From Desulfococcaceae bacterium HSG8 (GTDB lineage: Bacteria; Desulfobacterota; Desulfobacteria; Desulfobacterales; 4be13): 64,000 bases of DNA. Of this stretch, positions 1-64,000 are shown piece after piece. The translations under genes and the position numbers were made by a program. Positions within the stretch are counted from its first letter, which is position 1; the number at the start of each line of letters is the position of its first letter. Location of the stretch: the NCBI GenBank assembly GCA_030378015.1, contig JAUCGG010000004.1:1-64000 (forward strand). The letters run 5' to 3'. The notes beneath the pieces are model-generated. The model worked only from the letters and a program-made list of their open reading frames with translations, did no database searches and was not told the DNA's origin.

Positions 1-117
1 TTAAAGGTTGTGATTTTCTATGTATGTGCTTATACTGTAGTTCATTCATAATTTTATCAGATATGGTAAGCCGCCGAACAATGGTGACTCGGCGAATACT
101 CAGATAAGGAGGAAAGA

Positions 118-1659
118 ATGAAGAAAAAAAATGTAGCGAGGTTAATTCTCATCTGGATTGTAATAAGTTTTGTCAGCACGTCCCAGGCTGCTGTTATCTA
201 CGTTGACGCCGGTGCCGGCGGTACCGGAAGCTCATGGGCAGATGCCGCGACCGATCTGCAAAGCGCGCTGTCAAAGGCGGTTTCCGGCGATGAAATATGG
301 GTAAAGACAGGGACATATAAACCCACCAGCGGAACTGATCGTTCCATATCCTTTCAACTTAAAAACGGGGTGGAGATTTACGGCGGATTTGCCGGTGAAG
401 AATCCCTTCTCACTCAAAGGAGTTGGACAACAAACATCACAATCCTGAGCGGTGATATCGGAACACCTGATGCTGATTCCGACAACAGCTATCATCTGGT
501 GACAGGCAGCGGAACAAATGATACTGCTGTTCTTGACGGATTTACCATTACAAAAGGCTACGCTGACGGAAATGATCCTCATTTTTACGGCGGCGGAATG
601 TATAACAACGGAGGCAGCCCCGAAGTGGCCAACTGTGTTTTCACCGAAAATACGGCCGGCAGCGGGATTGACGGCGGCGGCGGCGGAATGTGCAATAACG
701 AGGGCAGCAGTCCCAAAGTGACCAACTGCACCTTCACCGGCAATCATGCAACTGCCATCGGTGGGGGGATGTACAACAACGACGCAAGCAGTCCTAAAGT
801 AAACAATTGCATATTCACCGGGAACACGACCGAAAACTTCGGCGGCGCGGGAATGTCTGATTATCAGAACAGCAACCCCAGAGTAACTAATTGCTTTTTT
901 GCCGGAAACATAGCTGGCGGCAGAGGCGGTGGGATGTCCAACTGGTTCGCAAGCAGTCCCACGGTGGTCAACTGCATTTTCAGCGGAAACACCAGCAATC
1001 AGGACGGCGGCGGAATGTACAACAGAAGTGAAAGCAGCCCAACTGTATCTAACTGTACTTTTAATAAAAACACCAGCAGCAGTAACGGCGGGGGAATGTA
1101 CAACAAGGGGAATGCTCCGAAGATATACAACAGCATTTTCTGGGGAAATACCGCCGCGGCCAGCAACAGTATTTATAATGATGACAGCGCGTCTTCAACT
1201 GTCAGCTACTGCATTGTCGAAGGTGTCGGAAACACCTCGGAGAACGACCCGAAATTTATCAATGCCGACGGCGGCGATGGTGTTGCCGGTACATCTGATG
1301 ATAACCTTCGTCTGTCAGGTCTTTCTCCCGCTATTGATGCCGGGGATAACAGCCTGATTCCGGCAGGGATAAATACTGATCTGGACGGCAATGCCCGGCT
1401 TTCAGATGCTCCTGAAAAAGCTGATACAGGCAGCGGAACCCCGCCCATTACGGATATCGGGGCATATGAATACGGGGCTTCGGAACTGACTCCCGGGGAC
1501 GTGAATTGCGACGGAAAGCTCAATCTGCAAGATGCCGTACTGACTCTTCAGGTATTGGGGGGATCGGGGACAGCAGGTGTCTGCATTACAGATCAGAATG
1601 ATGACGGGCTGGTCGGGAGTGAGGAACTGGTTTATATTTTGGCGGAACTTTTGAAATAG
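118..1659 (+). CDS. Secreted beta-helix repeat protein with C-terminal dockerin-like domain
   Basis: The 513-residue product starts with a signal peptide (KKK, hydrophobic stretch, cleavage near SQA at about residue 24). Residues about 130-400 hold imperfect 25-30 residue repeats built on GGGMYNN...P.V.NC.F.GN, the pattern of right-handed parallel beta-helix proteins of the polymorphic outer-membrane-protein type. Residues about 400-450 (SPAIDAGDNS ... DIGAYEYG) match the choice-of-anchor Q region known to follow such helices. The last 50 residues carry two calcium-loop motifs, DVNCDGKLNLQDA and DQNDDGLVGSEE, as in type I dockerins. A clear Shine-Dalgarno (aaggagg) precedes the ATG. It is likely surface or secreted; its ligand is unknown. 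No cohesin is visible in the window. Confidence 0.85.
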   Translation: MKKKNVARLILIWIVISFVSTSQAAVIYVDAGAGGTGSSWADAATDLQSALSKAVSGDEIWVKTGTYKPTSGTDRSISFQLKNGVEIYGGFAGEESLLTQRSWTTNITILSGDIGTPDADSDNSYHLVTGSGTNDTAVLDGFTITKGYADGNDPHFYGGGMYNNGGSPEVANCVFTENTAGSGIDGGGGGMCNNEGSSPKVTNCTFTGNHATAIGGGMYNNDASSPKVNNCIFTGNTTENFGGAGMSDYQNSNPRVTNCFFAGNIAGGRGGGMSNWFASSPTVVNCIFSGNTSNQDGGGMYNRSESSPTVSNCTFNKNTSSSNGGGMYNKGNAPKIYNSIFWGNTAAASNSIYNDDSASSTVSYCIVEGVGNTSENDPKFINADGGDGVAGTSDDNLRLSGLSPAIDAGDNSLIPAGINTDLDGNARLSDAPEKADTGSGTPPITDIGAYEYGASELTPGDVNCDGKLNLQDAVLTLQVLGGSGTAGVCITDQNDDGLVGSEELVYILAELLK

Positions 1660-1664
1660 CGGAA

Positions 1665-1777
1665 GAAATCCCCCTCGGTCCCCCTTTAAAAAAGGGGGAA
1701 GGCCGCGTCATCCCCCTTTTTAAAGGGAAACTAGATGTCACCCCCCTTTTTTAAAGGGGGACCGAGGGGGGATTTTA
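1665..1777. repeat. Palindromic CCCCCTTTTTTAAAGGGGG-type element
   Basis: The outer arms aaatccccctcggtcccc and its inverse enclose two further ccccctttttaaaggg hairpins. Related elements lie at about 8962-8996, 10446-10586, 11565-11700, 11868-11960, 13022-13120 and 25917-25950. It fills the gap between the beta-helix gene and the flotillin gene and ends just before the flotillin Shine-Dalgarno. It may act as a transcript-end hairpin, but the copy number points to a dispersed repeat family. Confidence 0.85.
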
Positions 1778-1792
1778 AAAAGGAGGCTCACA

Positions 1793-3568
1793 ATGGTAGA
1801 TTTTGTTATTGCAAACTTTCTTTATGTCATCGGCATAGCGTTTTTTCTTCTGTTTGTCCTTATCGTCATCGGGATGATCCTAGCTAAACTGTACGCGCGA
1901 TCTTCCAAAGAGATTTCCTTTGTTCGGACCGGATTCCGCGGCCAGAAGGTCATTATGAACGGGGGGGCCCTGGTGCTTCCGGTATTAAATGAGATTATCC
2001 CCGTAAACATGAATACCCTGCGCCTGGAAGTACGCCGCTCCAACGAACAGGCACTGATTACGCATGACCGGATGCGGGTTGATGTTCAGGCTGAATTCTA
2101 CGTCCGGGTCAAACCGACCATCGAATCAATCGCAAATGCGGCTCAGACCCTGGGAAAACGCACTATGGATCCCCAAGCTCTCAAAGAGCTTGTGGAGGGC
2201 AAGTTTGTGGATTCCCTGCGAGCGGTTGCAGCAGAGATGGCAATGGAAGATCTTCATGAAAAGCGGGTTGAATTCGTTCAGAAGGTGCAGACTGCCGTGA
2301 GTGAAGACCTGCTTAAAAACGGACTGGAACTGGAAAGCGTTTCCCTGACAGCCTTGGATCAGACTGATCAGAGCCATTTCAACCCGCAGAACCTTTTCGA
2401 TGCCAAGGGACTCACCCGGCTTACGGAAGAAATCGAAGCCCGAAGAAAACAGCGTAATGATATCGAGCGGGATGTCGAGGTTGATATCCAGAGAAAAGAT
2501 CTGGAAACCGAGCGTCAGAAGCTGGAATTGTCCAAGGAAGAGGAGTATGCTCGCCTCGAACAACAGCGGGAAATCGAAGTCCGCCGTGCCGAGCAGCAGG
2601 CCAATATTGCCACTGAACAGGCTGAAAAAGAGCGTCTGGCCAAAGAAGCTCAGATTACAGCAAAAAAACAGGTAGATCAGGCTCAGATTACAGCCGAACG
2701 AGCGGTTGAAGAAGAACGCATTGAAAAGGAGCGACTCGTCAGGGAAAAAGAGATTGCCAAGGAAAAAACCATTGAGACCGCGGAAATCGAACGTCAGAAA
2801 AGCGTCACCCTCTCGGACCAGGAACGAGCCATTGCCATTGCCGAGAAATCCAAAGAAAAATCAGTTGCACAGGCAGAAGCGGACAAAGCCCGTTCGCTGG
2901 CTGTCAAAGCCGAGGAGCAGGTAAACACTGCCCGGGAAACGGAAATCGCCGAACGGCAAAAAGCCATTGAACTGGTGGAGGCTCGAAAGCAGGCCGAACG
3001 AGACGCGATCAGCATAACGGTTGCTGCGGAAGCTGATAAAAAGGCCGCGGCGGACAAGGCCGAAGCACTGCGTGTCATTGCCGCGGGTGAGGCAGATAAG
3101 ATAAAGATTGCCGCCCAGGCCGAAGCCCAGGCAAAAACCGTACAAGCTGAAGCAGATAGAAAACGCTACGCGGTGGACGCGGAGGGAACCCGCGCTCTGC
3201 ATGAAGCAGAAAACATCCTGGATTCATCCATTATTACCATGCGGATCAAGATGGCAGTCATCGAAAATCTTGACAAGATCATCCGGGAAAGCGTCAAACC
3301 CATGCAGGCCATCGAGGGGATCAAAATTATCCATGTGGGCGGACTCGGGGCTGCTCCCGGTTCCCGTGGCGGCGGAGACGGAGGTGAAGATAGCGGAAAT
3401 CTGGCGGATCAGTTGGTCAACAGCGCGCTGCGATATCGGGGACAGGCACCCCTGGTTGACAGCCTGCTGAAGGAACTGGGCATTTCCGGCGGCGACATCA
3501 ATGGCCTGACATCGGCAGTCAGCCCTGAAAATACCCAGGCCCTTGATAAGCATACAGATGGCGAGTAA
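1793..3568 (+). CDS. Flotillin-like SPFH/band-7 protein
   Basis: This 591-residue protein has one N-terminal membrane segment (about residues 5-32), then an SPFH (band 7) domain (about 40-225) and a very long charged coiled coil (about 225-455) full of AEA/EKER repeats. Its C-terminal tail has a glycine-rich patch (GGGDGGEDSG) and a hydrophobic end (LADQLVNSALRYRG). This is the architecture of bacterial flotillins (FloA/YqiK class), membrane-microdomain scaffolds that oligomerise at the inner membrane. The length is slightly above the usual 480-560. aaaaggagg lies 8 bases before the ATG. No NfeD-type partner gene is adjacent, so it appears monocistronic between repeat elements. Confidence 0.9.
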   Translation: MVDFVIANFLYVIGIAFFLLFVLIVIGMILAKLYARSSKEISFVRTGFRGQKVIMNGGALVLPVLNEIIPVNMNTLRLEVRRSNEQALITHDRMRVDVQAEFYVRVKPTIESIANAAQTLGKRTMDPQALKELVEGKFVDSLRAVAAEMAMEDLHEKRVEFVQKVQTAVSEDLLKNGLELESVSLTALDQTDQSHFNPQNLFDAKGLTRLTEEIEARRKQRNDIERDVEVDIQRKDLETERQKLELSKEEEYARLEQQREIEVRRAEQQANIATEQAEKERLAKEAQITAKKQVDQAQITAERAVEEERIEKERLVREKEIAKEKTIETAEIERQKSVTLSDQERAIAIAEKSKEKSVAQAEADKARSLAVKAEEQVNTARETEIAERQKAIELVEARKQAERDAISITVAAEADKKAAADKAEALRVIAAGEADKIKIAAQAEAQAKTVQAEADRKRYAVDAEGTRALHEAENILDSSIITMRIKMAVIENLDKIIRESVKPMQAIEGIKIIHVGGLGAAPGSRGGGDGGEDSGNLADQLVNSALRYRGQAPLVDSLLKELGISGGDINGLTSAVSPENTQALDKHTDGE

Positions 3569-3570
3569 TC

Positions 3571-3818
3571 CGGATGTAGGGTGGGTGGAGCGAAGCGTAA
3601 CCCACCGTTTGTTGCTTATCAGACATTATCGGAAATAAGGATTTGGAACGGTTTTGAACTTTTCTACTTGTGTAAAATCAGTCAGTTGCGATTTGGGAAT
3701 CTTATTTCCGATAATCCAATAAAAACAATAAGTTAAATAAAAAGTGGCTTTATTTCCGATAAAGTCTATTATACGTTATCTGGTGGGTTACGCTTCGTTC
3801 CACCCACCCTACATCCGG
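3571..3818. repeat. Long inverted repeat (GTAGGGTGGGT family)
   Basis: Arms of about 37 bases beginning ccggatgtagggtgggtgga and ending in its inverse (cacccaccctacatccgg) flank roughly 170 bases that contain smaller repeats of ttatttccgataa. Elements with the same arms occur at 38398-38540, and shorter relatives at 39121-39216 and 10298-10369. It separates the flotillin gene from the polyketide synthase gene. Confidence 0.85.
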
Positions 3819-3891
3819 GCGCAAAGCAAGCTTTGCGCTCCGCGCGTCGCTACACAGATTAGCGAAAGGAAACAGAATCAGGAATTGAAAA

Positions 3892-6800
3892 ATGGCAAAA
3901 CAGGACTCAAAACATGCGGATAAAAACCTTCTCAGACTGAACCGTGCTTACCGGGCACTGGAAAAGATGCAGGCAAAGCTTGAAGCTGCTGAACGCGCCC
4001 GAACCGAACCGATTGCCATCATCGGCATGGGGTGCCGCTTTCCCGGCGGCGCCGACAGCCCTGACGCGTTCTGGCAGTTGCTGCATGACGGGACAGACGC
4101 TATTAGCGAGATTCCCTCGGAACGATGGGATGCAGATGCGTATTACGATCCTGATCCCGAAGCCCCGGGGAAGATATACACCCGTCAGGGCGGATTTATC
4201 CGGCAGCCCCCGGATCAGTTCGACCCTGACTTTTTCGGGATTTCTCCTCGTGAAGCAATGAGCATGGATCCCCAGCAGCGGCTTCTCTTGGAAGTAAGCT
4301 GGGAGGCACTGGAACACGCGGGACAGACCCCGTCCCTGGTAAAACAGAGCCTAACCGGGGTATTTATCGGAATCTGCACAGATGACTATCTGAATCTGAG
4401 TATTCACCAGGGAGACCCGGCCAGGAACATTAACGCCTATTCCAGTATGGGCAACACCCGAAGTATTGCCGCTGGCCGCATTGCCTACCTCATGGGGCTG
4501 CAAGGACCGAATGTGCAGTTGGATACGGCCTGCTCATCCTCGCTGGTCGCGGTTCACCTGGCCTGCCAGAGCCTGCGTTACGGGGAATGCAGAACCGCCC
4601 TGGCCGGCGGTGTGAATCTGATCCTTTCTCCCCTCAGCACCATCAGCCGCTGTAAAATGAAGGCTCTCTCCCCGGACGGGCGATGCAAAACCTTTGACGC
4701 GTCTGCTGACGGATACGGACAGGGCGAAGGATGCGGGATTGTGGTTCTGAAACTTCTAAGTGACGCGATAGCAGACGGGGATAACATCCTGGCTGTAATC
4801 CGCGGGTCAGCAGTAAGGCACGTCGGGCACAGCAGCGGCCTGACCGTCCCTGGCGAAATGGCCGAAGAAGAAGTCATCCGGGAAGCAATGAGAAACGCGG
4901 GCATAAAGCCGGACCAAGTCAGCTACATCGAGGCTCACGGAACCGGCACATCACTGGGCGACCCCATAGAAGTCGGAGCGCTGGGAGCGATTTTCGGTCA
5001 AAGCCACTCAAAGGATAATCCCTTGGTGGTGGGTTCGATGAAAACCAATTTAGGGCATCTGGAGGCAGCCGCGGGCGTCGCGTGTCTTATCAAAACAGTC
5101 CTCGCTCTGACACACGGAGAGATTCCGCCCCATTTGCACTGCAAAACCCCGAATCCCCATATTCCCTGGGATGACCTTCCCATAATGATCCCTGCCGAAC
5201 TGATGAAATGGCCATCTGGAAAAAAATCCCGGGTAGCAGGCGTAAGTTCCTTTGGAATAAGCGGTGCAAATGTCCATCTGGTGCTGGAAAACGCTCCGGA
5301 ACCCGATACGCGGAAACCGGAATCCGAACGCCCTCTCCATCTGCTGACTGTATCGGCAAAAACAGAAGACGCCCTGTCAGAACTGATAAAACGATATGAA
5401 GATCACCTGGATACCGGGCAGTTACCAGCGCTGGAAGACTTATGTTTCAGTGCGAATGCCGGCCGCTCACAGTTCGAGCATCGGTTGAGCGTAGTTGCTT
5501 CCTCTGTTGAAGAAGTGTCTCAAAAGCTGAATGCCCTCGGAACTGGGGAGGAACCCGTGTCTTTGTTCAAGGGGCAGGTATCAGGTGATGAGCCTCCCAA
5601 AGCAGCCTTTTTATTTACCGGCCAGGGAGCGCAATATCCGGATATGGGCCGCCAGCTTTACGAAACCCAGCCCACCTTTCGCAAAACTCTTGACCGATGC
5701 GACGATATCCTGAAAAATTATCTGCCGAAACCCCTTCTGGACATACTTTATCCATCAACTGACGACGGACAACAGACAACAGACACTCTGAATCAGACCG
5801 CGTACACCCAGCCAGCGCTGTTCGCTCTGGAATACGCACTGGCAGATTTATGGCAATCCTGGGGAGTAATGCCGGACGTGGTCATGGGGCACAGTGTGGG
5901 GGAATACGTTGCAGCATGCATTGCCGGGGTTTTTTCCCTGGAAGACGGCCTGAAACTGATTTCTATCCGGGCACGTCTGATGCAGGCTCTTCCCAGTAAT
6001 GGTATCATGGCGGCTGTGCGAGCTGATGAAGAAAAGGTAAAGGCGGTGATGGAGCCTTATACACGCCACGTCTCAATCGCAGCCATCAACGGCCCCTCTA
6101 ATATCGTGATATCCGGGGAACGTCAGGCAGCAGAATCCCTTCTCTCGGATCTGAAATCCAAGAAGATCATGTCCCGCCAGTTGCAGGTTTCCCATGCCTT
6201 CCATTCTCCGCTGATGGCTCCGATGCTGGATGACTTCAGGCAGACCGCTTCGGAAGTCACATATTCATCTCCCCGGATTGCCCTTATCTCGAATGTCACT
6301 GGCAAACACGCGGCAGATGACGTGACAACCCCCGAATACTGGGTTCGTCATGTCCGCCAAGCGGTCAGGTTTGCTGACGGCGTTCAGACCTTGTGCAAGA
6401 GCGGCGCCAGTATCCTGATTGAAACGGGTCCCAGACCCACTCTCCTGGGCATGGCCCGGCAGATTATCGAGAATTCCGGCTTTTCCTCTCCCGCTCCTGA
6501 TTTCTCACCCTGTTATTTTCCCAGCCTTCGCCCGGGGAAAAATGACTGGGAGCAGATGCTGGAGAGCCTGGGGCAGCTTTTTGTAAAAGGCGTCTCAATT
6601 GACTGGGCTGCTTTTGACAAAGACTACTCCCCGCGCCGGATTCCGCTGCCGACCTATCCCTGGCAGAGAAAAACTTACTGGGCAGTCAGTGATCAATTAT
6701 CTTTGACAGGTGAGCATGACCCTCCGGAACTGCTTGCAGAACTTGCCCGCCAGGGAGATACGAAACAGCTTCTTCAGCAGTTAAAAGCAACCGGAGAGCT

Positions 6801-8856
6801 TTCCCCGAATGAGGAACAGTTTCTCCCTAAACTTCTTGATCTTCTTGTCAGACAGCACCGAAGCGCGGCGGATACCTTCGAAGAATGGCTCTGCCTGCTG
6901 GAATGGCAGCCTGCGAACACGTTGAAACCTGGGAAATCTGAAGTTGAAACTGGAAAGTTAAAAGAAATTTCTGATCCGGAAATATGGCTGATTTTTGCCG
7001 ATCAAAGCGGCACGGGCAAGGCATTGGCGGAACATTTGGAAGGAAAGGGAGAACAGCCTGTTCTGGTTTATCCTGGCAAAGCCTTTCAGCACGGGGAAAA
7101 CAACGTATGGTATATTGATCCGGCCAGCCCGGGGGATGCCCGGCGTTTATGCCAGGAAATACTGAGCCAGAACACCTCTCCGTTAAAGGGTGTCGTTCAT
7201 CTCTGGGCTTCGGAGTCGCCGGCTTCAGATACTCTGACCCTTTCCGAATTGGAGACATCCCAGTCACTCGGAACCGCGAGTGTTCTGTATCTGGTACAGG
7301 GGCTTGCCGGATGTAATATATCCCTTTCATCAGGCTTATGGCTGGTGACGCGCGGCGCAGTGACGATCCAAGGGGACACTTCTCCCAAATTGGCCCAGTC
7401 ACCGCTATGGGGACTTGGAAAGACCGTTGCCCTGGAGCATCCTGAACTGTGGGGCGGCATGATTGATTTGTCCCCCGCCATGCCATATTCCCCGACAGAT
7501 GAATCCGCTGCCCTGCTAAGACAAATCACCAACTCCGACGGAGAAGATCATCTCGCGTTCCGGAACGGAATACCCTACGCGGCCCGTCTGGTTAGATGCG
7601 GTGCCCTCTTATCTGAAATGAAGCAGCGGGCAACAGATAACGAACAGCAGAAAATTCTCCGCGCGGATGCAACATATCTGATTACCGGAGGACTGGGGAA
7701 TCTGGGACTGAAGATTGCTGAACGGATGCTTGCTTTGGGAGTCCGTCACTTGGTGCTGACCGGTCGCCGCGATCCTTCGGATCTGACCCGGGAACGCCTG
7801 CAGAAATTGAAAGATGCAGGTGCCGAAATTGTCGCGGCCCGGGGAGATGTCTCCGAATCCGAAGATATGCGCCGGATACTCGGAGATATCCGGACAAACA
7901 TGCCGAAACTCAGGGGCATTATTCATGCCGCGGGCGTGGCCGCGAATCAGTCAATAAAGGATATTGATCCGGGTTCGCTGGCTGAGGTACTTCGCCCTAA
8001 AGTGGCCGGCGCATGGGTGTTGCATCAACTGACGCGGGATACCGATCTTGACTTCTTTATCATGTTTTCCTCAGTTGCCTCGGTTTGGGGATCAGCACAA
8101 TACGGACATTATGCCGCGGCAAATCATTTTCTTGACGGGTTGGCCCATTACCGTCGTACCCAGGGACTTCCCGGGCTGAGTATCAACTGGGGGCCCTGGG
8201 CAGGCCGGAGCATGGCGGAATCCGAAGTCCGAACCCTGGCTGCTCGGAACGGTATTACAGCACTCGCCGAGGATCAGGCTATATCGGTATTCGAATTCCT
8301 CTTGGAAGCAGATACCCCCCAAGTTGCCGTAGCAGATGTCAACTGGTCAGTATTTAAGGATATCTGGCGGTTCAGTCGGCAGAGACCGCTTTTGGATCAG
8401 ATGGGCACAGAACCGCCTGCTCAGGCTGGTTCTGATACCCCGGTCGAACCCTGGCTTCTGAAACAATTGGAGGACGCGTCGCTGAATGATCGCCAGAAAA
8501 TACTGAGCCATCACTTGCATAAGGAGGTTGCGAGGGTGCTGGGGCGTAAAGCATCCGAACTGCCGGATTCCCGCAAAGGTTTTTTTGATATGGGAATGGA
8601 TTCCCTGATGGCTGTGGAACTGAAAAACCGTTTAGGCGAAGGACTGGGAACCGCGCTTTCATCAACTCTCGCGTTTGACTATCCGAATATAGAAAAGCTT
8701 GCCGAATATCTCGCAACCCAGGTGCTGAAATGGGAGAGCAATGAAGATGAAAAAGGGATATCTCCGAATCTGGCAGAGGTAGAAAATCTTTCCGATGACG
8801 AACTGGAGTCATTTATTAATGACGAACTGGAGTCATTAGGAAAACGGAAATGGTAG
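3892..8856 (+). CDS. Single-module type I polyketide synthase (KS-AT-KR-ACP)
   Basis: The 1654-residue enzyme carries out one round of chain extension with ketoreduction. An N-terminal coiled-coil docking helix (about 10-36) precedes a ketosynthase (about 40-465; active-site Cys214 in DTACSSS, His349 in HGTGTS, His389 in NLGHLE). The acyltransferase (about 570-870) has Ser668 in GHSVGEY and the HAFH motif at 768-771, which predicts malonyl-CoA. The ketoreductase (NADPH loop TGGLGNLG from 1265; Ser1394, Tyr1407, Asn1411) lacks the LDD motif of B-type domains. An ACP follows, with phosphopantetheine Ser1571 in GMDSL. The tail LSDDELESFINDELESL resembles a C-terminal docking helix. There is no DH, ER or thioesterase, and no other polyketide gene nearby, so partner enzymes must be encoded elsewhere. 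Start chosen with AGGA 8-9 bases upstream. Confidence 0.93.
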   Translation: MAKQDSKHADKNLLRLNRAYRALEKMQAKLEAAERARTEPIAIIGMGCRFPGGADSPDAFWQLLHDGTDAISEIPSERWDADAYYDPDPEAPGKIYTRQGGFIRQPPDQFDPDFFGISPREAMSMDPQQRLLLEVSWEALEHAGQTPSLVKQSLTGVFIGICTDDYLNLSIHQGDPARNINAYSSMGNTRSIAAGRIAYLMGLQGPNVQLDTACSSSLVAVHLACQSLRYGECRTALAGGVNLILSPLSTISRCKMKALSPDGRCKTFDASADGYGQGEGCGIVVLKLLSDAIADGDNILAVIRGSAVRHVGHSSGLTVPGEMAEEEVIREAMRNAGIKPDQVSYIEAHGTGTSLGDPIEVGALGAIFGQSHSKDNPLVVGSMKTNLGHLEAAAGVACLIKTVLALTHGEIPPHLHCKTPNPHIPWDDLPIMIPAELMKWPSGKKSRVAGVSSFGISGANVHLVLENAPEPDTRKPESERPLHLLTVSAKTEDALSELIKRYEDHLDTGQLPALEDLCFSANAGRSQFEHRLSVVASSVEEVSQKLNALGTGEEPVSLFKGQVSGDEPPKAAFLFTGQGAQYPDMGRQLYETQPTFRKTLDRCDDILKNYLPKPLLDILYPSTDDGQQTTDTLNQTAYTQPALFALEYALADLWQSWGVMPDVVMGHSVGEYVAACIAGVFSLEDGLKLISIRARLMQALPSNGIMAAVRADEEKVKAVMEPYTRHVSIAAINGPSNIVISGERQAAESLLSDLKSKKIMSRQLQVSHAFHSPLMAPMLDDFRQTASEVTYSSPRIALISNVTGKHAADDVTTPEYWVRHVRQAVRFADGVQTLCKSGASILIETGPRPTLLGMARQIIENSGFSSPAPDFSPCYFPSLRPGKNDWEQMLESLGQLFVKGVSIDWAAFDKDYSPRRIPLPTYPWQRKTYWAVSDQLSLTGEHDPPELLAELARQGDTKQLLQQLKATGELSPNEEQFLPKLLDLLVRQHRSAADTFEEWLCLLEWQPANTLKPGKSEVETGKLKEISDPEIWLIFADQSGTGKALAEHLEGKGEQPVLVYPGKAFQHGENNVWYIDPASPGDARRLCQEILSQNTSPLKGVVHLWASESPASDTLTLSELETSQSLGTASVLYLVQGLAGCNISLSSGLWLVTRGAVTIQGDTSPKLAQSPLWGLGKTVALEHPELWGGMIDLSPAMPYSPTDESAALLRQITNSDGEDHLAFRNGIPYAARLVRCGALLSEMKQRATDNEQQKILRADATYLITGGLGNLGLKIAERMLALGVRHLVLTGRRDPSDLTRERLQKLKDAGAEIVAARGDVSESEDMRRILGDIRTNMPKLRGIIHAAGVAANQSIKDIDPGSLAEVLRPKVAGAWVLHQLTRDTDLDFFIMFSSVASVWGSAQYGHYAAANHFLDGLAHYRRTQGLPGLSINWGPWAGRSMAESEVRTLAARNGITALAEDQAISVFEFLLEADTPQVAVADVNWSVFKDIWRFSRQRPLLDQMGTEPPAQAGSDTPVEPWLLKQLEDASLNDRQKILSHHLHKEVARVLGRKASELPDSRKGFFDMGMDSLMAVELKNRLGEGLGTALSSTLAFDYPNIEKLAEYLATQVLKWESNEDEKGISPNLAEVENLSDDELESFINDELESLGKRKW

Positions 8857-8911
8857 TGTCAGTAGATCGAAAAGTTTCCTGTAAACCGCTGTAAACGGTG
8901 GATTCCGGGTT

Positions 8912-8942
8912 AAAATTAAAAAACATCCGTTTTTTAATTTTT
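8912..8942 (+). terminator. A/T-rich hairpin downstream of polyketide synthase
   Basis: Arms aaattaaaaaac and gttttttaattt flank a 4-base loop, with T-rich sequence following. It sits 56 bases after the PKS stop and could end its transcript. The same hairpin recurs at about 26227-26258, so it may be a repeat component rather than a dedicated terminator. Confidence 0.45.
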
Positions 8943-9088
8943 ATATGAAAGTCCTGATAAAAAATCCCCCGGTCCCTTTACGAAAGGGGGGGAGTCGTGC
9001 GGGTTTCATCATTCGTTGTGACCGTCAGGTCATGGGAGTTCCCCGGAATGACGTACTGTCATTCCGGGCTTCGACGTGCAGTTCGCAG

Positions 9089-9256
9089 TTCAGTTCGACA
9101 GGCTCACTGCCCTGAGCCTGCCACTGCCCCCTGATCCTGCTACTGCCCTGAGCCTGCCACTGCCCCCTGATCCTGCTACTGCCCTGAGCCTGCTACCGCC
9201 CCCTGAGCCTGCTACTGCCCTGATCCTGCTACCGCCCCCTGAGCCTGTCGAAGGGC
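9089..9256. repeat. TTCGACAGGCTCA / TGAGCCTGTCGAA element with expanded tandem core
   Basis: The ends gttcgacaggctcactgccc and cctgagcctgtcgaagggc are those of a widespread bacterial palindromic repeat. Between them the units ccctgagcctgccactgccc / ccctgatcctgctactgccc are repeated about seven times. An open frame through it (PLPPDPATALSLP repeats) is a by-product. Confidence 0.8.
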
Positions 9257-9666
9257 AAAACTTTTCGATCTGCTGAGTGTGCTAAAACCGGATATTTTCT
9301 GAAATCTGTGTTATATTACTATAACAGGGTTGTCCTGAATAAAATATCCCGGCCTGTGCGGTTAAAATATTTAGTTATACCAGGAAGTTAAACTCTGCAT
9401 CACCATCCTCGAACCACCTTTATATTCGTTATTTCTTATAACCCTGTCGGCGACGCGAGTTCATCCGAACGGAAATTAAAAAACGGAATCCGCTGTTTAC
9501 CAAGGTTTGCCGGAAACTTTTCGATCTACTGATAATAAAGGATTTCGTGTTCTCTTATTAATTTCTGTATCAGAATAATTGCTCTTGCAAAAATACAGAA
9601 TTGATCTTAAATTGATTTATCGGTTACCGATTTTTTTTAGAAACGAAAAAATTGTAAGGATTTCAG

Positions 9667-10005
9667 ATGACAACATGTCCGGAATGCAAAAGAAGAAACC
9701 TTGATAAAGCCAGGATCTGTGAAAAATGCGGCGCAATACTGAAACCCCGGGTCCCGGCAAAAAATAAAAAAACACCTGTTACAAAACGAGTTATCCCCAA
9801 AGTAAAAAGCAATGAGCCTCAGAAAGTTATTATCATAGACTTGAAAATACCTTTCTGGTCAATGGTGATATTAATGATCAAAGGGGTTTTCGCCTCCATA
9901 CCAGCGCTCGTCATATTGGCTCTGATAGGGCTTTTATTTATATCTGTTGCCAGCGAACTGGGAAATCTTGTTAAAATATTTATGGAAAATATGAACCTTT
10001 TATGA
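9667..10005 (+). CDS. Small zinc-ribbon membrane protein, function unknown
   Basis: The 112-residue product opens with a double CxxC zinc ribbon (CPEC at 4-7, CEKC at 18-21), then a basic proline/lysine linker (about 25-55), and a hydrophobic C-terminal half with one or two membrane segments (about 62-100). The arrangement places a cytoplasmic zinc ribbon on a membrane anchor. AAGGA lies 7 bases before the ATG. The gene stands alone between repeat blocks. No function can be assigned. Confidence 0.65.
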   Translation: MTTCPECKRRNLDKARICEKCGAILKPRVPAKNKKTPVTKRVIPKVKSNEPQKVIIIDLKIPFWSMVILMIKGVFASIPALVILALIGLLFISVASELGNLVKIFMENMNLL

Positions 10006-10008
10006 ATC

Positions 10009-10262
10009 TCGACAGTCATAATTTCTCTGAAGCCGCTGTTAAGTACCTGATCAATAATTTTGTAACATTTCCAAGACGGTGATAATCTGGAAATTCAGGG
10101 TTATTTTTTCATATATTTCGTGTGTTACAAAATTTTTGCACGGGCACTTAAGTCCCCTTTTGTAAAGTGGGATTCATGGAATTTCAGCAGCTTGCGGAAA
10201 ATCCTTTTTACAAAAGCGGGGATGAGTTATTTCAGATAGTTATAAGAACTTACGACTCACGA
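10009..10262. repeat. Inverted-repeat element carrying a second inserted element
   Basis: The ends ctcgacagtcat and acttacgactcacga match those of the element at 11838-12004, which has the same internal order (tctgaagccgctgtt, cccctttt-aaa palindrome, tgagttatttcag). Compared with that copy, 10041-10149 is extra: a 109-bp segment whose own ends, aagtacctgatc... and ...gcacgggcactt, are imperfect inverted repeats sharing aaattttgtaaca. Confidence 0.75.
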
Positions 10263-10297
10263 ATATGAATGCACAATTCAAAAATTGCCGATATAAA

Positions 10298-10369
10298 CGA
10301 AGCAGGGCGGGGTTCTACCCGGGATATGCTCCACCATTCGTTGGCGCGGGTAGAATCCACCCTGCTTCG
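10298..10369. repeat. Short GCAGGG inverted repeat
   Basis: cgaagcagggcggggttcta is mirrored by tagaatccaccctgcttcg, enclosing about 30 bases. It is related in style to the elements at 3571-3818 and 39121-39216. Confidence 0.7.
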
Positions 10370-10445
10370 GGTACGTTTTTTCCAGAATCCCCATTCACTT
10401 ACGCATCAATCGCTCTGCGAAATGTAATTTCCGCACTCCTCTGAC

Positions 10446-10586
10446 TAGTACAGCAACTTGTAAATTCCTCCCCTTTCGTAAAGGGGAGCCGGGGGGATTT
10501 TTGTCGCAACCGCCTTTTTTCGCAAGAAAAATCCCCCCGGCCCCCTTTAAGAAAGGGGGGACGAACTTGTAAGTTGCGGTACTAGG
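10446..10586. repeat. CTAGTAC...GTACTAG palindromic element
   Basis: A near-perfect palindrome: ctagtacagcaacttgtaaa at the left is matched by acttgtaagttgcggtactag at the right, with the cccccggcccccttt arms inside. Its right end overlaps the last codons of the LsrF-like gene (stop at 10582-10584), so the element supplies that gene's 3' end or hairpin. A diverged relative lies at 11565-11700. Confidence 0.8.
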
Positions 10587-11466
10587 ACTCATTTTTCAAA
10601 GTATTATAGAGATCAAGGGCTTTTTCCGGGGTCTCATTGCTATGGACAACGGCCCCTACTGCCTGAATCATGGCAACCGGTGCTTCGGATTGAAAAATGT
10701 TCCGCCCCATATCCACACCCGAAGCCCCCTGCTGAACTGCATTATAAGCCATTGTCAGAGCATCAAGTTCCGGGAGTTTCTTGCCGCCGGCCATGACAAT
10801 CGGAACCGGGCAGGAAGCGCAGACTGTCTCAAATTCCTCTGCCACATAGTACGTTTTGACATAATGTGCTCCGAGTTCCGCGCAGATTCGGGTGGCCAGT
10901 CTGAAGTACCGGGCGTCCCGCACCATATCCCTGCCGACTGCTGTTACTGCCAGGACCGGAATCCCGTAGCGTGTTCCCATGTCCACCATGCGGGTCATAT
11001 TGAGAATGGACTGTTTTTCATATTCGGCGCCGATATAAACCTGAATCGCCAGCGCACAGGCATTCATGCGAATGGCGTCTTCAATATCCACAGCGATTTC
11101 TTCGTTGGAGAGTTCTTTGCTGATCATACTGATTCCCCCGCTTGCCCGAACAACCATCGGGGTTGTCATTGAAGGGGGAACAATGCTCCTGAGAACGCCG
11201 CGGGTCAGCATAAGCGTATCTGCATAAGGAACAAGAGGTAATATGTCAAGATCAATCCGCTCAAGTCCTGTGGTGGGTCCTTGAAAATAGCCGTGATCAA
11301 CGGCCAGCATAACCGTGCGGCCGGATTTAGCGTTGAATATCCGGGCCAGGCGATTCTTCATTCCCCATTCTAATGAATCAGATCCTTTTAAAAAAAATTG
11401 TTCCGCCTTCTGGGGGATATCGGTGTGATACTGTTTTGACTGTTTTACATCATCCATATCTGGCAT
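10582..11466 (-). CDS. lsrF: LsrF-like class I aldolase/thiolase (3-hydroxy-5-phosphonooxypentane-2,4-dione thiolase family)
   Basis: The 294-residue TIM-barrel protein reads closely along E. coli Lsr[43 protein letters not shown] and HNET-like SNETPEKA near the end. LsrF transfers an acetyl group from phosphorylated AI-2 breakdown product to CoA; its Schiff-base lysine corresponds to Lys204 in VKTYYV. A strong Shine-Dalgarno (aaggag) lies about 8 bases before the start on the minus strand. None of lsrK, lsrR, lsrACDB or lsrG is nearby, so the substrate could be another phospho-sugar; the same fold includes archaeal-type fructose-bisphosphate aldolases. Family placement is firm, physiological role is not. 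Confidence 0.85.
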
Positions 11467-11837
11467 AATATCATCTCCTTCTGATACGTGCGTTCAGTAA
11501 GCTAAACGGAGTTGCTTTGTGTGTCTTGCTTTAATTCACAAAGCAAGCTTTGAACTCCGCTTACAGAACTGTAGTACACCACTTCGTAAATTCCTCCCTT
11601 TCTTAAAGGGGGCGGGGATTTCTTACGTAACCCGCTTTTCTTGCAGCGGAAAATCCCCCTGCCCTTTAAAAAAGGGGGCAACTTAAAGAGTAGTATAATA
11701 ATTATTATATCGGCCATTCTGAATTTCGGCTGAAGGTAGCGCATTCTTTAAGATTGCGTAATCTGAAAAGAATGCGCTACAACAAAATAAAACCTGCAAT
11801 AACATATAAAAGCAGATTTTTCAACTCTCAATTTCAA

Positions 11838-12004
11838 CTCGACAGTCATGAGTCCTCTGAAGCCGCTGTTAAAAGTCCCCTTTTTTAAAGGGGGATTCAG
11901 ATGGATTTCAGGAGCTTGAGAAAAATCCCCCCCTTGCCTCTTTAAAAAAAGGGGGAGTTTCGGGTGAGTTATTTCAGCCATTTATGAAAACTTACGACTC
12001 ACGA
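11838..12004. repeat. Inverted-repeat element, uninterrupted copy
   Basis: The same element as 10009-10262 but without the 109-bp insert: ctcgacagtcatgag, tctgaagccgctgtt, the cccctttttt-aaagggg palindrome, tgagttatttcag and acttacgactcacgag follow in order. It serves as the empty-site reference for the interrupted copy. Confidence 0.75.
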
Positions 12005-12769
12005 GATTTTATATAATCAGGGCGATAATTAAAAACGCGAGCAACTGTTCAGACGGCCCGTTTATCTCCGCGCTGATAATTGCTGCGGTCAGAACAGGAA
12101 CAACCCTGTTATATAGTTTTGTGTTACAGGCGGATCTGTTCGGGCCTGGTCCGGTCAGCTATCATTACAACGCAAGGTCTCCGGGACTCTTCGGAAGGGG
12201 CGCATTCCCAAAAAGTAGGAAATGCTCGTTCCCAGGGAATGCATCCTGAGAGATTCTGCCTCGTTTTTGCTTTAAAACAGGCAAGTTAAGCGAAATGCCT
12301 TGCAAGGCAGAGCCTTGCGGAATGCATTCCCAGGCAGAGCCTAGTACTGCAAGTCACAAGTTCGTACACAGTAAAAAAACACTGTCCGCCCTGATTTTAA
12401 GGGCTGGAAAAGTGTGTACGAACTTATGACTTGGTGTACTAGGCAGAGCCTGGGAACGAGTAAACAACCCGGTTATACAGTTTTTTGTGTTACAGGATCT
12501 GTTCGGCTTGGCAAATCCGAACCAGAACTCAGATAGACAAAACAGAACCAAATTAACAAATCTGTTACATCTTTTAGATAATTATAAGATTGACAATTCC
12601 AAAACAATTCTTTAGTATTCCAATAATTAAGTTTTTCCGGTACTGGTACTGGTTTCTGACTGAGCATTTGTTCATAAATTTCCTGACATAAGGGAACAGG
12701 ATGGTAATTTTTTTCTGAAAAAATTAACAGATTAGATTATCCTGATGCAAAAAAATTTTTGAACAGGCA

Positions 12770-13170
12770 GGCATCTTTCATAGATGCTGAAAAGCAGTTT
12801 ACACTTTTTCTGACTGTAGAACGACTTTTCAAGTCGTTCGGAACGATTTGAAAAATCGTTCTACTACATCAACTTGTAAGGGATTTCCCAATAAATAATC
12901 TGCCCGCGCTGCCCGTCTGACCTTAATTTTAATCTTGCTCTTTATCTTGCTCTTGCTCTTTATCAGGCAGGAGCAGGAGCGAGAGTACAAGAGCAAGAGC
13001 AAGATACCGGGTATATTAATTTGGGGGAAATACCCCCCTTTTTTAAGGGGGGGATTTCTGCCGCAACCCCCTTTTTTGTAACATAAAATCCCCCCTTTAG
13101 AAAAGGGGGGCGAACTTAAAAAATGGTGTACTACAGAAAAAGTGCAAACTGACAAATGAAGGATGCCAAC
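12770..13170. mobile_element. Composite: GGCATC-type inverted-repeat element split by two other repeats
   Basis: The left part (ggcatctttcat ... cagtttacactttttctgac ... hairpin gaacgatttgaaaaatcgttc) and right part (agaaaaagtgcaaactgaca ... atgaaggatgcc) form the two ends of one element; an intact relative is at 44912-45010. Between them lie a 154-bp repeat (12880-13033) also found at 25648-25785 and a ccccctttttt-type palindrome (13022-13120). The order implies successive insertions. Confidence 0.7.
12880..13033. repeat. AGGGATTTCCCA repeat with TCTTGCTC inverted core, copy 1
   Basis: Terminal gggatttccca and gggaaatacc are inverted. The interior has tcttgctcttgctc facing gagcaagagcaaga. 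A copy with almost identical sequence is at 25648-25785; this one has extra agcaagag-type units. Confidence 0.85.
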
Positions 13171-13420
13171 AGGCACTTAGCTGACAGTCGGTGGCCAAGA
13201 CGATTTTTATTTTTTTTTACAACTGACGGGTTGAGAAAGGCAGCCCTCAAAGTCTGTCTGTTTTGGCAGGTTTTGGAAAATCAGGTAAAAAGATGTGGAT
13301 AATCATATAATCATTCGCTTGTGGATCGTGTCCGCGAAAAACTGAGGGATAAGGAAAAAGCCTGAATTTTTGCACCTGGCAGTCTGCAGGGCAGATGCTT
13401 TGGCGTCAAGGAGATTGCAA

Positions 13421-13954
13421 ATGAAATCAAGCTACAATTCACATGTCAAACGTATTATCCTGGGCCTTGTGATTTTTGCCGTTGTCGGATTTATCGGCAA
13501 AGAAATTTCATCCCCTAAATCATTTGGTGTCTATGGGCATTATCGTGCAGATGCCATCCAGGAGGAAGCAGACAGGGATATGCGCCATAAAACAAACACA
13601 CCCTGCCTGCCGTGTCACACTCATGAGGCCGGACTTCATAAGAACGGACTTCATAAGACCATTTCCTGTGAGTTCTGCCATGGGCCCATGGCTGACCACA
13701 TCACCAGCGGCATAAAGACAGGGGAACTCCCAGTCAAAAAAGGGGAGGAAATCAGGGTCTTATGTCTGAGATGCCACAACAGGGCAATACATGCCAGACC
13801 CGGGGATGTCATCAAAACCGTGGTCATGCCCGATCATCTGAGGGATAAGAAGGTCAAGGAAACGCATACATGCAACCAGTGCCACCATGTACATGCGCCG
13901 TATAATTATATTGACCAGGCCAAACAGGCACTTAGTATAAAGGAGGCGAGCTGA
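13421..13954 (+). CDS. Membrane-anchored tetrahaem c-type cytochrome
   Basis: The 177-residue protein has one N-terminal membrane anchor (about 11-27) and a periplasmic part with four CxxCH haem sites at Cys62, Cys83, Cys115 and Cys151. The start at 13421 has a good Shine-Dalgarno (aaggag, 7 bases upstream); a longer frame reaching back to 13370 lacks one and would add a non-signal extension. It is the first gene of a three-gene operon (TGATG overlap with the next). Its role is probably electron transfer between the NrfD/ferredoxin membrane module and soluble periplasmic cytochromes. It differs from NrfH/NapC in haem spacing; the closest comparison by context is the cytochrome subunit of Dsr/Qrc/Act-type complexes, not settled here. 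Confidence 0.85.
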   Translation: MKSSYNSHVKRIILGLVIFAVVGFIGKEISSPKSFGVYGHYRADAIQEEADRDMRHKTNTPCLPCHTHEAGLHKNGLHKTISCEFCHGPMADHITSGIKTGELPVKKGEEIRVLCLRCHNRAIHARPGDVIKTVVMPDHLRDKKVKETHTCNQCHHVHAPYNYIDQAKQALSIKEAS

Positions 13955-14778
13955 TGGACAGGGAAAAACCTGAACTGAATGAAGAACGCCGGACCTTTAT
14001 AAAGAAGGTTCTCAAGGGAACCATCGCGGGTTCCCTGCTCCTGGTGATTCCGCTCAGGGCGGATGATCTGGAAACATCGGAGCAGATTCCGGAACACATT
14101 CCGGAACAGATTCCCGGGATCCGGGGCAGTGAATATGATATGTCCCGGCACCGTTTTGTGTTCATTGTGGATATCACCCGATGTATCGGCTGCGGTTCCT
14201 GCTGTGTGGCTGACAAGCGGGAATACAATGTTCCGGACGGCAATTACAGAACATGGGTGGAACGGTACATCAAAGATATTGACGAGAATATTTATGTGGA
14301 CTGTCCCAACGGCGGTCTGGACGGTTATCAGAAGCCTCGTGAGGACATTGACAGACCGGTCAGGGACACATTTTTCGTGCCCAAGCTGTGCAACATGTGC
14401 GAGGATCCCTCATGTGTGCAGGTCTGTCCTGTGGGCGCGACATTCAGATCCCCGGACGGCTTTGTGCTGATTGATTCCGAACGCTGTATCGGCTGTGCTT
14501 ACTGCATTCAGGCATGTCCGTATTCGGTCCGGTTTCTCAATCCGGTCACACATACGGCCGAAAAATGCAGTTGGTGCTATCACAGGGTCCGCCGCGGCCT
14601 GCTGCCTGTATGTGTCCATGTATGCCCTGCCAAGGCCAGGAAATTCGGGGACCTGAACGACAAAGAATCCGAGGTTTACAAAATCCTGAGCGGCCCCGGA
14701 GTCATAACCGTGCTCAAGAGAGATATGGGAAACTCGCCCTCACTTTATTATAAGGGCGCCCGACGGGAGGTGATCTGA
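13954..14778 (+). CDS. Tat-exported four-cluster ferredoxin subunit (NrfC/DsrO/HybA-like)
   Basis: The 274-residue protein begins with a twin-arginine signal (RRTFIKK at 12-18, then a hydrophobic stretch), so it should be folded before export. Four cysteine groups follow: CIGCGSCC, CNMCEDPSCVQVCP, CIGCAYCIQACP and CSWCYHRV...CVHVCP, the pattern for four [4Fe-4S] clusters in NrfC/PsrB/DsrO proteins. It overlaps the cytochrome gene by one base and the NrfD gene by one base (both TGATG), so translation is coupled. It would relay electrons between the quinone-binding NrfD subunit and the cytochrome. No catalytic molybdopterin subunit is present in the operon. Confidence 0.92.
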   Translation: MDREKPELNEERRTFIKKVLKGTIAGSLLLVIPLRADDLETSEQIPEHIPEQIPGIRGSEYDMSRHRFVFIVDITRCIGCGSCCVADKREYNVPDGNYRTWVERYIKDIDENIYVDCPNGGLDGYQKPREDIDRPVRDTFFVPKLCNMCEDPSCVQVCPVGATFRSPDGFVLIDSERCIGCAYCIQACPYSVRFLNPVTHTAEKCSWCYHRVRRGLLPVCVHVCPAKARKFGDLNDKESEVYKILSGPGVITVLKRDMGNSPSLYYKGARREVI

Positions 14779-15962
14779 TGAATGCAGCCCATGAAAATGC
14801 CATCACAATTCTGACCAACTATGTATTTCCCAATGATCTCCATGTTCACTGGAGCATGATGATCGCGTTATATCCTTATATTACCGGCATCGTGGCAGGT
14901 GCCTTTATCGTCTCTTCCCTTTACCATGTCTTCGGGGTGAAGTCCCTGAAACCCATTTCCCGGTTTTCCCTGCTGTTCGCGCTGGCTTTTCTCACCTGCG
15001 CCACCCTGCCGTTGCTGTTCCATCTCGGGCGGCCCGAAAGAAATTTCAACATCATGCTCACGCCGAATCCTTCTTCGGCAATGGCCGGATTCGGCTATAT
15101 TTATATGCTTTACGGGGTCGTTCTCCTGCTTGAGGTGCTGTTCATCTATCGTCCCACCCTGGTATATCTCAGGAAGAAATCCCAAGGGCTTATGGAAATG
15201 ATTTACAGGGCTTTGACGTTTGACAGCACAAACCTCTCTCCCGAATCCCTTGAACTGGATAGGAAGATCATCAGCTTTCTTGCCGCAATCGGTATTCCCA
15301 TGGCCTGTGTGCTTCACGGCTATGTCGGTTTCATCTTCGGGGGCATCAAAGCGAATCCGACGTGGGCCACGCCGCTTATGCCGGTTATTTTCCTGCTTTC
15401 CGCGTGTGTCTCCGGTGTCGCCGGCATCATCCTGGTGTATATTCTGATCAAGACGTTCACGAACAAACCGGCTGATACGGATTGTGTGCGGACCTGCACG
15501 AATTACCTCGCAGGGTTCTTTATCCTTGATTTTGTGTTTGAAATGCTGGAAGTATTATCCCATTCCTACCTGAGAACAGCGCATTACCACGCGGTGGATG
15601 AATTGCTGAACGGGCCGCTTTATAATTCCTTCTGGATAGGGCAGGTCGGCATACTCTCCGTGATCCCGCTGATTTTGCTGGGATGGCTGTGCCTGACCCG
15701 GGTAAATGACACGCTTTTCAAAATCGGCGCGTCGCTTGTCTCATTCATGCTTTTATTGCAGGTGGTATTCATGCGGTGGAATGTGGTTATCGGCGGTCAG
15801 CTAATATCCAAGAGTGCGAGAGGCTTCACTGTGTTTCATCCTGAATGGTTCGACAAGGAGGGCATTCTGACCGCCATTGTTCTGATGTGCGCTCCGCTGG
15901 TTGTCCTGTTTGTTATCAGCAGGATATTTCCATTCTGGATGGAAGAGATGGATGAAGGGTGA
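14778..15962 (+). CDS. NrfD/PsrC-type polytopic quinone-interacting membrane protein
   Basis: The 394-residue protein is strongly hydrophobic with about ten membrane segments, the layout of the NrfD/DsrP/HmcC-like group rather than the shorter eight-helix form. Recognisable pieces are FHLGRPER in the third segment region and the conserved NPSSAMAGFGY that follows. Family members exchange electrons with menaquinone in the inner membrane and may move protons. It is the last gene of the cytochrome-ferredoxin-NrfD operon, translated from a TGATG overlap with gtgatct just before. After the stop lies a simple gaagtttgaaggat repeat and then the 16008-16103 element. Confidence 0.92.
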   Translation: MNAAHENAITILTNYVFPNDLHVHWSMMIALYPYITGIVAGAFIVSSLYHVFGVKSLKPISRFSLLFALAFLTCATLPLLFHLGRPERNFNIMLTPNPSSAMAGFGYIYMLYGVVLLLEVLFIYRPTLVYLRKKSQGLMEMIYRALTFDSTNLSPESLELDRKIISFLAAIGIPMACVLHGYVGFIFGGIKANPTWATPLMPVIFLLSACVSGVAGIILVYILIKTFTNKPADTDCVRTCTNYLAGFFILDFVFEMLEVLSHSYLRTAHYHAVDELLNGPLYNSFWIGQVGILSVIPLILLGWLCLTRVNDTLFKIGASLVSFMLLLQVVFMRWNVVIGGQLISKSARGFTVFHPEWFDKEGILTAIVLMCAPLVVLFVISRIFPFWMEEMDEG

Positions 15963-16007
15963 AGTTTGAAGGATGAAGTTTGAAGTTTGAAGGCTTTTGC
16001 AAATATC

Positions 16008-16103
16008 GGCACCCTTCATTTGTCAGTTTACACTTTGCTGCAAAACAATTTTGTAAATTGTTTGGAACAATTTGCAAAATTGTTCTACTTTTATGAGAGA
16101 TGC
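16008..16103. mobile_element. GGCATC/GATGCC inverted-repeat element next to nucleotidyltransferase
   Basis: The left end ggcacccttcatttgtcagt and right end atgagagatgcc are inverted; the middle holds aacaattttgtaaattgttt and gaacaatttgcaaaattgttc. The same family occurs at 12770-13170, 32009-32052 (partial) and 44912-45010. Its right end provides an in-frame ATG (16093) in front of the next gene, which therefore looks longer than it is. Confidence 0.75.
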
Positions 16104-16122
16104 CCAAATACCTGATGAGAAA

Positions 16123-16470
16123 ATGGCTGCATACAAGGCAACGGCCCGCCGTTGTTCGGAGCTGGAAAAGCAGATGTTATTCCGCCGCTACCGACATGCA
16201 TGGGATCTGGCCAGGCAAATGGGTGATCTGCTTAAAGAACGCTTCGGCGCGTCCCGGGTGGTCGTGTTCGGATCATTGGTCAGCAAGGAACTTTTCCACC
16301 GCAGATCAGATGTTGACCTGGCTGTCTGGGATCTGGATGAGAGGATGTATTACCGGGCAGTAGGTCAGCTCTTGTATTTGGATAGTGAAATAAGCATGGA
16401 TCTGGTGAGGATAGAAGAAGCATCTGATTCTTTGCGGGCAAGAATTGAAAAGGAGGGAAAAGTTCTATGA
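16123..16470 (+). CDS. Minimal nucleotidyltransferase (MNT-type antitoxin domain)
   Basis: The 115-residue protein has the pol-beta nucleotidyltransferase signature: Gly50-Ser51 (VVVFGSLV) and Asp63-x-Asp65 (RSDVDLAV). An N-terminal helical stretch (KATARRCSELEKQML...RRYRHAWDLA) is typical of the subgroup paired with a HEPN-type ribonuclease. In HEPN/MNT toxin-antitoxin systems the MNT enzyme blocks the toxin by modifying it. Earlier in-frame ATGs at 16072 and 16093 lie within an inverted-repeat element, so 16123 is preferred. The stop codon overlaps the ATG of the following partner gene (ATGA), but that partner is cut off after six codons by an insertion. Confidence 0.75.
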   Translation: MAAYKATARRCSELEKQMLFRRYRHAWDLARQMGDLLKERFGASRVVVFGSLVSKELFHRRSDVDLAVWDLDERMYYRAVGQLLYLDSEISMDLVRIEEASDSLRARIEKEGKVL

Positions 16471-16487
16471 AAGCAGATTATATCTGA
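16467..16487 (+). pseudogene. Start of the nucleotidyltransferase partner gene, truncated by insertion
   Basis: An ATGA overlap with the nucleotidyltransferase gene and a good ribosome site (aggaggg) introduce a frame that reads MKADYI then stop. MK.DY is a usual opening for the HEPN-like partner of this nucleotidyltransferase subgroup. The frame is cut at 16484, where the 180-bp inverted-repeat element begins. No continuation of a HEPN gene is recognisable after the element, so the rest has been lost. Confidence 0.5.
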
Positions 16488-16663
16488 TTATAACGGATTT
16501 AGGGGAGCCTGAATCAGAAAGCATTCCCTTAAAAATCACAGAGGGCCGCAGAGAAACCACAGAGAATAACAATAAAGACTCTGCGGTTCTCCGTGCCGGC
16601 CCCTTGCCGAAGGTGGATTGTCAGGGCACATTCACCGGGATCCCCTAAATCCGTTATAATCAG
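16484..16663. mobile_element. 180-bp MITE-like element with perfect terminal inverted repeats
   Basis: The ends are perfect 23-base inverted repeats starting ctgattataacggattta. Both sides are flanked by TAT (16481-16483 and 16664-16666), consistent with a short target duplication. Inside is a hairpin with arms cacagagggccgcagag and ctctgcggttctccgtg (about 16541-16592). It encodes nothing. An element with related ends lies at 25976-26224. Confidence 0.85.
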
Positions 16664-16664
16664 T

Positions 16665-17225
16665 ATGATCCTGGTTGTAATAAACACGCGGAAATCCTCT
16701 GACGAATCTCCGAATCTGCAGGACATCACCTTTTTCGAGCTGCATTTTCATCCCCGGCATCAGAACTGGTGTGGATGGTATCCGGCAATTACGACAGAGC
16801 CGAAGCAATTGGAAGACTTTGATATGATACGTCTCTCAGAACAGGGCTTGGTTCCTGTCAGCCCCTCAATTGAAAACTACTGGCATCACAGACAAAAATG
16901 GCCGTCCTCACAAGCGGCCCGATGGCTTTTCAGCACGAAGGGAAGATATGAGCATCCGCGGAACAAGATGAATCCGGGATGGGCTGTCCGGCAAAAAGAC
17001 AATACCTGGCTGGTATCCGGCTGGGCATGGTTGCCACACCACAGAGACATTCTGTACCATTACGCCACGATCAGGAGTCAGATGCGGGAACTTCTCTCCG
17101 GCCGAACCCATTGGCTTGATGCGTTGAATCTGGAGGGGAATGTCAGAAATGTGCAAATCACAATCAGAAGCGGCCCGGATGCATGGAATCAGGCGGCCAA
17201 AACAGTTGGAGGTGCAAATGATTAA
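16665..17225 (+). CDS. Unknown protein, first gene of the ATPase/TOPRIM operon
   Basis: A 186-residue product, rich in Trp and His (HPRHQNWCGWYPAI, ENYWHHRQKW, WLVSGWAWLPHHRD), with no family I recognise and no membrane segment or signal peptide. Its ATG begins two bases after the end of the 180-bp element, so the promoter and ribosome site may have been altered by that insertion; part of the natural N-terminus could be missing. It overlaps the ATPase gene by eight bases, which ties it to the ATPase and TOPRIM genes as one unit. It could be a sensor, regulator or third subunit; this is inference from position only. Confidence 0.6.
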   Translation: MILVVINTRKSSDESPNLQDITFFELHFHPRHQNWCGWYPAITTEPKQLEDFDMIRLSEQGLVPVSPSIENYWHHRQKWPSSQAARWLFSTKGRYEHPRNKMNPGWAVRQKDNTWLVSGWAWLPHHRDILYHYATIRSQMRELLSGRTHWLDALNLEGNVRNVQITIRSGPDAWNQAAKTVGGAND

Positions 17226-18525
17226 TCATTTATATATGCGGAATTTCCGGGGAATAGCGGAAGGGAAGATTGAGGATTTTGCCAAAATCAATCTGTTTGT
17301 GGGACCCAACAATACAGGAAAAAGTACTATTCTGGAAGCCCTCTATCTCATGACGACGGCTGACGTTCCCTGCTTCCTTGCCTCAAAAGAAGGGGAGTTC
17401 ACACCGGTGAGAATATCGGCTGACACGGATCTGATGGGCATCCAGCCCATGGTCCGTCTTTGGCAGCGCCACTGTTCTCCCATACGCTGGCAGGACGGGC
17501 CTGGCAAATGGGAAGATGGCAGAATCAGATTCATAAACTTGCCCGGGCCTCTTGACCATTACAATCTTCTTGAAGTAGAGAAGGAAGCCAGAACCGAGTT
17601 CGTCGCGGGTCAGGAAGAGCAGCTTGCATCGTTTGCTGTCGAAGTGACGAAACCGTTGGACGGTGATACTCAGGAAGAAACAAAGATTACGGGAGATGAA
17701 GAAAAGAAAGAAGACATGTCCGCGGTAATAAAAGATTACTTCGGCCATAAAGCCGCTGCATGGAAAAATCCGCGTTATGCTTTCCTCTGGTATCCCCTCT
17801 TCACCTATCAGATGAACGGGATGGCAGGATGGTCTGTGGAAGGTGATCTGCCGGCAGCCTGCCGGACACTTTTTTACGATTTTCACAGCGCGTCCCAACA
17901 TCTGACCAGAAACTTTGTTGTGAACCGGGGATTTGAGACCAGGCGATGGCTGAAGCGTATGGGAGATATTATGCAGGCCGTTTTCAACCTGGCTTCCGGC
18001 GATGATGTTCCTTATATCACCTTCACCAGCCTCAACATGCCGGAAACTGACATTATGGGAGGCTATATGGAACAGGGGTACAAACTGCTGCCCATTGATA
18101 TGTGGGGGGACGGAGCCAGGCATGCGTTTAAAATTATAGCACCCCTGCTTTCTCTGACAGATGATGTGAGTGAGGAAAAACCCGGGGTGCTGCTGTGGGA
18201 AGACCCGGAGCTGTTCTTGAACCCTGCTGCTTTGGAACGGCTGGTACGGGAAATCATCAGCCTCATCAGGGACAAGCCGATTCAGATGTTTGTCACAACA
18301 CAGAGTATGGAGGTGGTGGCTGCTTTTACGGATATGCTGCGAAACGGAGACATACCTGAAACTGATTTGAAAGCGTTTCGTCTGAGGATAAACCACGAAG
18401 GCAGACAATTTGTTTCCAAGTTCAAACCTCGGAATCTCATAGCGTGGCTGGAATCCGGCATGGATCCCCGTCTTTGGGAACAAGGAAAAGGCACCATCAA
18501 ATATAGTATAGGAGAAGAGGAATGA
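17218..18525 (+). CDS. AAA/ABC-class ATPase (OLD-like, AAA_15/AAA_21 group)
   Basis: The 435-residue protein opens INHLYMRNFRGIAEG and has a Walker A loop GPNNTGKS at 29-36, a signature-like DMWGDGARHAF, a Walker B region LLWEDPELFLNP (Glu328, Asp329) and TTQSME at 360-365, where related enzymes mostly have TTHS; the usual switch histidine is a glutamine here. These are hallmarks of SMC/ABC-like ATPases used in OLD, Gabija and PARIS-type defence systems. It has no nuclease domain of its own; a TOPRIM protein follows with a four-base overlap (ATGA). The start at 17218 has GGAGGT 4 bases upstream and replaces a longer frame that would start inside the previous gene. Confidence 0.85.
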   Translation: MINHLYMRNFRGIAEGKIEDFAKINLFVGPNNTGKSTILEALYLMTTADVPCFLASKEGEFTPVRISADTDLMGIQPMVRLWQRHCSPIRWQDGPGKWEDGRIRFINLPGPLDHYNLLEVEKEARTEFVAGQEEQLASFAVEVTKPLDGDTQEETKITGDEEKKEDMSAVIKDYFGHKAAAWKNPRYAFLWYPLFTYQMNGMAGWSVEGDLPAACRTLFYDFHSASQHLTRNFVVNRGFETRRWLKRMGDIMQAVFNLASGDDVPYITFTSLNMPETDIMGGYMEQGYKLLPIDMWGDGARHAFKIIAPLLSLTDDVSEEKPGVLLWEDPELFLNPAALERLVREIISLIRDKPIQMFVTTQSMEVVAAFTDMLRNGDIPETDLKAFRLRINHEGRQFVSKFKPRNLIAWLESGMDPRLWEQGKGTIKYSIGEEE

Positions 18526-19301
18526 CTTTCTATATCTTCGGAGAGGGAAAAACTGAAAAAATCCTTGTACACAGATTGACGGATGATAAGGTTGCGAACA
18601 AAATAAATCTGAACTTGCCTTCAAAACCTTTATTTATCGGAACCGGTGGGAAATATGATTCCGTAAACAAAATTTCAGAGAGATTGGAACCGGAACTGAG
18701 TCCTTTTCAGAAGGTGCGCTGCGTCATTCTCGCAGACAGAGACGCGGGGGATACAACAGAGAGTATCCGGGAGAAATACGAAAACGGCTTTTGTAAAATT
18801 TTGGAGGAGAGTGGCTATAAGACTGAGCTGTCTTTTCAGTTTCTCCATGGTTGGAACAATATTCTGACATTAGCGACATTTCCGCCGGATCTTCCGGATC
18901 TGCGGATAGCCCTGCATATTGCCGAGCCCCCCCCTTTGCCGATATCGGAAGACCAGATATCTGACAGCGCAGCCACTGACGGCTATATTCTTGCCGCTGC
19001 TCTCACGAAGCGCGTTCTCACTCGGTTTGCCCAAAAAGCAGGCATGACACAGGAAAAGTTATTGAACAAGATTACGCGGGAGATTCCTGACTTAATGAGA
19101 AGAAATGGAATTGAAAGGCTTGACTCCAAGGATTTTATTTCAGCATACATGACCGCAGCGCGCTTTCTCAAAATCAGTCGCTCCGAAGATGTGTCCACAT
19201 TTGCCGAAATTGTGATTTCCCGTGCCATTAAGCGGGAACCGGATGCTTTTAAGGAAATCTTTGCATCAACTCTGGAGGCATTCAGATGTGTGACTGCATA
19301 A
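18522..19301 (+). CDS. TOPRIM-domain protein, probable nuclease partner of the ATPase
   Basis: The 259-residue protein starts FYIFGEGKTEKILVHRL and later has VILADRDAG. Glu8 and the Asp72-x-Asp74 pair are the metal-binding residues expected in TOPRIM folds (OLD nucleases, DUF4276/DUF3226-like and AriB-like proteins). The C-terminal half is helical. It is translated from an ATGA overlap with the ATPase gene, giving a split version of the ATPase + TOPRIM pair that OLD nucleases carry in one chain. The likely function is ATP-controlled cleavage of nucleic acid in phage defence. Exact family not fixed; low similarity to well-studied members is expected. Confidence 0.75.
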   Translation: MTFYIFGEGKTEKILVHRLTDDKVANKINLNLPSKPLFIGTGGKYDSVNKISERLEPELSPFQKVRCVILADRDAGDTTESIREKYENGFCKILEESGYKTELSFQFLHGWNNILTLATFPPDLPDLRIALHIAEPPPLPISEDQISDSAATDGYILAAALTKRVLTRFAQKAGMTQEKLLNKITREIPDLMRRNGIERLDSKDFISAYMTAARFLKISRSEDVSTFAEIVISRAIKREPDAFKEIFASTLEAFRCVTA

Positions 19302-19357
19302 GGAGAAAAACCGGAGGAAGCCACCAAAACCGCGTAATCTGAATAAGGAGGATTGAC

Positions 19358-22300
19358 ATGAACTTTATGCGAAACAACACATTATTGTATTTCTGTCTTG
19401 TTCTGTTTGCAGCATGGCCGGTATGTCCAGATGCTTTTTCGGCCTTTGTCATAAACGAGCCTGCTGGAATGGAAGATTACAAAAATCATGAAGTGACATT
19501 GGATGACACGACTGTTGAAAGCGCCGACAGTTTCAGCGCATCCGGAAGCGAAACGGTTTATTATGTCTCATCCTCTGAGGGCAGCAGTTCAAACGACGGT
19601 CTGTCTCAGGACTCTCCCTGGGATTTTGACACCTTCAATGATCACGGGGCATCTGACTCTGTCTATCTTTTTAAGAGAGGGGATGAGTTCAGAGGCGTGA
19701 TCGCAAAGAAAATGCAAAAGACGAATATTAAGTTCGGAGCATACGGCACCGGAACCAGGCCTATGTTCCTCGGCAGTCTGAAGATAACAGGCTGGGAAAA
19801 AACTTCGGATGGCAGGATAAATTCGGAAATCAGAGACAAAGTGTATGAGGCGGATCTGTCAGATGCGGTGTTCGGCGGCAAGGAAAACGGCAATGGTATC
19901 AGGCATCTTTTTGTGAATCGCAAGCTTATGACCATCGCAAGATATCCGAATGTCAACTCCCCGGACAAGGCAAACTGGCTGAACATAGACGAGAAAAGAA
20001 GCCAATACAGTTTTTATGACGAGGAACTGGAAAGTTATAAAAACAGCCTGAACTATTGGAAAGGCGCCACTCTGAGAGCCAGGACATACAGTTGGCAATA
20101 CTCTGTCAGGGAGATTGTAGGCTATAACAATGGCGTGATAACCACTGAAAGTGAAACTACCCCCTGGTATCCCATAAAAGGATGGGGATATTTCATGGAT
20201 GACAAGCTTGAGGAACTGGATTATCCGGGAGAGTGGTATTATGACGGTGAGAACAGCAAAATATATCTCTATCCCCCGGAAGATACGGACATCAGCGACA
20301 GCCTGACAGAGGGAATCACTCATGACAACGGCATCAGCATCTATTGGAAGCAGCACAATGTGGCTGTCAGAGACCTCTCCTTCAAACATTATCTCAGTAG
20401 TTGTGTCAATATCAACAACTCGGACAATGTGATCATTGAAGACATCAATATGCAGTATTGCGGCAAAGGTGTCTATATCTATAATTCAAATGACACTGAG
20501 ATAAAAAACAATCATATTGACAACTCTTTTGCAACCGGTATCAGTGTCGGAAAACATGAAAATATTGATATTGCAGGGAATCAAATCACGAACAACGGCA
20601 TGTTTCTCACTTATGGCAGCTTCAACACTGCGCTGACACAGGGAAAGGGAATCAACAGCCTGAACGACGGAGCCTTGAACATATCAGGCAACAGCATTAT
20701 CAACTCATCGTATTCGGCACTGGAGATAGGCACTGACGGCGCGACGATCAGCAACAATTTCATTCAGGGATCGCTGCTGAATATCAATGATGGCGGCGCT
20801 ATCACCCTGAGAGGCAATAATGTTGAAATCACAGATAATATTATTATCGGTGTTTACGGCAACATCAATGACGGCGCAAACGGTTACACAGGAGAGGATA
20901 AAACTTCCAAGCACGGCTCCTACGGCATGGGCATCTTTGATTACAAAAAGATGCAAAACAATGTCATCACAGGTAACACGGTTGCTTATGCAAGAGACAT
21001 TGGCATCATGGTAACTGAGGGGGAGAAGAATTATGAGGTAAGCGGCAATGTCTCTTATGGAAATAAAGTTCAGATCCAGTCCAAAAAAGGCGGAAGCGGG
21101 ATAAAGATAAAGAACAACATAATGTATGTCGCCGACAATATCGTCATGGGCATGGAAAAATACGCATTTCACAAGGGCTTGGAGATAACTAACAGTCCTG
21201 AGAATCTTGATCTTGACAACAATTTTTACTGCTCTCCGTATTCTGAGAGTTATATTTTTTATGATGGCGGATATGATCTGGATTCTTTTCTGCATTTCAA
21301 TGGCACCCATGACAGAAACTCCGGCTCGTGTGATATCAGATTTCCCGGGTTTGAAATAAAGTCGGTTGCAGCGACTCTGGCGGAGGATGATTTTGAAGAT
21401 TGCGAAAACACCCCCCCGGTTCTGAGCGGAGGCACATGCAGTGACGACATAAGCAAAACCGGCTCTGAGAGTTTTATGAGAGAAAGTGCCACGTCTATAA
21501 AGCTTAAAAATGAGATCGCTTTTGAAAAAGATAAAATTTACAATTTGGAGTTCGACTCTTATGCGGCAGGCAGAACCACATATCAGTTCAGAATAGCAAA
21601 AACGGTTGATGGTGAGTTTGTCAGGCTGATACCTGAATCCAATTTTCAATTTAAAAACAAAATACAACACCATCAATATATGTTTCAGGCAAGACGTGAT
21701 CTGACAGTGGCACCGATCTTTTTGCTCAAAGACGGAGATGATCAGCAACTGTGGATAGACAATTTCAAATTTCAGGAAGTGGAGGCACAGCAAAAGGAAA
21801 AGACCAAAATCGTGTTTGACAATGAGGGGCTGAAAGGTATTTCAAGTGATTCCGCCCTGATTGTGAACAAAACTGATGAAAGCAAATCCTTTTCAATACC
21901 CGGCAATTATGAGACATTGGACAAACAAGGCGGTGACATGGTGCTGGAGCCGTTCAAGTCAGAAATAATTGTCAAAACAGGGACAGGAGATGTCCGTTAT
22001 ACCATTTCAGGTTATGTCAGGGACTCGGAGAGTGCCGGAATCAGCGGGGTGACAGTGAGTTTCAGCAACGATGCCGGTTCAGCAAGCACTGACAGCTCAG
22101 GGTTTTACAGCCAGTCTGTCAGCCAGGGATGGAGCGGGACGGTCACACCGAATATGAGCGGCTATGCCTTTGTCCCGGAGAACCTCTCATACAGCAACAT
22201 AAGTTCGGATCAGCCTGATCAGGATTTCACGGAAAAACCGCAGGTTATCCGCCATACAGTTTCAGGCTATGTCAGAGACTTGGAAAGTGCCGGAATCAGC

Positions 22301-23668
22301 GGGGTGACAGTGAGCTTCAGCAACGATGCCGGCTCCACAGTCACGGACAGTTCGGGATATTACAGCTTTGACGTTGATTCCGACTGGACAGGCACTGTCA
22401 CGCCGGATATTGAGAATTATACTTTCGATCCCCTGAACCGTTCCTACGACAGCCTGACCTCGGATCAGTCTGAACAGGATTATGCCGGAACAAAAGACAC
22501 TTATGCCATCTCCGGCAATGTCAGGGATGCAGAGAACAACGGAATCAGCGGGGTGACAGTGAGTTTCAGCAACGATGCCGGCTCCACAGTCACGGACAGT
22601 TCAGGATATTACAGCCTTGACGTGGCTTCTGACTGGACAGGCACTGTCACGCCGGATATTGAGAATTATACTTTCGATCCCCTGAACCGTTCCTACGACA
22701 GCCTGACCTCGGATCAGTCTGAACAGGATTATACATTCAGATTGAAATTCCTTGAAACAACTGAATACGACAGCATTCTTCAGGAACTGCGGAAAAATGA
22801 GCAGGAATCATCGGAGGAACATCAGCAGCGGATGGAAATCTGGAACAATACGGGGCACATATATCGTTTCCCCATGGAAGAGGCCCTGGCCTACGACGCT
22901 GAGAGAGGCTTCATGTTCGCGAAGATACATGCCCCTTTGCAGTCGGATTCGATCACCTATGAGATCAGCATTGAAAATGGCGAAAATGCTGATACGTTCG
23001 TCACAAGTATGTATGCCACAGCCGCGCTCCGGGTTTGGTACGGCAGCACTGAATCCGAACTGTCGCTCGGGATTGATGAGGATTCGATCATCGTCAAGCC
23101 GCCTGACGCGTATTCCACAGCACGAAAGGTGATTTTGCAGAATGAGTTTGACAGTCAGGCGTTTCAGGAGAAAATGAAGCAGCAATGGTATGAAAGCATC
23201 CCGGAATGGGAGGAGCGGATAGAGAATCACGCTGAGACCATAGCAATTGACAACATCATCACCGGGCCGGAAACCCAGGGCTACGGATATAACCCTGACA
23301 CCCGGGAAATGACTGTCGCCCTCGACCTGAGCAACATCGGCATGGGAAAAAAGGAATATGTTCTGGCAGACATGGACGCGAATGACGCGGATTTGTTTGT
23401 GAGTGCCGGATGGGCCACGGTGACAATAAAAACAGACACCGACCTCTCCATAAGAATTGCAGGGGACAAAATCAGTATGGGAAACGGCCGGGACTTTGCC
23501 TCATCAGCCCTGCAAACAAACAGCGGCAGTCTGAGGGTGATCAGCCTGCGTGATGCAATATTGGTTCTGAGAGTGTTGACAGGAAGCTCTGATGATATGA
23601 ACAGTGATGGGAAAATAGTGTTGGAAGAGGCTGTCCTTATCTTGCAGCTCATTGCAGGTGCGGAATGA
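19358..23668 (+). CDS. Giant secreted beta-helix protein with three Ig-like repeats and dockerin-like tail
   Basis: The 1436-residue protein has a signal peptide (about 1-29). Residues about 60-640 form a right-handed beta-helix of the pectate-lyase/NosD type (runs such as NNHIDNSF, ISGNSIINSSYSALEIG, VITGNTVAYARDIG). A jelly-roll-like part follows (about 660-835). Three about 83-residue repeats (about 880-964, 965-1046, 1048-1127) of the carboxypeptidase-regulatory/SdrD-B-like kind (ISG.VRD.E..GISGVTVSFSN) come next, the second and third being almost identical also in DNA. An unassigned region (about 1130-1390) precedes a C-terminal half-dockerin with one calcium loop, DMNSDGKIVLEEA. Good Shine-Dalgarno (aaggagg). 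Likely a surface polysaccharide-binding or lyase protein; catalytic residues cannot be named. Confidence 0.85.
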   Translation: MNFMRNNTLLYFCLVLFAAWPVCPDAFSAFVINEPAGMEDYKNHEVTLDDTTVESADSFSASGSETVYYVSSSEGSSSNDGLSQDSPWDFDTFNDHGASDSVYLFKRGDEFRGVIAKKMQKTNIKFGAYGTGTRPMFLGSLKITGWEKTSDGRINSEIRDKVYEADLSDAVFGGKENGNGIRHLFVNRKLMTIARYPNVNSPDKANWLNIDEKRSQYSFYDEELESYKNSLNYWKGATLRARTYSWQYSVREIVGYNNGVITTESETTPWYPIKGWGYFMDDKLEELDYPGEWYYDGENSKIYLYPPEDTDISDSLTEGITHDNGISIYWKQHNVAVRDLSFKHYLSSCVNINNSDNVIIEDINMQYCGKGVYIYNSNDTEIKNNHIDNSFATGISVGKHENIDIAGNQITNNGMFLTYGSFNTALTQGKGINSLNDGALNISGNSIINSSYSALEIGTDGATISNNFIQGSLLNINDGGAITLRGNNVEITDNIIIGVYGNINDGANGYTGEDKTSKHGSYGMGIFDYKKMQNNVITGNTVAYARDIGIMVTEGEKNYEVSGNVSYGNKVQIQSKKGGSGIKIKNNIMYVADNIVMGMEKYAFHKGLEITNSPENLDLDNNFYCSPYSESYIFYDGGYDLDSFLHFNGTHDRNSGSCDIRFPGFEIKSVAATLAEDDFEDCENTPPVLSGGTCSDDISKTGSESFMRESATSIKLKNEIAFEKDKIYNLEFDSYAAGRTTYQFRIAKTVDGEFVRLIPESNFQFKNKIQHHQYMFQARRDLTVAPIFLLKDGDDQQLWIDNFKFQEVEAQQKEKTKIVFDNEGLKGISSDSALIVNKTDESKSFSIPGNYETLDKQGGDMVLEPFKSEIIVKTGTGDVRYTISGYVRDSESAGISGVTVSFSNDAGSASTDSSGFYSQSVSQGWSGTVTPNMSGYAFVPENLSYSNISSDQPDQDFTEKPQVIRHTVSGYVRDLESAGISGVTVSFSNDAGSTVTDSSGYYSFDVDSDWTGTVTPDIENYTFDPLNRSYDSLTSDQSEQDYAGTKDTYAISGNVRDAENNGISGVTVSFSNDAGSTVTDSSGYYSLDVASDWTGTVTPDIENYTFDPLNRSYDSLTSDQSEQDYTFRLKFLETTEYDSILQELRKNEQESSEEHQQRMEIWNNTGHIYRFPMEEALAYDAERGFMFAKIHAPLQSDSITYEISIENGENADTFVTSMYATAALRVWYGSTESELSLGIDEDSIIVKPPDAYSTARKVILQNEFDSQAFQEKMKQQWYESIPEWEERIENHAETIAIDNIITGPETQGYGYNPDTREMTVALDLSNIGMGKKEYVLADMDANDADLFVSAGWATVTIKTDTDLSIRIAGDKISMGNGRDFASSALQTNSGSLRVISLRDAILVLRVLTGSSDDMNSDGKIVLEEAVLILQLIAGAE
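22250..22735 (+). repeat. Two near-identical 249-bp repeats within the giant secreted gene
   Basis: The segments starting at about 22250 and 22499 encode the second and third Ig-like repeats; over long stretches (for example from ggaatcagcggggtgacagt onwards, and the final 100 bases) the DNA is the same. A more diverged first copy starts at about 21995. This indicates recent tandem duplication and a site for copy-number change. Confidence 0.85.
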
Positions 23669-23876
23669 AAAGTGAGCGGACAGCCTGACTTAAATGCAGA
23701 CACGCAGGTATGGGTAAAGGGGTTAAGCCGTGTTCCTTAACCCTTAACCTTTAACCTTTACCCTTGCAACGAAAGGGGGTGATATTTTCATTTTTGATTA
23801 AAAGCGGTTGGTACTTTTCCGGTGTCTGATGGAACACCAACACCAAACTTTTCAATCTCAAAGAGGAGAATAAAAG

Positions 23877-25469
23877 ATGTATCTGATCAGATCTGTGTTT
23901 GTCGGACTTGCTTTGGGAGTATTCATTGCGGGTACCGCATTCGGACTTACAAAGGAATCTTTTGATGTGAAAAATCCCAAGGTACAGGAGATCAACAAGA
24001 AGTGTATCACCTGTCATCTCAAGGAAAACAAGTCCCTTGTGATGCAGTGGGAGGACTCCCCTCATGCAGCAGCAAAAGAGGGGCAGGTCGGATGTTACAA
24101 CTGTCATGCGGCGGACAAGGGTGACGAGTACGGCTACATGCATGAAGGCGCGTTCATCAGGGCGGTACTGACGCCTAATGACTGCCAGAAATGCCATGAG
24201 CCGGAATATGAGCAGATGCAGAAGTCGCATCACTCCACAGCAGGTGAGATCATGGCTTCCCTGGACAACATGCTCGCCGAGGTCATCGGCGGTATGCCTA
24301 GCAACAAGGCCAACATGCACAGCGGATGCTGGCAGTGCCACGGCTCTGTTGTCAAGCTTGAACGGGACAAGGACGGGAAACCGCTCCGCAGTCAGACCGA
24401 TGCTCCCATGACAGACCACAACACATGGCCCAATTCCGGGATCGGACGGATCAACCCGGATGGCACCAAGGGCACCTGCAATGCCTGTCATTCCAAGCAT
24501 TCTTTCAGGGCCAGCACTGCAAGGCAGCCCGACAACTGCGGCAAATGCCATATGGGACCTGACCATCCCCAGAAGGAAATCTATGAGGAATCCAAACATG
24601 GTATTGCTTATAAGAGCGCCATGAGAAAAGACGGTCAGAACGGTATGGATATTATGAAGGACGGCAAGTGGATACTGGGCAAGGATTATCATTATGCCCC
24701 GACGTGTTCAAGCTGTCATATGGGATCTTTTGTGAAGCTGAACGGTGCGATTGCGCCGAACACGCACAACGTGGGGGACCGAATATCCTGGACCCTGCGT
24801 CCGCCTGTCTCGGCCAAACTGAACCGGGTGACATTTGCAGACGGAACAGTGACCGATGTTCCGGGTGAGATTCCGCCCCGTGCCGGTCAGATGGCACAAT
24901 ACAAGACTTATGTTGTTGCAGAGAATTACAAGCTGAAAAAAGTCGTCACTGACAAGCAGATCAAGGAAGTGCTTCCCTGGAAACAGCGGCGCAAGAATAT
25001 GCAGGAGGTGTGCAAGTCCTGTCACGGGGTAAATCAGATTGAAGGCTTTTATAAGCAGTTTGACGAGCTTGTCACACTCTACAACGAAAAATTCGCCAAG
25101 CCCGGGGCAGCAATTGTGAAGGCCCTGAAAGATGACGGCATCTGGAAGGCCAGCGGATTCCAGAATCACCTAGGATATACCTGGTTTGAAATCTGGCATC
25201 ATGAAGGCCGGAGGGCACGTCACGGCGCTGCGATGAGCGGTCCTGACTATACGCACTGGCATGGCATGTATGAAGTCAGCCGCAACTTTTATCAAGAGTT
25301 CCTGCCCGAAGTCCTGGAACTGGCGGAGGAAGCTGGCAAGGGTGAGAAGTACAAGAAGATGATTGAGGAACTCATGGCCAAGCCGGAGCATATATGGAAG
25401 CGCACCGGTGGCAGTGCTGAAACCATGAAACTCATTGAAGAAGAACGGAAAATGCGCTATAATCAGTAA
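23877..25469 (+). CDS. Octahaem cytochrome c of the hydroxylamine oxidoreductase-like family
   Basis: The 530-residue periplasmic protein (signal peptide about 1-23) has eight CxxCH sites at Cys43, 73, 103, 151, 201, 221, 277 and 379. The count, spacing and C-terminal block EGRRARHGAAMSGPDYTHWHG match HAO-like octahaem cytochromes. In ammonia oxidisers the enzyme oxidises hydroxylamine through a haem cross-linked to a Tyr; related forms in reducers work in the other direction on nitrite or hydroxylamine. Tyr458 lies in the C-terminal region where such a residue is found, but alignment is needed to call it. Shine-Dalgarno agaggag precedes the start. No NrfH-type gene is adjacent; the NrfD module 8 kb away could supply electrons. 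Confidence 0.85.
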   Translation: MYLIRSVFVGLALGVFIAGTAFGLTKESFDVKNPKVQEINKKCITCHLKENKSLVMQWEDSPHAAAKEGQVGCYNCHAADKGDEYGYMHEGAFIRAVLTPNDCQKCHEPEYEQMQKSHHSTAGEIMASLDNMLAEVIGGMPSNKANMHSGCWQCHGSVVKLERDKDGKPLRSQTDAPMTDHNTWPNSGIGRINPDGTKGTCNACHSKHSFRASTARQPDNCGKCHMGPDHPQKEIYEESKHGIAYKSAMRKDGQNGMDIMKDGKWILGKDYHYAPTCSSCHMGSFVKLNGAIAPNTHNVGDRISWTLRPPVSAKLNRVTFADGTVTDVPGEIPPRAGQMAQYKTYVVAENYKLKKVVTDKQIKEVLPWKQRRKNMQEVCKSCHGVNQIEGFYKQFDELVTLYNEKFAKPGAAIVKALKDDGIWKASGFQNHLGYTWFEIWHHEGRRARHGAAMSGPDYTHWHGMYEVSRNFYQEFLPEVLELAEEAGKGEKYKKMIEELMAKPEHIWKRTGGSAETMKLIEEERKMRYNQ

Positions 25470-25477
25470 CAGAGGTG

Positions 25478-25517
25478 AAAAATGGGAAGTGAGGAATGGC
25501 TCGCTTCTCATTTTTTA
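25478..25517 (+). terminator. Rho-independent terminator of the octahaem cytochrome gene
   Basis: Arms aaaaatgggaagtgag and ctcgcttctcattttt pair around a short loop and end in a T run, 10 bases after the stop codon. Confidence 0.75.
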
Positions 25518-25647
25518 TGCGAACACTCTTAAAAATGCAATAATATGTCAGATAGTTATTATCCTGAATTTCATATTTATGCCGAGATATGAGACGGATG
25601 CGCGCCAAAAAAGAATTTAGGCGATTCTCAGTAGATCGAAAACTTTT

Positions 25648-25785
25648 AGGGATTTCCCAATAAATAATCTGCCCACGCTGCCCGTCTGACCTTAATTTTA
25701 ATCTTGCTCTTGCTCTTTATCAGGCAGGAGCGAGAGCACAAGAGCAAGAGCAAGATACCGGGTATATTAATTTTTGGGAAATACC
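25648..25785. repeat. AGGGATTTCCCA repeat with TCTTGCTC inverted core, copy 2
   Basis: Nearly the same sequence as 12880-13033, with one agcaagag-type unit fewer on each arm. It lies between the cytochrome gene and the type I restriction operon. Confidence 0.85.
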
Positions 25786-25975
25786 TTACAGACAGTGGAT
25801 TCCGGGTTAAAATCGGAAAACATCCGTTTTTTATTTTCCCCGTAATGACAGCATCTTATCCGTCATTCCGGGGAAATCCCATGACCTGGCGGTCACAACG
25901 AATGATGAAACCCGCACAACTCCCCCTTTCGTAAAGGGCCGGGGGATTTTTTATCGGGACTTTCATATAAAAATT

Positions 25976-26224
25976 CTGATTATAACTGATTCCGGGGATG
26001 GTATTTTTTGTCCCGGAGGGACATCTGAGAACAGCCCGGCAGTTCATTGCCGGGTAAGAGACATGAACATCTCCCGGAGTCCCGCAGGGACGACTGAATC
26101 AGTCGTCCCTGAGGGACTCTCCGACAGGCTGTGCAGCCCGGCAATGAATTGCCGGGCTATTCCCGGATGTCCCTCCGGGACAGGAAAGTGCCTCCCCAAA
26201 ATCCGTTATAATCGTTATAATCAG
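25976..26224. mobile_element. 249-bp MITE-like element related to the one at 16484
   Basis: The left end ctgattataactgattccg and right end ccgttataatcag (with an extra cgttataat unit) resemble the terminal repeats of the 180-bp element. The interior differs: it has facing cccggcagttcattgccggg-type hairpins and tcccggagggacat / atgtccctccggga arms. It has no coding capacity. Confidence 0.7.
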
Positions 26225-26470
26225 TAAAAATTAAAAAACGGATGTTTTTTAATTTTAACCCGGAATCCGCTGTATTAACTACGGATAACGGAAAAGCCTC
26301 CTGATTTCCCCGGAATGACAACCCCCGGGGAAACCACAAAATCCGTTAGAACCAGAAATAGTGAAATAGAAAGTTCTCCATGTTTGGCGGTGTAATACGG
26401 CGATACGTGAAAAATTTTGACCATTATGTGTAAGTGTAAGAAGCATGGCAAAAAAGATATCGAAAATAAA

Positions 26471-28870
26471 ATGGCAATAAAAAAATCGGAATTATACAGT
26501 AGCCTTTGGGCAAGTTGTGATGAATTAAGAGGCGGAATGGATGCCAGCCAATACAAAGATTATGTGTTGGTGATGCTGTTTATTAAATATATCAGCGACA
26601 AATGGGAGGGCCAACCGTTTGCACCGGTAACCGTTCCCGAAGGTGCAAGTTTTAAAGATATGGTGGCATTCAAAGGGAAAACCGACATTGGTGACAAAAT
26701 CAACACGAAAATTATCAACCCCATTGTTGAAGCCAATAAATTGTCGAGTATGCCTGATTTTGCTGATGTTACCAAATTGGGTGACGGCAAGGAAATGGTG
26801 GACAGATTAACCAACCTGATTGCCATTTTTGAAAATCCTGCATTAGATTTCAGCAATAACCAGGCAGACGGAGACGATATTCTCGGAGATGCTTATGAGT
26901 ATCTGATGCGGCACTTTGCCAAAGACAGCGGAAAAAGCAAAGGACAGTTCTATACACCTGCCGAGGTAAGCCGGACAATCGCAAAAATCATTGGTATCAA
27001 TAACAAAAAGACAAGTGCCAGCACAACCGTTTATGATCCGACTTGCGGTTCGGGTTCGTTATTGCTGAAAGTTGGCGAAGAAGCACAAATGGCGGTTACG
27101 CTTTTCGGACAGGAAAAAGACAGTGCCACGGCCGGACTGGCACGGATGAACATGATTCTGCACGATAACCCGACTGCTGAAATCAGACAGGGAAACACTC
27201 TTGCCAAACCTTTGTTTGAGAAAGACGGAAGCCTTCAGATATTTGATTATGTGGTTGCCAATCCGCCTTTCAGCGACAAGCGTTGGAGCAACGGTCTGAC
27301 TTTGCCTGATGATAATCCCTACAAGCGTTTTTCTGATTATGGTGTTCCGCCAGAGAAAAACGGGGATTTTGCTTATCTGCTTCATATTGTCCGTTCATTA
27401 AAAAGAAATGGAAAAGGCGCGGTCATTCTGCCACACGGGGTTTTATTCAGGGGAAATGTGGAAGCTGAGATTCGTCAGAATCTTATCCGAAAAGGATATA
27501 TCAGAGGTATTATCGGATTACCTGCCAACTTGTTTTACGGCACCGGCATTCCCGCGGCCATTATTTTGACAGACAAAGAAAATGCCCGTAATCGCAAGGG
27601 CATTTTCATGGTTGATGCAGGAAAGGGGTTTGTAAAAGACGGCAACAAAAACCGCCTGCGGGAGCAGGATATTCGCAGGATTACAGATGTGTTTAACGCA
27701 CAGCAGGAAATTGCAGGATACAGTCGGATGGTTTCCGCTGCTGAGATTGAGGAGAACGAGTTCAACTTAAACCTTCCGAGATATATTGAGAGCCAGGAAA
27801 CCGAAGACATACAAGATATTGAGGCCCATTTAAAAGGCGGAATACCAAACGCAGACATTGAAGCACTTGCAGAATACTGGGAAGTTTACCCTGGTTTAAA
27901 GCGAACGCTTTTCAAAAAAACCAGACGTAAAAAATACAGCAAATTGTCAATTACCAATTATCAATTGTCAATTAAAAAACATCCTGAGTTTGTGGCGTTC
28001 ACCAAGGACATGGACAAGCTCTTTGATACTTGGAAAACCCAAAGCACCGAGTATCTGAAAAATTTGGACAAAGGCAATAAACCCAAAGCAGTCATATACC
28101 AGCTTTCTGAAAATTTGCTGCAACACTATGCCAGCAAAGCCCTGATTGACAAATACGATATTTACCAACATCTGATGACTTACTGGAATGAAATCATGCA
28201 GGATGACTGCTATATTATTTCTGTGGATGGTTGGAAGGCAGAGACTTACCGCATTATTGTGGAAAATAAAGCCAAGAAAAAGGTGGATAAGGGCTGGACT
28301 TGCGATCTGGTTCCAAAAGATTTGCTGACAAACCGCTATTTTAAAAGCGAAAAGCAGGCAATTAATCAATTGACAATGGATAATGAACAATTGACAACTG
28401 AAATTGGCTGTTTGGTTGAAGAACACAGCGGAGAGGAAGGCTGTTTTGCAGAATTGGAAAAAGTAAACAAGGCCAATATACAAAAACGTCTGAAAGAGAT
28501 AAAGGGCCAAACATACATGGCAGAAGAAACAAAGATTCTGAAATCGTATCTGGATTTATTGACCAAACAGGCTGGTGCCAACAAAAAAATAAAAGTTGCC
28601 GAAAAAGACTTGGATGATAAACTTTATGCTAAATATCCGACACTTACCGAAGATGAAGTAAAAACTTTGGTTGTGGATGACAAATGGATGCAGACCATTG
28701 AAAAGGCTGTAAAAGGCGAGATTGTCCGCATAAGCCAACGCCTGACCAATCGCATAAAAGAACTGGCTGAACGGTATGAAATGCCTTTGCCTGCAATTGA
28801 TCAAGAAGTAAAGGACTTGGAAAGTAAAGTTAATGCTCATCTAAAAAAAATGGGACTTGTATGGAAGTAA
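26471..28870 (+). CDS. hsdM: Type I restriction-modification methyltransferase subunit HsdM
   Basis: The 799-residue protein has the HsdM N-terminal helical domain (AIKKSELYSSLWASCDELRGG) and an adenine-specific N6 methyltransferase core with the SAM-binding motif DPTCGSGS from 189 and catalytic NPPF at 264-267. It methylates host DNA as part of the HsdM2S complex. It is longer than the common 500-residue form because of a C-terminal coiled-coil extension. Two short segments in that extension (about 495-503 and 630-645) are encoded by caattgacaattg-type repeat DNA that stayed in frame. The start at 26471 fits the family; a frame reaching back to 26417 adds a cysteine-rich leader without support. 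Its stop overlaps hsdS by ten bases. AT-rich compared with the flanks. Confidence 0.93.
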   Translation: MAIKKSELYSSLWASCDELRGGMDASQYKDYVLVMLFIKYISDKWEGQPFAPVTVPEGASFKDMVAFKGKTDIGDKINTKIINPIVEANKLSSMPDFADVTKLGDGKEMVDRLTNLIAIFENPALDFSNNQADGDDILGDAYEYLMRHFAKDSGKSKGQFYTPAEVSRTIAKIIGINNKKTSASTTVYDPTCGSGSLLLKVGEEAQMAVTLFGQEKDSATAGLARMNMILHDNPTAEIRQGNTLAKPLFEKDGSLQIFDYVVANPPFSDKRWSNGLTLPDDNPYKRFSDYGVPPEKNGDFAYLLHIVRSLKRNGKGAVILPHGVLFRGNVEAEIRQNLIRKGYIRGIIGLPANLFYGTGIPAAIILTDKENARNRKGIFMVDAGKGFVKDGNKNRLREQDIRRITDVFNAQQEIAGYSRMVSAAEIEENEFNLNLPRYIESQETEDIQDIEAHLKGGIPNADIEALAEYWEVYPGLKRTLFKKTRRKKYSKLSITNYQLSIKKHPEFVAFTKDMDKLFDTWKTQSTEYLKNLDKGNKPKAVIYQLSENLLQHYASKALIDKYDIYQHLMTYWNEIMQDDCYIISVDGWKAETYRIIVENKAKKKVDKGWTCDLVPKDLLTNRYFKSEKQAINQLTMDNEQLTTEIGCLVEEHSGEEGCFAELEKVNKANIQKRLKEIKGQTYMAEETKILKSYLDLLTKQAGANKKIKVAEKDLDDKLYAKYPTLTEDEVKTLVVDDKWMQTIEKAVKGEIVRISQRLTNRIKELAERYEMPLPAIDQEVKDLESKVNAHLKKMGLVWK

Positions 28871-30066
28871 AAGAAGGATATAAAAAGACTGCGGTTGGGG
28901 TTATTCCAAGTGATTGGGAAGTGAAATTGGTAGGCGAATCATTTCTGATATGTAATAATTTGCGTTTACCAATTAGTGAAGAAATTAGAAAATCAATGCA
29001 GGGTAGTTATCCTTATTACGGACCAACAAAAATTCAAGATTACATAAACGAATACAGAGTTGAAGGTGAATATTCTTTAATTGGAGAAGATGGAGACCAT
29101 TTTCTTAAATGGAAAACTATGCCAATGACACTTTTAGTAAATGGTAGGTTTAATGTAAATAACCATGCTCATTTAATAAAAGGAAGAAAAAATGAAACTA
29201 TTACGAAATGGTTTTATAATTATTTTAAAAATAGAGATATATCTCAATTCCTAACTAGGCAAGGTGCTGGCAGGTATAAATTATCAAAAAGCACTTTGAT
29301 AACCATTCCATGTGCTATTCCCCCGCTACCCGAACAAAAAGCCATAGCTGAAGTATTATCCGATGCCGACAACTTGATACAAGCCCTTGAAAAGCGCATT
29401 GCCAAAAAACGCCTGATAAAACAGGGGGCAATGCAAAAACTACTCACTCCAAAAGAGGATTGGGAAGTGAAGAAGCTGGGGGAAGTTGTTGATAGATTTG
29501 CAAACGGAGGAACACCATCAACTCAAAATTCTGATTTTTGGGAAGGAAATATCCCTTGGATTACAGGTGCTGATATTCTTAATCAAAAAGTAGGAGAGAT
29601 AAGAAGATATATAACAAAGGAGGCGGTTAAAAATAGTTCGACAAATGTTATTAAAAAAGGAAATTTATTGGTTGTTACAAGAACAGGGGTCGGTAAATTA
29701 GCAATAGCACCTTTTGATATTTCAATCAGCCAGGATTTTACAGGAATATATGCTAAAAAAGACGAATTGCTGACAAATTATTTATTTCTCTTTTTTGATT
29801 TTAACAAAGCTGGGTTACAAAGTCAGAATCAAGGCACATCAATTAAAGGTATTACAAGAGAAACTCTTTCAGAAACACAAATCCCTCTTCCTCCGCTACC
29901 CCAACAAAAGGCTATTGCAGAAGTGTTATCCGATATGGACAAAGAAATAGAAGCGTTGGAAAAGAAACTGGAAAAATACAAACTGATAAAACAAGGTCTG
30001 ATGCAAAACCTTTTAACCGGAAAGATAAGGTTGAAATACGGAGACAGGCATGGAGAAACTGCTTAA
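28861..30066 (+). CDS. hsdS: Type I restriction-modification specificity subunit HsdS
   Basis: The 401-residue protein has the two-lobed HsdS layout: target-recognition domain 1 (about 15-150), a conserved helix (PPLPEQKAIAEVLSDAD), target-recognition domain 2 (about 195-345) and the same conserved helix again (PPLPQQKAIAEVLSDMD). The two helices act as the ruler between the half-sites and the domains read the two halves of the DNA target. The first domain has the unusual GPTKIQDYINEY / GEDGDHFLKW reading of one half-type, the second ITGADIL...GNLLVVTRTG. Its start overlaps hsdM by ten bases, and its end overlaps the ATPase-nuclease gene by 17 bases. The recognition site cannot be derived from sequence. 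Confidence 0.93.
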   Translation: MEVKEGYKKTAVGVIPSDWEVKLVGESFLICNNLRLPISEEIRKSMQGSYPYYGPTKIQDYINEYRVEGEYSLIGEDGDHFLKWKTMPMTLLVNGRFNVNNHAHLIKGRKNETITKWFYNYFKNRDISQFLTRQGAGRYKLSKSTLITIPCAIPPLPEQKAIAEVLSDADNLIQALEKRIAKKRLIKQGAMQKLLTPKEDWEVKKLGEVVDRFANGGTPSTQNSDFWEGNIPWITGADILNQKVGEIRRYITKEAVKNSSTNVIKKGNLLVVTRTGVGKLAIAPFDISISQDFTGIYAKKDELLTNYLFLFFDFNKAGLQSQNQGTSIKGITRETLSETQIPLPPLPQQKAIAEVLSDMDKEIEALEKKLEKYKLIKQGLMQNLLTGKIRLKYGDRHGETA

Positions 30067-31870
30067 ACCGAAGGAGAATCATCGCTGGAATCTGGAAGGC
30101 ATCGAATTTGCTATCAAAGAACGGGTGGGGGATCCGTCCCGTTTCATCGGACGTGTCGGGGAACTGGAATTTCTTTACAGATGGGCGGACAACATCAGAA
30201 AAGAACTGAGCCGAAGCATCGCGTTCCTGGGCCGCCGCAAGATCGGAAAAACTCTTGTTCTCGAACGTCTGTACAACATCCTGTACAGCGAACGGAAGGG
30301 AGTGATCCCGTTTTATTACGAGTTCAGGGAGGGCAGACGCAGCGGACAGGAATTCTACATTGACTTTGCCATCCGGTTCTACATGCAGGTTGTCGGATAT
30401 TACACCCGTGACATCACCTGGAACCGGAGGGCTGTGAAATCGGATACCCGGATACCGGACATCGGGACACTTCTGGAAGAGATTGCCCCGCTGTCACTGC
30501 CGAACAAGGATATCATCACGGACCACCTGAGAAACAGCATGAGCATATCACAACTGGTAATGCCTCAGTACGAGTATGTTCTCGCCGCGGTGGGAGTTCC
30601 TGAGGGATTCGCCACGATGGTCGGTGTCGAAGATCAGATCGTGCAGATGCTGGACGAATTCCAGTACCTGAACATGCACATTGACGCCGGTGTCGAGGAC
30701 AAACCCTGCAAAGCCTATATGTCGCCGGCCGAGAGCCGGGTGGCCCCGCTTCTGATCACCGGATCGCTGATGGGCGTCGTGTCCCATGACCTGATGCGAT
30801 GGCTTCCCCAGCGTTTTGATGAATTTATCGTGCCGAAAATGAACACGGAAGAATCAGTGGAAATGACTCTGAATTACGGCAGACTTTTCGGACAGCGGGT
30901 CAGCCGTGAAACTGCCTCCTATATTGTCCATATCACCAACAATGTCCCCGGACGGATTACGGATCTGCTGCTCCCCAAGTTCGGAAAACCCATGATCTCA
31001 TCTCCGGACGATGCAGACGAAGCCCTGGCCTGGGAGGTCGAAAAAGGCCGCATCAGGAGCGACTGGGAGGAATATCTGTCTCATGCCATGAACAGCGTCA
31101 ACGACGTCAACCTGCGCCGAATAACATATTTCCTGTGCAGGCATGAGGGAGAATGGTATTATCCGGGCCGGCTCAGGCAGGCCATGTCCCTTGATCTGGA
31201 TGAGGGGGAACTCCGGAGAGAGCTGAGGCTTCTGCACAGATACGACCTGATCGAGGAGAGGGGCGGAAGATACGGCGGCGTGTTCGACCGGACCCTGAAA
31301 AAAGTTCTGATGACAGTTCATGCCGACCTGTACGGTCTGCCCGTTGACGAATTCGACAGCTATTTCAGAAACGACAACATGCTGGATGATCTGAAAGACC
31401 GCGCCGAGCATCTGGAACTGGAACTGGAGCAGGCAGAGGAACTGCGCGAAAAGCTCGGTGTGCTGCAGGGCCGGCACAACAATCTCAAAGGCCGCTATTA
31501 TGAGCAGGAGGTGCTGCTGAGGCTTGTCCGGCATATCATGGCCGGCAAAGGCGGAATCGTAAAGGGAATCAGTGTCACGGAGTTTGCTCCCGTGATCGGT
31601 TATCATCTGACGAGCGGCGAGGAGATTGACATTGTTCTGGAAGGAAAACAGTCTGTCATCATGGCGGAGTGCAAGAATTACCTTCCCAGATATCTGCACA
31701 AAATTACCCGGAAAACCGTGGATGAGTTCACCGAAAAAGCCGCCCGTCTCCATAATGACCGTTTTTCCGGCAAGGAACTCAGGCTGGCTTTTTTCAGCAG
31801 GCACGGATTTGAGAGCAGACTTGAAACGTATCTTGAAAAAAAGGGAATTGTGACCGAATTCCCGGAATGA
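30050..31870 (+). CDS. AAA ATPase fused to a C-terminal PD-(D/E)XK nuclease, embedded in the type I operon
   Basis: The 606-residue protein has an archaeal-type ATPase domain at the N-terminus (Walker A GRRKIGKT near residue 63, Walker B-like MLDEFQYLN near 200), a winged-helix-like middle (about 350-430), a coiled coil (about 440-485) and a nuclease fold at the end with Asp527, Glu540 and Lys542 (EIDIVLEG ... MAECK). This combination fits an ATP-regulated nuclease. The gene begins inside hsdS (17-base overlap, GGAGA upstream), so it is part of the operon, but its GC-rich codon use differs from the AT-rich hsdM, hsdS and hsdR. It is not a standard type I component and may be an added defence effector. 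Confidence 0.75.
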   Translation: MEKLLKPKENHRWNLEGIEFAIKERVGDPSRFIGRVGELEFLYRWADNIRKELSRSIAFLGRRKIGKTLVLERLYNILYSERKGVIPFYYEFREGRRSGQEFYIDFAIRFYMQVVGYYTRDITWNRRAVKSDTRIPDIGTLLEEIAPLSLPNKDIITDHLRNSMSISQLVMPQYEYVLAAVGVPEGFATMVGVEDQIVQMLDEFQYLNMHIDAGVEDKPCKAYMSPAESRVAPLLITGSLMGVVSHDLMRWLPQRFDEFIVPKMNTEESVEMTLNYGRLFGQRVSRETASYIVHITNNVPGRITDLLLPKFGKPMISSPDDADEALAWEVEKGRIRSDWEEYLSHAMNSVNDVNLRRITYFLCRHEGEWYYPGRLRQAMSLDLDEGELRRELRLLHRYDLIEERGGRYGGVFDRTLKKVLMTVHADLYGLPVDEFDSYFRNDNMLDDLKDRAEHLELELEQAEELREKLGVLQGRHNNLKGRYYEQEVLLRLVRHIMAGKGGIVKGISVTEFAPVIGYHLTSGEEIDIVLEGKQSVIMAECKNYLPRYLHKITRKTVDEFTEKAARLHNDRFSGKELRLAFFSRHGFESRLETYLEKKGIVTEFPE

Positions 31871-32089
31871 GCGGTTTCATCGTTGAAAGAAAGCAGCTTA
31901 TTGAACATTGCATTATTGTCTCTACACCGTAGAGACTTTTCCCGATGAACAAATTGTATACACACTGTGTAGAGAATTGAGTTGCGTCTGATAATAAAAT
32001 CGCAAAAAAACAATTTGCAAAATTGTTCTACAGCTTTTATGTAAAGATGCCAAATCAATCACCAAAAAATTTGCTCAAGGAAATACATA
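31871..32089 (+). promoter_or_regulatory. Gap before hsdR with palindromes and a partial GGCATC element
   Basis: Between the ATPase-nuclease and hsdR are gtctctacaccgtagagac (31918-31936) and a related site reading tacacactgtgtagagaa (31959-31976), which share ctctaca/tgtagag and could be operator sites. 32009-32052 is the right half of the GGCATC/GATGCC element. hsdR may have its own promoter here; assignment is tentative. Confidence 0.35.
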
Positions 32090-35000
32090 ATGAATAAAGT
32101 CGGACAAAAAGAACGCATCACCCAAAACCGTGTGGTAAAATTATTCAAAGACGAGTTGGGCTACAACTATTTGGGGCATTGGGAAGAAAGAGAAAACAAC
32201 AGCAATATTGAAGAAGAACTGCTGACCGCCTATCTTACCCGAAAAGGTTACAAGCCCGCTTTGATTACCCGGGCCACGGATCAGTTAAAAACCGCGGCAA
32301 ACAATTTTAACGACAGTCTATATACCACCAACAAAAATGTGTATCAGTCACTCCGTTACGGAGTAAAAGTAAAAGCCAAAGCACGCGACAAATTTAAAAC
32401 CGTTCATCTTATCAACTGGAAAAACTTCAAAGACAATAATTTTGCCATTGCCCAGGAAGTCAGCATCAAAGGCAGCAGAACCAAACGCCCCGATATTGTG
32501 CTGTATGTCAACGGCATTGCCCTGGGCGTTCTGGAACTCAAACGAAGCACAGTTTCCATAAGCGAAGGCATCCGCCAAAGCATTGTCAACCAGCAGGATG
32601 CTTTTATCCAGCCCTTTTTCGCCACCGTGCAATACATCTTTGCGGGCAACGACACCGAAGGGCTGCGTTACGGAACCATCGGCACACCTGAAAAATATTA
32701 TCTGAAATGGAAAGAGGATATAGAAGACAACAGCCGAAATCTGTTGGATAAATACTTGCTTAAAATGTGCGACAAAGAGCGGTTTCTGGAAATCATTTAC
32801 GACTTTGTTCTGTTTGACGGCGGCATAAAAAAACTCCCGAGAGTGCATCAGTATTTTGGTGTCAGAGAAGCACAAAAACACATCAGCCGTTACGAAGGCG
32901 GCATTATCTGGCACACACAGGGAAGCGGAAAAAGTATTGTCATGGTGCTTTTGGCAAAATGGATTTTAGAAAACAACCCCAATGCCCGGGTTGCAATCGT
33001 AACAGACCGCGATGAACTCGACAAACAGATAGAACGGGTTTTTAAAGATGCAGACGAAAAAATACACCGCACTAACAGCGGAAAAGACCTGATGCAGCAG
33101 TTGGGGCAGGCAGCCCCGAGACTGCTCTGTTCGCTGGTGCATAAATTCGGCAAAAAAGGGGTTGCCAATTTTAACAAGTTTATCAAAGAATTGGAAAGCC
33201 AGCCGTCAAAAACCGTCGGAGAACTGTTTGCATTTGTTGACGAGTGCCATCGCACACAAAGCGGGAAATTGCACCGCACAATGAAAGCCCTCTTGCCCAA
33301 TGCGGTGTTTATCGGTTTTACAGGAACGCCCCTGCTCAAAAAAGACAAACAGACCAGTCTGGAAGTTTTTGGCAAATACATTCACACCTACAAATTCAAT
33401 GAAGGCGTTGAAGACAAAGTGATTCTCGACCTTGTTTATGAAGCCCGGGATATTGACCAGAAGCTTACATCGAAAAAAAGGATAGATGAATGGTTTGAAG
33501 CCAAAACCAAAGGACTTAACGATTTTCAAAAATCAGAACTCAAAAAGAAGTGGGGAACAATGCAGAAAGTACTGAGCAGTCGTTCCCGAATGGAAAAAGT
33601 CGTTAATGACATTATTTTTGATTTCAGCACCAAACCGAGATTAAATTCCGAAAGAGGAAATGCCATTTTGGTCGCATCATCTATTTATGAAGCCTGCCGC
33701 TATTATGACTTGTTTCAAAAAACTGAACTCAGAGGAAAATGTGCCATTGTCACTTCTTACACTCCGAACACCAAAGACATAACAACAGAAGATACAGGTG
33801 CCAATACAGAAACCGAGAAAGAGTTTATTTACAAACTGTACAAAGAGATTTTAGGGAAGAAAAAAACCGAACAATATGAAGACTGGGCAAAGCAAAAATT
33901 CAGGGATGAGCCTGCCAATATTAGGCTGCTGACAGTGGTTTCCAAGCTGCTTACCGGTTTTGACGCTCCGACTTGCACCTATTTGTACATTGACAAAAAT
34001 ATGCAGGATCACGGGTTGTTTCAAGCCATTTGCCGAGTAAACCGATTGGATGGAGAAGACAAGCAATTCGGTTATATTGTTGATTATAAAGACCTGTTCA
34101 GAAAAGTGGAAAATACAGTGGCAGTTTACACTTCCGATTTGGACTATGACGAATTTGAGCCGAAAGATATAGATATAATGCTTCAAGAGCGGTTAAAAGC
34201 AGGAAAAGAGCGATTAGACAATGCTTTGGAAGAAATATCTCTGCTTTGCGAACCCGTGGCACCGCCAAAAGATACATTGGCGTATATTCGCTATTTCTGC
34301 GGAAATCCTGAAATTCCCGAAGAACTCAAAGCCAAAGAAACCCAGCGAACCGCTTTATATAAAAATACAGTTGCTTTAATCCGTGCTTATGCCAATATTG
34401 CAGGTGAAATGGAAGCAGCGGGCTACACGGAAAAAGAGATTGAAGAAATCAAAGAGCAACTGAATTTTTACCTGAAACTCCGAGAAGAAATCCGAAAAGC
34501 AAGTGGAGAAACACTGGATTTAAAAACTTATGAAGCAGATATGCGTCATCTGATTGATACCTACATACAGGCAGATGAGTCAGAAAACATTTCGCCTTTT
34601 GGCGATATGTCTTTATTGGACATTATCGTAAAATCAGGCATTGCAGATGCGATAACCAGCCTGTCTGATGGAATAAAAAACAATAAGGAAGCCGTTGCCG
34701 AAACCATTGAAAACAATGTCCGCAAAAAAATCATCAAAGAACATCTGACTGATCCTGCATATTTTGAAGAAATGTCAGAGTTGTTGGCGGAAATCATCAA
34801 AGAACGCAAGGCGAATGCTATCAGTTACGAAGAATATTTAAAGAAGATAGCCGAAGTTGCCAAGAAAGTAAACAAAGGGGAAAGCGAAAAAACCCCCGAG
34901 GCATTAAAAACACCGGCACAAAGGGCGTTATACAACAACTTGGATAAAAATGAAGAATTGGCGATACAGATAGATGAAGCCGTTAAAAAATCAAGGCCAG

Positions 35001-35185
35001 CCGACTGGAGAGGACATCAGGCCAGAGAAAATGTAATAAAAAATGAAATATACAGGTTATTGTTACAAAGTTGGGATACTGAAACAAACGGCTCACTCAG
35101 AGAGCCGAAACCGATATACAAAACTAAAATATTATCAGAGGTGGAGCGCATTTTTAAAATCATTGAAGAGCAAAGCGAATATTAA
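32090..35185 (+). CDS. hsdR: Type I restriction enzyme endonuclease/translocase subunit HsdR
   Basis: The 1031-residue protein starts with a nuclease domain with the PD-(D/E)XK residues Asp135, Glu149 and Lys151 (RPDIVLYV ... LGVLELK). Two RecA-like motor domains follow, with Walker A GSGKS at 278-282, a DECH box (FVDECHRTQSG), the TGTPL motif and a C-terminal helicase half (LLTVVSKLLTGFDAPTC, ICRVNRLDGEDK). The helical tail binds the methyltransferase. It pulls DNA and cuts away from the recognition site when the site is unmethylated. Length is normal and no break is seen, so restriction should be active. The stop overlaps the next start by one base (TAATG). Confidence 0.95.
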   Translation: MNKVGQKERITQNRVVKLFKDELGYNYLGHWEERENNSNIEEELLTAYLTRKGYKPALITRATDQLKTAANNFNDSLYTTNKNVYQSLRYGVKVKAKARDKFKTVHLINWKNFKDNNFAIAQEVSIKGSRTKRPDIVLYVNGIALGVLELKRSTVSISEGIRQSIVNQQDAFIQPFFATVQYIFAGNDTEGLRYGTIGTPEKYYLKWKEDIEDNSRNLLDKYLLKMCDKERFLEIIYDFVLFDGGIKKLPRVHQYFGVREAQKHISRYEGGIIWHTQGSGKSIVMVLLAKWILENNPNARVAIVTDRDELDKQIERVFKDADEKIHRTNSGKDLMQQLGQAAPRLLCSLVHKFGKKGVANFNKFIKELESQPSKTVGELFAFVDECHRTQSGKLHRTMKALLPNAVFIGFTGTPLLKKDKQTSLEVFGKYIHTYKFNEGVEDKVILDLVYEARDIDQKLTSKKRIDEWFEAKTKGLNDFQKSELKKKWGTMQKVLSSRSRMEKVVNDIIFDFSTKPRLNSERGNAILVASSIYEACRYYDLFQKTELRGKCAIVTSYTPNTKDITTEDTGANTETEKEFIYKLYKEILGKKKTEQYEDWAKQKFRDEPANIRLLTVVSKLLTGFDAPTCTYLYIDKNMQDHGLFQAICRVNRLDGEDKQFGYIVDYKDLFRKVENTVAVYTSDLDYDEFEPKDIDIMLQERLKAGKERLDNALEEISLLCEPVAPPKDTLAYIRYFCGNPEIPEELKAKETQRTALYKNTVALIRAYANIAGEMEAAGYTEKEIEEIKEQLNFYLKLREEIRKASGETLDLKTYEADMRHLIDTYIQADESENISPFGDMSLLDIIVKSGIADAITSLSDGIKNNKEAVAETIENNVRKKIIKEHLTDPAYFEEMSELLAEIIKERKANAISYEEYLKKIAEVAKKVNKGESEKTPEALKTPAQRALYNNLDKNEELAIQIDEAVKKSRPADWRGHQARENVIKNEIYRLLLQSWDTETNGSLREPKPIYKTKILSEVERIFKIIEEQSEY

Positions 35186-35898
35186 TGAAGCAGATTGAAT
35201 TAGGAAATATTGTAATTGATGTAGAGCAAAAGGATATTAAGAATATTCATCTGAGCGTGTATCCGCCTTTGGGAAAAGTGAAAATTTCCGCGCCCAAAAG
35301 AATGGACCTGGATACTATCCGTGTTTTTGCCATTTCAAAATTGGGTTGGATTAAAAAACAACAGGAAATATTTAAAAATCAGGACAGAGAAACGCCAAGA
35401 GAATATCTGACCAGGGAAAGCCATTATTTCAAAGGGAAAAGATATTTATTAAGAATAGTTGAACAGGAAGCAAGTCCGAAAGTAATTCTGAAACACAGCG
35501 AAATAGAATTATACATCAGGCCCAATACAACAATCGAAAAAAGAAAACAGATTTTAGATGAATGGTATCGTGCTGAATTAAAAAAGATTGTTCCGAAAAT
35601 GATAGAACAGTGGGAACAGAAAATCGGTATAAACTCCGACGCATTTGGCATTAAGAAAATGCGAACCAAATGGGGAAGTTGTAATACAGAAGCAAAACGG
35701 ATTTGGCTGAATTTGGAACTTGCCAAGAAACCAACCGAATGTTTGGAATATATAATTGTTCACGAATTAGTTCATTTATTAGAAAGAAGGCATAATAACA
35801 GGTTTATTTCGTTTATGGACAAATTTATGCCCAAATGGAGATTTTATAAAGATGAATTAAACAGGTTACCGTTTAGCCACATAGATTGGAATTATTGA
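35185..35898 (+). CDS. YgjP-like zinc metallopeptidase (DUF45)
   Basis: The 237-residue protein has the HExxH zinc motif at 193-197 (VHELVHLLE) with a third ligand at His203 (RRHNNRF), plus the characteristic MRTKWGSC stretch, as in the DUF45/YgjP group of the SprT-like peptidases. These genes often close type I restriction operons; their substrate is not known. It overlaps hsdR by one base and shares its AT-rich composition, so it belongs to the same transferred unit. Confidence 0.88.
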   Translation: MKQIELGNIVIDVEQKDIKNIHLSVYPPLGKVKISAPKRMDLDTIRVFAISKLGWIKKQQEIFKNQDRETPREYLTRESHYFKGKRYLLRIVEQEASPKVILKHSEIELYIRPNTTIEKRKQILDEWYRAELKKIVPKMIEQWEQKIGINSDAFGIKKMRTKWGSCNTEAKRIWLNLELAKKPTECLEYIIVHELVHLLERRHNNRFISFMDKFMPKWRFYKDELNRLPFSHIDWNY

Positions 35899-35934
35899 AC
35901 ACATTGTAATTGTAACATAATAACATAAAATAAT

Positions 35935-37199
35935 TATGTTGCTGACCAAACCCGATATTTCACTACCGGTATCTTAGGAAGACATGAAGTCCTTCCGGGC
36001 AACGATGCGATGAAAATTATTGCGGATTGCATATCTTTTTTGAAGACCCGGTGCTGCCGGATAACGGCTATGAAGGCAATAACTGGCGCGATGATTTTCA
36101 ACTGACGCTGCACATCCAAAGTCACCCGTAAAACAGGCAATATCTTTTTAAGCAATATTCATCGGGTTTATTCCGGCAATGATGTTGAGCAGGCGTCCTG
36201 TTGGAAAAACCACTGATTCCAAAATTGATCTGGGTGATATTGTCCGGGATATTGATGAACTATGGGTTGATACTATTTTGGAGCATCGCATTCTCTGTTT
36301 TCAGGTGGTTAATATCTGATTTCAGTATCAATTCATTTGCGACGAGCCATAATCGTACTCAATGATGAAGCACACCATATTCATGACAGCCGTCTGGCCT
36401 GGTTCAGGTCAATAGAGGATATTCATCACCGTTTACAGCATAAAGACCGCTTTCTTGCCCTGCAAGTGGATGTTACCGCCACACCCAGGCACAATAACGG
36501 CGCGATTTTTGTGCAGACAGTGTCGGATTATCCATTGGTGGAAGCGATTTCGCAAAATGTGGTAAGGCATCCCGATTCTGCCAGCCGCGCCAAGTTGTCT
36601 GAACGGCAAAGCTCTTGCTATACCGAGAAATATGCGGACTATCTGAATCTGGGTATTGAGGAATGGCGTAAAGCTTACAAGGAGCATGAAAAACTGGATA
36701 AGAAGGCCATTTTGTTTGTAATGACGGATGATACCAAAAATTGTGATGATGTGGCCGAATACCTGGAAACAACCTATCCTGAATTAAAAGATGCGGTGCT
36801 GGTGATTCATACCAAAAAGAATGGCGAGGTGTCCGAGGCAGCCAGTGGCAAGATAAAAGATACAATTAAGCTCAGGAAAACCCGCCCGTTTGCGGCAAAG
36901 GAACAGGGTTACATTGTTCCCAAGAAAAGTATTTTCAACAAGATCATCGGAGACAGTCATCTGGAGTTGCGATTCGCCGCTTTTCTTGAGGAATGTGACA
37001 TCATCTCTTACGCGAAAAACTATCCGGCAGTGCGTTTAAAATTGATTATGTCAAAACAAATGGCAATATTTCTAATTATTACCCTGATTTTATCGTCAAA
37101 CGGTCTTTGGATTCAGTTGTTATTGTTGAAACCAAAGGTCTTGAAGATGTTGATGTGCCATGAAAAATGAAAAGATTGCGTGAATGGTGTGCGGATATT
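35935..37199 (+). pseudogene. Decayed type III-like restriction enzyme subunit (Res/DEAH helicase-nuclease)
   Basis: Fragments in different frames line up with a DEAH helicase of the Res type: YFTTGILGRHEVLPGNDAM, then after a shift in a T run WRDDFQLTLHIQ, then GNIFLSNIHRVYSG, TTDSKIDLGDIVRDIDEL, and an open frame from 36337 with VLNDEAHHIHD and VDVTATPRHNNG. Near 37033 a one-base loss again changes frame; the shifted frame gives YYPDFIVK ... VIVETKG, the PD-(D/E)XK part, and then a stop inside the conserved KMKRLREWC region. The N-terminal Walker A part is absent. At least four lesions show a dead gene. It sits at the downstream edge of the type I operon. Confidence 0.8.
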
Positions 37200-37260
37200 A
37201 AGGATAAAAGCTTACAGTGAAAGCCGTCCTATTGTGCATCAAACAAAACCGAAGAAGGGA
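37200..37260 (+). pseudogene. Sixty-base remnant of an OmpA-family gene
   Basis: The sequence from aggataaaagcttac to accgaagaagggag repeats, with few changes, bases 39011-39069 inside the OmpA-family gene. It joins directly to the broken restriction gene and ends in the Shine-Dalgarno region of the coiled-coil gene, marking a recombination junction. Confidence 0.7.
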
Positions 37261-37268
37261 GGAAATCC

Positions 37269-38390
37269 ATGTCCGTAAATCTGAAAGAAAAAGTTGATGA
37301 TCTGGATATAAGAACCGGTTCCCTGGAATCCGTGCTGGGACAGTTCATATCCTCTATGAATCTTGTCATGTCCGACATGCACAGAGACACGGAAAACTTC
37401 CGGAGGGAGTCACTGGCAGGTGACGAAAGGCTTCGGAGGGAGTCTCTGGCAGGCGACGAAAGGTTAGGGAAGAAGCTGGAAGAAATTTCAGCGAAAATGA
37501 AAGAAGACACGGAAAACTTCCGGAAGGAGTCACTGGCAGGCGACGAGAGGCTTCGGAGGGAGTCTCTGGCAGGCGACGAGAGATTAAGGAAGAAGATGGA
37601 AGAAATCTCCGAGAAGATGGAAGAAGACACGGAAAACTTCCGGAAGGAGTCCCTGGCAGGCGACGAGAGGCTTCGGAGGGAGTCTCTGGCAGGCGACGAG
37701 AGATTAAGGAAGAAGATGGAAGAAAACACGGAAAACTTCCGGAAGGAGTCTATGGCACTTGATGAAAGGCTCGGGAAGAGGATAGAAGAAATCTCCGCTG
37801 AGATGAAAGAAGACACGGAAAACTTCAAGAAAGAAGTTTCCGCGAAAATAGAGGAAGTTTCCGCGAAAATAGAGGAAGTTTCCGCGAAGATGGAAAAGAA
37901 GATGGAAAAAGAGACCGGGGCATTGAAAAAGAAACTCGGTCAGGAGACAGAGAAGCTTTCCAAAAAGATGGGAACGCTGGTCGAAGACATGGTGGCTCCG
38001 AATATCCCCGGAATCGCGGGAAGCTATTTTGACGATCCGGAATTCGAGTTCTTCGCGGTACGCGCCAGAAAAAGGAAGACCGACCGTTCAGCGCAGAGAG
38101 AGTTCGATGTCATCGCCGTGTCCGAAAGAAATTTCTACATCAGTGAGACAAAGTCGAAGCCGAGACCCGAGGATGTCCGGGATTTCCTTGATGCACTGGG
38201 GGAACTGGAGGATTATTTCCCGGAGATCCGGGACAGAAGAGTCATCCCGATTTTCTCAACGCTTTATCTTCCTGAAAACATTCACAGGCATCTGACACGG
38301 AACAGAATTTATGCCATGGGTCTGAAGGAGGGAACCATGGACCTGCTGAACTTTGAGGAAGTGGAAAGTCAGACCTCCGGGAGAACATGA
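37269..38390 (+). CDS. Coiled-coil protein with C-terminal nuclease-like domain (DUF3782-like)
   Basis: The 373-residue protein is coiled coil from about 5 to 245. Inside it, the phrase EDTENFRKESLAGDERLRRE is repeated about three times at about 40-residue spacing, followed by shorter VSAKIEE repeats. The C-terminal 125 residues hold a PD-(D/E)XK-like core with Asp280 and Glu293-x-Lys295 (FDVIAVSERNFYISETKS), as in DUF3782 proteins. The Shine-Dalgarno (gggagg) lies at the end of an OmpA-gene remnant. Function is unknown; the nuclease-like fold and neighbourhood suggest a DNA-related or defence role. Confidence 0.7.
   Translation: MSVNLKEKVDDLDIRTGSLESVLGQFISSMNLVMSDMHRDTENFRRESLAGDERLRRESLAGDERLGKKLEEISAKMKEDTENFRKESLAGDERLRRESLAGDERLRKKMEEISEKMEEDTENFRKESLAGDERLRRESLAGDERLRKKMEENTENFRKESMALDERLGKRIEEISAEMKEDTENFKKEVSAKIEEVSAKIEEVSAKMEKKMEKETGALKKKLGQETEKLSKKMGTLVEDMVAPNIPGIAGSYFDDPEFEFFAVRARKRKTDRSAQREFDVIAVSERNFYISETKSKPRPEDVRDFLDALGELEDYFPEIRDRRVIPIFSTLYLPENIHRHLTRNRIYAMGLKEGTMDLLNFEEVESQTSGRT
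37381..37760 (+). repeat. Tandem 120-bp repeats in the coiled-coil gene
   Basis: Units starting gacacggaaaacttccggaa recur at about 37386, 37506, 37626 and, shortened, 37726, each with two copies of gagtctctggcaggcgacga. Identity is high, so repeat number is likely to vary between strains. Confidence 0.85.
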
Positions 38391-38397
38391 AAATAAT

Positions 38398-38540
38398 GCA
38401 GGGTGGGTTGAGCGAAGCGTAACTCACCACTGTCTGATGATTTACGATTCCTGTAACTCGTAAATATTTCTGACTTTCTTTTTTTCTGATATAATGAGAC
38501 AACACCAACGGTGGGTTACGCTTCGCTTCACCCACCCTGC
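38398..38540. repeat. GCAGGGTGGGT inverted repeat
   Basis: gcagggtgggttgagcgaag and cttcgcttcacccaccctgc are mirror arms around about 70 bases. Same family as 3571-3818. It separates the coiled-coil gene from the OmpA-family gene. Confidence 0.85.
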
Positions 38541-38557
38541 CAAAAGAGGAGAGAGAC

Positions 38558-39109
38558 ATGAAGACACGGCTTTTTTATTACTTGTTCCTTATCCTGGTAC
38601 TCGGTATTTCCGCACGGACCTGGGCAGAGGATGCCCCGCTCCGATTCCCGGAAACCCGCGAGAAAATTACCGAAGCCTTTAGCAATACTGATACTCAGCA
38701 TCGCCTGGGAGATGACAAAGGCCTTGTCCCTGACAAGGGCCTTCCTTCGGGAATAGAAAATGACGCGCCCAGGGTCGGCGCGCTGATCCGGTTCGACTTT
38801 GATTCCGACAGTGTCAGATCCGATTCTTATCCCCTGCTGAGGGAATTCGGCGAGTCTTTTCAGAATGATCTGCCGGACGCGATTTTTCTCATTGAAGGGC
38901 ACGCTGACAACACAGGAGAGGATAAATACAACAAGAAGCTGTCCCGGAGACGGGCCAGGGCAGTAAAGAAATTCCTGATATCCGAGTTTCAGATTGATAA
39001 AAAACGTTTAAGGATAAAAGCTTACGGCGAAAAACGCCCCGTTGCATCAAACGAAACCGAAGAAGGGAGAGCCTTGAACCGGAGGGTGGAATTTGTCCGT
39101 ATAAAATAG
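38558..39109 (+). CDS. OmpA-family C-terminal peptidoglycan-binding protein
   Basis: The 183-residue protein has a signal peptide (about 1-23, ending RTWAE) and an OmpA-like domain in the C-terminal two thirds: IRFDFDSDSVRSDSYP, IEGHADNTGEDKYNKKLSRRRA and NRRVEFVRIK. Such domains bind the diaminopimelate residue of peptidoglycan in the periplasm. There is no lipobox cysteine and no beta-barrel. aaagaggagagagac precedes the start. The 3' part has a partial duplicate upstream at 37200-37260. Confidence 0.88.
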   Translation: MKTRLFYYLFLILVLGISARTWAEDAPLRFPETREKITEAFSNTDTQHRLGDDKGLVPDKGLPSGIENDAPRVGALIRFDFDSDSVRSDSYPLLREFGESFQNDLPDAIFLIEGHADNTGEDKYNKKLSRRRARAVKKFLISEFQIDKKRLRIKAYGEKRPVASNETEEGRALNRRVEFVRIK

Positions 39110-39120
39110 CAGCCGGCGGA

Positions 39121-39216
39121 GTTGTAGGGTGGGGTTTACCCCACCATATTTAATTATTCAATTATCAATTATTTTAAACGAACCAATATTGGTGGGGTAG
39201 AACCCCACCCTACAAC
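39121..39216. repeat. GTAGGGTGGGGT inverted repeat
   Basis: gttgtagggtggggtttacc is mirrored by gtagaaccccaccctacaac, with ccaccatattt / aatattggtgg inside. It lies between the OmpA-family gene and arnA and may also form the 3' hairpin of the former. Confidence 0.8.
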
Positions 39217-39277
39217 ACACGTCGAGGCAAGCTTTGCACTCCGCATTCGAAAAAAAATAAAAACAGGATAAAAATAC

Positions 39278-41281
39278 ATGAAAACCATCGTCTTAGCCTA
39301 CCATAACATCGGCTGCATAGGAATTCGTGCGTTATTGCGTAACGGTTTTGACATTGCAGCAATTTTCACTTACACAGATGACCCCGGGGAAAACATATGG
39401 TTTGACTCTGTGTCAGAACTTGCAGCATCAGAGGATATCCCGGTTTTTGCCCCTGATGACATCAACCATCCCATATGGGTTAATAAAATCAGGGAACTGA
39501 ACCCTGACATTATTTTCTCTTTTTACTACCGAGATATGGTCAGACAACCGATTCTGGAGATTCCGCCAAAAGGATGTCTCAATCTTCACGGCTCCCTTTT
39601 GCCCAAATACAGGGGGCGTTGTCCCATAAACTGGGTGCTTATAAAAGGAGAGAAGGAAACCGGGGTTACGCTTCACTACATGACGCCGCGGCCCGACGAC
39701 GGCGACATTGTCTGCCAGAAGACCATCCCGATTTCAGATGATGACTCAGCACTTTCATTACATGAAAAAACAGGAAGTGCGGCTGCTGAAATGCTTGACG
39801 ATATCCTTCCGAAAATAAAAAACAACACTGCCCCGCGTATCCCCCAGGATAATACCAAATCATTATATTATGGCGGGCGCCGCCCCGAAGACGGCGAAAT
39901 AAACTGGAGCGGAACCGCGAATGAGATCAGGAACCTGGTCAGGGCTGTTACGCGTCCTTATCCCGGTGCTTTCAGCTACCTGGGAGACAGGAAGTGCCTG
40001 TTCTGGAAAATAACGGAAATGCACGGGGACAAAGTGACCGCGAAGCCGGGAACTGTTATTTTGACTGATCCTCTTATAATTTCCTGCGGAACCAATGCCG
40101 TGCGGGTTGATTCGAGCCAGCCTGACCAGGGGCTCTGTATGAGTGGCACTCACCTTGCCCGTGAAATGGGAGTTTCGGAGGGGATGGTGTTCGGCCCCTG
40201 TGCAGTCAGCCGGGCACAGAAGATGAAGAAAAAGAGCGTTCTCATCCTCGGCGTCAACGGGTTTATCGGGAATGCACTGAGCAAATGCCTTCTGGACAGC
40301 GGCAAATACAGTGTGCATGGCATGGATCTGAACTCCAACTATGTGGAATATATTCTCAATGAACCTGGATTTCATTTTCATGAAGGAGATATCTCCATTC
40401 ACAGGGAATGGATCGAATACCACGTCCGAAAATGCGATATTATAATTCCTCTGGTTGCCATTGCCACGCCCATTGAATATACCCGGACACCCCTCCGGGT
40501 ATTTGAACTTGATTTTGAAGAAAATCTCCGGATCGTCCGGTATTGCGTGAAATACGGGAAGCGGGTTGTTTTTCCTTCGACTTCCGAGGTCTATGGCATG
40601 TGTAACGAATCCAGTTTTGATGAAGAAAACTCCAACCTGGTTATGGGGCCCATCCGGATGCAACGGTGGATATACGCATGCAGCAAGCAGTTACTCGACC
40701 GGGTGATCTGGGCATATGGACATCAGGAGGGACTTCCGTTCACCCTGTTCCGTCCCTTCAACTGGGTCGGGCCCAGGCTTGATACCCTGGCATCCGCGCG
40801 TATCGGAAGCTCACGGGCCATCACGCAGCTAATTCTGAATCTTGTGGAAGGAACGCCTATCCAGCTCATTGACGGCGGGGAGCAGAGACGATGTTTTACA
40901 GATATCTCGGATGGTACAGAGTGCCTTTACAGGATCATCGAAAACCGGGGCGGAGTATGCGACGGGAAAATCATCAATATCGGCAATCCGGACAACGAGG
41001 CCAGCATCAGGGAACTTGCAGATATCCTAGTGGAAAAGTTTCAGAAGCATCCTTTACGCTCCGAATTCCCACCGCTTGCAGGAATCCGGAAGGTGGAAAG
41101 CCATTCATATTACGGCGACGGCTACCAGGATATCCAGCACAGGAGGCCGAGTATTCGGAATGCACAGCGATTGCTGAACTGGACTCCGTCAACAGGGCTT
41201 GAGAAATCCGTGGAAGAAACCCTTGATTTTTTCCTCAGAGAAGCTGTCAGTTCCGGGGAATTCGGAGGAGATGCGGAATGA
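39278..41281 (+). CDS. arnA: Bifunctional formyltransferase / UDP-glucuronate decarboxylase ArnA
   Basis: The 667-residue enzyme makes the L-Ara4N precursor for lipid A. The N-terminal formyltransferase (about 1-305) has Asn102, His104 ([13 protein letters not shown]) and Asp140 in PRPDDGD, the same numbering as E. coli ArnA. The C-terminal dehydrogenase-decarboxylase (about 314-660) has the NAD loop [25 protein letters not shown] and HRRPSIRNA, including the conserved arginine. Both activities therefore look intact. It overlaps arnD by four bases (ATGA). arnB, arnC and arnE/F are not in the window, so the pathway must be completed elsewhere. Confidence 0.95.
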
Positions 41282-42165
41282 AGGTGGGCCTGAGAATTGA
41301 TGCAGATACCTTCAGGGGAACCCGTTTTGGTGTACCGAACCTGTGTAAATTATTCTCTGAACACGGGATCACGGCTTCATTCTTTTTCTCTGCGGGGCCC
41401 GATAACATGGGCCGCCATCTCTGGCGGCTTATCCGTCCCTCTTTTTTGCGAAAGATGCTGAGGTCAAAGGCTTCCAGTCTCTACGGATGGGATATCCTTC
41501 TTAAAGGCACGTTCTGGCCCGGTCCTGTTATCGGGGAAAAAATGGGGCATATCATACAGGCTGCCTCGGATGCGGGCCATGAGATCGGATTTCATGCATG
41601 GGATCACCACGCATGGCAGGCGCATATGGATACAATGACCAGTGAGGCCATATATCATTCCATTGAAAGAGGCGTCAGGCTGATGACGCGTATTCTCGGT
41701 CATCCGCCGGCCTGTTCCGCGGTTCCTGCATGGAAATGCAATGATTTTGTACTCATGGAAAAAAGCAGATTTCCTTTTATGTATAACAGCGATTGCAGGG
41801 GAGAGACCATATTCCGTCCCCTCGTAAACGGAGAGGAACTTTCCCAGCCCCAGGTTCCTGTCACCCTGCCGACATATGACGAGGTGATCGGACATAACGG
41901 GATAACAGATCGTAATTACAATGACTACATGCTTTCCCTGCTGAAGCCCGGGAAACTCAATGTGCTGACGATTCACGCAGAAGCAGAGGGCATTGCCTGT
42001 GCGCCAATGTTTGAGCAGTTTGTAAAGATAGCCCTGTCACGGGGCGTGTCATTTGTTCCCTTGGGTTCATTTCTATCGAATTCTATGTGTTATGACCGTT
42101 CGAGTATCGTACCGGGGGAGATTCCCGGGCGGGAAGGGTGGATTTCCTGTCAGTCTGGCTGCTGA
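41278..42165 (+). CDS. arnD: 4-deoxy-4-formamido-L-arabinose-phosphoundecaprenol deformylase ArnD
   Basis: The 295-residue polysaccharide-deacetylase-family protein follows E. coli ArnD along its length: [58 protein letters not shown] and REGWISCQ at the end. It removes the formyl group from undecaprenyl-phosphate-L-Ara4FN at the inner membrane, which commits the sugar to export. Start by ATGA overlap with arnA, with ggaggag just before. Confidence 0.95.
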
Positions 42166-42230
42166 TATAATTGAGCATTGCCTCGGCATAAATGCCGAGG
42201 CGAATCCTGCTGATAAAAGAAGGAGAAATC

Positions 42231-43163
42231 ATGGAAACTTTGCAGACATTATCCCGGAACGATGACTTGGCATATCGGGAAACATACGGGGATGTTTTCC
42301 CCGGGAAAAACGATGTCCCGAAACACGGCCTGATCGTGTCTGAGGAGGAATACTGGGAAAAATATTATGACGACCCCGATTTTGTTTATGAGTGGAACAA
42401 CGGGAGATTGGAGGCAAGGCCCATGTCGGATGTGAAAGGAAGCAAAACCCACAGGTGGTTCTGCGGCATTCTGGACTGCTATCTCACAACTTCTCCGATA
42501 GCTACTGCCGTGAGTCTTGAAATCGGTTTCCGCCTGGTTCTTCCCGCCAAAGTCTCGGATCGCATACCTGATATTGCTGTTGTGCGTAACGATAACCCCA
42601 TCCGGATAAGCGATGATGATCGGAGTTACGACGGAACTTTCGATCTCTGTATCGAATCGCTTTCCCACTCCTCGTCGGAGCAGATAAAAAGGGACGTGCG
42701 GGACAAAAAGGCGGAATACGAAGGCGTCGGCGTGAAGGAATATTACATACTCGACGCCAGGGGCATCGAGACAGCTTTCTACCATATCGGAAGACGCGGA
42801 ATCTACGAACATATCAGACCGGTAGGGGAAGATATTATACGATCAGGGATACTGCCCGGTTTCCGGTTCCGTATATCCGATCTTTATACCCGTCCTCCGC
42901 TGGAGGAACTGGCCGCGGACGAGGTCTATCATGATTATGTCTTCCCTTCCTATAAAGAGGTAAGACAGCGGGCTGAAAAGGCTGAAATGCGGGCAGAGGA
43001 GGAAGCGGCACGGGCTGAAAAGGCTGAAATGCGGGCAGAGGAGGAAGCGGTACGGGCTGAAAAGGCTGAAATGCGGGCAGAGGAGGAAGCGGCACGGGCT
43101 GAAAAACTGGCGGAAAAGCTCCGTAAAATGGGAATTGATCCGAACGGGATCGGGGAGTCGTGA
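42231..43163 (+). CDS. Uma2-family (DUF820) PD-(D/E)XK protein with heptad-like tail repeats
   Basis: The 310-residue protein has a Uma2-type nuclease-like fold: FVYEWNNGRLEARPMSD, SDRIPDIAVV (Asp), CIESLSHSS (Glu) and DKKAEYEGVGVKEYYILD. The C-terminus has three copies of RAEKAEMRAEEEAA encoded by near-identical 42-bp repeats (about 42970-43110). Start chosen with aaggag 6 bases upstream. Uma2 proteins are abundant in cyanobacteria and large-genome anaerobes; function is uncertain, often linked to mobile DNA. It lies between arnD and arnT, interrupting the Arn cluster. Confidence 0.82.
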   Translation: METLQTLSRNDDLAYRETYGDVFPGKNDVPKHGLIVSEEEYWEKYYDDPDFVYEWNNGRLEARPMSDVKGSKTHRWFCGILDCYLTTSPIATAVSLEIGFRLVLPAKVSDRIPDIAVVRNDNPIRISDDDRSYDGTFDLCIESLSHSSSEQIKRDVRDKKAEYEGVGVKEYYILDARGIETAFYHIGRRGIYEHIRPVGEDIIRSGILPGFRFRISDLYTRPPLEELAADEVYHDYVFPSYKEVRQRAEKAEMRAEEEAARAEKAEMRAEEEAVRAEKAEMRAEEEAARAEKLAEKLRKMGIDPNGIGES

Positions 43164-43246
43164 TGTGAGATTTATTTGGAATTTGGGATTCGGAATTTGG
43201 GATTTATTTGAGCCTGCTTATAGATATAGAAAGGACGGTTAAACCA

Positions 43247-44905
43247 ATGAGAAAAGTCTTCTTTGCAGTGGCAGGGCTTTTTCTTCTACTTTACATTTTG
43301 CCGCTCGGGGTCCGGCCTATGATCATACCTGACGAGCCACGATATGCCGAGATCCCGAGAGAAATGATCGCTTCAGGAGACTGGGTCGTTCCCCGGCTTA
43401 ACGGGCTTCGTTATTTCGAAAAACCGGTTATGGGATACTGGATGAATGCGGTATCAATACTTATATTCGGAGAAAACAATTTTGCGATCCGCTTTTCTTC
43501 CGCCATATCAGCCGGGCTTTCCGCGCTCATGCTTTTCATGCTGCTCAGAAGATTTGCCGGAGGGAGTTTGCCAGGCATCCTCGCTGCTGCAATTTTTCTT
43601 ACCTGTTTTGAAGTTTTTGCTATCGGAACATTCAATATTCTTGATAGCATGCTTTCCATGCTTCTCACTGGTTCGATGGTTTCGTTTTTTTTTGCCCATA
43701 TTGAGATCAGAACCGGAAAGAGGGTATTCTGGCTCGCAATGTTCGGGATTTTTGCAGGTCTCGCATTTCTAACCAAAGGATTCCTCGCATTTGCAGTGCC
43801 GGTCGTAGCAATTGTGCCGTTTATGATCTGGGAAGGCCGGTGGAAGGCATTATTATTCCGGCTTCCCTGGATACCGATTATCGCTGCGCTTCTCACGGCG
43901 CTGCCCTGGAGTGTGATGATTCATCTCCGGGAAAGTGATTTCTGGAACTATTTTTTCTGGACAGAGCATGTCAGACGTTTTCTTTCCGACAATGCCCAGC
44001 ATGCCGAACCTTTCTGGTTCTTTATTCTCGTAATCGCTGGGGGCGCGCTCCCGTGGACAGCTCTCCTTCCTGCCGCTGTTCCGGGTCTGAAATCAGGAGG
44101 ATTCAAAGCACCGGTTCTTCGTTTCCTGATTTGCTGGTTTCTTTTCCCTTTCCTGTTTTTTTCAGCATCAAAAGGAAAACTTCCGACATATATTCTGCCA
44201 TGTTTTCCGCCATTTGCCGCCCTGATGGCTGTGGGATTTCTGAATTACTTTGAAAAAGGGAAGGAAAAGGCGTTCAGGATAAGTGCCGTTTTTTTTGCTG
44301 TGATTGTGGGGATTATCGCAATCATAATTGTGGGGAATCAGTTGACGGGTTTCCCTGGTATCCGGGCCTATGGCCCGTCAGAGACTTGGAAGTGGCTGCT
44401 CGGTACATCCGGAATCCTTATATGGAGCGGCATGATAGTATTTTCCGCCAGAATATCGGATTTCAGGAAGAAGCTTATCCTGTACAGTGCGGCTCCGTTG
44501 CTCTTCATGTTTTCCGCTCATTTTATCATTCCGGATAAGACCCGGGATAAAAAAGCCCCGGGCAAATTTTTTATGAGCCAAGCATCCGATATTTGGCCGG
44601 ATACCGTTATCATATCACATGAAACTGTGACAGGCGCGGCCTGCTGGTTTTATAAGCGGGCTGACCTTTACCTGCTGGCGGACACTGGCGAGTTCAAATA
44701 CGGACTGAGTTATGAGGATTCGAAACACCGCCTGTCAGATGCGGATAATATTGGGCAGATAATCCGCAAAGCTCATGGGGAAAATTGTGCAGTATTAGTA
44801 TCAAAGGCTAAAAATTACAAAGAATACATATCCGTGATGCCCGAACCCGCATCTGAGGACAGCGACGGCGGGTTTGTGCTTGTCAGGTTCTGTAATGAAA
44901 GATAA
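43247..44905 (+). CDS. arnT: ArnT-like lipid A 4-amino-4-deoxy-L-arabinose transferase
   Basis: The 552-residue membrane glycosyltransferase (PMT family; E. coli ArnT is 550) has about 12 membrane segments and the conserved first periplasmic loop PDEPRYAEIPREMIASGDWV with catalytic acid residues, then LNGLRYFEKPVMGYW. It moves L-Ara4N from undecaprenyl phosphate to lipid A on the periplasmic side. Start at 43247 with AGGACGG about 10 bases upstream; an earlier in-frame start at 43208 lies in repeat-like gatttatttggaatttggg sequence. Together with arnA and arnD it indicates cationic lipid A modification. Confidence 0.9.
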   Translation: MRKVFFAVAGLFLLLYILPLGVRPMIIPDEPRYAEIPREMIASGDWVVPRLNGLRYFEKPVMGYWMNAVSILIFGENNFAIRFSSAISAGLSALMLFMLLRRFAGGSLPGILAAAIFLTCFEVFAIGTFNILDSMLSMLLTGSMVSFFFAHIEIRTGKRVFWLAMFGIFAGLAFLTKGFLAFAVPVVAIVPFMIWEGRWKALLFRLPWIPIIAALLTALPWSVMIHLRESDFWNYFFWTEHVRRFLSDNAQHAEPFWFFILVIAGGALPWTALLPAAVPGLKSGGFKAPVLRFLICWFLFPFLFFSASKGKLPTYILPCFPPFAALMAVGFLNYFEKGKEKAFRISAVFFAVIVGIIAIIIVGNQLTGFPGIRAYGPSETWKWLLGTSGILIWSGMIVFSARISDFRKKLILYSAAPLLFMFSAHFIIPDKTRDKKAPGKFFMSQASDIWPDTVIISHETVTGAACWFYKRADLYLLADTGEFKYGLSYEDSKHRLSDADNIGQIIRKAHGENCAVLVSKAKNYKEYISVMPEPASEDSDGGFVLVRFCNER

Positions 44906-44911
44906 TTCGGG

Positions 44912-45010
44912 TAGTTTACACTTTTTCTGACTGTAGAACAATTTTTCAAATTGTTAAACGATTTGAAAAATCGTTCTACATTAAATTGTAAAGTGACAAA
45001 TGAGAGATGC
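44912..45010. mobile_element. GGCATC-type inverted-repeat element, intact copy
   Basis: agtttacactttttctgact at the left and taaagtgacaaatgagagat-gcc at the right are inverted; gaacaatttttcaaattgtt and aacgatttgaaaaatcgttc form hairpins inside. It ends inside the convergent space between arnT and livF, and its last bases abut the livF stop codon. Confidence 0.8.
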
Positions 45011-45018
45011 CTTCCTTT

Positions 45019-45795
45019 TTATACATCTCCATCCCCGCCGCCAAGATATGCTTCCTGCATCATCGGATCATTGATCAGTTCTTCTGCGTTTCCCTCGATC
45101 ACGACGGAGCCGGTTTGAAGCACGTATCCTCGATCCGCAATGGAAAGAGCCATGCTGGCATTTTGCTCCACCATGAGTACTGCGGTTCCCATACTGTTGA
45201 CTTTTTGTATGATCTCAAACTGCTGATCCACCAGCCGGGGAGAAAGCCCCATAGAGGGTTCGTCCATTAAAAGCAGGGAAGGGCGGGATAAAAGCGCGCG
45301 GCCCATTGCGAGCATCTGCTGCTCACCGCCGCTCAGTGTAATGCCCTGTTTCAAGGATCGCTCTCTTAAAATGGGAAACAGGTCGAAGATGTTCTCCATA
45401 TCCTTCCTGATCTCTTCCCGGTCATTCCTGAGATAAGCTCCCATCTCCAGGTTTTCAAGCACGGTCATATGGGGAAAGATGCGCCGGTTTTCCGGGACAA
45501 TGGAAACCCCCTTTGAGATCACATCGCGGGTTTTCAATTTCCCGGTGTCCTGGCCGTTCAAAAGTACCCTGCCTTTTGACGGTTTGCATATTCCGAGAAT
45601 TGTTTTCAGGGTGGATGATTTGCCCGAGGCATTCCCGCCCAGGAGGCAGATCAGTTCTCCCTGGAAGACCCTCAGGCTGATGCTGAAAAGGACCTGCATG
45701 CTTCCGTAAAAAATATCCACATTGATCAGCTCAATGAGGGGATGACTGGTGTTTAGTGTTTGGTATTTGGTATTTGGTATTTGGTGTTTGGTCAT
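45019..45795 (-). CDS. livF: Branched-chain amino-acid ABC transporter ATPase LivF
   Basis: The 258-residue ATPase has Walker A GGNASGKS at 53-60, signature LSGGEQQMLAMGRAL and Walker B LLLMDEPSMGLSP, with the short LivF architecture. It energises uptake together with LivG. The first about 18 residues (MTKHQIPNTKYQTLNT) are encoded by a ccaaataccaaatacc simple repeat and have no clear ribosome site before them, so the annotated N-terminus may be repeat-derived or the true start lies further in near residue 20. It is the last gene of the liv series. Confidence 0.92.
   Translation of the reverse strand: MTKHQIPNTKYQTLNTSHPLIELINVDIFYGSMQVLFSISLRVFQGELICLLGGNASGKSSTLKTILGICKPSKGRVLLNGQDTGKLKTRDVISKGVSIVPENRRIFPHMTVLENLEMGAYLRNDREEIRKDMENIFDLFPILRERSLKQGITLSGGEQQMLAMGRALLSRPSLLLMDEPSMGLSPRLVDQQFEIIQKVNSMGTAVLMVEQNASMALSIADRGYVLQTGSVVIEGNAEELINDPMMQEAYLGGGDGDV
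45743..45793. repeat. TATTTGG simple repeat at the 5' end of livF
   Basis: ggtgtttagtgtttggtatt followed by several ttggtatttgg units. Similar tracts are at 47790-47878 (caaatctcaaataaattcc) and 43165-43212 (ggaatttgggatt). It overlaps the first codons of livF. Confidence 0.8.
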
Positions 45796-45937
45796 GTTTC
45801 CGTATATATGAAAGCAGCGGAGTGCCGAAATGAAATTTTGGCATTGCGTAAGCGAGCGTAGCGAAGCTTACGCATACACAGAGAAATTTTCATGATTCAA
45901 TTGAAAGTGTCCGATCATCTGCTCCGATTTTCAGTTG
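45796..45937. other. Spacer between livM-livG and livF with a GCGTAAGC palindrome
   Basis: The sequence holds attgcgtaagcgagcgtagc and its partial inverse gcttacgcat, a hairpin of the kind seen in other spacers. No gene. Confidence 0.5.
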
Positions 45938-47770
45938 TCATCGGGAAGTTCCCAGGTAGGCTTCGATAACCTGGCTGTCCGATGCTACTTCTTCAAAGGT
46001 GCCTTCTGCTATTTTTTTCCCGTAATCGAGCGCGATCACCCGGTCAGAGATGGTCCTGACCAAGTTCAGTTTATGCTCGATCAGGAGAATGGTGTATCCG
46101 TGCCTGTCCCTGAGTTCCCTGATGAAATGCGTGATCTCTTCTGTTTCCTGGGGATTCATGCCGGCCGAGGGTTCGTCGAGCAATAGAATTTTTGCCCCGG
46201 TTGCCATAGCCCTGGCAATCTCAACCCTCCTCCGGTTTGCATAGGAAAGGGAGCGAACTTCCTGGTCAAGCCGGTATCCGCTGAGTCTTGCCCCGAAACG
46301 GGAAAGGATGTTTTCAGCCTGCTTTCTTGTTTCCATCTCTTCCCTGCGGTATTCCGGGAGGCTGAAAAAGATGGAAAAGGGGCCTGTTTTTGTGCGAACA
46401 AAAAAACCGGCTCTTGCATTATCCAGCACACTCATATTGCTGAAAAGTCTGAGATTCTGGAAAGTCCTGGCAATACCTGCTTTTACTACTTTGTAAGGTC
46501 TGAATCCCGTGATATCTTTTTCCTTCAGCCGGATCACCCCGGAACTGGGCGGATAGATTCCTGAAATCAGGTTGAACAGGGTGGTCTTGCCTGCCCCGTT
46601 GGGCCCGATGATGCTGAGTATCTCTTTTTCGTGAAGTCTGATGTCCAGATTGTCAACAGCCAGAAGCCCGCCAAACGAGCGGGTGATACCGCTGAGTTCC
46701 AAAACGACCTGACTCTCTTTTTTATATCGCGCGGTCTGATCTTCCGAGTTATCATCTTTGTAGTACAGATCCGTGGATGCCTTCAGTTTTCCCGTTGTAT
46801 CTCTGTCCGGCCGTTTTTCTTTTCTGCCAAGGGGAATATCGCTTAAAAGTCCCTGGGGTCTTAACGCCATAATGCAGACCAGGATTGCCCCGTAACACAT
46901 CATGCGGTATGACCCATATTCACGAAGCACTTCCGGCAGGATTGTCAGCAGGACGGCTCCGATAAGCACGCCCGTCACATTGCCCATGCCCCCGATGATT
47001 ACCATGCAGTAAACCAGCACAAGCTGCTGGAAATCAAAGTTGTTGGGGAACACGGAATCCTGGAAAGACGCGAAAAGAGCACCGGTTCCCCCTGCGATGA
47101 GCGCGCCGATAGCAAAGGCCAGCAGTTTCATCCACGTTGTATCAATTCCTGTGGCCTCCGCGGCAAGCTCATCTTCCCTGATGGACTGCCAGCCTCTGCC
47201 GAGCCTGGAGTCTTTCAGCCTGTAGGATGCGAATAAAATGACCAGGGCAGTTGTCCAGATCATATAGGAATATGCCTGGGGAGACATGATCCTGAAGCCG
47301 AAAATATCAATCACATCCAGGCTGTAGATACCGTTCACTCCGCCAGTGATGTTGACCGGACGGTCCAGGTTCAGCAGCAACAGCTTGAATATCTGGGCAA
47401 AGGAAAGGGTGACAATAGCCAGGTAATCCCCCTTCAGCCGGATACTGGTGGAGCCTAGCAGAAACCCGAACATCATGGATACGACGGCACTGAGCGGCAG
47501 GGCCAGGATAAACGGCAGATGGATGTCCAGATGCGACGAGGAGAAAAGGGCGAACAGGTACCCTCCGATTCCGAAGAAGGCCACATAGGAGAGATCCAGG
47601 AGTCCTGCAAATCCTGCCACCACATTCAGGCCCAGCGCGAGCATCACATAAATGCCGCACATGCTGTAGATTCTCAGCCAGTAGCTGTCCGGCATTACCT
47701 GGGGGAGCAGCAGTATGAGGGCGAATGACAGGGCTGTGGGCAGCCATTTTTTTACATTGGTTGTTTTCAA
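45938..47770 (-). CDS. livM-livG: Fused LivM permease - LivG ATPase of the branched-chain amino-acid transporter
   Basis: A 610-residue fusion. Residues about 1-325 form the LivM permease (about 8-9 membrane segments, GYLALGVNVVAGFAGLLDLSY-like start, GGMGNVTGVLIGA). A charged linker (about 326-358) leads to the LivG ATPase (Walker A GPNGAGKTT at 389-397, LSYANRRRVEIARAMATG, LLLDEPSAGMNP). In most genomes these are two genes; here a single frame runs through. The fusion guarantees equal amounts of the two subunits. It follows livH with a spacer of about 200 bases filled with simple repeats. Confidence 0.93.
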   Translation of the reverse strand: MKTTNVKKWLPTALSFALILLLPQVMPDSYWLRIYSMCGIYVMLALGLNVVAGFAGLLDLSYVAFFGIGGYLFALFSSSHLDIHLPFILALPLSAVVSMMFGFLLGSTSIRLKGDYLAIVTLSFAQIFKLLLLNLDRPVNITGGVNGIYSLDVIDIFGFRIMSPQAYSYMIWTTALVILFASYRLKDSRLGRGWQSIREDELAAEATGIDTTWMKLLAFAIGALIAGGTGALFASFQDSVFPNNFDFQQLVLVYCMVIIGGMGNVTGVLIGAVLLTILPEVLREYGSYRMMCYGAILVCIMALRPQGLLSDIPLGRKEKRPDRDTTGKLKASTDLYYKDDNSEDQTARYKKESQVVLELSGITRSFGGLLAVDNLDIRLHEKEILSIIGPNGAGKTTLFNLISGIYPPSSGVIRLKEKDITGFRPYKVVKAGIARTFQNLRLFSNMSVLDNARAGFFVRTKTGPFSIFFSLPEYRREEMETRKQAENILSRFGARLSGYRLDQEVRSLSYANRRRVEIARAMATGAKILLLDEPSAGMNPQETEEITHFIRELRDRHGYTILLIEHKLNLVRTISDRVIALDYGKKIAEGTFEEVASDSQVIEAYLGTSR

Positions 47771-47789
47771 GAAAATCCTAAGTTGGAAG

Positions 47790-47878
47790 AGATAAATTCC
47801 AAATTACAAGCACCAAATCTCAAATAAATTCCAAATCTCAAATTCCAAATAAATTCCAAATCTCAAATCTCAAAAAGT
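47790..47878. repeat. CAAATCTCAAATAAATTCC tandem repeat
   Basis: Irregular tandem units of caaatctcaaataaattcc and attccaaat run through most of the livH to livM-livG spacer. It is a low-complexity tract of the same sort as 43165-43212. Confidence 0.8.
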
Positions 47879-47975
47879 ACCGGCTCTGCGTCTTTGCGCC
47901 TTTGCGAGAAAAAAATTCCGGAAAATTTTGGCGGGGCACTTAAATTCGAGATTCTGAATGTAAAGCGAAAAATAA

Positions 47976-48908
47976 TCAGACTTTTTCCGGAAGCTTTTCT
48001 CCTACAAGGCCCCACGGTCTGAAAATTAACACGATGATGAGGATGGTAAACGCTACAACGTCCTTATATGCCGATGGAAACACGGAGACAGCCAGGGCTT
48101 CGGTGAGTCCCAGCAGGATACCGCCGAGCATGGCCCCCTTGATATTCCCGATGCCGCCAAGAACGGCCGCGGTGAATCCCTTGAGTCCGGCCTGGAATCC
48201 CACGTAATAATCCACCTGTGTGAACAGCAGGCTGACCAGGATACCGGCCGCTCCGCCCAGTGCGGAACCTACAAAGAACACAAGCATAACAATCCTGTCC
48301 ACATCAATGCCCATGAATTCAGCCGCTTCGATATCCTGGGCAGTGGCCCGCATGGCTTTGCCTGCACGGGTCTGTTTGATCACATAGCTTAAAATCAGCA
48401 TCATGCCGAAACTGATGGCTATCACCAGCAGCCGCATGAAAGAGAATACCACGCCCCCGATTTCAAAGGTTCTGACGCTCTCCGGGATAAGATGACTGAT
48501 ATGAAACACCTTGACTTTGGCTCCCTGCAAGGTCAGCACCAGGTTTTGCAGGAAGATCGAAACCCCGAGCGCGCTTAAAAGAAGATTCATCCTCGGGGCA
48601 CCGCGAAGAGGACGGTAAGCCACACGTTCGATCAGAATGCCCAGCATCCCGCAGCACAGCATGACGACAAGGATCGTCACGGTTATTACGAGGGATGCAT
48701 GCATAAAAGGCACGTTCTGGGTGCTGAAGTAATGAAGCACCCACCATCCTGTAAAACCCCCGATCATATACACTTCGCCATGTGCAAAGTTCAGCATGGA
48801 AAGAACGCCATATACCATGCTGTAGCCGATGGCTATCAGTGCATAGATTCCGCCCAGGGTCAGACCGTTGACAAGCTGCTGGGGCAGTTCCTGTAAAATT
48901 ATATCCAT
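47976..48908 (-). CDS. livH: Branched-chain amino-acid ABC transporter permease LivH
   Basis: The 310-residue inner-membrane permease has eight or so membrane segments and the LivH phrases GGIYALIAIGYSMVYGVLSMLNFAHGE, spread over the first helices, and GGIGNIKGAMLGG near the end. It pairs with the LivM half of the fused protein to form the channel. Start ATG at 48908 with weak ribosome site. Upstream is the 48953-49078 inverted repeat, which separates it from the PIN-domain gene. Confidence 0.93.
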   Translation of the reverse strand: MDIILQELPQQLVNGLTLGGIYALIAIGYSMVYGVLSMLNFAHGEVYMIGGFTGWWVLHYFSTQNVPFMHASLVITVTILVVMLCCGMLGILIERVAYRPLRGAPRMNLLLSALGVSIFLQNLVLTLQGAKVKVFHISHLIPESVRTFEIGGVVFSFMRLLVIAISFGMMLILSYVIKQTRAGKAMRATAQDIEAAEFMGIDVDRIVMLVFFVGSALGGAAGILVSLLFTQVDYYVGFQAGLKGFTAAVLGGIGNIKGAMLGGILLGLTEALAVSVFPSAYKDVVAFTILIIVLIFRPWGLVGEKLPEKV

Positions 48909-48952
48909 AGAATGTGTTATTCCGACAAAGCTGATTTTTTCATTTAGTGATT

Positions 48953-49078
48953 ATCAGTAGATAGAAAAAGTTCGTAGTACCGCCTTCAGGCGGTCTGTCT
49001 GTGAACTTAACTATCTGGTTTTAAAGAAGCCGCCTGAAGGCGGTACTACGAACCTTTTCTGATTTTCCATCTGCTGAT
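48953..49078. repeat. CGTAGTACCGCCTTCAGGCGG inverted repeat, copy 1
   Basis: ttcgtagtaccgccttcagg with its own hairpin is mirrored by cctgaaggcggtactacgaa. The outer arms cagtagatagaaaaag and ttttccatctgctg continue the match. The right end abuts the stop of the PIN-domain gene. A second copy is at 52520-52624. Confidence 0.85.
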
Positions 49079-49551
49079 TATAATTCAGGATCATAAACGG
49101 GCGTCTGAATGCGATCACAGACATTCTTCATAGAATTATCCGAAGTAACCATGACAGTGGAAGACGCCTTTGGTTCCGATTTTTTGACAATCGCCAAATG
49201 CAGCGCATCATTTGAACCGATTTGGAAGATACGTGCGTGTTGCAGCAAAATACTTTGCGCCAGCCGGAACACTCCGTCAGGCATAGGGATGATTTCAAAA
49301 GGGCGAATTTTCGTATTTTTACCAGCATCCCTTCTTATGCGCTTAAATACCTTGTTGACATCCTTCTGCTTTAAAAGTCTTTTGCGTTGATATTTTACCA
49401 CAACACCGAAACATTCTAATAATGTGAGAGAGGACACCATGACAGGTTTGGGCGAACGTGAAACCAAGCGTCTTATATTCAGACTGCCTTTCTGGTCCTG
49501 ATAATATTTGAAAAGAGCATTTGCATCGAAATAATGTCTCTGATCTCCCAT
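49078..49551 (-). CDS. PIN-domain ribonuclease-like protein
   Basis: The 157-residue protein has the acidic residues of a PIN fold: Asp9 (YFDANALFKYY), Glu near 45 (LTLLECFG), the SNDALHLA block and a later Asp in MVTSDNSM. PIN proteins are commonly VapC-type tRNA or mRNA nucleases controlled by a small antitoxin, but no antitoxin gene is next to it. Instead it follows the response-regulator gene with a nine-base gap on the same strand. That arrangement suggests co-expression with the two-component pair. Confidence 0.8.
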   Translation of the reverse strand: MGDQRHYFDANALFKYYQDQKGSLNIRRLVSRSPKPVMVSSLTLLECFGVVVKYQRKRLLKQKDVNKVFKRIRRDAGKNTKIRPFEIIPMPDGVFRLAQSILLQHARIFQIGSNDALHLAIVKKSEPKASSTVMVTSDNSMKNVCDRIQTPVYDPEL

Positions 49552-49560
49552 TTTGCTTCA

Positions 49561-49983
49561 TCAGTCCTTTTCCGGAATAACAGATAATATCCGTCTGATC
49601 TCATCAAGAGAAACCCCCTCCGCCAATTCCTTTACTTTTGAGAATAAGTCAGTCATATTTATCCCGGATTTTTCAAACCAGGCATCCACACCGATATTGA
49701 TTGCAGCGATTGCCTCCTCTCCGCCTCCGTGTCCGGTCAGAACAATCATACTTGTATCAATACCTGCCTCGTGAGCCTGGCGAATCATCTCAATGCCATT
49801 CATTTTTGGCATCAGGATATCTACAATCGCTACGTCAAATTCTCCATTTTTAAGTTTCTCAAGTCCTTCAGCGCCATCATGTGCTGTATCTACGTGAAAT
49901 TCACGTTTCACGAAATGGTCTTTGTAAGTAGCTAAAATTTCCTTCTCATCGTCTATGATTAAGATATTATACTCCCGTTCCAT
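49561..49983 (-). CDS. Single-domain response regulator (CheY-like receiver)
   Basis: The 140-residue protein is a receiver domain only: acidic pocket Asp11-Asp12 (IIDDEKE), phospho-acceptor Asp55 (VAIVDILMPKMNG), Thr in IVLTGHGG and a lysine in AWFEKSG. There is no DNA-binding output domain, so its effect must come through protein contacts. It lies between the histidine kinase gene (20-base gap) and the PIN-domain gene (9-base gap) in one minus-strand operon. Confidence 0.9.
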   Translation of the reverse strand: MEREYNILIIDDEKEILATYKDHFVKREFHVDTAHDGAEGLEKLKNGEFDVAIVDILMPKMNGIEMIRQAHEAGIDTSMIVLTGHGGGEEAIAAINIGVDAWFEKSGINMTDLFSKVKELAEGVSLDEIRRILSVIPEKD

Positions 49984-50003
49984 CGGCTGCTGTCCTTTGC
50001 TAG

Positions 50004-50792
50004 TTACTCTTTATAAAGAGGCAAATCAACTATGAAGCAAGCTCCCCCGCTCTTACAATCTTTGTATTGAATATGTCCGCCGAACTCTTCAATAATTTTA
50101 TGCGATATATAAAGCCCCATGCCTGTCCCGCGTTCCATCGGCTTTGTGCTGAAAAACGGGACAAATATATGATTACGGTATTCGGCAGAAATACCAGGGC
50201 CGTTATCTTCAACCCGGAATCCGGCTTTTTCCTCCTGACACCAGGTTGTTACCCGCACCGCGGCATCTTCTTTTCCCTCAACCGCATCCCTGGCATTTGT
50301 CAACAAATTAACGAGTACTTCTTCCAATTGAAAAGGATTGGCCTGCACAACCGGGGAACAAGGGCACAGGTCTTTCAGCAGACGAATATTATGATGCCTG
50401 AACTGCTCTTCAAAGAATGCAATGGCTTGTTCGGTGACTTCATTGATATTCACCGATTCACGGCGGCTTCGGTCACCGCGGGCAAATCGCCTGAAATTTT
50501 CGATAATCGCTTTAAGTCTTTCACTCTGATCCCATATACGCTCTAATACAGGGGCAACATCTTCAAATTGCAGAAGATTATCCCTGATATCATCGCGTGC
50601 GGCACTGGTCGCTGCGCGAATAATTCCTATTGGCTGGCTGAGTTCGTGAGTAATGGCTGCTGCCATTGTTCCCAGGTATATGAGTTTCCTGAATTCATCT
50701 GATTTTTCCTGTTTGCAAATGATATCCGGGAAGCCGATTTCTTCACACCATTTATGATTCGCTTCAATGGCTTGTTTTATATCTTCGTTCAT
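50004..50792 (-). CDS. Soluble histidine kinase, short form without sensor domain
   Basis: The 262-residue protein has a dimerisation/phosphoacceptor helix with His49 (AAAITHELSQPIG) and the HATPase domain with N-box LVNLLTNARDAV, G1 DNGPGIS, F-box VPFFSTK and G2 GTGMGLYI. The 30-40 residues before the H-box are too few for a usual sensor, and no membrane segment is present. It is therefore a cytoplasmic kinase driven by a partner or by a short N-terminal contact. It is transcribed with the receiver and PIN genes. Confidence 0.9.
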   Translation of the reverse strand: MNEDIKQAIEANHKWCEEIGFPDIICKQEKSDEFRKLIYLGTMAAAITHELSQPIGIIRAATSAARDDIRDNLLQFEDVAPVLERIWDQSERLKAIIENFRRFARGDRSRRESVNINEVTEQAIAFFEEQFRHHNIRLLKDLCPCSPVVQANPFQLEEVLVNLLTNARDAVEGKEDAAVRVTTWCQEEKAGFRVEDNGPGISAEYRNHIFVPFFSTKPMERGTGMGLYISHKIIEEFGGHIQYKDCKSGGACFIVDLPLYKE

Positions 50793-51097
50793 AATAACAG
50801 AATTTTTAACTGCGATTCGAGTTTCAGTTAGGGATTTTCCAAAAAATAAAATACCCGTTGCTGCTCGCGGGGGATTGACAAATCCCCCGCCGCGGGGTTC
50901 GGATTTGTCAATCCGAACCGAACAAGATATGGTATATTACTTATTTGGAGTTCCCTTAAGGATCGGGAACGGGTGCAGGAAATCTTTTACATTCCAAACC
51001 GAACAATATCATCTTTCCCGGCAAAGCTGATTCTAAATGATAACTTTCAGCGGAGTGCAATGCTTGACAAAGCAAGCTTTGCACTCCTTTCTGAATC
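50793..51097. other. Spacer between livK and the histidine kinase gene
   Basis: It contains two adjacent hairpins built on gggggattgacaaatccccc and ggttcggatttgtcaatccg (about 50866-50920) and a gcaaagcaagctttgc-like tract near the livK stop. No gene. The promoter for the kinase operon is probably here, but cannot be fixed by eye. Confidence 0.5.
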
Positions 51098-52255
51098 CTA
51101 TTTCCCTGTCATGACAGTAATCTGTTTGAACTCATTGCCCACTACCTGGAAGATATAGGTTGCACCGCCTTCCAGGTCCCCTTTTTTATCAAAGCTCACA
51201 GGAAATCCCATGATCCCGTTGTAATTCTTTATCTCAGCCAGGTATTTCCTGACTTCCTCCCTGCTGATGTCTCCGTCTGCGGCTGCCTTGTCAATGGCTG
51301 TGAGGAGAATATTCATGGCCTCATACGCGGGAGGGCCGAAGCCGCTTAAAGGAGCGTATTTTGTTTCATAGGTTTTTACAAATTTCTCCGCCGCGGGAAT
51401 GGAGTAGATGTTCGGGGCAAAGTGATAAACATAAGCCCCCTCTGCCGCACCTTCCGAGGCTTCGATAAAATCCTTTTTATCCCTGGCACCTTCGGTTCCG
51501 AAAAAAACCGCTTTGATCCCCAGTTCCTTTGCCTGCCTCACACCAATGGCCTGGTCAGGTGCTGCTGTAGCGATAAAGAACAGGACATCCGGCTTATAAT
51601 GTTTAACTTTGGTCAGTACCGGTGAAAAATCCTTGGCTCCGGCAACAATGGTATCCTGGAAGATATCTGTAATTCCGAGCTTTTTAAGCCCGTTGATGAC
51701 CTGGGTGGCCATATTTTCGCAGTAGGCAACTTTTTCATTCAGTATGGCAACTTTTTTTGCCATGAGGCTGCTTTTTATGAAAAGCGAGCAATTCCATCCG
51801 TGTGCGTCGTTTCTCGCATTGACCCTGAAGAAATGATCAAATCCGGACTCTGTCAGTTCCGGTTTTGAAGCTGCGGTAGTGATACAGGGCAGTTTTTCCA
51901 TCCCGTAAATCTTGAGAGTTGCCTGGGCAATATGGCTTACCGGTGGGCCGATGACTCCGTAGATGGCCTTGTCTGAGGTGAATTTCCGTGCCACATTGAT
52001 TCCCTGTGCGGGATCAAGAGCATCGTCTCCCATTACATGCTTGATCTTAACGCCTCGAATGCCGCCTTTGGCATTCCACTCATCCACTGCGATCTGTGCC
52101 GAGTTGAAGATTTCATGGCATGGTGCTGCTGCATCACCGGTAAAAGACCCCGCGTTTCCGACTTTGATCCCTTTTGAAACATCCAGGGCACATGCGGTTG
52201 ATGCCAGCAGGATAAAGCTGACAAAAATTAAGGCTGATACCATTGTTTTTTTCAT
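51098..52255 (-). CDS. livK: Branched-chain amino-acid ABC transporter binding protein LivK
   Basis: The 385-residue periplasmic protein has a signal peptide (about 1-23, ending STACA) and the type I periplasmic binding fold of Leu/Ile/Val-binding proteins: IKVGNAGSFTGDAAAPCHE, VAVDEWNAKGGIRG-like AVDEWNAKGG and VIGPPVSHIA. It delivers the ligand to LivH/LivM. It lies upstream of the liv permease genes on the same strand, but three unrelated genes (kinase, receiver, PIN) stand between. The ligand could be another amino acid or small amide. Confidence 0.92.
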   Translation of the reverse strand: MKKTMVSALIFVSFILLASTACALDVSKGIKVGNAGSFTGDAAAPCHEIFNSAQIAVDEWNAKGGIRGVKIKHVMGDDALDPAQGINVARKFTSDKAIYGVIGPPVSHIAQATLKIYGMEKLPCITTAASKPELTESGFDHFFRVNARNDAHGWNCSLFIKSSLMAKKVAILNEKVAYCENMATQVINGLKKLGITDIFQDTIVAGAKDFSPVLTKVKHYKPDVLFFIATAAPDQAIGVRQAKELGIKAVFFGTEGARDKKDFIEASEGAAEGAYVYHFAPNIYSIPAAEKFVKTYETKYAPLSGFGPPAYEAMNILLTAIDKAAADGDISREEVRKYLAEIKNYNGIMGFPVSFDKKGDLEGGATYIFQVVGNEFKQITVMTGK

Positions 52256-52720
52256 TTCCGTTCCCCTTTTTAAAGATAATGTTGAACCCCGTTATTTTTC
52301 CCCCTCAAATAAAGCTTCTTTCCTGATTTTTTCCAGAAGCTTTGCTTCATTTTCGAACTCCTTCTATGTCAGTAGCGGGGATATGTCAATGATTATTTGC
52401 TTTGTATTTTTTGAAAGTTATGAAAAAGAGTTGTGATATCCGAGTGATATGGATTATTTATATGCAAGACAGATACATGGTTTGAATATTCATGTTTCCA
52501 GATCGGGATTTTTATGTTATGGAAAAGTTCGTAGTCCCGCCTTCAGGCGGTCTCTTTCAAATCAGATCAACTTTGCAAAGCAAGCCGCCTGAAGGCGGGA
52601 CTACGAATTTTTTCGATCTGTTGAATGTCGTTCCTTGTAATAGCTGATAAATGTTCCCGGTTCTGAGGCGGACCGGGGAACCGTCAGAATCAGAAATATC
52701 CGGGTGATTGGTGAATCAAT
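52256..52720. other. Divergent spacer between livK and the TIGR04076-like gene
   Basis: No gene. The 52520-52624 inverted repeat occupies the middle; the rest is AT-rich and should hold two outward promoters, none of which I can place with confidence. Confidence 0.5.
52520..52624. repeat. CGTAGTCCCGCCTTCAGGCGG inverted repeat, copy 2
   Basis: gttcgtagtcccgccttcag is mirrored by ctgaaggcgggactacgaa, with short outer arms ggaaaa and tttttc. Same family as 48953-49078 with a different 40-base centre. Confidence 0.85.
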
Positions 52721-52999
52721 ATGTACAAACTGAAAATAACGGTTGAAAGAATTGACGGATACTGCAATCTGCCCATGCTGGTGGGGGATTCCTTCGAGGT
52801 GGACGGCGGTAAAATACTTATTCCTGATGGAAAATATATCTGTATGTGGGCCTTGCAGAGCATGATGCCGATATTCCCTCTGCTTCAGCGGGCCAGACCT
52901 GAAAAAAACGACTGGACATCAAAGTCCGGTCAGGTGTTTGTCTGCCCTGATCCCAGGGGGCTGGTTCACTATAGGATTGAAAGGATTGAAGAATCATGA
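52721..52999 (+). CDS. TIGR04076-like small protein
   Basis: The 92-residue protein reads YKLKITVERIDGYC..PMLVGDSFEVDGG, then PDGKYICMWALQSMMPIFPLLQR, the pattern of TIGR04076 proteins. Their function is unknown; they occur in anaerobes near redox enzymes. It overlaps the following polyferredoxin gene by four bases (ATGA), so the two proteins probably act together. Confidence 0.72.
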   Translation: MYKLKITVERIDGYCNLPMLVGDSFEVDGGKILIPDGKYICMWALQSMMPIFPLLQRARPEKNDWTSKSGQVFVCPDPRGLVHYRIERIEES

Positions 53000-53517
53000 T
53001 TGAGATTGATCCGTCGGTGTGTTCAGGGTGTTCCCGGTGTGAAGTGAATTGCACGTTTTTCCACACCGGGAAAGTCGGGAGAAGCATGTCCCGTATCAAG
53101 GTGGTGAAGATAGAGGAAAAGGGGATTGACTTTCCCGTGGTATGCAGACAGTGCCGGGAACGGTATTGTACACGCTGCCCCTCTTCGGCCATAACCCTTG
53201 GAAAACTGGGGCAGGTGATTGTTTCCGCGACACTGTGCGACTCATGCGGAGTGTGTGAGTCCCTTTGCCCTGTGGGCGCCATCGAGCTTCATGAAGGCCT
53301 GCCCTATGTCTGTGATTTGTGCGGCGGCACGCCGAATTGTGTAAAGGAATGCAGCATGGGAGCCATCCGATTTGAAAAAGAGGTGTCTGATCATGTATCA
53401 CTCTCGGAATTCAAAAAAAAATCAGCGAAGTTGTCCCCGGAATCCAAGCGGTTTATTTACGTTGAAGAGACAACGCAGGCTCTGAGAAATGAATGGGCAT
53501 CACGAAACATGCCGTGA
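52996..53517 (+). CDS. Four-cluster polyferredoxin, probable electron partner of the aldehyde oxidoreductase
   Basis: The 173-residue protein has four cysteine groups: CSGCSRCEVNC, CRQCRERYCTRCP, CDSCGVCESLCP and CDLCGGTPNCVKEC, as in HycB/AorB-type ferredoxins. There is no signal peptide, so it is cytoplasmic. Proteins of this type commonly sit next to aldehyde:ferredoxin oxidoreductase genes, and one is present at 59389 on the same strand. Three unrelated ATPase-nuclease genes now lie between them. Start by ATGA overlap with the preceding gene. Confidence 0.88.
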   Translation: MIEIDPSVCSGCSRCEVNCTFFHTGKVGRSMSRIKVVKIEEKGIDFPVVCRQCRERYCTRCPSSAITLGKLGQVIVSATLCDSCGVCESLCPVGAIELHEGLPYVCDLCGGTPNCVKECSMGAIRFEKEVSDHVSLSEFKKKSAKLSPESKRFIYVEETTQALRNEWASRNMP

Positions 53518-53586
53518 TGTTTCGTAAAAAAGAGGTCAGGAAAAAAGCATGCAATTTTCGGGCGCATTGAGGAACAGGAGGGAAAA

Positions 53587-55380
53587 ATGAGTGACAGACA
53601 AAAGGCTGTGAAGAAAAAACTGCCCGTCGGCAGTTCCGATTTCAGGAAACTGCGTGAGGGCGGCTATCACTATGTTGACAAATCCCTGTTCATCCGTGAC
53701 ATTGCCGAGGCATCGGCCGAAGTGACCCTGCTTCCCCGGCCCAGGCGGTTCGGCAAGACCCTGAATCTGAGTATGCTGCGGTATTTCTTCGAGAAAAGCG
53801 ATGAGGACCGGAGCGGACTGTTCGGGAAACTGGCGATCCGGGATGATGAATGCTTCGAAGCCCATCAGGGAAAATACCCGGTGATCCGGATGACCTTCAA
53901 GGATATCAGGGAAGGAACCTGGGATGCCTGCTACAAGAAACTGACAGGCATAATACGCAATATATTCAGGCAGCACAGGGAGATGCTCCTCTCTTCGGAG
54001 ATATGCGACGAAACCGACAGAAAACTCATCCGGCACTTTCTGGAGAAGACAGCGAATTCCGAGGAATGCGAGGATTCACTGAGGTTCCTGAGCGAATGCC
54101 TGTTCAGCCATTATCAGAAAAAGGTCGTCATCCTCATTGACGAATATGACACCCCCCTTCATGCCGGGTATGCCGGCGGCTATTACAAGGATGCGATCAG
54201 CTTCATAAGGAATTTTCTGAGCGGCGGTCTCAAGGACAATGAGCATCTGTTCAGAGGGGTGCTGACCGGCATCCTCCGGGTGGCCAAGGAATCGGTCTTT
54301 TCAGGGCTTAACAATCCCGGGGTTTACACCGTACTGAGCCGCAAATTTTCGGACGCGTTCGGGTTCACAGTGCCGGAGGTGAGACAGTTCCTGGAGGAGC
54401 GGGGCATGGGGGACCGGTATGAGGATGTCTCGCACTGGTACAACGGCTATCTGTTCGGAGGAAGGGTGATCTTCAATCCCTGGTCAGTGATCAACTACGC
54501 GGACAACGAGGGGGAGGCGAAGCCGTACTGGATCAACACCGCGGACACCGGAATGATTGACAGGCTCGCGACCCGGGGCAGCAGGGAACTGCGGGAGGAA
54601 ATCGGGCAGTTGCTGGAAGGCCGGAAGCTCACAAAGCCGGTGTATGAGAGCATCGTGATGCGTGATCTGGAAAAACGTGATGACCTGCTGTGGAGCTTCC
54701 TGCTGTTCAGCGGGTATCTGAAGCTGTCCGGCCCGGCAATCCGGAGAAATTTCTATGAACTGGAAATACCCAACGAGGAGGTGCGTATTGTTTATGAGGA
54801 GATGGTCGGGCGATGGTTCGCGGAGAAGACCGAGTCAAATCAGCTTGAGGAGATGCTGAGGGCACTGGAGATCGGGGACGTGAAGCTCTTTGAAAAGATG
54901 CTGCGCCTGATCGTCATGCGGATCATGAGCTACCACGACCTGGCCGGTGAGCCTGAGAAGGTTTACCATGCGCTGGTACTCGGGATGCTCGTCTGGATGT
55001 CCGGGAAATACGAGATGCGCTCGAACCGGGAGTCAGGGTACGGTCGGTACGACCTGATGCTGAAGCCGGATGATCCGGAGGGACAGGGGATCATCATCGA
55101 ATTCAAGCGGCTGGACGAGGACGAAGAGCAGGATGCGGACGATGACGGAAAGAGGAAGAAAAGGAAGAAGAAAAAGACCCCGCAGGATGCCCTGGAAGAG
55201 GCTCTGAAACAGATTGAAGACCGGGGATATGCCGATGAACTGGAGGCAGCCGGGATACGGAAAATTCTGAAACTCGCGGTGGTGTTCAGCGGGAAGAAAC
55301 TATGGGTGAAACAGGGCGGACAGCGGCACCCGGCACAGTCATCGGATTCCGGGCCGTCGGGAATACCCCGGGAAAGGTGA
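53587..55380 (+). CDS. AAA-ATPase-like / PD-(D/E)XK nuclease protein, copy 1 of 3
   Basis: The 597-residue protein has an AAA_9-type ATPase domain (PF09820-like) with Walker A RRFGKT at 53-58 and Walker B LIDEYD at 183-188, a helical middle with HWYNGYLFG, and a DUF1703-like nuclease domain with Asp489 (GRYDLML), Glu505 and Lys507 (IIIEFK). The C-terminal tail is lysine-rich. The family has many members in large anaerobe genomes; function not established, defence or mobile-DNA related. Compared with copies 2 and 3, residues about 113-178 and 378-410 are divergent while the rest is almost identical. Shine-Dalgarno aggaggg in a conserved leader. Confidence 0.88.
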   Translation: MSDRQKAVKKKLPVGSSDFRKLREGGYHYVDKSLFIRDIAEASAEVTLLPRPRRFGKTLNLSMLRYFFEKSDEDRSGLFGKLAIRDDECFEAHQGKYPVIRMTFKDIREGTWDACYKKLTGIIRNIFRQHREMLLSSEICDETDRKLIRHFLEKTANSEECEDSLRFLSECLFSHYQKKVVILIDEYDTPLHAGYAGGYYKDAISFIRNFLSGGLKDNEHLFRGVLTGILRVAKESVFSGLNNPGVYTVLSRKFSDAFGFTVPEVRQFLEERGMGDRYEDVSHWYNGYLFGGRVIFNPWSVINYADNEGEAKPYWINTADTGMIDRLATRGSRELREEIGQLLEGRKLTKPVYESIVMRDLEKRDDLLWSFLLFSGYLKLSGPAIRRNFYELEIPNEEVRIVYEEMVGRWFAEKTESNQLEEMLRALEIGDVKLFEKMLRLIVMRIMSYHDLAGEPEKVYHALVLGMLVWMSGKYEMRSNRESGYGRYDLMLKPDDPEGQGIIIEFKRLDEDEEQDADDDGKRKKRKKKKTPQDALEEALKQIEDRGYADELEAAGIRKILKLAVVFSGKKLWVKQGGQRHPAQSSDSGPSGIPRER

Positions 55381-55449
55381 ACATCGCCAACTGCCCTGAC
55401 AGGCTCCGAAAACTGATTTCCGGGCGATTTGAGGAACAGGAGGAATAAA

Positions 55450-57186
55450 ATGAATGACAGGCAAAAAACTGTGAAGAAAAAACTGCCCGTCGGCAGTTCC
55501 GATTTCAGGAAACTGCGTGAGGGCGGCTATCACTATGTTGACAAATCCCTGTTCATCCGTGACATTGCCGAGGCATCGGCCGAGGTGATCCTGCTTCCCC
55601 GGCCCAGGCGGTTCGGCAAGACCCTGAATCTGAGTATGCTGCGGTATTTCTTCGAGAAAAGCGATGATGACCGGAGCGGACTGTTCGGGAAACTGGCGAT
55701 CCGGGATGACGAATGCTTCGAAGCCCATCAGGGAAAATACCCGGTGATCTGGATGACCTTTAAGGATCTGAAGGAACCTTCATGGGAATACATGTACCGG
55801 AGAATGACGAATCTCATACGGGATGAGTTTCTGCGGCATGATGCCCTGCTCGGATCCGCCCTGCTGCGCGGGTCCGAGAAACGCTATTTTGAATCGGTGC
55901 TGGAACAGAAAGCCGAACTTCCGGATTACGGAGATGCGCTCCGATATCTGAGCGATTATCTGAGGCGTTATCACGGCGAAAAGGTGATCATTCTGATTGA
56001 TGAATACGACACTCCCCTTCATGCGGGGTATGCCGGCGGATATTATGAGGATGTGATCAGCTTCATAAGGAATTTCCTGAGCGGCGGTCTCAAGGACAAT
56101 GAGCATCTGTTCAGAGGGGTGCTGACCGGCATTCTCCGGGTGGCCAAGGAATCGGTTTTTTCAGGACTTAACAATCCCGGGGTTTACACCGTACTGAGCC
56201 GCAAATTCTCGGACGCGTTCGGATTCACAGTGCCGGAGGTGAGACAGTTCCTGGAGGAGCGTGGCATGGGGGACAGGTATGAGGATGTCTCGCACTGGTA
56301 CAACGGCTATCTGTTCGGGGGAAGGGTGATCTTCAATCCCTGGTCAGTGATCAACTATGCGGACAACGAGGGGGAGGCGAAGCCGTACTGGATCAACACC
56401 GCGGACACCGGAATGATTGACAGGCTCGCTACCCGGGGCGGCAAAGAGCTGCGGGAGGAAATCGGGCAGTTGCTGGAAGGCCTGAAGCTCACAAAGCCGG
56501 TGTATGAGAGCATCGTGATGCGGGATATGGAAGCCCGTGATGATATCCTGTGGAGTTTCCTGCTGTTCAGCGGGTATCTGAAACCCGTGGAACAACTGGA
56601 TGATGAGAACTTTGCCCTGGAAATCCCGAACAACGAGGTGCGGATTATTTATCGGCAGATGATCCGGAACTGGTTCGCGGAGAAGACCGAGTCAAATCAG
56701 CTTGAGGAGATGCTGAGGGCACTGGAGACCGGAGACGTAAAGCTCTTTGAAAGGATGCTGCGCCTGATCGTCATGCGGATCATGAGCTACCACGACTTGG
56801 CCGGTGAGCCTGAGAAGGTTTACCATGCGCTGGTACTCGGGATGCTCGTCTGGATGTCCGGGAAATACGAGATGCGCTCGAACCGGGAGTCGGGGTACGG
56901 CCGGTACGACCTGATGCTGAAGCCGGATGATCCGGAGGGGCAGGGGATCATCATCGAGTTCAAGCGGCTGGACGAGGACGAAGAGCAGGATGCGGATGAG
57001 GACGGGAAGAGAAAGAAGAAGAAAAAGACCCCGCAGGATGCCCTGAAAGAGGCTCTGAAACAGATCGAAGACCGGGGATATGCCGCGGAACTGGAGGCGG
57101 CCGGGATACGGAAAATTCTGAAACTTGCGGTGGTGTTCAGCGGGAAGAAGCTCTGGGTGAAACAGGGCGGACAGCAACAGGCATAG
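55450..57186 (+). CDS. AAA-ATPase-like / PD-(D/E)XK nuclease protein, copy 2 of 3
   Basis: The 578-residue protein has the same domains as copy 1: Walker A RRFGKT, Walker B LIDEYD, HWYNGYLFG and the IIIEFK nuclease motif. Residues about 113-178 match copy 3, not copy 1; residues about 245-325 match copy 1, not copy 3; residues about 378-405 match copy 3. The start is taken at 55450 because the leader gaacaggaggaataaaatga is shared with the other copies; the 55429 start lies in the leader. It is a mosaic of its neighbours. Confidence 0.88.
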   Translation: MNDRQKTVKKKLPVGSSDFRKLREGGYHYVDKSLFIRDIAEASAEVILLPRPRRFGKTLNLSMLRYFFEKSDDDRSGLFGKLAIRDDECFEAHQGKYPVIWMTFKDLKEPSWEYMYRRMTNLIRDEFLRHDALLGSALLRGSEKRYFESVLEQKAELPDYGDALRYLSDYLRRYHGEKVIILIDEYDTPLHAGYAGGYYEDVISFIRNFLSGGLKDNEHLFRGVLTGILRVAKESVFSGLNNPGVYTVLSRKFSDAFGFTVPEVRQFLEERGMGDRYEDVSHWYNGYLFGGRVIFNPWSVINYADNEGEAKPYWINTADTGMIDRLATRGGKELREEIGQLLEGLKLTKPVYESIVMRDMEARDDILWSFLLFSGYLKPVEQLDDENFALEIPNNEVRIIYRQMIRNWFAEKTESNQLEEMLRALETGDVKLFERMLRLIVMRIMSYHDLAGEPEKVYHALVLGMLVWMSGKYEMRSNRESGYGRYDLMLKPDDPEGQGIIIEFKRLDEDEEQDADEDGKRKKKKKTPQDALKEALKQIEDRGYAAELEAAGIRKILKLAVVFSGKKLWVKQGGQQQA

Positions 57187-57255
57187 CAGGAAGTGTTCCG
57201 GAAAATATTTTAAGGCAGTAAACGAAATATCCGGCTGAGGAACAGGAGGAATAAA

Positions 57256-59004
57256 ATGAATGACAGACAAAAGACTGTGAAGAAAAAACTGCCCGTCGGC
57301 AGTTCCGATTTCAGGAAACTGCGTGAGGGCGGCTATCACTATGTTGACAAATCCCTGTTCATCCGTGACATTGCCGAGGCATCGGCCGAGGTGATCCTGC
57401 TTCCCAGGCCCCGGCGGTTCGGCAAGACCCTGAATCTGAGCATGCTGAGGTATTTCTTTGAAAAAAGCGATGAAGACCGGAGCGGACTGTTCGGGAATCT
57501 GGCGATCCGGGATGATGAATGCTTCGAAGTCCATCAGGGGAAATACCCGTTGGTCTGGATGACCTTCAAAGACCTGAAGGAACCTTCATGGGAATACATG
57601 TACCGGAGAATAACGAATCTCATACGGGATGAATTTCTTCGGCATGATGTCCTGCTCGGATCCGATCTGCTGCGCGGGTCAGAGAAACGCTATTTTGAAT
57701 CGGTGCTGGAACAGAAAGCCGAGCTTCCGGATTACGGAGATGCGCTCCGATATCTGAGCGATTATCTGAGGCGTTATCACGGCGAAAAGGTGATCATTCT
57801 GATTGATGAATACGACACTCCCCTTCATGCGGGGTATGCCGGCGGATATTATGAGGATGTGATCAGCTTCATAAGGAATTTCCTGAGCGGAGGTCTCAAG
57901 GACAATGAGAATCTGTTCAGAGGGGTGCTGACCGGCATCCTGCGGGTGGCCAAAGAGTCGGTTTTCTCAGGACTGAACAACCCGGGAGTCTATACGCTGT
58001 TAGATGAGGAGTTCGACACTTACTTCGGATTCACGGAGGATGAAGTGAGAACCCTGCTCTCAGACTGCGGAATCCCGGATCATTATGATGAGGTTTCGCA
58101 CTGGTACAACGGCTACCTGTTCGGAGGAAGGGTGATTTTCAATCCCTGGTCAGTGATCAACTACACGGCAAGCAAATCCCGGAAGGCACGTCCCTGGTGG
58201 GTGAATACAGCGGACATGGGACTCATAGACAAGCTCGCGACCCGGGGCGGCAAAGAGCTGCGGGAGGAAATCGGGCAGTTGCTGGAAGGCCGGAAGCTCA
58301 CAAAGCCGGTGTATGAGAGCATCGTGATGCGGGATATGGAAGCCCGTGATGATATCCTGTGGAGCTTCCTGCTGTTCAGCGGGTATCTGAAGCCCGTGGA
58401 ACAACTGGATGATGAGAACTTCGCCCTGGAAATCCCGAACAACGAGGTGCGGATCATTTATCGGCAGATGATCCGGAACTGGTTCGCGGAGAAAACTGAA
58501 TCAAATCAGCTTGAGGAGATGCTGATGGCGCTGGAGACCGGGGATGTGAAGCTCTTTGAAAGGATGCTGCGCCTGATCGTCATGCGGATCATGAGCTACC
58601 ACGACCTGGCCGGTGAGCCGGAGAAGGTTTACCATGCGCTGGTACTCGGGATGCTCGTCTGGATGTCCGGGAAATACGAGATGCGCTCAAACCGGGAGTC
58701 GGGGTACGGCCGGTACGACCTGATGCTGAAGCCGGATGATCCGGAGGGGCAGGGGATCATCATTGAGCTCAAGCGGCTGGACGAGGACGAAGAGCAGGAT
58801 GCGGATGAGGACGGGAAGAGAAAGAAGAAGAAAAAGACCCCGCAGGATGCCCTGGAAGAGGCTCTGAAACAGATCGAAGACCGGGGATATGCCGCGGAAC
58901 TGGAGGCGGCCGGGATACGGAAAATTCTGAAACTTGCGGTGGTGTTCAGCGGGAAGAAATTATGGGTGAAACAGGGCGGACAGCGGCAACCAGGGAAGGC
59001 ATAG
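57256..59004 (+). CDS. AAA-ATPase-like / PD-(D/E)XK nuclease protein, copy 3 of 3
   Basis: The 582-residue protein has the same backbone as the two upstream copies. Its region of about residues 245-325 (YTLLDEEFDTYFGFTEDEV, and SKSRKARPWWVNTADMG) is unique, while the flanks, including HWYNGYLFGGR in the middle of it, stay identical. The nuclease motif reads IIIELK in place of IIIEFK, keeping Glu and Lys. The gene has the same leader and Shine-Dalgarno. About 380 bases separate it from the aldehyde oxidoreductase gene. Confidence 0.88.
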   Translation: MNDRQKTVKKKLPVGSSDFRKLREGGYHYVDKSLFIRDIAEASAEVILLPRPRRFGKTLNLSMLRYFFEKSDEDRSGLFGNLAIRDDECFEVHQGKYPLVWMTFKDLKEPSWEYMYRRITNLIRDEFLRHDVLLGSDLLRGSEKRYFESVLEQKAELPDYGDALRYLSDYLRRYHGEKVIILIDEYDTPLHAGYAGGYYEDVISFIRNFLSGGLKDNENLFRGVLTGILRVAKESVFSGLNNPGVYTLLDEEFDTYFGFTEDEVRTLLSDCGIPDHYDEVSHWYNGYLFGGRVIFNPWSVINYTASKSRKARPWWVNTADMGLIDKLATRGGKELREEIGQLLEGRKLTKPVYESIVMRDMEARDDILWSFLLFSGYLKPVEQLDDENFALEIPNNEVRIIYRQMIRNWFAEKTESNQLEEMLMALETGDVKLFERMLRLIVMRIMSYHDLAGEPEKVYHALVLGMLVWMSGKYEMRSNRESGYGRYDLMLKPDDPEGQGIIIELKRLDEDEEQDADEDGKRKKKKKTPQDALEEALKQIEDRGYAAELEAAGIRKILKLAVVFSGKKLWVKQGGQRQPGKA

Positions 59005-59388
59005 CAAAAGCGTAATTCTTCTGACAAGACTATATATAAATGTGAACAAGTATTCATAAGTATCTGAGCATAAGTTTTTACGTACTCACCTTTGTGATAG
59101 ATATAAATTTTTGTTCGGATGCTTAATGTAACAGTTAAGGCGATTTCCAATAAAGAACATACCGTAAAACTGATTTTCAACCGCGAAAGACACGGAATTA
59201 TCGAAATCATATTCTTTTTCCGGCATCTTTCATATCGGCACAAAGGCACCTGACACTCCGGGTTCGCAGTTCCGCCTTCGGCTGAACGCGGAACCGCGAA
59301 CCGGAAAATGAAGGACGCTCTCTTTTTTTCGTGTATCCTGTGTGTTCCGTGGTATATTCTTTTCTGGAAGTCACCTAAGGAGTGCGAT
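59005..59388. other. Spacer before the aldehyde oxidoreductase gene
   Basis: No gene and no strong repeat. It includes gaacgcggaaccgcgaaccg-like short palindromic text (about 59265-59305) and a T-rich stretch just before the oxidoreductase start. A promoter for that gene is expected here, since its original operon has been separated. Confidence 0.45.
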
Positions 59389-61209
59389 ATGATGCCAAGA
59401 GGATATGGCGGAAAAATATTACGGGTGAATCTTTCAAATCGGGATATCAGGATTGAAAAAACAGATATCGGGTATATGCTGAAAACCATCGGCGGCAGGG
59501 GATGCAATTCCCAGAGGCTTTTTGATGAGCTTGATTTTGATGCGGATCCCCTGTCCCCGGAAAACATGCTTGTTTTCGGAATCGGTCCGCTGACAGGCAC
59601 GCTTTTAAGTGCGTCGGCCTTTACAACCATCTCTGCCAAGTCACCGCTGACGGGAATTCTCGGAGATTCGGCGGCAGGAGGTTTTTTCGGCCCTGAACTG
59701 AAGCAGGCAGGGTTTGACCAAGTGATTATCACAGGGAAAAGCGAGCATCCTTGCTACCTGTTTGTGACGGAGGAATATGCGGAGATCCGGGATGCCTCTC
59801 ATATATGGGGAAAAGATATCTGGCAGACCACATCCGTTATCCGGAAAGAACTGAATGACAATGCCGTCCAGGTGGCGGCCATCGGCCCGGCCGGGGAGAA
59901 CCTTGTCAGATTTGCCACGGTTGCCTGCAATAATTCCAGGATGTTCGGGCGAACGGGAATGGGCGCGGTCCTGGGATCAAAAAATCTGAAGGCACTGGTG
60001 GTCCGCGGTAAAAAAGGAGTCAGGCTTCATGATCCCCTGACCTTTTTAAAGCTCTGCAAGGAACTGGATGAAAAAATTATTTCGCACCCGGAATATGCCG
60101 ACAGGAGGAACCTGGGGTCAACCCTGCTTATGAAAGCCCTCAATAACCTCGGCATTCTTCCCACCAATCATTTCCAGGAGGGGCTTTGTGATTATGTGGA
60201 TGATGTGAGCGGGGAAAGCCTTGCCAGGAATTTCAAGACAAAAAACAAGTCCTGTTTCAACTGCAATATCCATTGTTCGCGGTATTACCTGACCCGTGAA
60301 ACAGAAGGCGAGGGACCGGAATATGAAACCCTCTGCAGTTATACGTCGCGTATCGGAGTTGACGACCTGAAGTTTGCTTTACGCATGACTTCTTTTTTAA
60401 ATAAAATGGGTGTGGATTCCCTGAGTTCCGGGGAGACCATCGGCTGGGCTATGGAATGTGTCCAGCGAGGACTGCTTGATAAGAATGATTTTGACGGGCT
60501 TGATTTTACCTGGGGAAACAAGGAAACCATTGAAAAACTGCTCCCCATGATTGTAAACAGGGAGGGAATCGGGGACCTTTTTGCCGAGGGTACCCGCGCG
60601 CTGTCCGAACATTTTCAAAAAGGAACCCGGGACTACGCGCTGCATGTGAAAGGGCTGGATATGATCTGCGGTGATCCCAGGGGTATCAAGGCATTCGGTC
60701 TGACATATGCCATTGCCTCCCGGGGCGGGGATCACCTGAGAGCGGAACCTTTTTTCGAACTTACCAACCGGTTTGAGGAGGCGGAAAAACGATTCGGGAC
60801 ACGGGACGCCGGGGATCGCCTGGCAGATAACGGTAAGGCGGACCTTGTCGTGTTTACCGAAAAGCAGGCACTTCTCACCGACTGCATGACCATGTGCAAG
60901 AATATCGGTCTGAGCATGGATATCATTGATTTCGATTTTGCATCAAGGTTGCTGACCTCTGCAACGGGTTTGAAATTTACGGAAGATCGGGTTGTCAGAT
61001 CTCTTGAAGGCATCATCGAAACGGACCGTCTGATGAATATTAAATTCGGAATTGATCCGAGTCAGGATACCCTTCCGAAACGATTTACGGAAGAACCGCT
61101 GGCACAGGGTCCGTCCAAAGGTCAGGTTGTCCCGGTAGAGAAGATGGTGAAAGAGTATTATCGTCTGAAAGGATGGGATAAAAACGGGGTCCCGGCAAGG
61201 AAGAAGTAG
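59389..61209 (+). CDS. aor: Aldehyde:ferredoxin oxidoreductase, tungsten/molybdenum type
   Basis: The 606-residue cytoplasmic enzyme oxidises aldehydes to acids using a tungstopterin (or molybdopterin) and passes electrons to ferredoxin. The N-terminal domain has GGRGCNSQRLFDEL and GPLTGT.LSAS; the [4Fe-4S] ligands are Cys289, Cys292, Cys296 (CFNCNIHC) and a late Cys at 499 or 503 (DCMTMC). GDPRGIKAFGLTYA matches the family near the active site. The start at 59389 (or 59392) has aaggag 6 bases upstream; a longer frame from 59308 adds a spurious hydrophobic leader. Its probable ferredoxin partner is at 52996. Confidence 0.93.
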   Translation: MMPRGYGGKILRVNLSNRDIRIEKTDIGYMLKTIGGRGCNSQRLFDELDFDADPLSPENMLVFGIGPLTGTLLSASAFTTISAKSPLTGILGDSAAGGFFGPELKQAGFDQVIITGKSEHPCYLFVTEEYAEIRDASHIWGKDIWQTTSVIRKELNDNAVQVAAIGPAGENLVRFATVACNNSRMFGRTGMGAVLGSKNLKALVVRGKKGVRLHDPLTFLKLCKELDEKIISHPEYADRRNLGSTLLMKALNNLGILPTNHFQEGLCDYVDDVSGESLARNFKTKNKSCFNCNIHCSRYYLTRETEGEGPEYETLCSYTSRIGVDDLKFALRMTSFLNKMGVDSLSSGETIGWAMECVQRGLLDKNDFDGLDFTWGNKETIEKLLPMIVNREGIGDLFAEGTRALSEHFQKGTRDYALHVKGLDMICGDPRGIKAFGLTYAIASRGGDHLRAEPFFELTNRFEEAEKRFGTRDAGDRLADNGKADLVVFTEKQALLTDCMTMCKNIGLSMDIIDFDFASRLLTSATGLKFTEDRVVRSLEGIIETDRLMNIKFGIDPSQDTLPKRFTEEPLAQGPSKGQVVPVEKMVKEYYRLKGWDKNGVPARKK

Positions 61210-61323
61210 AGAGCGGCGGGGCTTATTTATTTAGTGCCTGAACGAAAACTATATAATCAGTTGATTTTATAAAGCTATAATAGCGTTTTTTAAAACGAAG
61301 ATTTTTAAAATTCTCCACTTTGT

Positions 61324-61533
61324 ATGCGAACTATTAATCTGATTCTGGAAAAATTTCAGCATTCCTCATTCTTTATGGTTAAGAATGAGATAAGCTACCT
61401 GAGTAAAAAATATCCGAATAAAAATATTAGTAAAATGAGACAACATATCGAAAATCTTCGTTTCAAATCTTCGGGAAAAGCTACCCGACTTACAGATATC
61501 AAAACTCGGAACAAGTTTTTTGTATCTCTTTAA
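61324..61533 (+). CDS. Doubtful small basic protein
   Basis: A 69-residue frame, lysine/arginine-rich, with no ribosome site, no known motif and AT-rich composition. It could encode a small protein or be a chance frame. No function is proposed. Confidence 0.25.
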   Translation: MRTINLILEKFQHSSFFMVKNEISYLSKKYPNKNISKMRQHIENLRFKSSGKATRLTDIKTRNKFFVSL

Positions 61534-61548
61534 TCGGGCCAAGCCATA

Positions 61549-61709
61549 AGTGCTCCGTTTCAGAAATAATGTCCGGGTTACAAATTCAGCGGTCGTATGT
61601 AACGTAATCTTTCAGATTGCGTTCCTGACTTTATCTGTCCGGGCGCAATCTGAAAGATTACGTTACATCGCGCCCTGCAACCCGGATATTCTTTCTGGAA
61701 CAGAGCACT
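61549..61709. mobile_element. 161-bp nested palindromic element
   Basis: The outer arms agtgctccgtttcagaaata and tattctttctggaacagagc-act are imperfect inverted repeats about 31 bases long; the inner arms tgtaacgtaatctttcagat / atctgaaagattacgttaca are perfect over 24 bases. It encodes nothing. The shape is that of a MITE. Confidence 0.75.
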
Positions 61710-62203
61710 AAGGTAAAGATATCATCAGTGATCAGGGGAGAAGTGCGTCCGGAATCATGACAATTTTATACCAGCCGATGCTTTCATTAACAGTTCACAA
61801 TTTCTGGGCCAATGGAGTTCAAAGCTTGCTTTGAAGTTTGGTATATTCTTTTCCGGTTGCAGGGTTATGGCAGGGGCTATCCTACCAATAGTTAATTATT
61901 TTAAACAATTAAATCCGACAGGTTAGAATTCGGCCCTACAACCTCCCTGCAGAGGGCGCATTCCCAAAAAGTAGGAACTTCTCATTCCCAGGCAGAAGCC
62001 CGGGAACGAGTAACATATTGAATTTTATGATCTGTACATTTAACCTACTTTTTGGAAATGCTCCCCGCAGAAGCGTTACGGGACTTCATAATGAGAGAAG
62101 GAAAACTTACAAATTGCTCCATTGCTCGTTCAGGATATAAATATAAACGGATCATGAGAAATCAGATTTTTTCCGGAGAGCGCGAATTTTCCTGCTTCCT
62201 ACT

Positions 62204-63865
62204 TTAGAAATGCTCCTGTTTGCTCTTTCTTTTCCTTATTTTTGCGGGCTTTATTTTTTCCACGAATCTGGCATGGATTTTCTGCCCATCCAGCTTTGCC
62301 CCTTTCAGGGATTTCAGCACCTTTCCCGCCACGCTTTTCTCCACCTCAAAAAAGGCGAACTCTTTTTTCAGATTAATGCTGCCGAGCTTATCTGATGATA
62401 TCTCCGCCCTGTCACAGACCAGGCGGACGATGGCACCTTCCCGGAGTTGTTTTCTCTGCTTGCCGATTTTGACAATAAACCGTTGCTTTTTCTTCCCGGG
62501 CGGACGGCTCACCGCGGGTGACGGTTTGGCCTTTTTATTGCGCCGGGCATTGATGTCTCCGGCATCGCGATAATAATCAAGAAAACGGTTAAATTCCGTG
62601 GAAACAAACCGCTGGATCAGTTCTTCCCTGGTCAGTGAGCCCAGAGCGTCATACACCGGGGGAAGGTAATTTTCAATTTCCTTCTGGTTCACATCTGCCT
62701 GAACCATTTTATCCACCATTGCTAAAAGCTGCTTTTCGCAAATGGCACGGCCTTCAGGAATTTTGTCGAATCTGAACCGGATACCTGCCTGACGCTCCAG
62801 CATCTCAATTTTGCGGACTTCCCTGGTGTTGACAAGGACAGCAGAATGACCGGATTTTCCTGCCCTGGCAGTTCTGCCACTCCGATGGGTATATCGCTCC
62901 GACTCATCAGGCAGATTGTAATTGATGATATGAGTGATGTCGTCCACATCAAGCCCTCTGGCGGCAACGTCCGTGGCAACCAGGATCTGGAGGGAGTGAT
63001 CCCTGAATTTCTGCATAATATAACTCCGCCGGGCCTGGGACAGGTCACCATGAAGCGATTCCGCATTGTATCCCTCTTTCATCAGCTTCTCAGCCACGGT
63101 CTGTGTCTCTTTCCGGGTACGGCAGAAAATCAGGCCGAAGATACCCGGGGCGTAATCTATGATCCGCTTCAGAGCCTGATACCGGTCTTTTTCTTTGACA
63201 ACATAGCAGGTGTGAGCAATGTTTTCAGCATTTTTGTTCCGGCGGCCGATGGTAATTTCAACCGGATCTTCCATGTAATTTTCTGCGATTCTCTGGGCCC
63301 CGGCCGGCATGGTTGCCGAAAAAAGCCAGGTTCGTTTATTCGAGGGCGTGTGCCGCAGTATCTCGTCGATATCCTCCTGGAATCCCATGTTGAGCATTTC
63401 ATCAGCTTCATCCAGCACAGCGTATTTGATTCCCGCCAGCCGGATCACCTTGCGTTTCATCAGGTCAATCAGCCTTCCCGGGGTTGCCACTATAATCTGC
63501 GCCCCTTTTTTAATCTCGCGAATCTGGTCGCTTATGCTCGCTCCGCCATACACTGCCGCTATTCCGGACTTTTTAAAATATCTGGCATACTGGGTCAGGT
63601 GGTTTGTAATCTGGAGGCACAGTTCCCTGGTGGGACAGATGATCAGGCCCTGGGGATTCGGCAAATCAAAATTAACAAGATGGATCATGGGCAGGCCGAA
63701 AGCTGCGGTTTTACCTGTACCAGTCTGTGCCAGACCGATAAGGTCGGTGTGACCACCCAGTATTTCAGGAATGGCTTTTTCCTGGATCGGGGTCGGGGTT
63801 TCAAATCCGAGGGTATCAATGGCCCTCAGGATTTCCTGCTTTAATCCCATTTCATAAAAACTCAT
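62204..63865 (-). CDS. deaD: DEAD-box ATP-dependent RNA helicase (DeaD/CsdA-like)
   Basis: The 553-residue protein has a Q motif (FETPTPIQEKAIP), Walker A AQTGTGKT at 46-53, DEAD (VLDEADEMLNMGF), SAT (FSATMPAG) and the C-terminal helicase motifs (RGLDVDDITHIINYNLP, HRSGRTARAGKSG). The C-terminal third (about 460-530) has a DbpA-type RNA-binding fold followed by a lysine-rich tail. These helicases unwind RNA during ribosome assembly and cold adaptation. The start is followed upstream by an A-rich leader. It is transcribed alone on the minus strand. Confidence 0.94.
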   Translation of the reverse strand: MSFYEMGLKQEILRAIDTLGFETPTPIQEKAIPEILGGHTDLIGLAQTGTGKTAAFGLPMIHLVNFDLPNPQGLIICPTRELCLQITNHLTQYARYFKKSGIAAVYGGASISDQIREIKKGAQIIVATPGRLIDLMKRKVIRLAGIKYAVLDEADEMLNMGFQEDIDEILRHTPSNKRTWLFSATMPAGAQRIAENYMEDPVEITIGRRNKNAENIAHTCYVVKEKDRYQALKRIIDYAPGIFGLIFCRTRKETQTVAEKLMKEGYNAESLHGDLSQARRSYIMQKFRDHSLQILVATDVAARGLDVDDITHIINYNLPDESERYTHRSGRTARAGKSGHSAVLVNTREVRKIEMLERQAGIRFRFDKIPEGRAICEKQLLAMVDKMVQADVNQKEIENYLPPVYDALGSLTREELIQRFVSTEFNRFLDYYRDAGDINARRNKKAKPSPAVSRPPGKKKQRFIVKIGKQRKQLREGAIVRLVCDRAEISSDKLGSINLKKEFAFFEVEKSVAGKVLKSLKGAKLDGQKIHARFVEKIKPAKIRKRKSKQEHF

Positions 63866-63938
63866 TTTTTATATTCTTTCAAAAAAGCAAAGGCTGCAAA
63901 ACCATCCGGATTGCGGCCTGCGTGGTTTGTTTTTTCAA

Positions 63939-63978
63939 GAAAAAAGCCGTCCCGGTGTGTGGAATACCGGACGGCTTG
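63939..63978 (-). terminator. Rho-independent terminator for a gene beyond the right edge
   Basis: On the minus strand agccgtccggt and its mirror accgggacggct form a stem followed by TTTTTT. It lies upstream of the helicase gene and would end a minus-strand transcript coming from outside the window. A weaker T run on the plus side allows use in both directions. Confidence 0.6.
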
Positions 63979-64000
63979 TTTTCAATGCATGTCTGAAATC

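Follow-up and report, generated by a model that had tools for sequence, protein, structure and literature searches.

A three-gene ATPase/TOPRIM-like locus in a Desulfococcaceae bacterium, probably left behind by a type III-C CRISPR operon

Do three tightly overlapping genes in the genome of Desulfococcaceae bacterium HSG8 encode a new defense system, or are they what is left of a larger one? The genes lie in a 64,000-nucleotide stretch of DNA, here called the window, and the original prediction had read them as an undescribed three-part defense system: a first gene that it could not place in any family, an ABC/AAA-class ATPase, and a separate small TOPRIM chain, the last two recalling OLD and PARIS. 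The layout behind this reading holds on the sequence, with overlaps of 8 bases between gene 1 and the ATPase gene and of 4 bases between the ATPase gene and the third gene. The motifs that had been named are likewise all present in the translations: GPNNTGKS at ATPase residues 29-36, TTQSME with a glutamine (Q362) at the usual position of the switch histidine, and E8 and D72-R-D74 in the third protein. The ATPase start at 17218 is backed by a homologue that starts at the same residue. The features of the locus and its surroundings are collected in Table 1.

Table 1. Features of the three-gene locus and its flanks, in window coordinates.
Feature	Position	Strand	Description
MntA-like nucleotidyltransferase	16129..16470	+	NF047752 MntA, E=3e-8; resident gene left of junction; start codon uncertain
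hepT stub (MKADYI*)	16468..16488	+	HepT partner of MntA-like gene lost; cut by MITE
Replaced segment	16480..23769	.	7.3 kb relative to sister genome G004, which has hepT there
MITE	16484..16663	.	180 bp; perfect 21-bp terminal inverted repeats; no target-site duplication
Gene 1	16665..17225	+	186 aa; 3' remnant of cmr1, C-terminal part, N-terminal RAMP domain missing
ATPase gene	17218..18525	+	435 aa; OLD/AriA-like AAA (ABC-class), intact; Gln for switch His
Third gene	18522..19301	+	259 aa; small TOPRIM-like protein, intact; E8, E12, D72, D74, K203
Beta-helix/carboxypeptidase-regulatory-repeat protein	19358..23668	+	1436 aa; Pfam Beta_helix, CarboxypepD_reg; within replaced segment

The predicted ABC/AAA class of the ATPase was borne out by a Pfam match to AAA_15/AAA_21 (E=8e-18). 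The protein has the ABC-class Walker A and the C-terminal part of OLD-family ATPases (PADLOC Old, GajA and AriA profiles); its best PADLOC profile was AbiLi (E=1.8e-24), with AriA lower (E=1.6e-19). The proteins of gene 1 and the third gene had no family above noise in Pfam, NCBIfam, PADLOC or PHROGs. When the third protein was searched against genomes of the class, the sole relative lay on contig C170 of genome G082, and the ATPase of that locus (P0005) is 30% identical to the window ATPase over its full length. In a small tree the two ATPases were sisters with a support of 1.000, and the ATPases of two-gene pairs with DUF3226 proteins formed a separate branch. The switch-histidine site reads TTQS in the window, CSQS in G082 and TTHS in the DUF3226-linked ATPases, so that the glutamine singled out in the original prediction occurs in the relative too, with histidine in the ordinary pairs. 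This conserved glutamine may confer slow ATP turnover of a kind that would suit a switch.

A profile of both ATPases was run against 389 genomes drawn from the order, 395 from the phylum and 389 from the class, and full-length relatives turned up in two genomes, that of the window and G082; because these draws overlap and few candidates per genome were scored, the numbers of relatives are lower bounds. Genome-contig scans returned no close relative of full length, and searches of plasmids, phages and viral contigs, in which short N-terminal P-loop matches were disregarded, returned no full-length relative of the ATPase, the third protein or gene 1. The ATPase/TOPRIM-like pair is rare: two loci that bear it were found, in the window and in G082, one of them a remnant.

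Gene 1 had not been placed in any family, and its protein proved to be the C-terminal part of Cmr1. It aligned with residues 202-334 of the G082 Cmr1 (P0004) at 28% identity (E=2e-14) and with a Cmr1 profile in hhalign (E=1.8e-6), and in an alignment with further III-C Cmr1 proteins it fell on their C-terminal region, its GWAWLP on the conserved Cmr1 GWLP (G-W-x-P). What is absent is the RAMP domain (PF03787) at the Cmr1 N terminus. On these alignments, therefore, the "unknown" gene is a remnant of cmr1, debris and not the third component of a new system. Elsewhere, in the III-C locus of genome G433 (L046, 12615-14454), cmr1 is interrupted by an insertion element resembling IS110, which has left a C-terminal cmr1 fragment similar in extent to gene 1.

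A Cmr1-MntA fusion, which the MntA-like gene upstream had brought to mind, was rejected as the source of gene 1 because the sister genome G004 pairs the MntA-like gene with hepT. The solved protein named Cmr1-MntA (PDB 9z7q, chain I) matched the Cmr1 profile weakly (E=0.04) and hints at further enzyme domains joined to Cmr1.

The sequence in front of gene 1 suggests how the fragment may have arisen. In G004 the MntA-like protein is 93% identical and is followed by an intact HepT (PF20797, E=5e-33). The window stub has ATGAAAGCAGATT in common with the intact hepT of G004 and diverges from position 16480, and the left flank of the MITE is the first 12-13 bases of a G004-type hepT. In blastn, window positions 13408-15963 and 16105-16479, and then 23770-25523, matched contig C498 of G004 at 90-95% identity (92% over the left flank and 90% over the right flank). 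The beta-helix protein that fills much of the replaced segment showed no CRISPR link. The MITE, which ends directly before the gene 1 start codon, belongs to a genome-wide family with terminal-inverted-repeat matches across the genome. Among 13 other copies (a count that excludes a diverged second pair in the window), 11 have a perfect 8-bp target-site duplication and a further copy matches at 7 of the 8 bases; the flanks of the junction copy, GATTATAT and TATGATCC, agree at 4 of 8 positions.

We rejected a simple insertion of the MITE into an intact cmr1 because the left flank is hepT and a target-site duplication is absent. The simplest account would be that one MITE in hepT recombined with another in cmr1, which would have left a single MITE with no duplication, the stub of hepT and a cmr1 that lacks its 5' part. 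A gene 1 that is cmr1 stripped of its RAMP domain at a MITE junction speaks against the undescribed three-part system originally proposed. The second, diverged MITE-like inverted-repeat pair lies at window positions 25976-26215; the only Rfam match of the window, an Acido-Lenti-1 RNA (26137-26182), overlaps it and may be part of a MITE.

The G082 locus is a complete type III-C operon. Its order is nine CRISPR repeats, cmr1, the ATPase gene, the TOPRIM-like gene, a cmr6-like RAMP gene, csx11, cmr4, a Cmr5-sized open reading frame and a further RAMP gene. Cmr1 (TIGR01894), Cmr4 (TIGR02580) and Csx11 (TIGR02682, 347 bits against a cut-off of 249) all scored above cut-off; the Cmr6-like and third RAMP proteins were identified by PF03787, and the Cmr5-like frame had no profile match. 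In type III-C the Cas10 is Csx11. That of G082 has SEPRTFM in the GGDD region of the palm and HN at the HD motif; it has lost the cyclase motif and probably its HD nuclease. The assignment to type III-C follows from a csx11 with an inactive cyclase together with cmr1, cmr4, cmr6 and further RAMP genes arranged canonically. The ATPase/TOPRIM-like pair occupies the 2.1 kb between cmr1 and cmr6, with a 3-bp gap after cmr1 and an ATGA overlap with cmr6. By comparison, of 14 other III-C loci that have both genes (two of them on annotated cyanobacterial plasmids), 13 have cmr1 adjoining or overlapping cmr6, and in the remaining one the two genes are 294 bp apart. We found csx11 in 14 of 297 genomes of the phylum, and the pair was in none of the III-C loci fetched from those 14 genomes.

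The three-gene order that the original prediction had proposed to seek in other genomes thus does recur, as cmr1, ATPase and TOPRIM-like gene, but inside a complete type III-C operon. The identities between window and G082 are 28%, 30% and 24% in that order. Since the three proteins have diverged to 24-30% identity and their order has been kept, the linkage is old, which argues for a functional tie between the pair and cmr1. On gene content and order, the pair is a true addition to type III-C and the variant with this accessory module is new.

Two other III-C neighborhoods contain genes of note. Upstream of the III-C operon of genome G312 (L038, 17135-19102) lies a gene for a 655-aa single-chain OLD-like protein, with an ATPase and C-terminal TOPRIM-like EG...DAD motifs, and a large methyltransferase-like gene stands between it and cmr1. 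The III-C operons of two related conjugative cyanobacterial plasmids (L130 and L131, 918-4485) adjoin an E2-like/Mov34/ThiF ubiquitin-like gene cluster.

The window locus itself has no csx11, no intact cmr1 and no array, and so falls outside type III-C as it stands. No csx11, cmr6 or cmr4 was found in the window contig, no CRISPR array among the window repeats, and no csx11 in the window genome (G000), which is 81.5% complete, so that III-C genes could lie in its unassembled parts. Type III loci, III-A and III-D among them, are nevertheless present in the genome. At one of these (L119, contig C251, 2-2212), a Septu pair, the ATPase PtuA and the HNH nuclease PtuB (PADLOC E=1e-70 and 3e-52), begins a few bases after the III-D genes for Csx10, Csx7 and Csx19, placed as if part of the type III operon. 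At another (L122, contig C359, 3971-5661), a PARIS-type AriB (DUF4435, E=1.9e-38) and part of an AriA adjoin a type III RAMP cluster. Counting the window pair, ATPase-nuclease pairs are linked to type III loci three times in this one genome.

Taken together, these results lead us to favor, with a probability of roughly 0.7, the reading that the locus is an orphaned III-C remnant, composed of the truncated 3' half of cmr1, an intact gene for an OLD/AriA-like ATPase and a small TOPRIM-like gene. The ancestral state would have been as in G082, where cmr1 and cmr6 flank the pair in an operon with a cyclase-dead Csx11. In the window organism, the cas part would have been lost at the MITE junction, and the pair may now be idle, act alone or work with a different type III complex encoded in the genome.

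The pair could instead be an ordinary split OLD/PARIS-like or ATPase+DUF3226 pair that was inserted by chance beside cmr1 in an ancestor and has no tie to CRISPR. Pairs of the ATPase+DUF3226 type occur commonly in these genomes, so that the separate small TOPRIM chain, which had been offered as a distinguishing trait of the locus, does not set it apart within the group. Moreover, the Septu and PARIS pairs beside the type III loci of the window genome indicate that such pairs neighbor type III loci generally. However, a chance neighbor would hardly be expected to stay beside cmr1, closely packed and in unchanged order, across two distant families whose proteins share about 30% identity, nor to sit inside rather than beside the G082 operon, packed tightly against both flanking genes, nor to have glutamine for the switch histidine in both ATPases. 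We regard chance insertion as unlikely.

A further alternative retains the stand-alone three-gene system and makes the Cmr1 C-terminal domain a recruited sensor or adaptor (e.g., for RNA or protein binding) that acts outside any CRISPR complex. The three frames are open and overlap tightly, and the cmr1 remnant runs for 186 codons free of internal stops. Yet gene 1 has no evident ribosome-binding site and starts 2 bases past the end of a MITE that lacks a target-site duplication, no second genome with the locus in this form was found, and gene 1 had no homologues in the other relatives searched. Among the genomes searched, moreover, the ATPase occurs elsewhere only inside a full III-C operon. 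Such a system is, in our judgment, distinctly improbable.

What kind of protein the third gene encodes bears on the remaining alternative and on how the pair might work. The protein is 24% identical over its full length to the G082 homologue (P0006), which has DxE where the window protein has DxD. It had no match up to E=10 to the PF11536 (DUF3226) model or to DUF4435/AriB, and no AbiLii/RloB partner match. Sequence alone did not establish membership of DUF3226, with hhalign giving E=0.03-0.11 and profile and shuffle tests at chance level. Aligned with DUF3226 partners, the protein shares the first-strand E8-G, D72-x-D74 and the C-terminal K203. An AlphaFold2 model from the third protein and its G082 relative (two sequences) was unusable (pLDDT 40.7), whereas one from a DUF3226-containing alignment reached a pLDDT of 77.8 and a pTM of 0.78, though the DUF3226 proteins in that alignment may have partly imposed the fold. 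The best structural match of the latter model was PH0156 (2p62), which we take to be a DUF3226 protein (Foldseek E=3.5e-6; Z 14.8 over 205 residues). OLD TOPRIM regions followed (Z 9.7 and 9.1), then AriB of PARIS (Z 8.2) and GajA (Z 7.3), with unrelated folds appearing from Z 7.5 on. This model makes it likely that the third protein is a TOPRIM. Of the predicted OLD/PARIS-like combination, then, the pairing with an ATPase stands, and the TOPRIM part is carried by a predicted fold and not by sequence; that fold emerged only once DUF3226 proteins had joined the alignment.

Membership of the locus in PARIS (AriA/AriB) is very improbable, for although the ATPase matches AriA profiles and the model of the third protein resembles AriB, that protein lacks the AriB/DUF4435 match by which the true AriB of the same genome was easily found, and the ATPase scores higher with AbiLi than with AriA; nor, as the original prediction had allowed, does the pair fall cleanly within PARIS.

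For the orphaned III-C operon, how might the pair have worked? Type III-C loci have been described as lacking both cyclase sites and known effectors, with HD kept in half of the systems (PMC11229360), and III-C is among the subtypes with an inactivated Cas10 polymerase, with CRISPR arrays absent from most loci (PMC12669027). We found no OLD/TOPRIM effector in III-C in the open-access literature searched. Given a subtype that has no known effector, the cmr1-linked pair becomes a candidate effector independent of cyclic oligoadenylate; since half of III-C systems keep HD, it would not be needed by III-C in general. By analogy with PARIS and OLD, an ATPase dimer would bind the TOPRIM nuclease and hold it inactive. 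Binding of foreign RNA by the crRNA-guided III-C complex would pass a change by contact to the ATPase, perhaps via Cmr1/Cmr6, and the ATPase would release or align the nuclease, which would then cut nucleic acid, all with no cyclic-oligoadenylate step. We infer both the nuclease activity of the pair and its coupling to the III-C complex. A III-C operon with a dead cyclase, an altered HD and an ATPase-nuclease pair fits a replacement effector. We tentatively propose, at somewhat less than even odds, that a type III-C system has in this pair its first effector, a contact-switched nuclease alongside a cyclase-dead, HD-altered Cas10.

For the question of how III-C loci defend cells, the G082 operon offers a concrete candidate effector. 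The pair also links two fields, those of OLD/PARIS ATPase-nucleases and of type III CRISPR, and the window shows that MITEs can leave orphaned defense modules that resemble new systems.

The locus can be set against the known systems as follows. In the OLD family an ATPase is coupled with a TOPRIM nuclease, and in PARIS, the class 4 OLD, the two are separate chains (PMC10568477). The window pair is like PARIS in having a separate ABC-class ATPase and a small TOPRIM-like chain with a predicted fold near that of AriB; it differs in the missing DUF4435/AriB sequence match, the glutamine for the switch histidine and the CRISPR operon context. It shares an ATPase family and a predicted TOPRIM-like fold with class 1 OLD, GajA of Gabija and retrons Eco8 and Eco2, but in OLD classes 1-3 ATPase and TOPRIM are on one chain, whereas here they are two genes. 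Gabija has the UvrD-like helicase GajB, which is absent here, where the neighbors are the nucleotidyltransferase and the beta-helix protein, and the window locus has no reverse transcriptase of the kind found with retrons. AbiL supplies the best ATPase profile, AbiLi, but not a match to its AbiLii/RloB partner. The pairs of AAA_21 ATPase and DUF3226 (PF11536) have the same two-gene layout and, through PH0156, the closest structure to the modeled third protein; their ATPases, however, keep TTHS on a separate branch and have no CRISPR link, and the third protein has no significant PF11536 match. The likeness to type III-C lies in gene 1, which corresponds to the Cmr1 C terminus, and in the G082 operon, complete with array and cyclase-less Csx11. 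In known III-C loci, for which no effector is known, cmr6 directly follows cmr1, whereas in G082 the pair lies between the two, and the window copy lacks all other cas genes in a genome that is 81.5% complete. Finally, Septu beside the III-D locus of the window genome differs in its HNH nuclease, its ATPase family and its subtype, III-D and not III-C, but provides a likeness in arrangement, an ABC ATPase and a nuclease added as a pair to a type III operon.

Follow-up and report, generated by a model that had tools for sequence, protein, structure and literature searches.

Three consecutive genes in a 64,000-nucleotide stretch of the genome of Desulfococcaceae bacterium HSG8 (the window) are near-copies of one another that differ in a few sharply bounded blocks. 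How does such a pattern arise, and what might the blocks do? The genes, W1 to W3 (Table 1), encode DUF1703 proteins, as each product carries both Pfam domains of the family above the curated cut-offs: PF09820 (AAA-ATPase_like) at 149-157 bits against 26.1 and PF08011 (PDDEXK_9) at 70-72 bits against 25.5. Their Walker A and Walker B motifs read RPRRFGKT and LIDEYD, and the non-canonical RPRRFGK and DEYD were invariant in the 62 proteins compared. In the predicted nuclease, residues matching the PD-(D/E)XK motif (D489, E505-x-K507 and Q542 in W1 numbering) are conserved in all three copies and, at the equivalent W2 positions, are nearly invariant among 27 proteins. The motifs of the engine are thus invariant or nearly so, in line with the initial annotation, which had the engine kept. 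In W2 an in-frame TTG lies 21 bases 5' of the ATG.

Table 1. Features of the W1-W3 locus, in window coordinates
Feature	Position	Strand	Block type	Remarks
W1	53587..55380	+	A-A-A	597 aa; DUF1703; PF09820 at residues 13-238, PF08011 at 456-576
W2	55450..57186	+	B-A-B	578 aa counted from ATG
W3	57256..59004	+	B-B-B	582 aa
Block 1 of W1	53905..54120	+	A	residues 107-178
Block 1 of W2	55768..55980	+	B	
Block 1 of W3	57574..57786	+	B	
Block 2 part 1 of W1	54328..54429	+	A	residues 248-281
Block 2 part 1 of W2	56188..56289	+	A	
Block 2 part 1 of W3	57994..58095	+	B	
Block 2 part 2 of W1	54499..54561	+	A	residues 305-325
Block 2 part 2 of W2	56359..56421	+	A	
Block 2 part 2 of W3	58165..58230	+	B	1 residue longer
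Block 3 of W1	54724..54816	+	A	residues 380-410; in the predicted winged-helix subdomain, the hairpin of the wing plus the next helix
Block 3 of W2	56584..56673	+	B	
Block 3 of W3	58393..58482	+	B	
Leader before W1	53566..53586	+		GAGGAACAGGAGG(A/G)A(A/T)AAA, including ribosome-binding site
Leader before W2	~55431-55449	+		same leader, GAGGAACAGGAGG...
Leader before W3	~57237-57255	+		same leader, GAGGAACAGGAGG...
Insertion holding W1-W3	53518..59307	+		4Fe-4S gene (52996-53517) on one side, aldehyde ferredoxin oxidoreductase gene (59308-61209) on the other

Outside the blocks, the three genes are 90-100% identical in DNA. In windows of 20 codons, W1 matches W2 and W3 at 92-100% over most of the length, but only at 40-65% across codons 101-180 and at 49-51% across codons 381-400. 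At codons 241-280 and 301-320 it is W3 that departs, being 50-65% identical to W1 and W2, which agree there. The low-identity blocks have sharp edges and cover residues ~107-178, ~248-282 plus ~305-325, and ~380-410. Along the gene, the 331 informative sites change pattern only 67 times, against a minimum of 148 and a mean of 178 in 2000 shuffles, and the densest 90 bases contain 50 W1-only and 46 W3-only sites, where shuffling reached at most 26 and 19. The differences are therefore clustered rather than evenly spread, confirming the initial annotation's description of tandem near-copies with bounded blocks. Two of its details need amendment. The block that it placed at 245-325 does set W3 apart from a matching W1 and W2, but it is two blocks, divided by an invariant WYNGYLFGGRVIFNPWS. 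Likewise, the leaders, Walker motifs and nuclease ends are indeed alike, but the gene ends were also touched by recombination, since synonymous sites of W2 alternate there between W1-like and W3-like states.

Synonymous sites are near saturation between block types (pS 0.62-0.92) while the W1-W3 backbone shows dS of 0.16-0.25, so that the blocks must be old and the backbone recent or homogenised. What distinguishes the paralogs is which of several ancient alleles each carries at the fixed blocks, within a nearly identical backbone. Selection is purifying both inside a block type, where dN/dS is mostly 0.06-0.4 (a single value of 0.58 rests on few changes), and in the backbone, where it is 0.07-0.22. 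The low within-type ratios indicate that the block alleles are functionally constrained, and diversity thus stems from reshuffling of old alleles rather than from fast point mutation. Diversifying pressure in its usual, classical sense, also suggested at the outset, finds no support in the within-type ratios, with synonymous sites between types near saturation.

No alternative blocks, which the initial annotation had thought worth seeking elsewhere in the genome, were found in the window's own assembly (389 contigs, 81.5% complete), where W1-W3 are the only close copies, accompanied by more distant PF09820 members; such blocks are present in other genomes. The sister genome of Desulfobacterales bacterium HSG2 (G003 in our set) has five close copies and genome G001 has one. 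Alignment of the nine genes distinguishes three types of block 1, two of block 2 and two of block 3. The HSG2 genes combine them as BAA (H1), CAB (H2), BBB (H3), ABA (H4) and CBA (H5), with block 2 of H4 and H5 being a remoter form of type B (72% identical to W3), and the G001 gene, G1, is AAA. Blocks of the same type are 63-96% identical across genomes, and different types within one genome 18-64%. The fragmented state of the window genome would allow for an artefact of metagenome assembly or binning, in which tandem repeats were fused into chimeras. Given that HSG2 and G001 independently carry the block types of the window, this is barely conceivable, and for the family it is ruled out because complete plasmids and a 6.9-Mb genome assembled as one contig show the same pattern.

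Phylogenies of 25 proteins gave conflicting histories for backbone and blocks. The backbone tree supports a W1-W3 clade (96/91), whereas AU tests reject the same clade for every block (p 1.5e-5 for block 1, 3e-92 for block 2 and 0.016 for block 3). In the block 3 tree a deep split (98/99) divides all 25 proteins between two types, and both types include proteins of the window's family as well as of other families in the order; finer detail within the block trees is weak because the blocks are short. These data show that the block alleles predate the split of the genera carrying them and were later joined in new combinations. Some exchanges are recent. The tandem pair H4 and H5 of HSG2 differs almost only in block 1, with synonymous differences of zero in blocks 2 and 3 and 0.79 in block 1, and two copies in another genome (D1c and D1d of G198) show no synonymous difference in block 3.

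That genome, G198, belongs to the same order and is a single 6.908-Mb contig; of its PF09820 matches, which number about 48, 18 are close paralogs. Its four-gene array D1 contains all four combinations of two block 1 with two block 3 types, and the four genes of array D4 all four combinations of two block 1 with two block 2 types. Arrays D2 and D3 together (nine genes, one of them 5'-truncated) hold all nine combinations of three block 1s with three types of the C-terminal half, each once. Block 1 identity in G198 is 86-100% within a type and 24-58% between types. Given the allele counts, the probability of such non-redundancy is 0.007 when arrays are treated separately and 0.04-0.53 when subfamilies are pooled at varied identity thresholds. 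Because P depends in this way on grouping and threshold, we rejected non-redundancy as a statistical claim and present the complete sets as description only. The unconditional chances that nine of nine classes all differ (9!/9^9 = 0.0009) or that four of four do (0.094) ignore allele counts and were picked after the data had been seen. Whether the arrays amount to repertoires, in which long-kept specificity blocks shared among species would send one nuclease to different targets and every combination would be selected, appears doubtful to us.

The same places vary in far more distant proteins. Subfamilies F, I and J of G198 are 19-28% identical to W1; the block 1 place is variable in these and in subfamily K, and the block 2 place in F, I and J. 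On plasmid pPP8 of Persicobacter psychrovividus (Bacteroidota), two genes have 121 differences within ~240 bases of block 1 and almost none in their DNA over most of 1683 bases. A third Persicobacter copy carries yet another block 1; C-terminal of this block the identity among all three is ~100%, and Persicobacter sp. JZB09 again has two of these block 1 types. For a pair of genes on a Parabacteroides plasmid, most differences fall in block 1 and block 2, and for two Fusobacterium copies mostly in block 1. Block exchange, which the initial annotation had proposed, is thus strongly supported by recombined trans-species types, by the conflict among trees and by the swap of block 1 within near-identical flanking DNA in Persicobacter.

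Could all this be of no use to the cell? The main rival explanation is a neutral mosaicism of old paralogs partly homogenised by gene conversion, with blocks that would persist by being heterologous and tolerant of change instead of useful. Conversion would halt wherever the copies are too diverged for pairing, and such a process accounts for the sharp edges, for a near-identical backbone beside saturated blocks and for tracts that cross block edges. Purifying selection within types is equally expected under it, and the conditional tests of non-redundancy are weak. However, the same block positions are seen again in Bacteroidota and in subfamilies that diverged deeply, allelic types have been retained across genera and families, and tandem sets contain complete combinations, all of which argues against neutrality. 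We consider this explanation possible but not likely.

Predicted structures place the blocks within a known fold. The AlphaFold2 model of W1 (pLDDT 82.9) was matched best by VIA-align to the archaeal ATPase 2qen (Z 17.3, rmsd 4.0, 304 residues aligned), followed by the archaeal 2fna (Z 16.6, rmsd 4.1, 304 aligned) and by NB-ARC, NLR and CED-4 structures (Z 14-15), whereas its C-terminal part resembled the CidB nuclease (Z 11.5, rmsd 3.1, 149 aligned). No convincing sequence relatives were found in the PDB. The W1 model displays the STAND arrangement of nucleotide-binding, helical and winged-helix subdomains, a shared fold that makes no statement on function. The proteins are thus predicted to join a STAND/NB-ARC-like ATPase, composed of a nucleotide-binding subdomain, a helical lid and a winged helix, to a C-terminal PD-(D/E)XK nuclease. 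Pfam detected no superstructure sensor domain (LRR, TPR or WD) in W1-W3, whose C-terminal part is PDDEXK_9.

It follows from the structural alignments that each ATPase subdomain has one block: block 1 lies in the nucleotide-binding subdomain, block 2 in the lid and block 3 in the winged helix. On the models, block 2 comprises helices at 262-285 together with the loop that follows 306, and block 3 a hairpin and helix. Block 1 helices (112-176 in W1) are bordered by the strand at 99-103 on one side and by the Walker B strand (180-185) on the other, and types A and B share the same five predicted helices despite only 28% identity (models of W1 and of W2, the latter at pLDDT 73.6). That alternative block 1s share these helices and retain hydrophobic anchors suggests that the blocks may be surfaces, as the initial annotation had proposed; hydropathy, our proxy for burial, correlated with block 1 variability at rho -0.18 (p 0.13, not significant). 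Contacts with DNA can be made, in AAA+ proteins of the initiator type, by the wing and by the regions that follow the second strand, which is a lead only. The nearest folds, NLR resistosomes and CED-4/Apaf-1, oligomerise through the very subdomains that bear one block each, and the blocks may accordingly govern assembly among paralogs, with matching blocks forming homo- or hetero-oligomers and mixed combinations separating or linking rings. Since interface pairs would be expected to co-vary, whereas the blocks assort freely, we find this reading unlikely.

The 4Fe-4S and aldehyde ferredoxin oxidoreductase genes that flank the triplet directly adjoin each other in two relatives, G010 and G022, and the triplet is therefore an insertion. 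The interruption of two genes that relatives keep side by side might indicate that the triplet belongs to mobile or amplifying DNA and that the nuclease-ATPase itself drives recombination or insertion as an enzyme of transposition or amplification, with mosaicism as a by-product. Consistent with this, copies stand in repeated arrays in Persicobacter, where they alternate with Rhs tips on pPP8, and in Parabacteroides, where they are interspersed with DUF4906 proteins. Transposases adjoin some of these copies, and TnsC is among the weaker VIA-align matches (Z 10). Yet the edge regions of the insertion contain no direct or inverted repeats of at least 12 bases, its two edges share no 9-mer that could be a target-site duplication, and hallmarks of a transposon or integron cassette are absent from them; no relatives were found in viral contigs; and mobility leaves the fixed block positions unexplained. 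We judge such an origin improbable. In Persicobacter, no covariation of block 1 with the adjacent Rhs tip and immunity genes was seen.

Taken together, the data show that DUF1703 proteins, predicted STAND-like ATPase-nucleases, carry old alleles of fixed blocks that are shared across taxa and joined in new combinations. We think it probable that recombination does the reshuffling and, less surely, that the blocks set the specificity of one nuclease. Shuffling would proceed by ordinary homologous recombination, namely gene conversion and unequal crossing-over between tandem copies, and is placed within the conserved stretches because no others are similar enough for pairing. Unequal crossing-over of two copies could directly yield a hybrid middle gene; W2 would need at least one further exchange, as its W1-like block 2 is flanked by W3-like blocks 1 and 3. 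With less confidence, we suggest that the blocks set the target of response or assembly, be it a DNA or RNA site, a partner or a component of an invader. If the blocks set specificity, each array would hold a combinatorial repertoire in which different specificities drive the same nuclease. The proteins would probably have a role in genome defence or in conflict between genetic elements. No known-defence model in PADLOC-DB 2.0.0 (E <= 0.1) matched W1-W3, and no common defence-island neighbourhood of the arrays was found, their neighbours being mixed and mostly housekeeping or surface proteins.

DUF1703 proteins are widespread, and some genomes have tens of copies. It seems that bacteria maintain sets of them in which only interchangeable parts differ. 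The fixed interchangeable blocks indicate a possible seat of specificity, and function is open to block swaps between otherwise matching natural paralogs. Should the blocks indeed set targets, this would be a case of bacterial combinatorial recognition in which an NLR-like ATPase itself holds the variation, with no need for a sensor domain attached to it.

How does this compare with known systems? The four-part architecture of DUF1703, including an AAA+ module, a helical region and a PD-(D/E)XK domain, was defined by Knizewski et al. 2007 (PMC1913061) together with the unusual Walker A RPRRFGK(S/T) and Walker B DEYD as family traits; the architecture is like that of W1-W3, and that work is a fold prediction only, without between-copy variation. 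Recombination in the family is already known from Siozios et al. 2019 (PMC6387759), who detected it within DUF1703 paralogs of Cardinium cCpun and of a midge Rickettsia by RDP4 and PHI. Those genes share with W1-W3 the family, the domain architecture and the multi-copy expansion; that study describes reticulation without homogenisation, and its text consulted here mentions neither blocks at fixed positions nor block alleles common to several species nor combinatorial sets. These three features appear to be new, being absent from the literature searched, which lay largely outside subscription journals. The likeness to STAND/NLR ATPases (2qen, 2fna, CED-4/Apaf-1 and Avs3) is one of predicted fold over residues ~10-415; in contrast to them, DUF1703 has no C-terminal LRR, TPR or WD sensor, its effector is C-terminal and it is the ATPase that varies. 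In type I restriction HsdS subunits, target-recognition domains serve as specificity blocks that are flanked by conserved stretches and exchanged when copies recombine. DUF1703 blocks may work alike, although neither a methylase nor inverted hsdS copies occur here. In Rhs and CDI polymorphic toxins, arrays of partial copies with displaced tips feed exchange, as DUF1703 arrays may do by analogy. There, however, it is the toxin end that is swapped, whereas in DUF1703 the nuclease is conserved and the blocks of the ATPase are exchanged.

The genes that flank the tandem DUF1703 triplet W1-W3, one encoding a 4Fe-4S protein and the other an aldehyde ferredoxin oxidoreductase, are neighbours in the genomes of two relatives (G010 and G022), and in the window a 5.8-kb insertion lies between them. 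Within the nuclease domain, a charged low-complexity stretch follows the ExK motif and precedes the next helix; it differs in length, in frame, among W1, W2 and W3, and is of variable length among homologs as well.

Flanks of the triplet and the charged stretch
Feature	Position in window
4Fe-4S gene, one flank of W1-W3	52996-53517
Aldehyde ferredoxin oxidoreductase gene, other flank of W1-W3	59308-61209
Charged low-complexity stretch DEDEEQDAD...KRKKKKK	about 55129-55179 (W1); equivalents in W2, W3

In the sister genome HSG2, copy H1 (locus L060) is missing two residues (HW) from the otherwise conserved VSHWYNGY motif, and upstream of the tandem pair H4/H5 lies a further ATPase gene (L063 1591-3147), which matches PDDEXK_9 weakly and also has an AAA_35-like match. 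In G198, a one-contig genome of the same order, the 5' part of copy D3c (L150 about 15057-16738) is broken by several stops while its C-terminal part is intact; D3c may be a reservoir or a decaying copy. Inside array D4, a KAP/ATPase_2-like protein and a TPR protein are encoded between D4a and D4b (L152 4787-7794).

DUF1703 genes are interleaved with other genes on two Bacteroidota plasmids. On pPP8 of Persicobacter psychrovividus (L208 5413-16995), these are Rhs-associated core tips and small putative immunity genes, with three successive repeats of this alternation; on the Parabacteroides distasonis plasmid (L185 3453-13659), they are genes for DUF4906 proteins, repeats related to one another.
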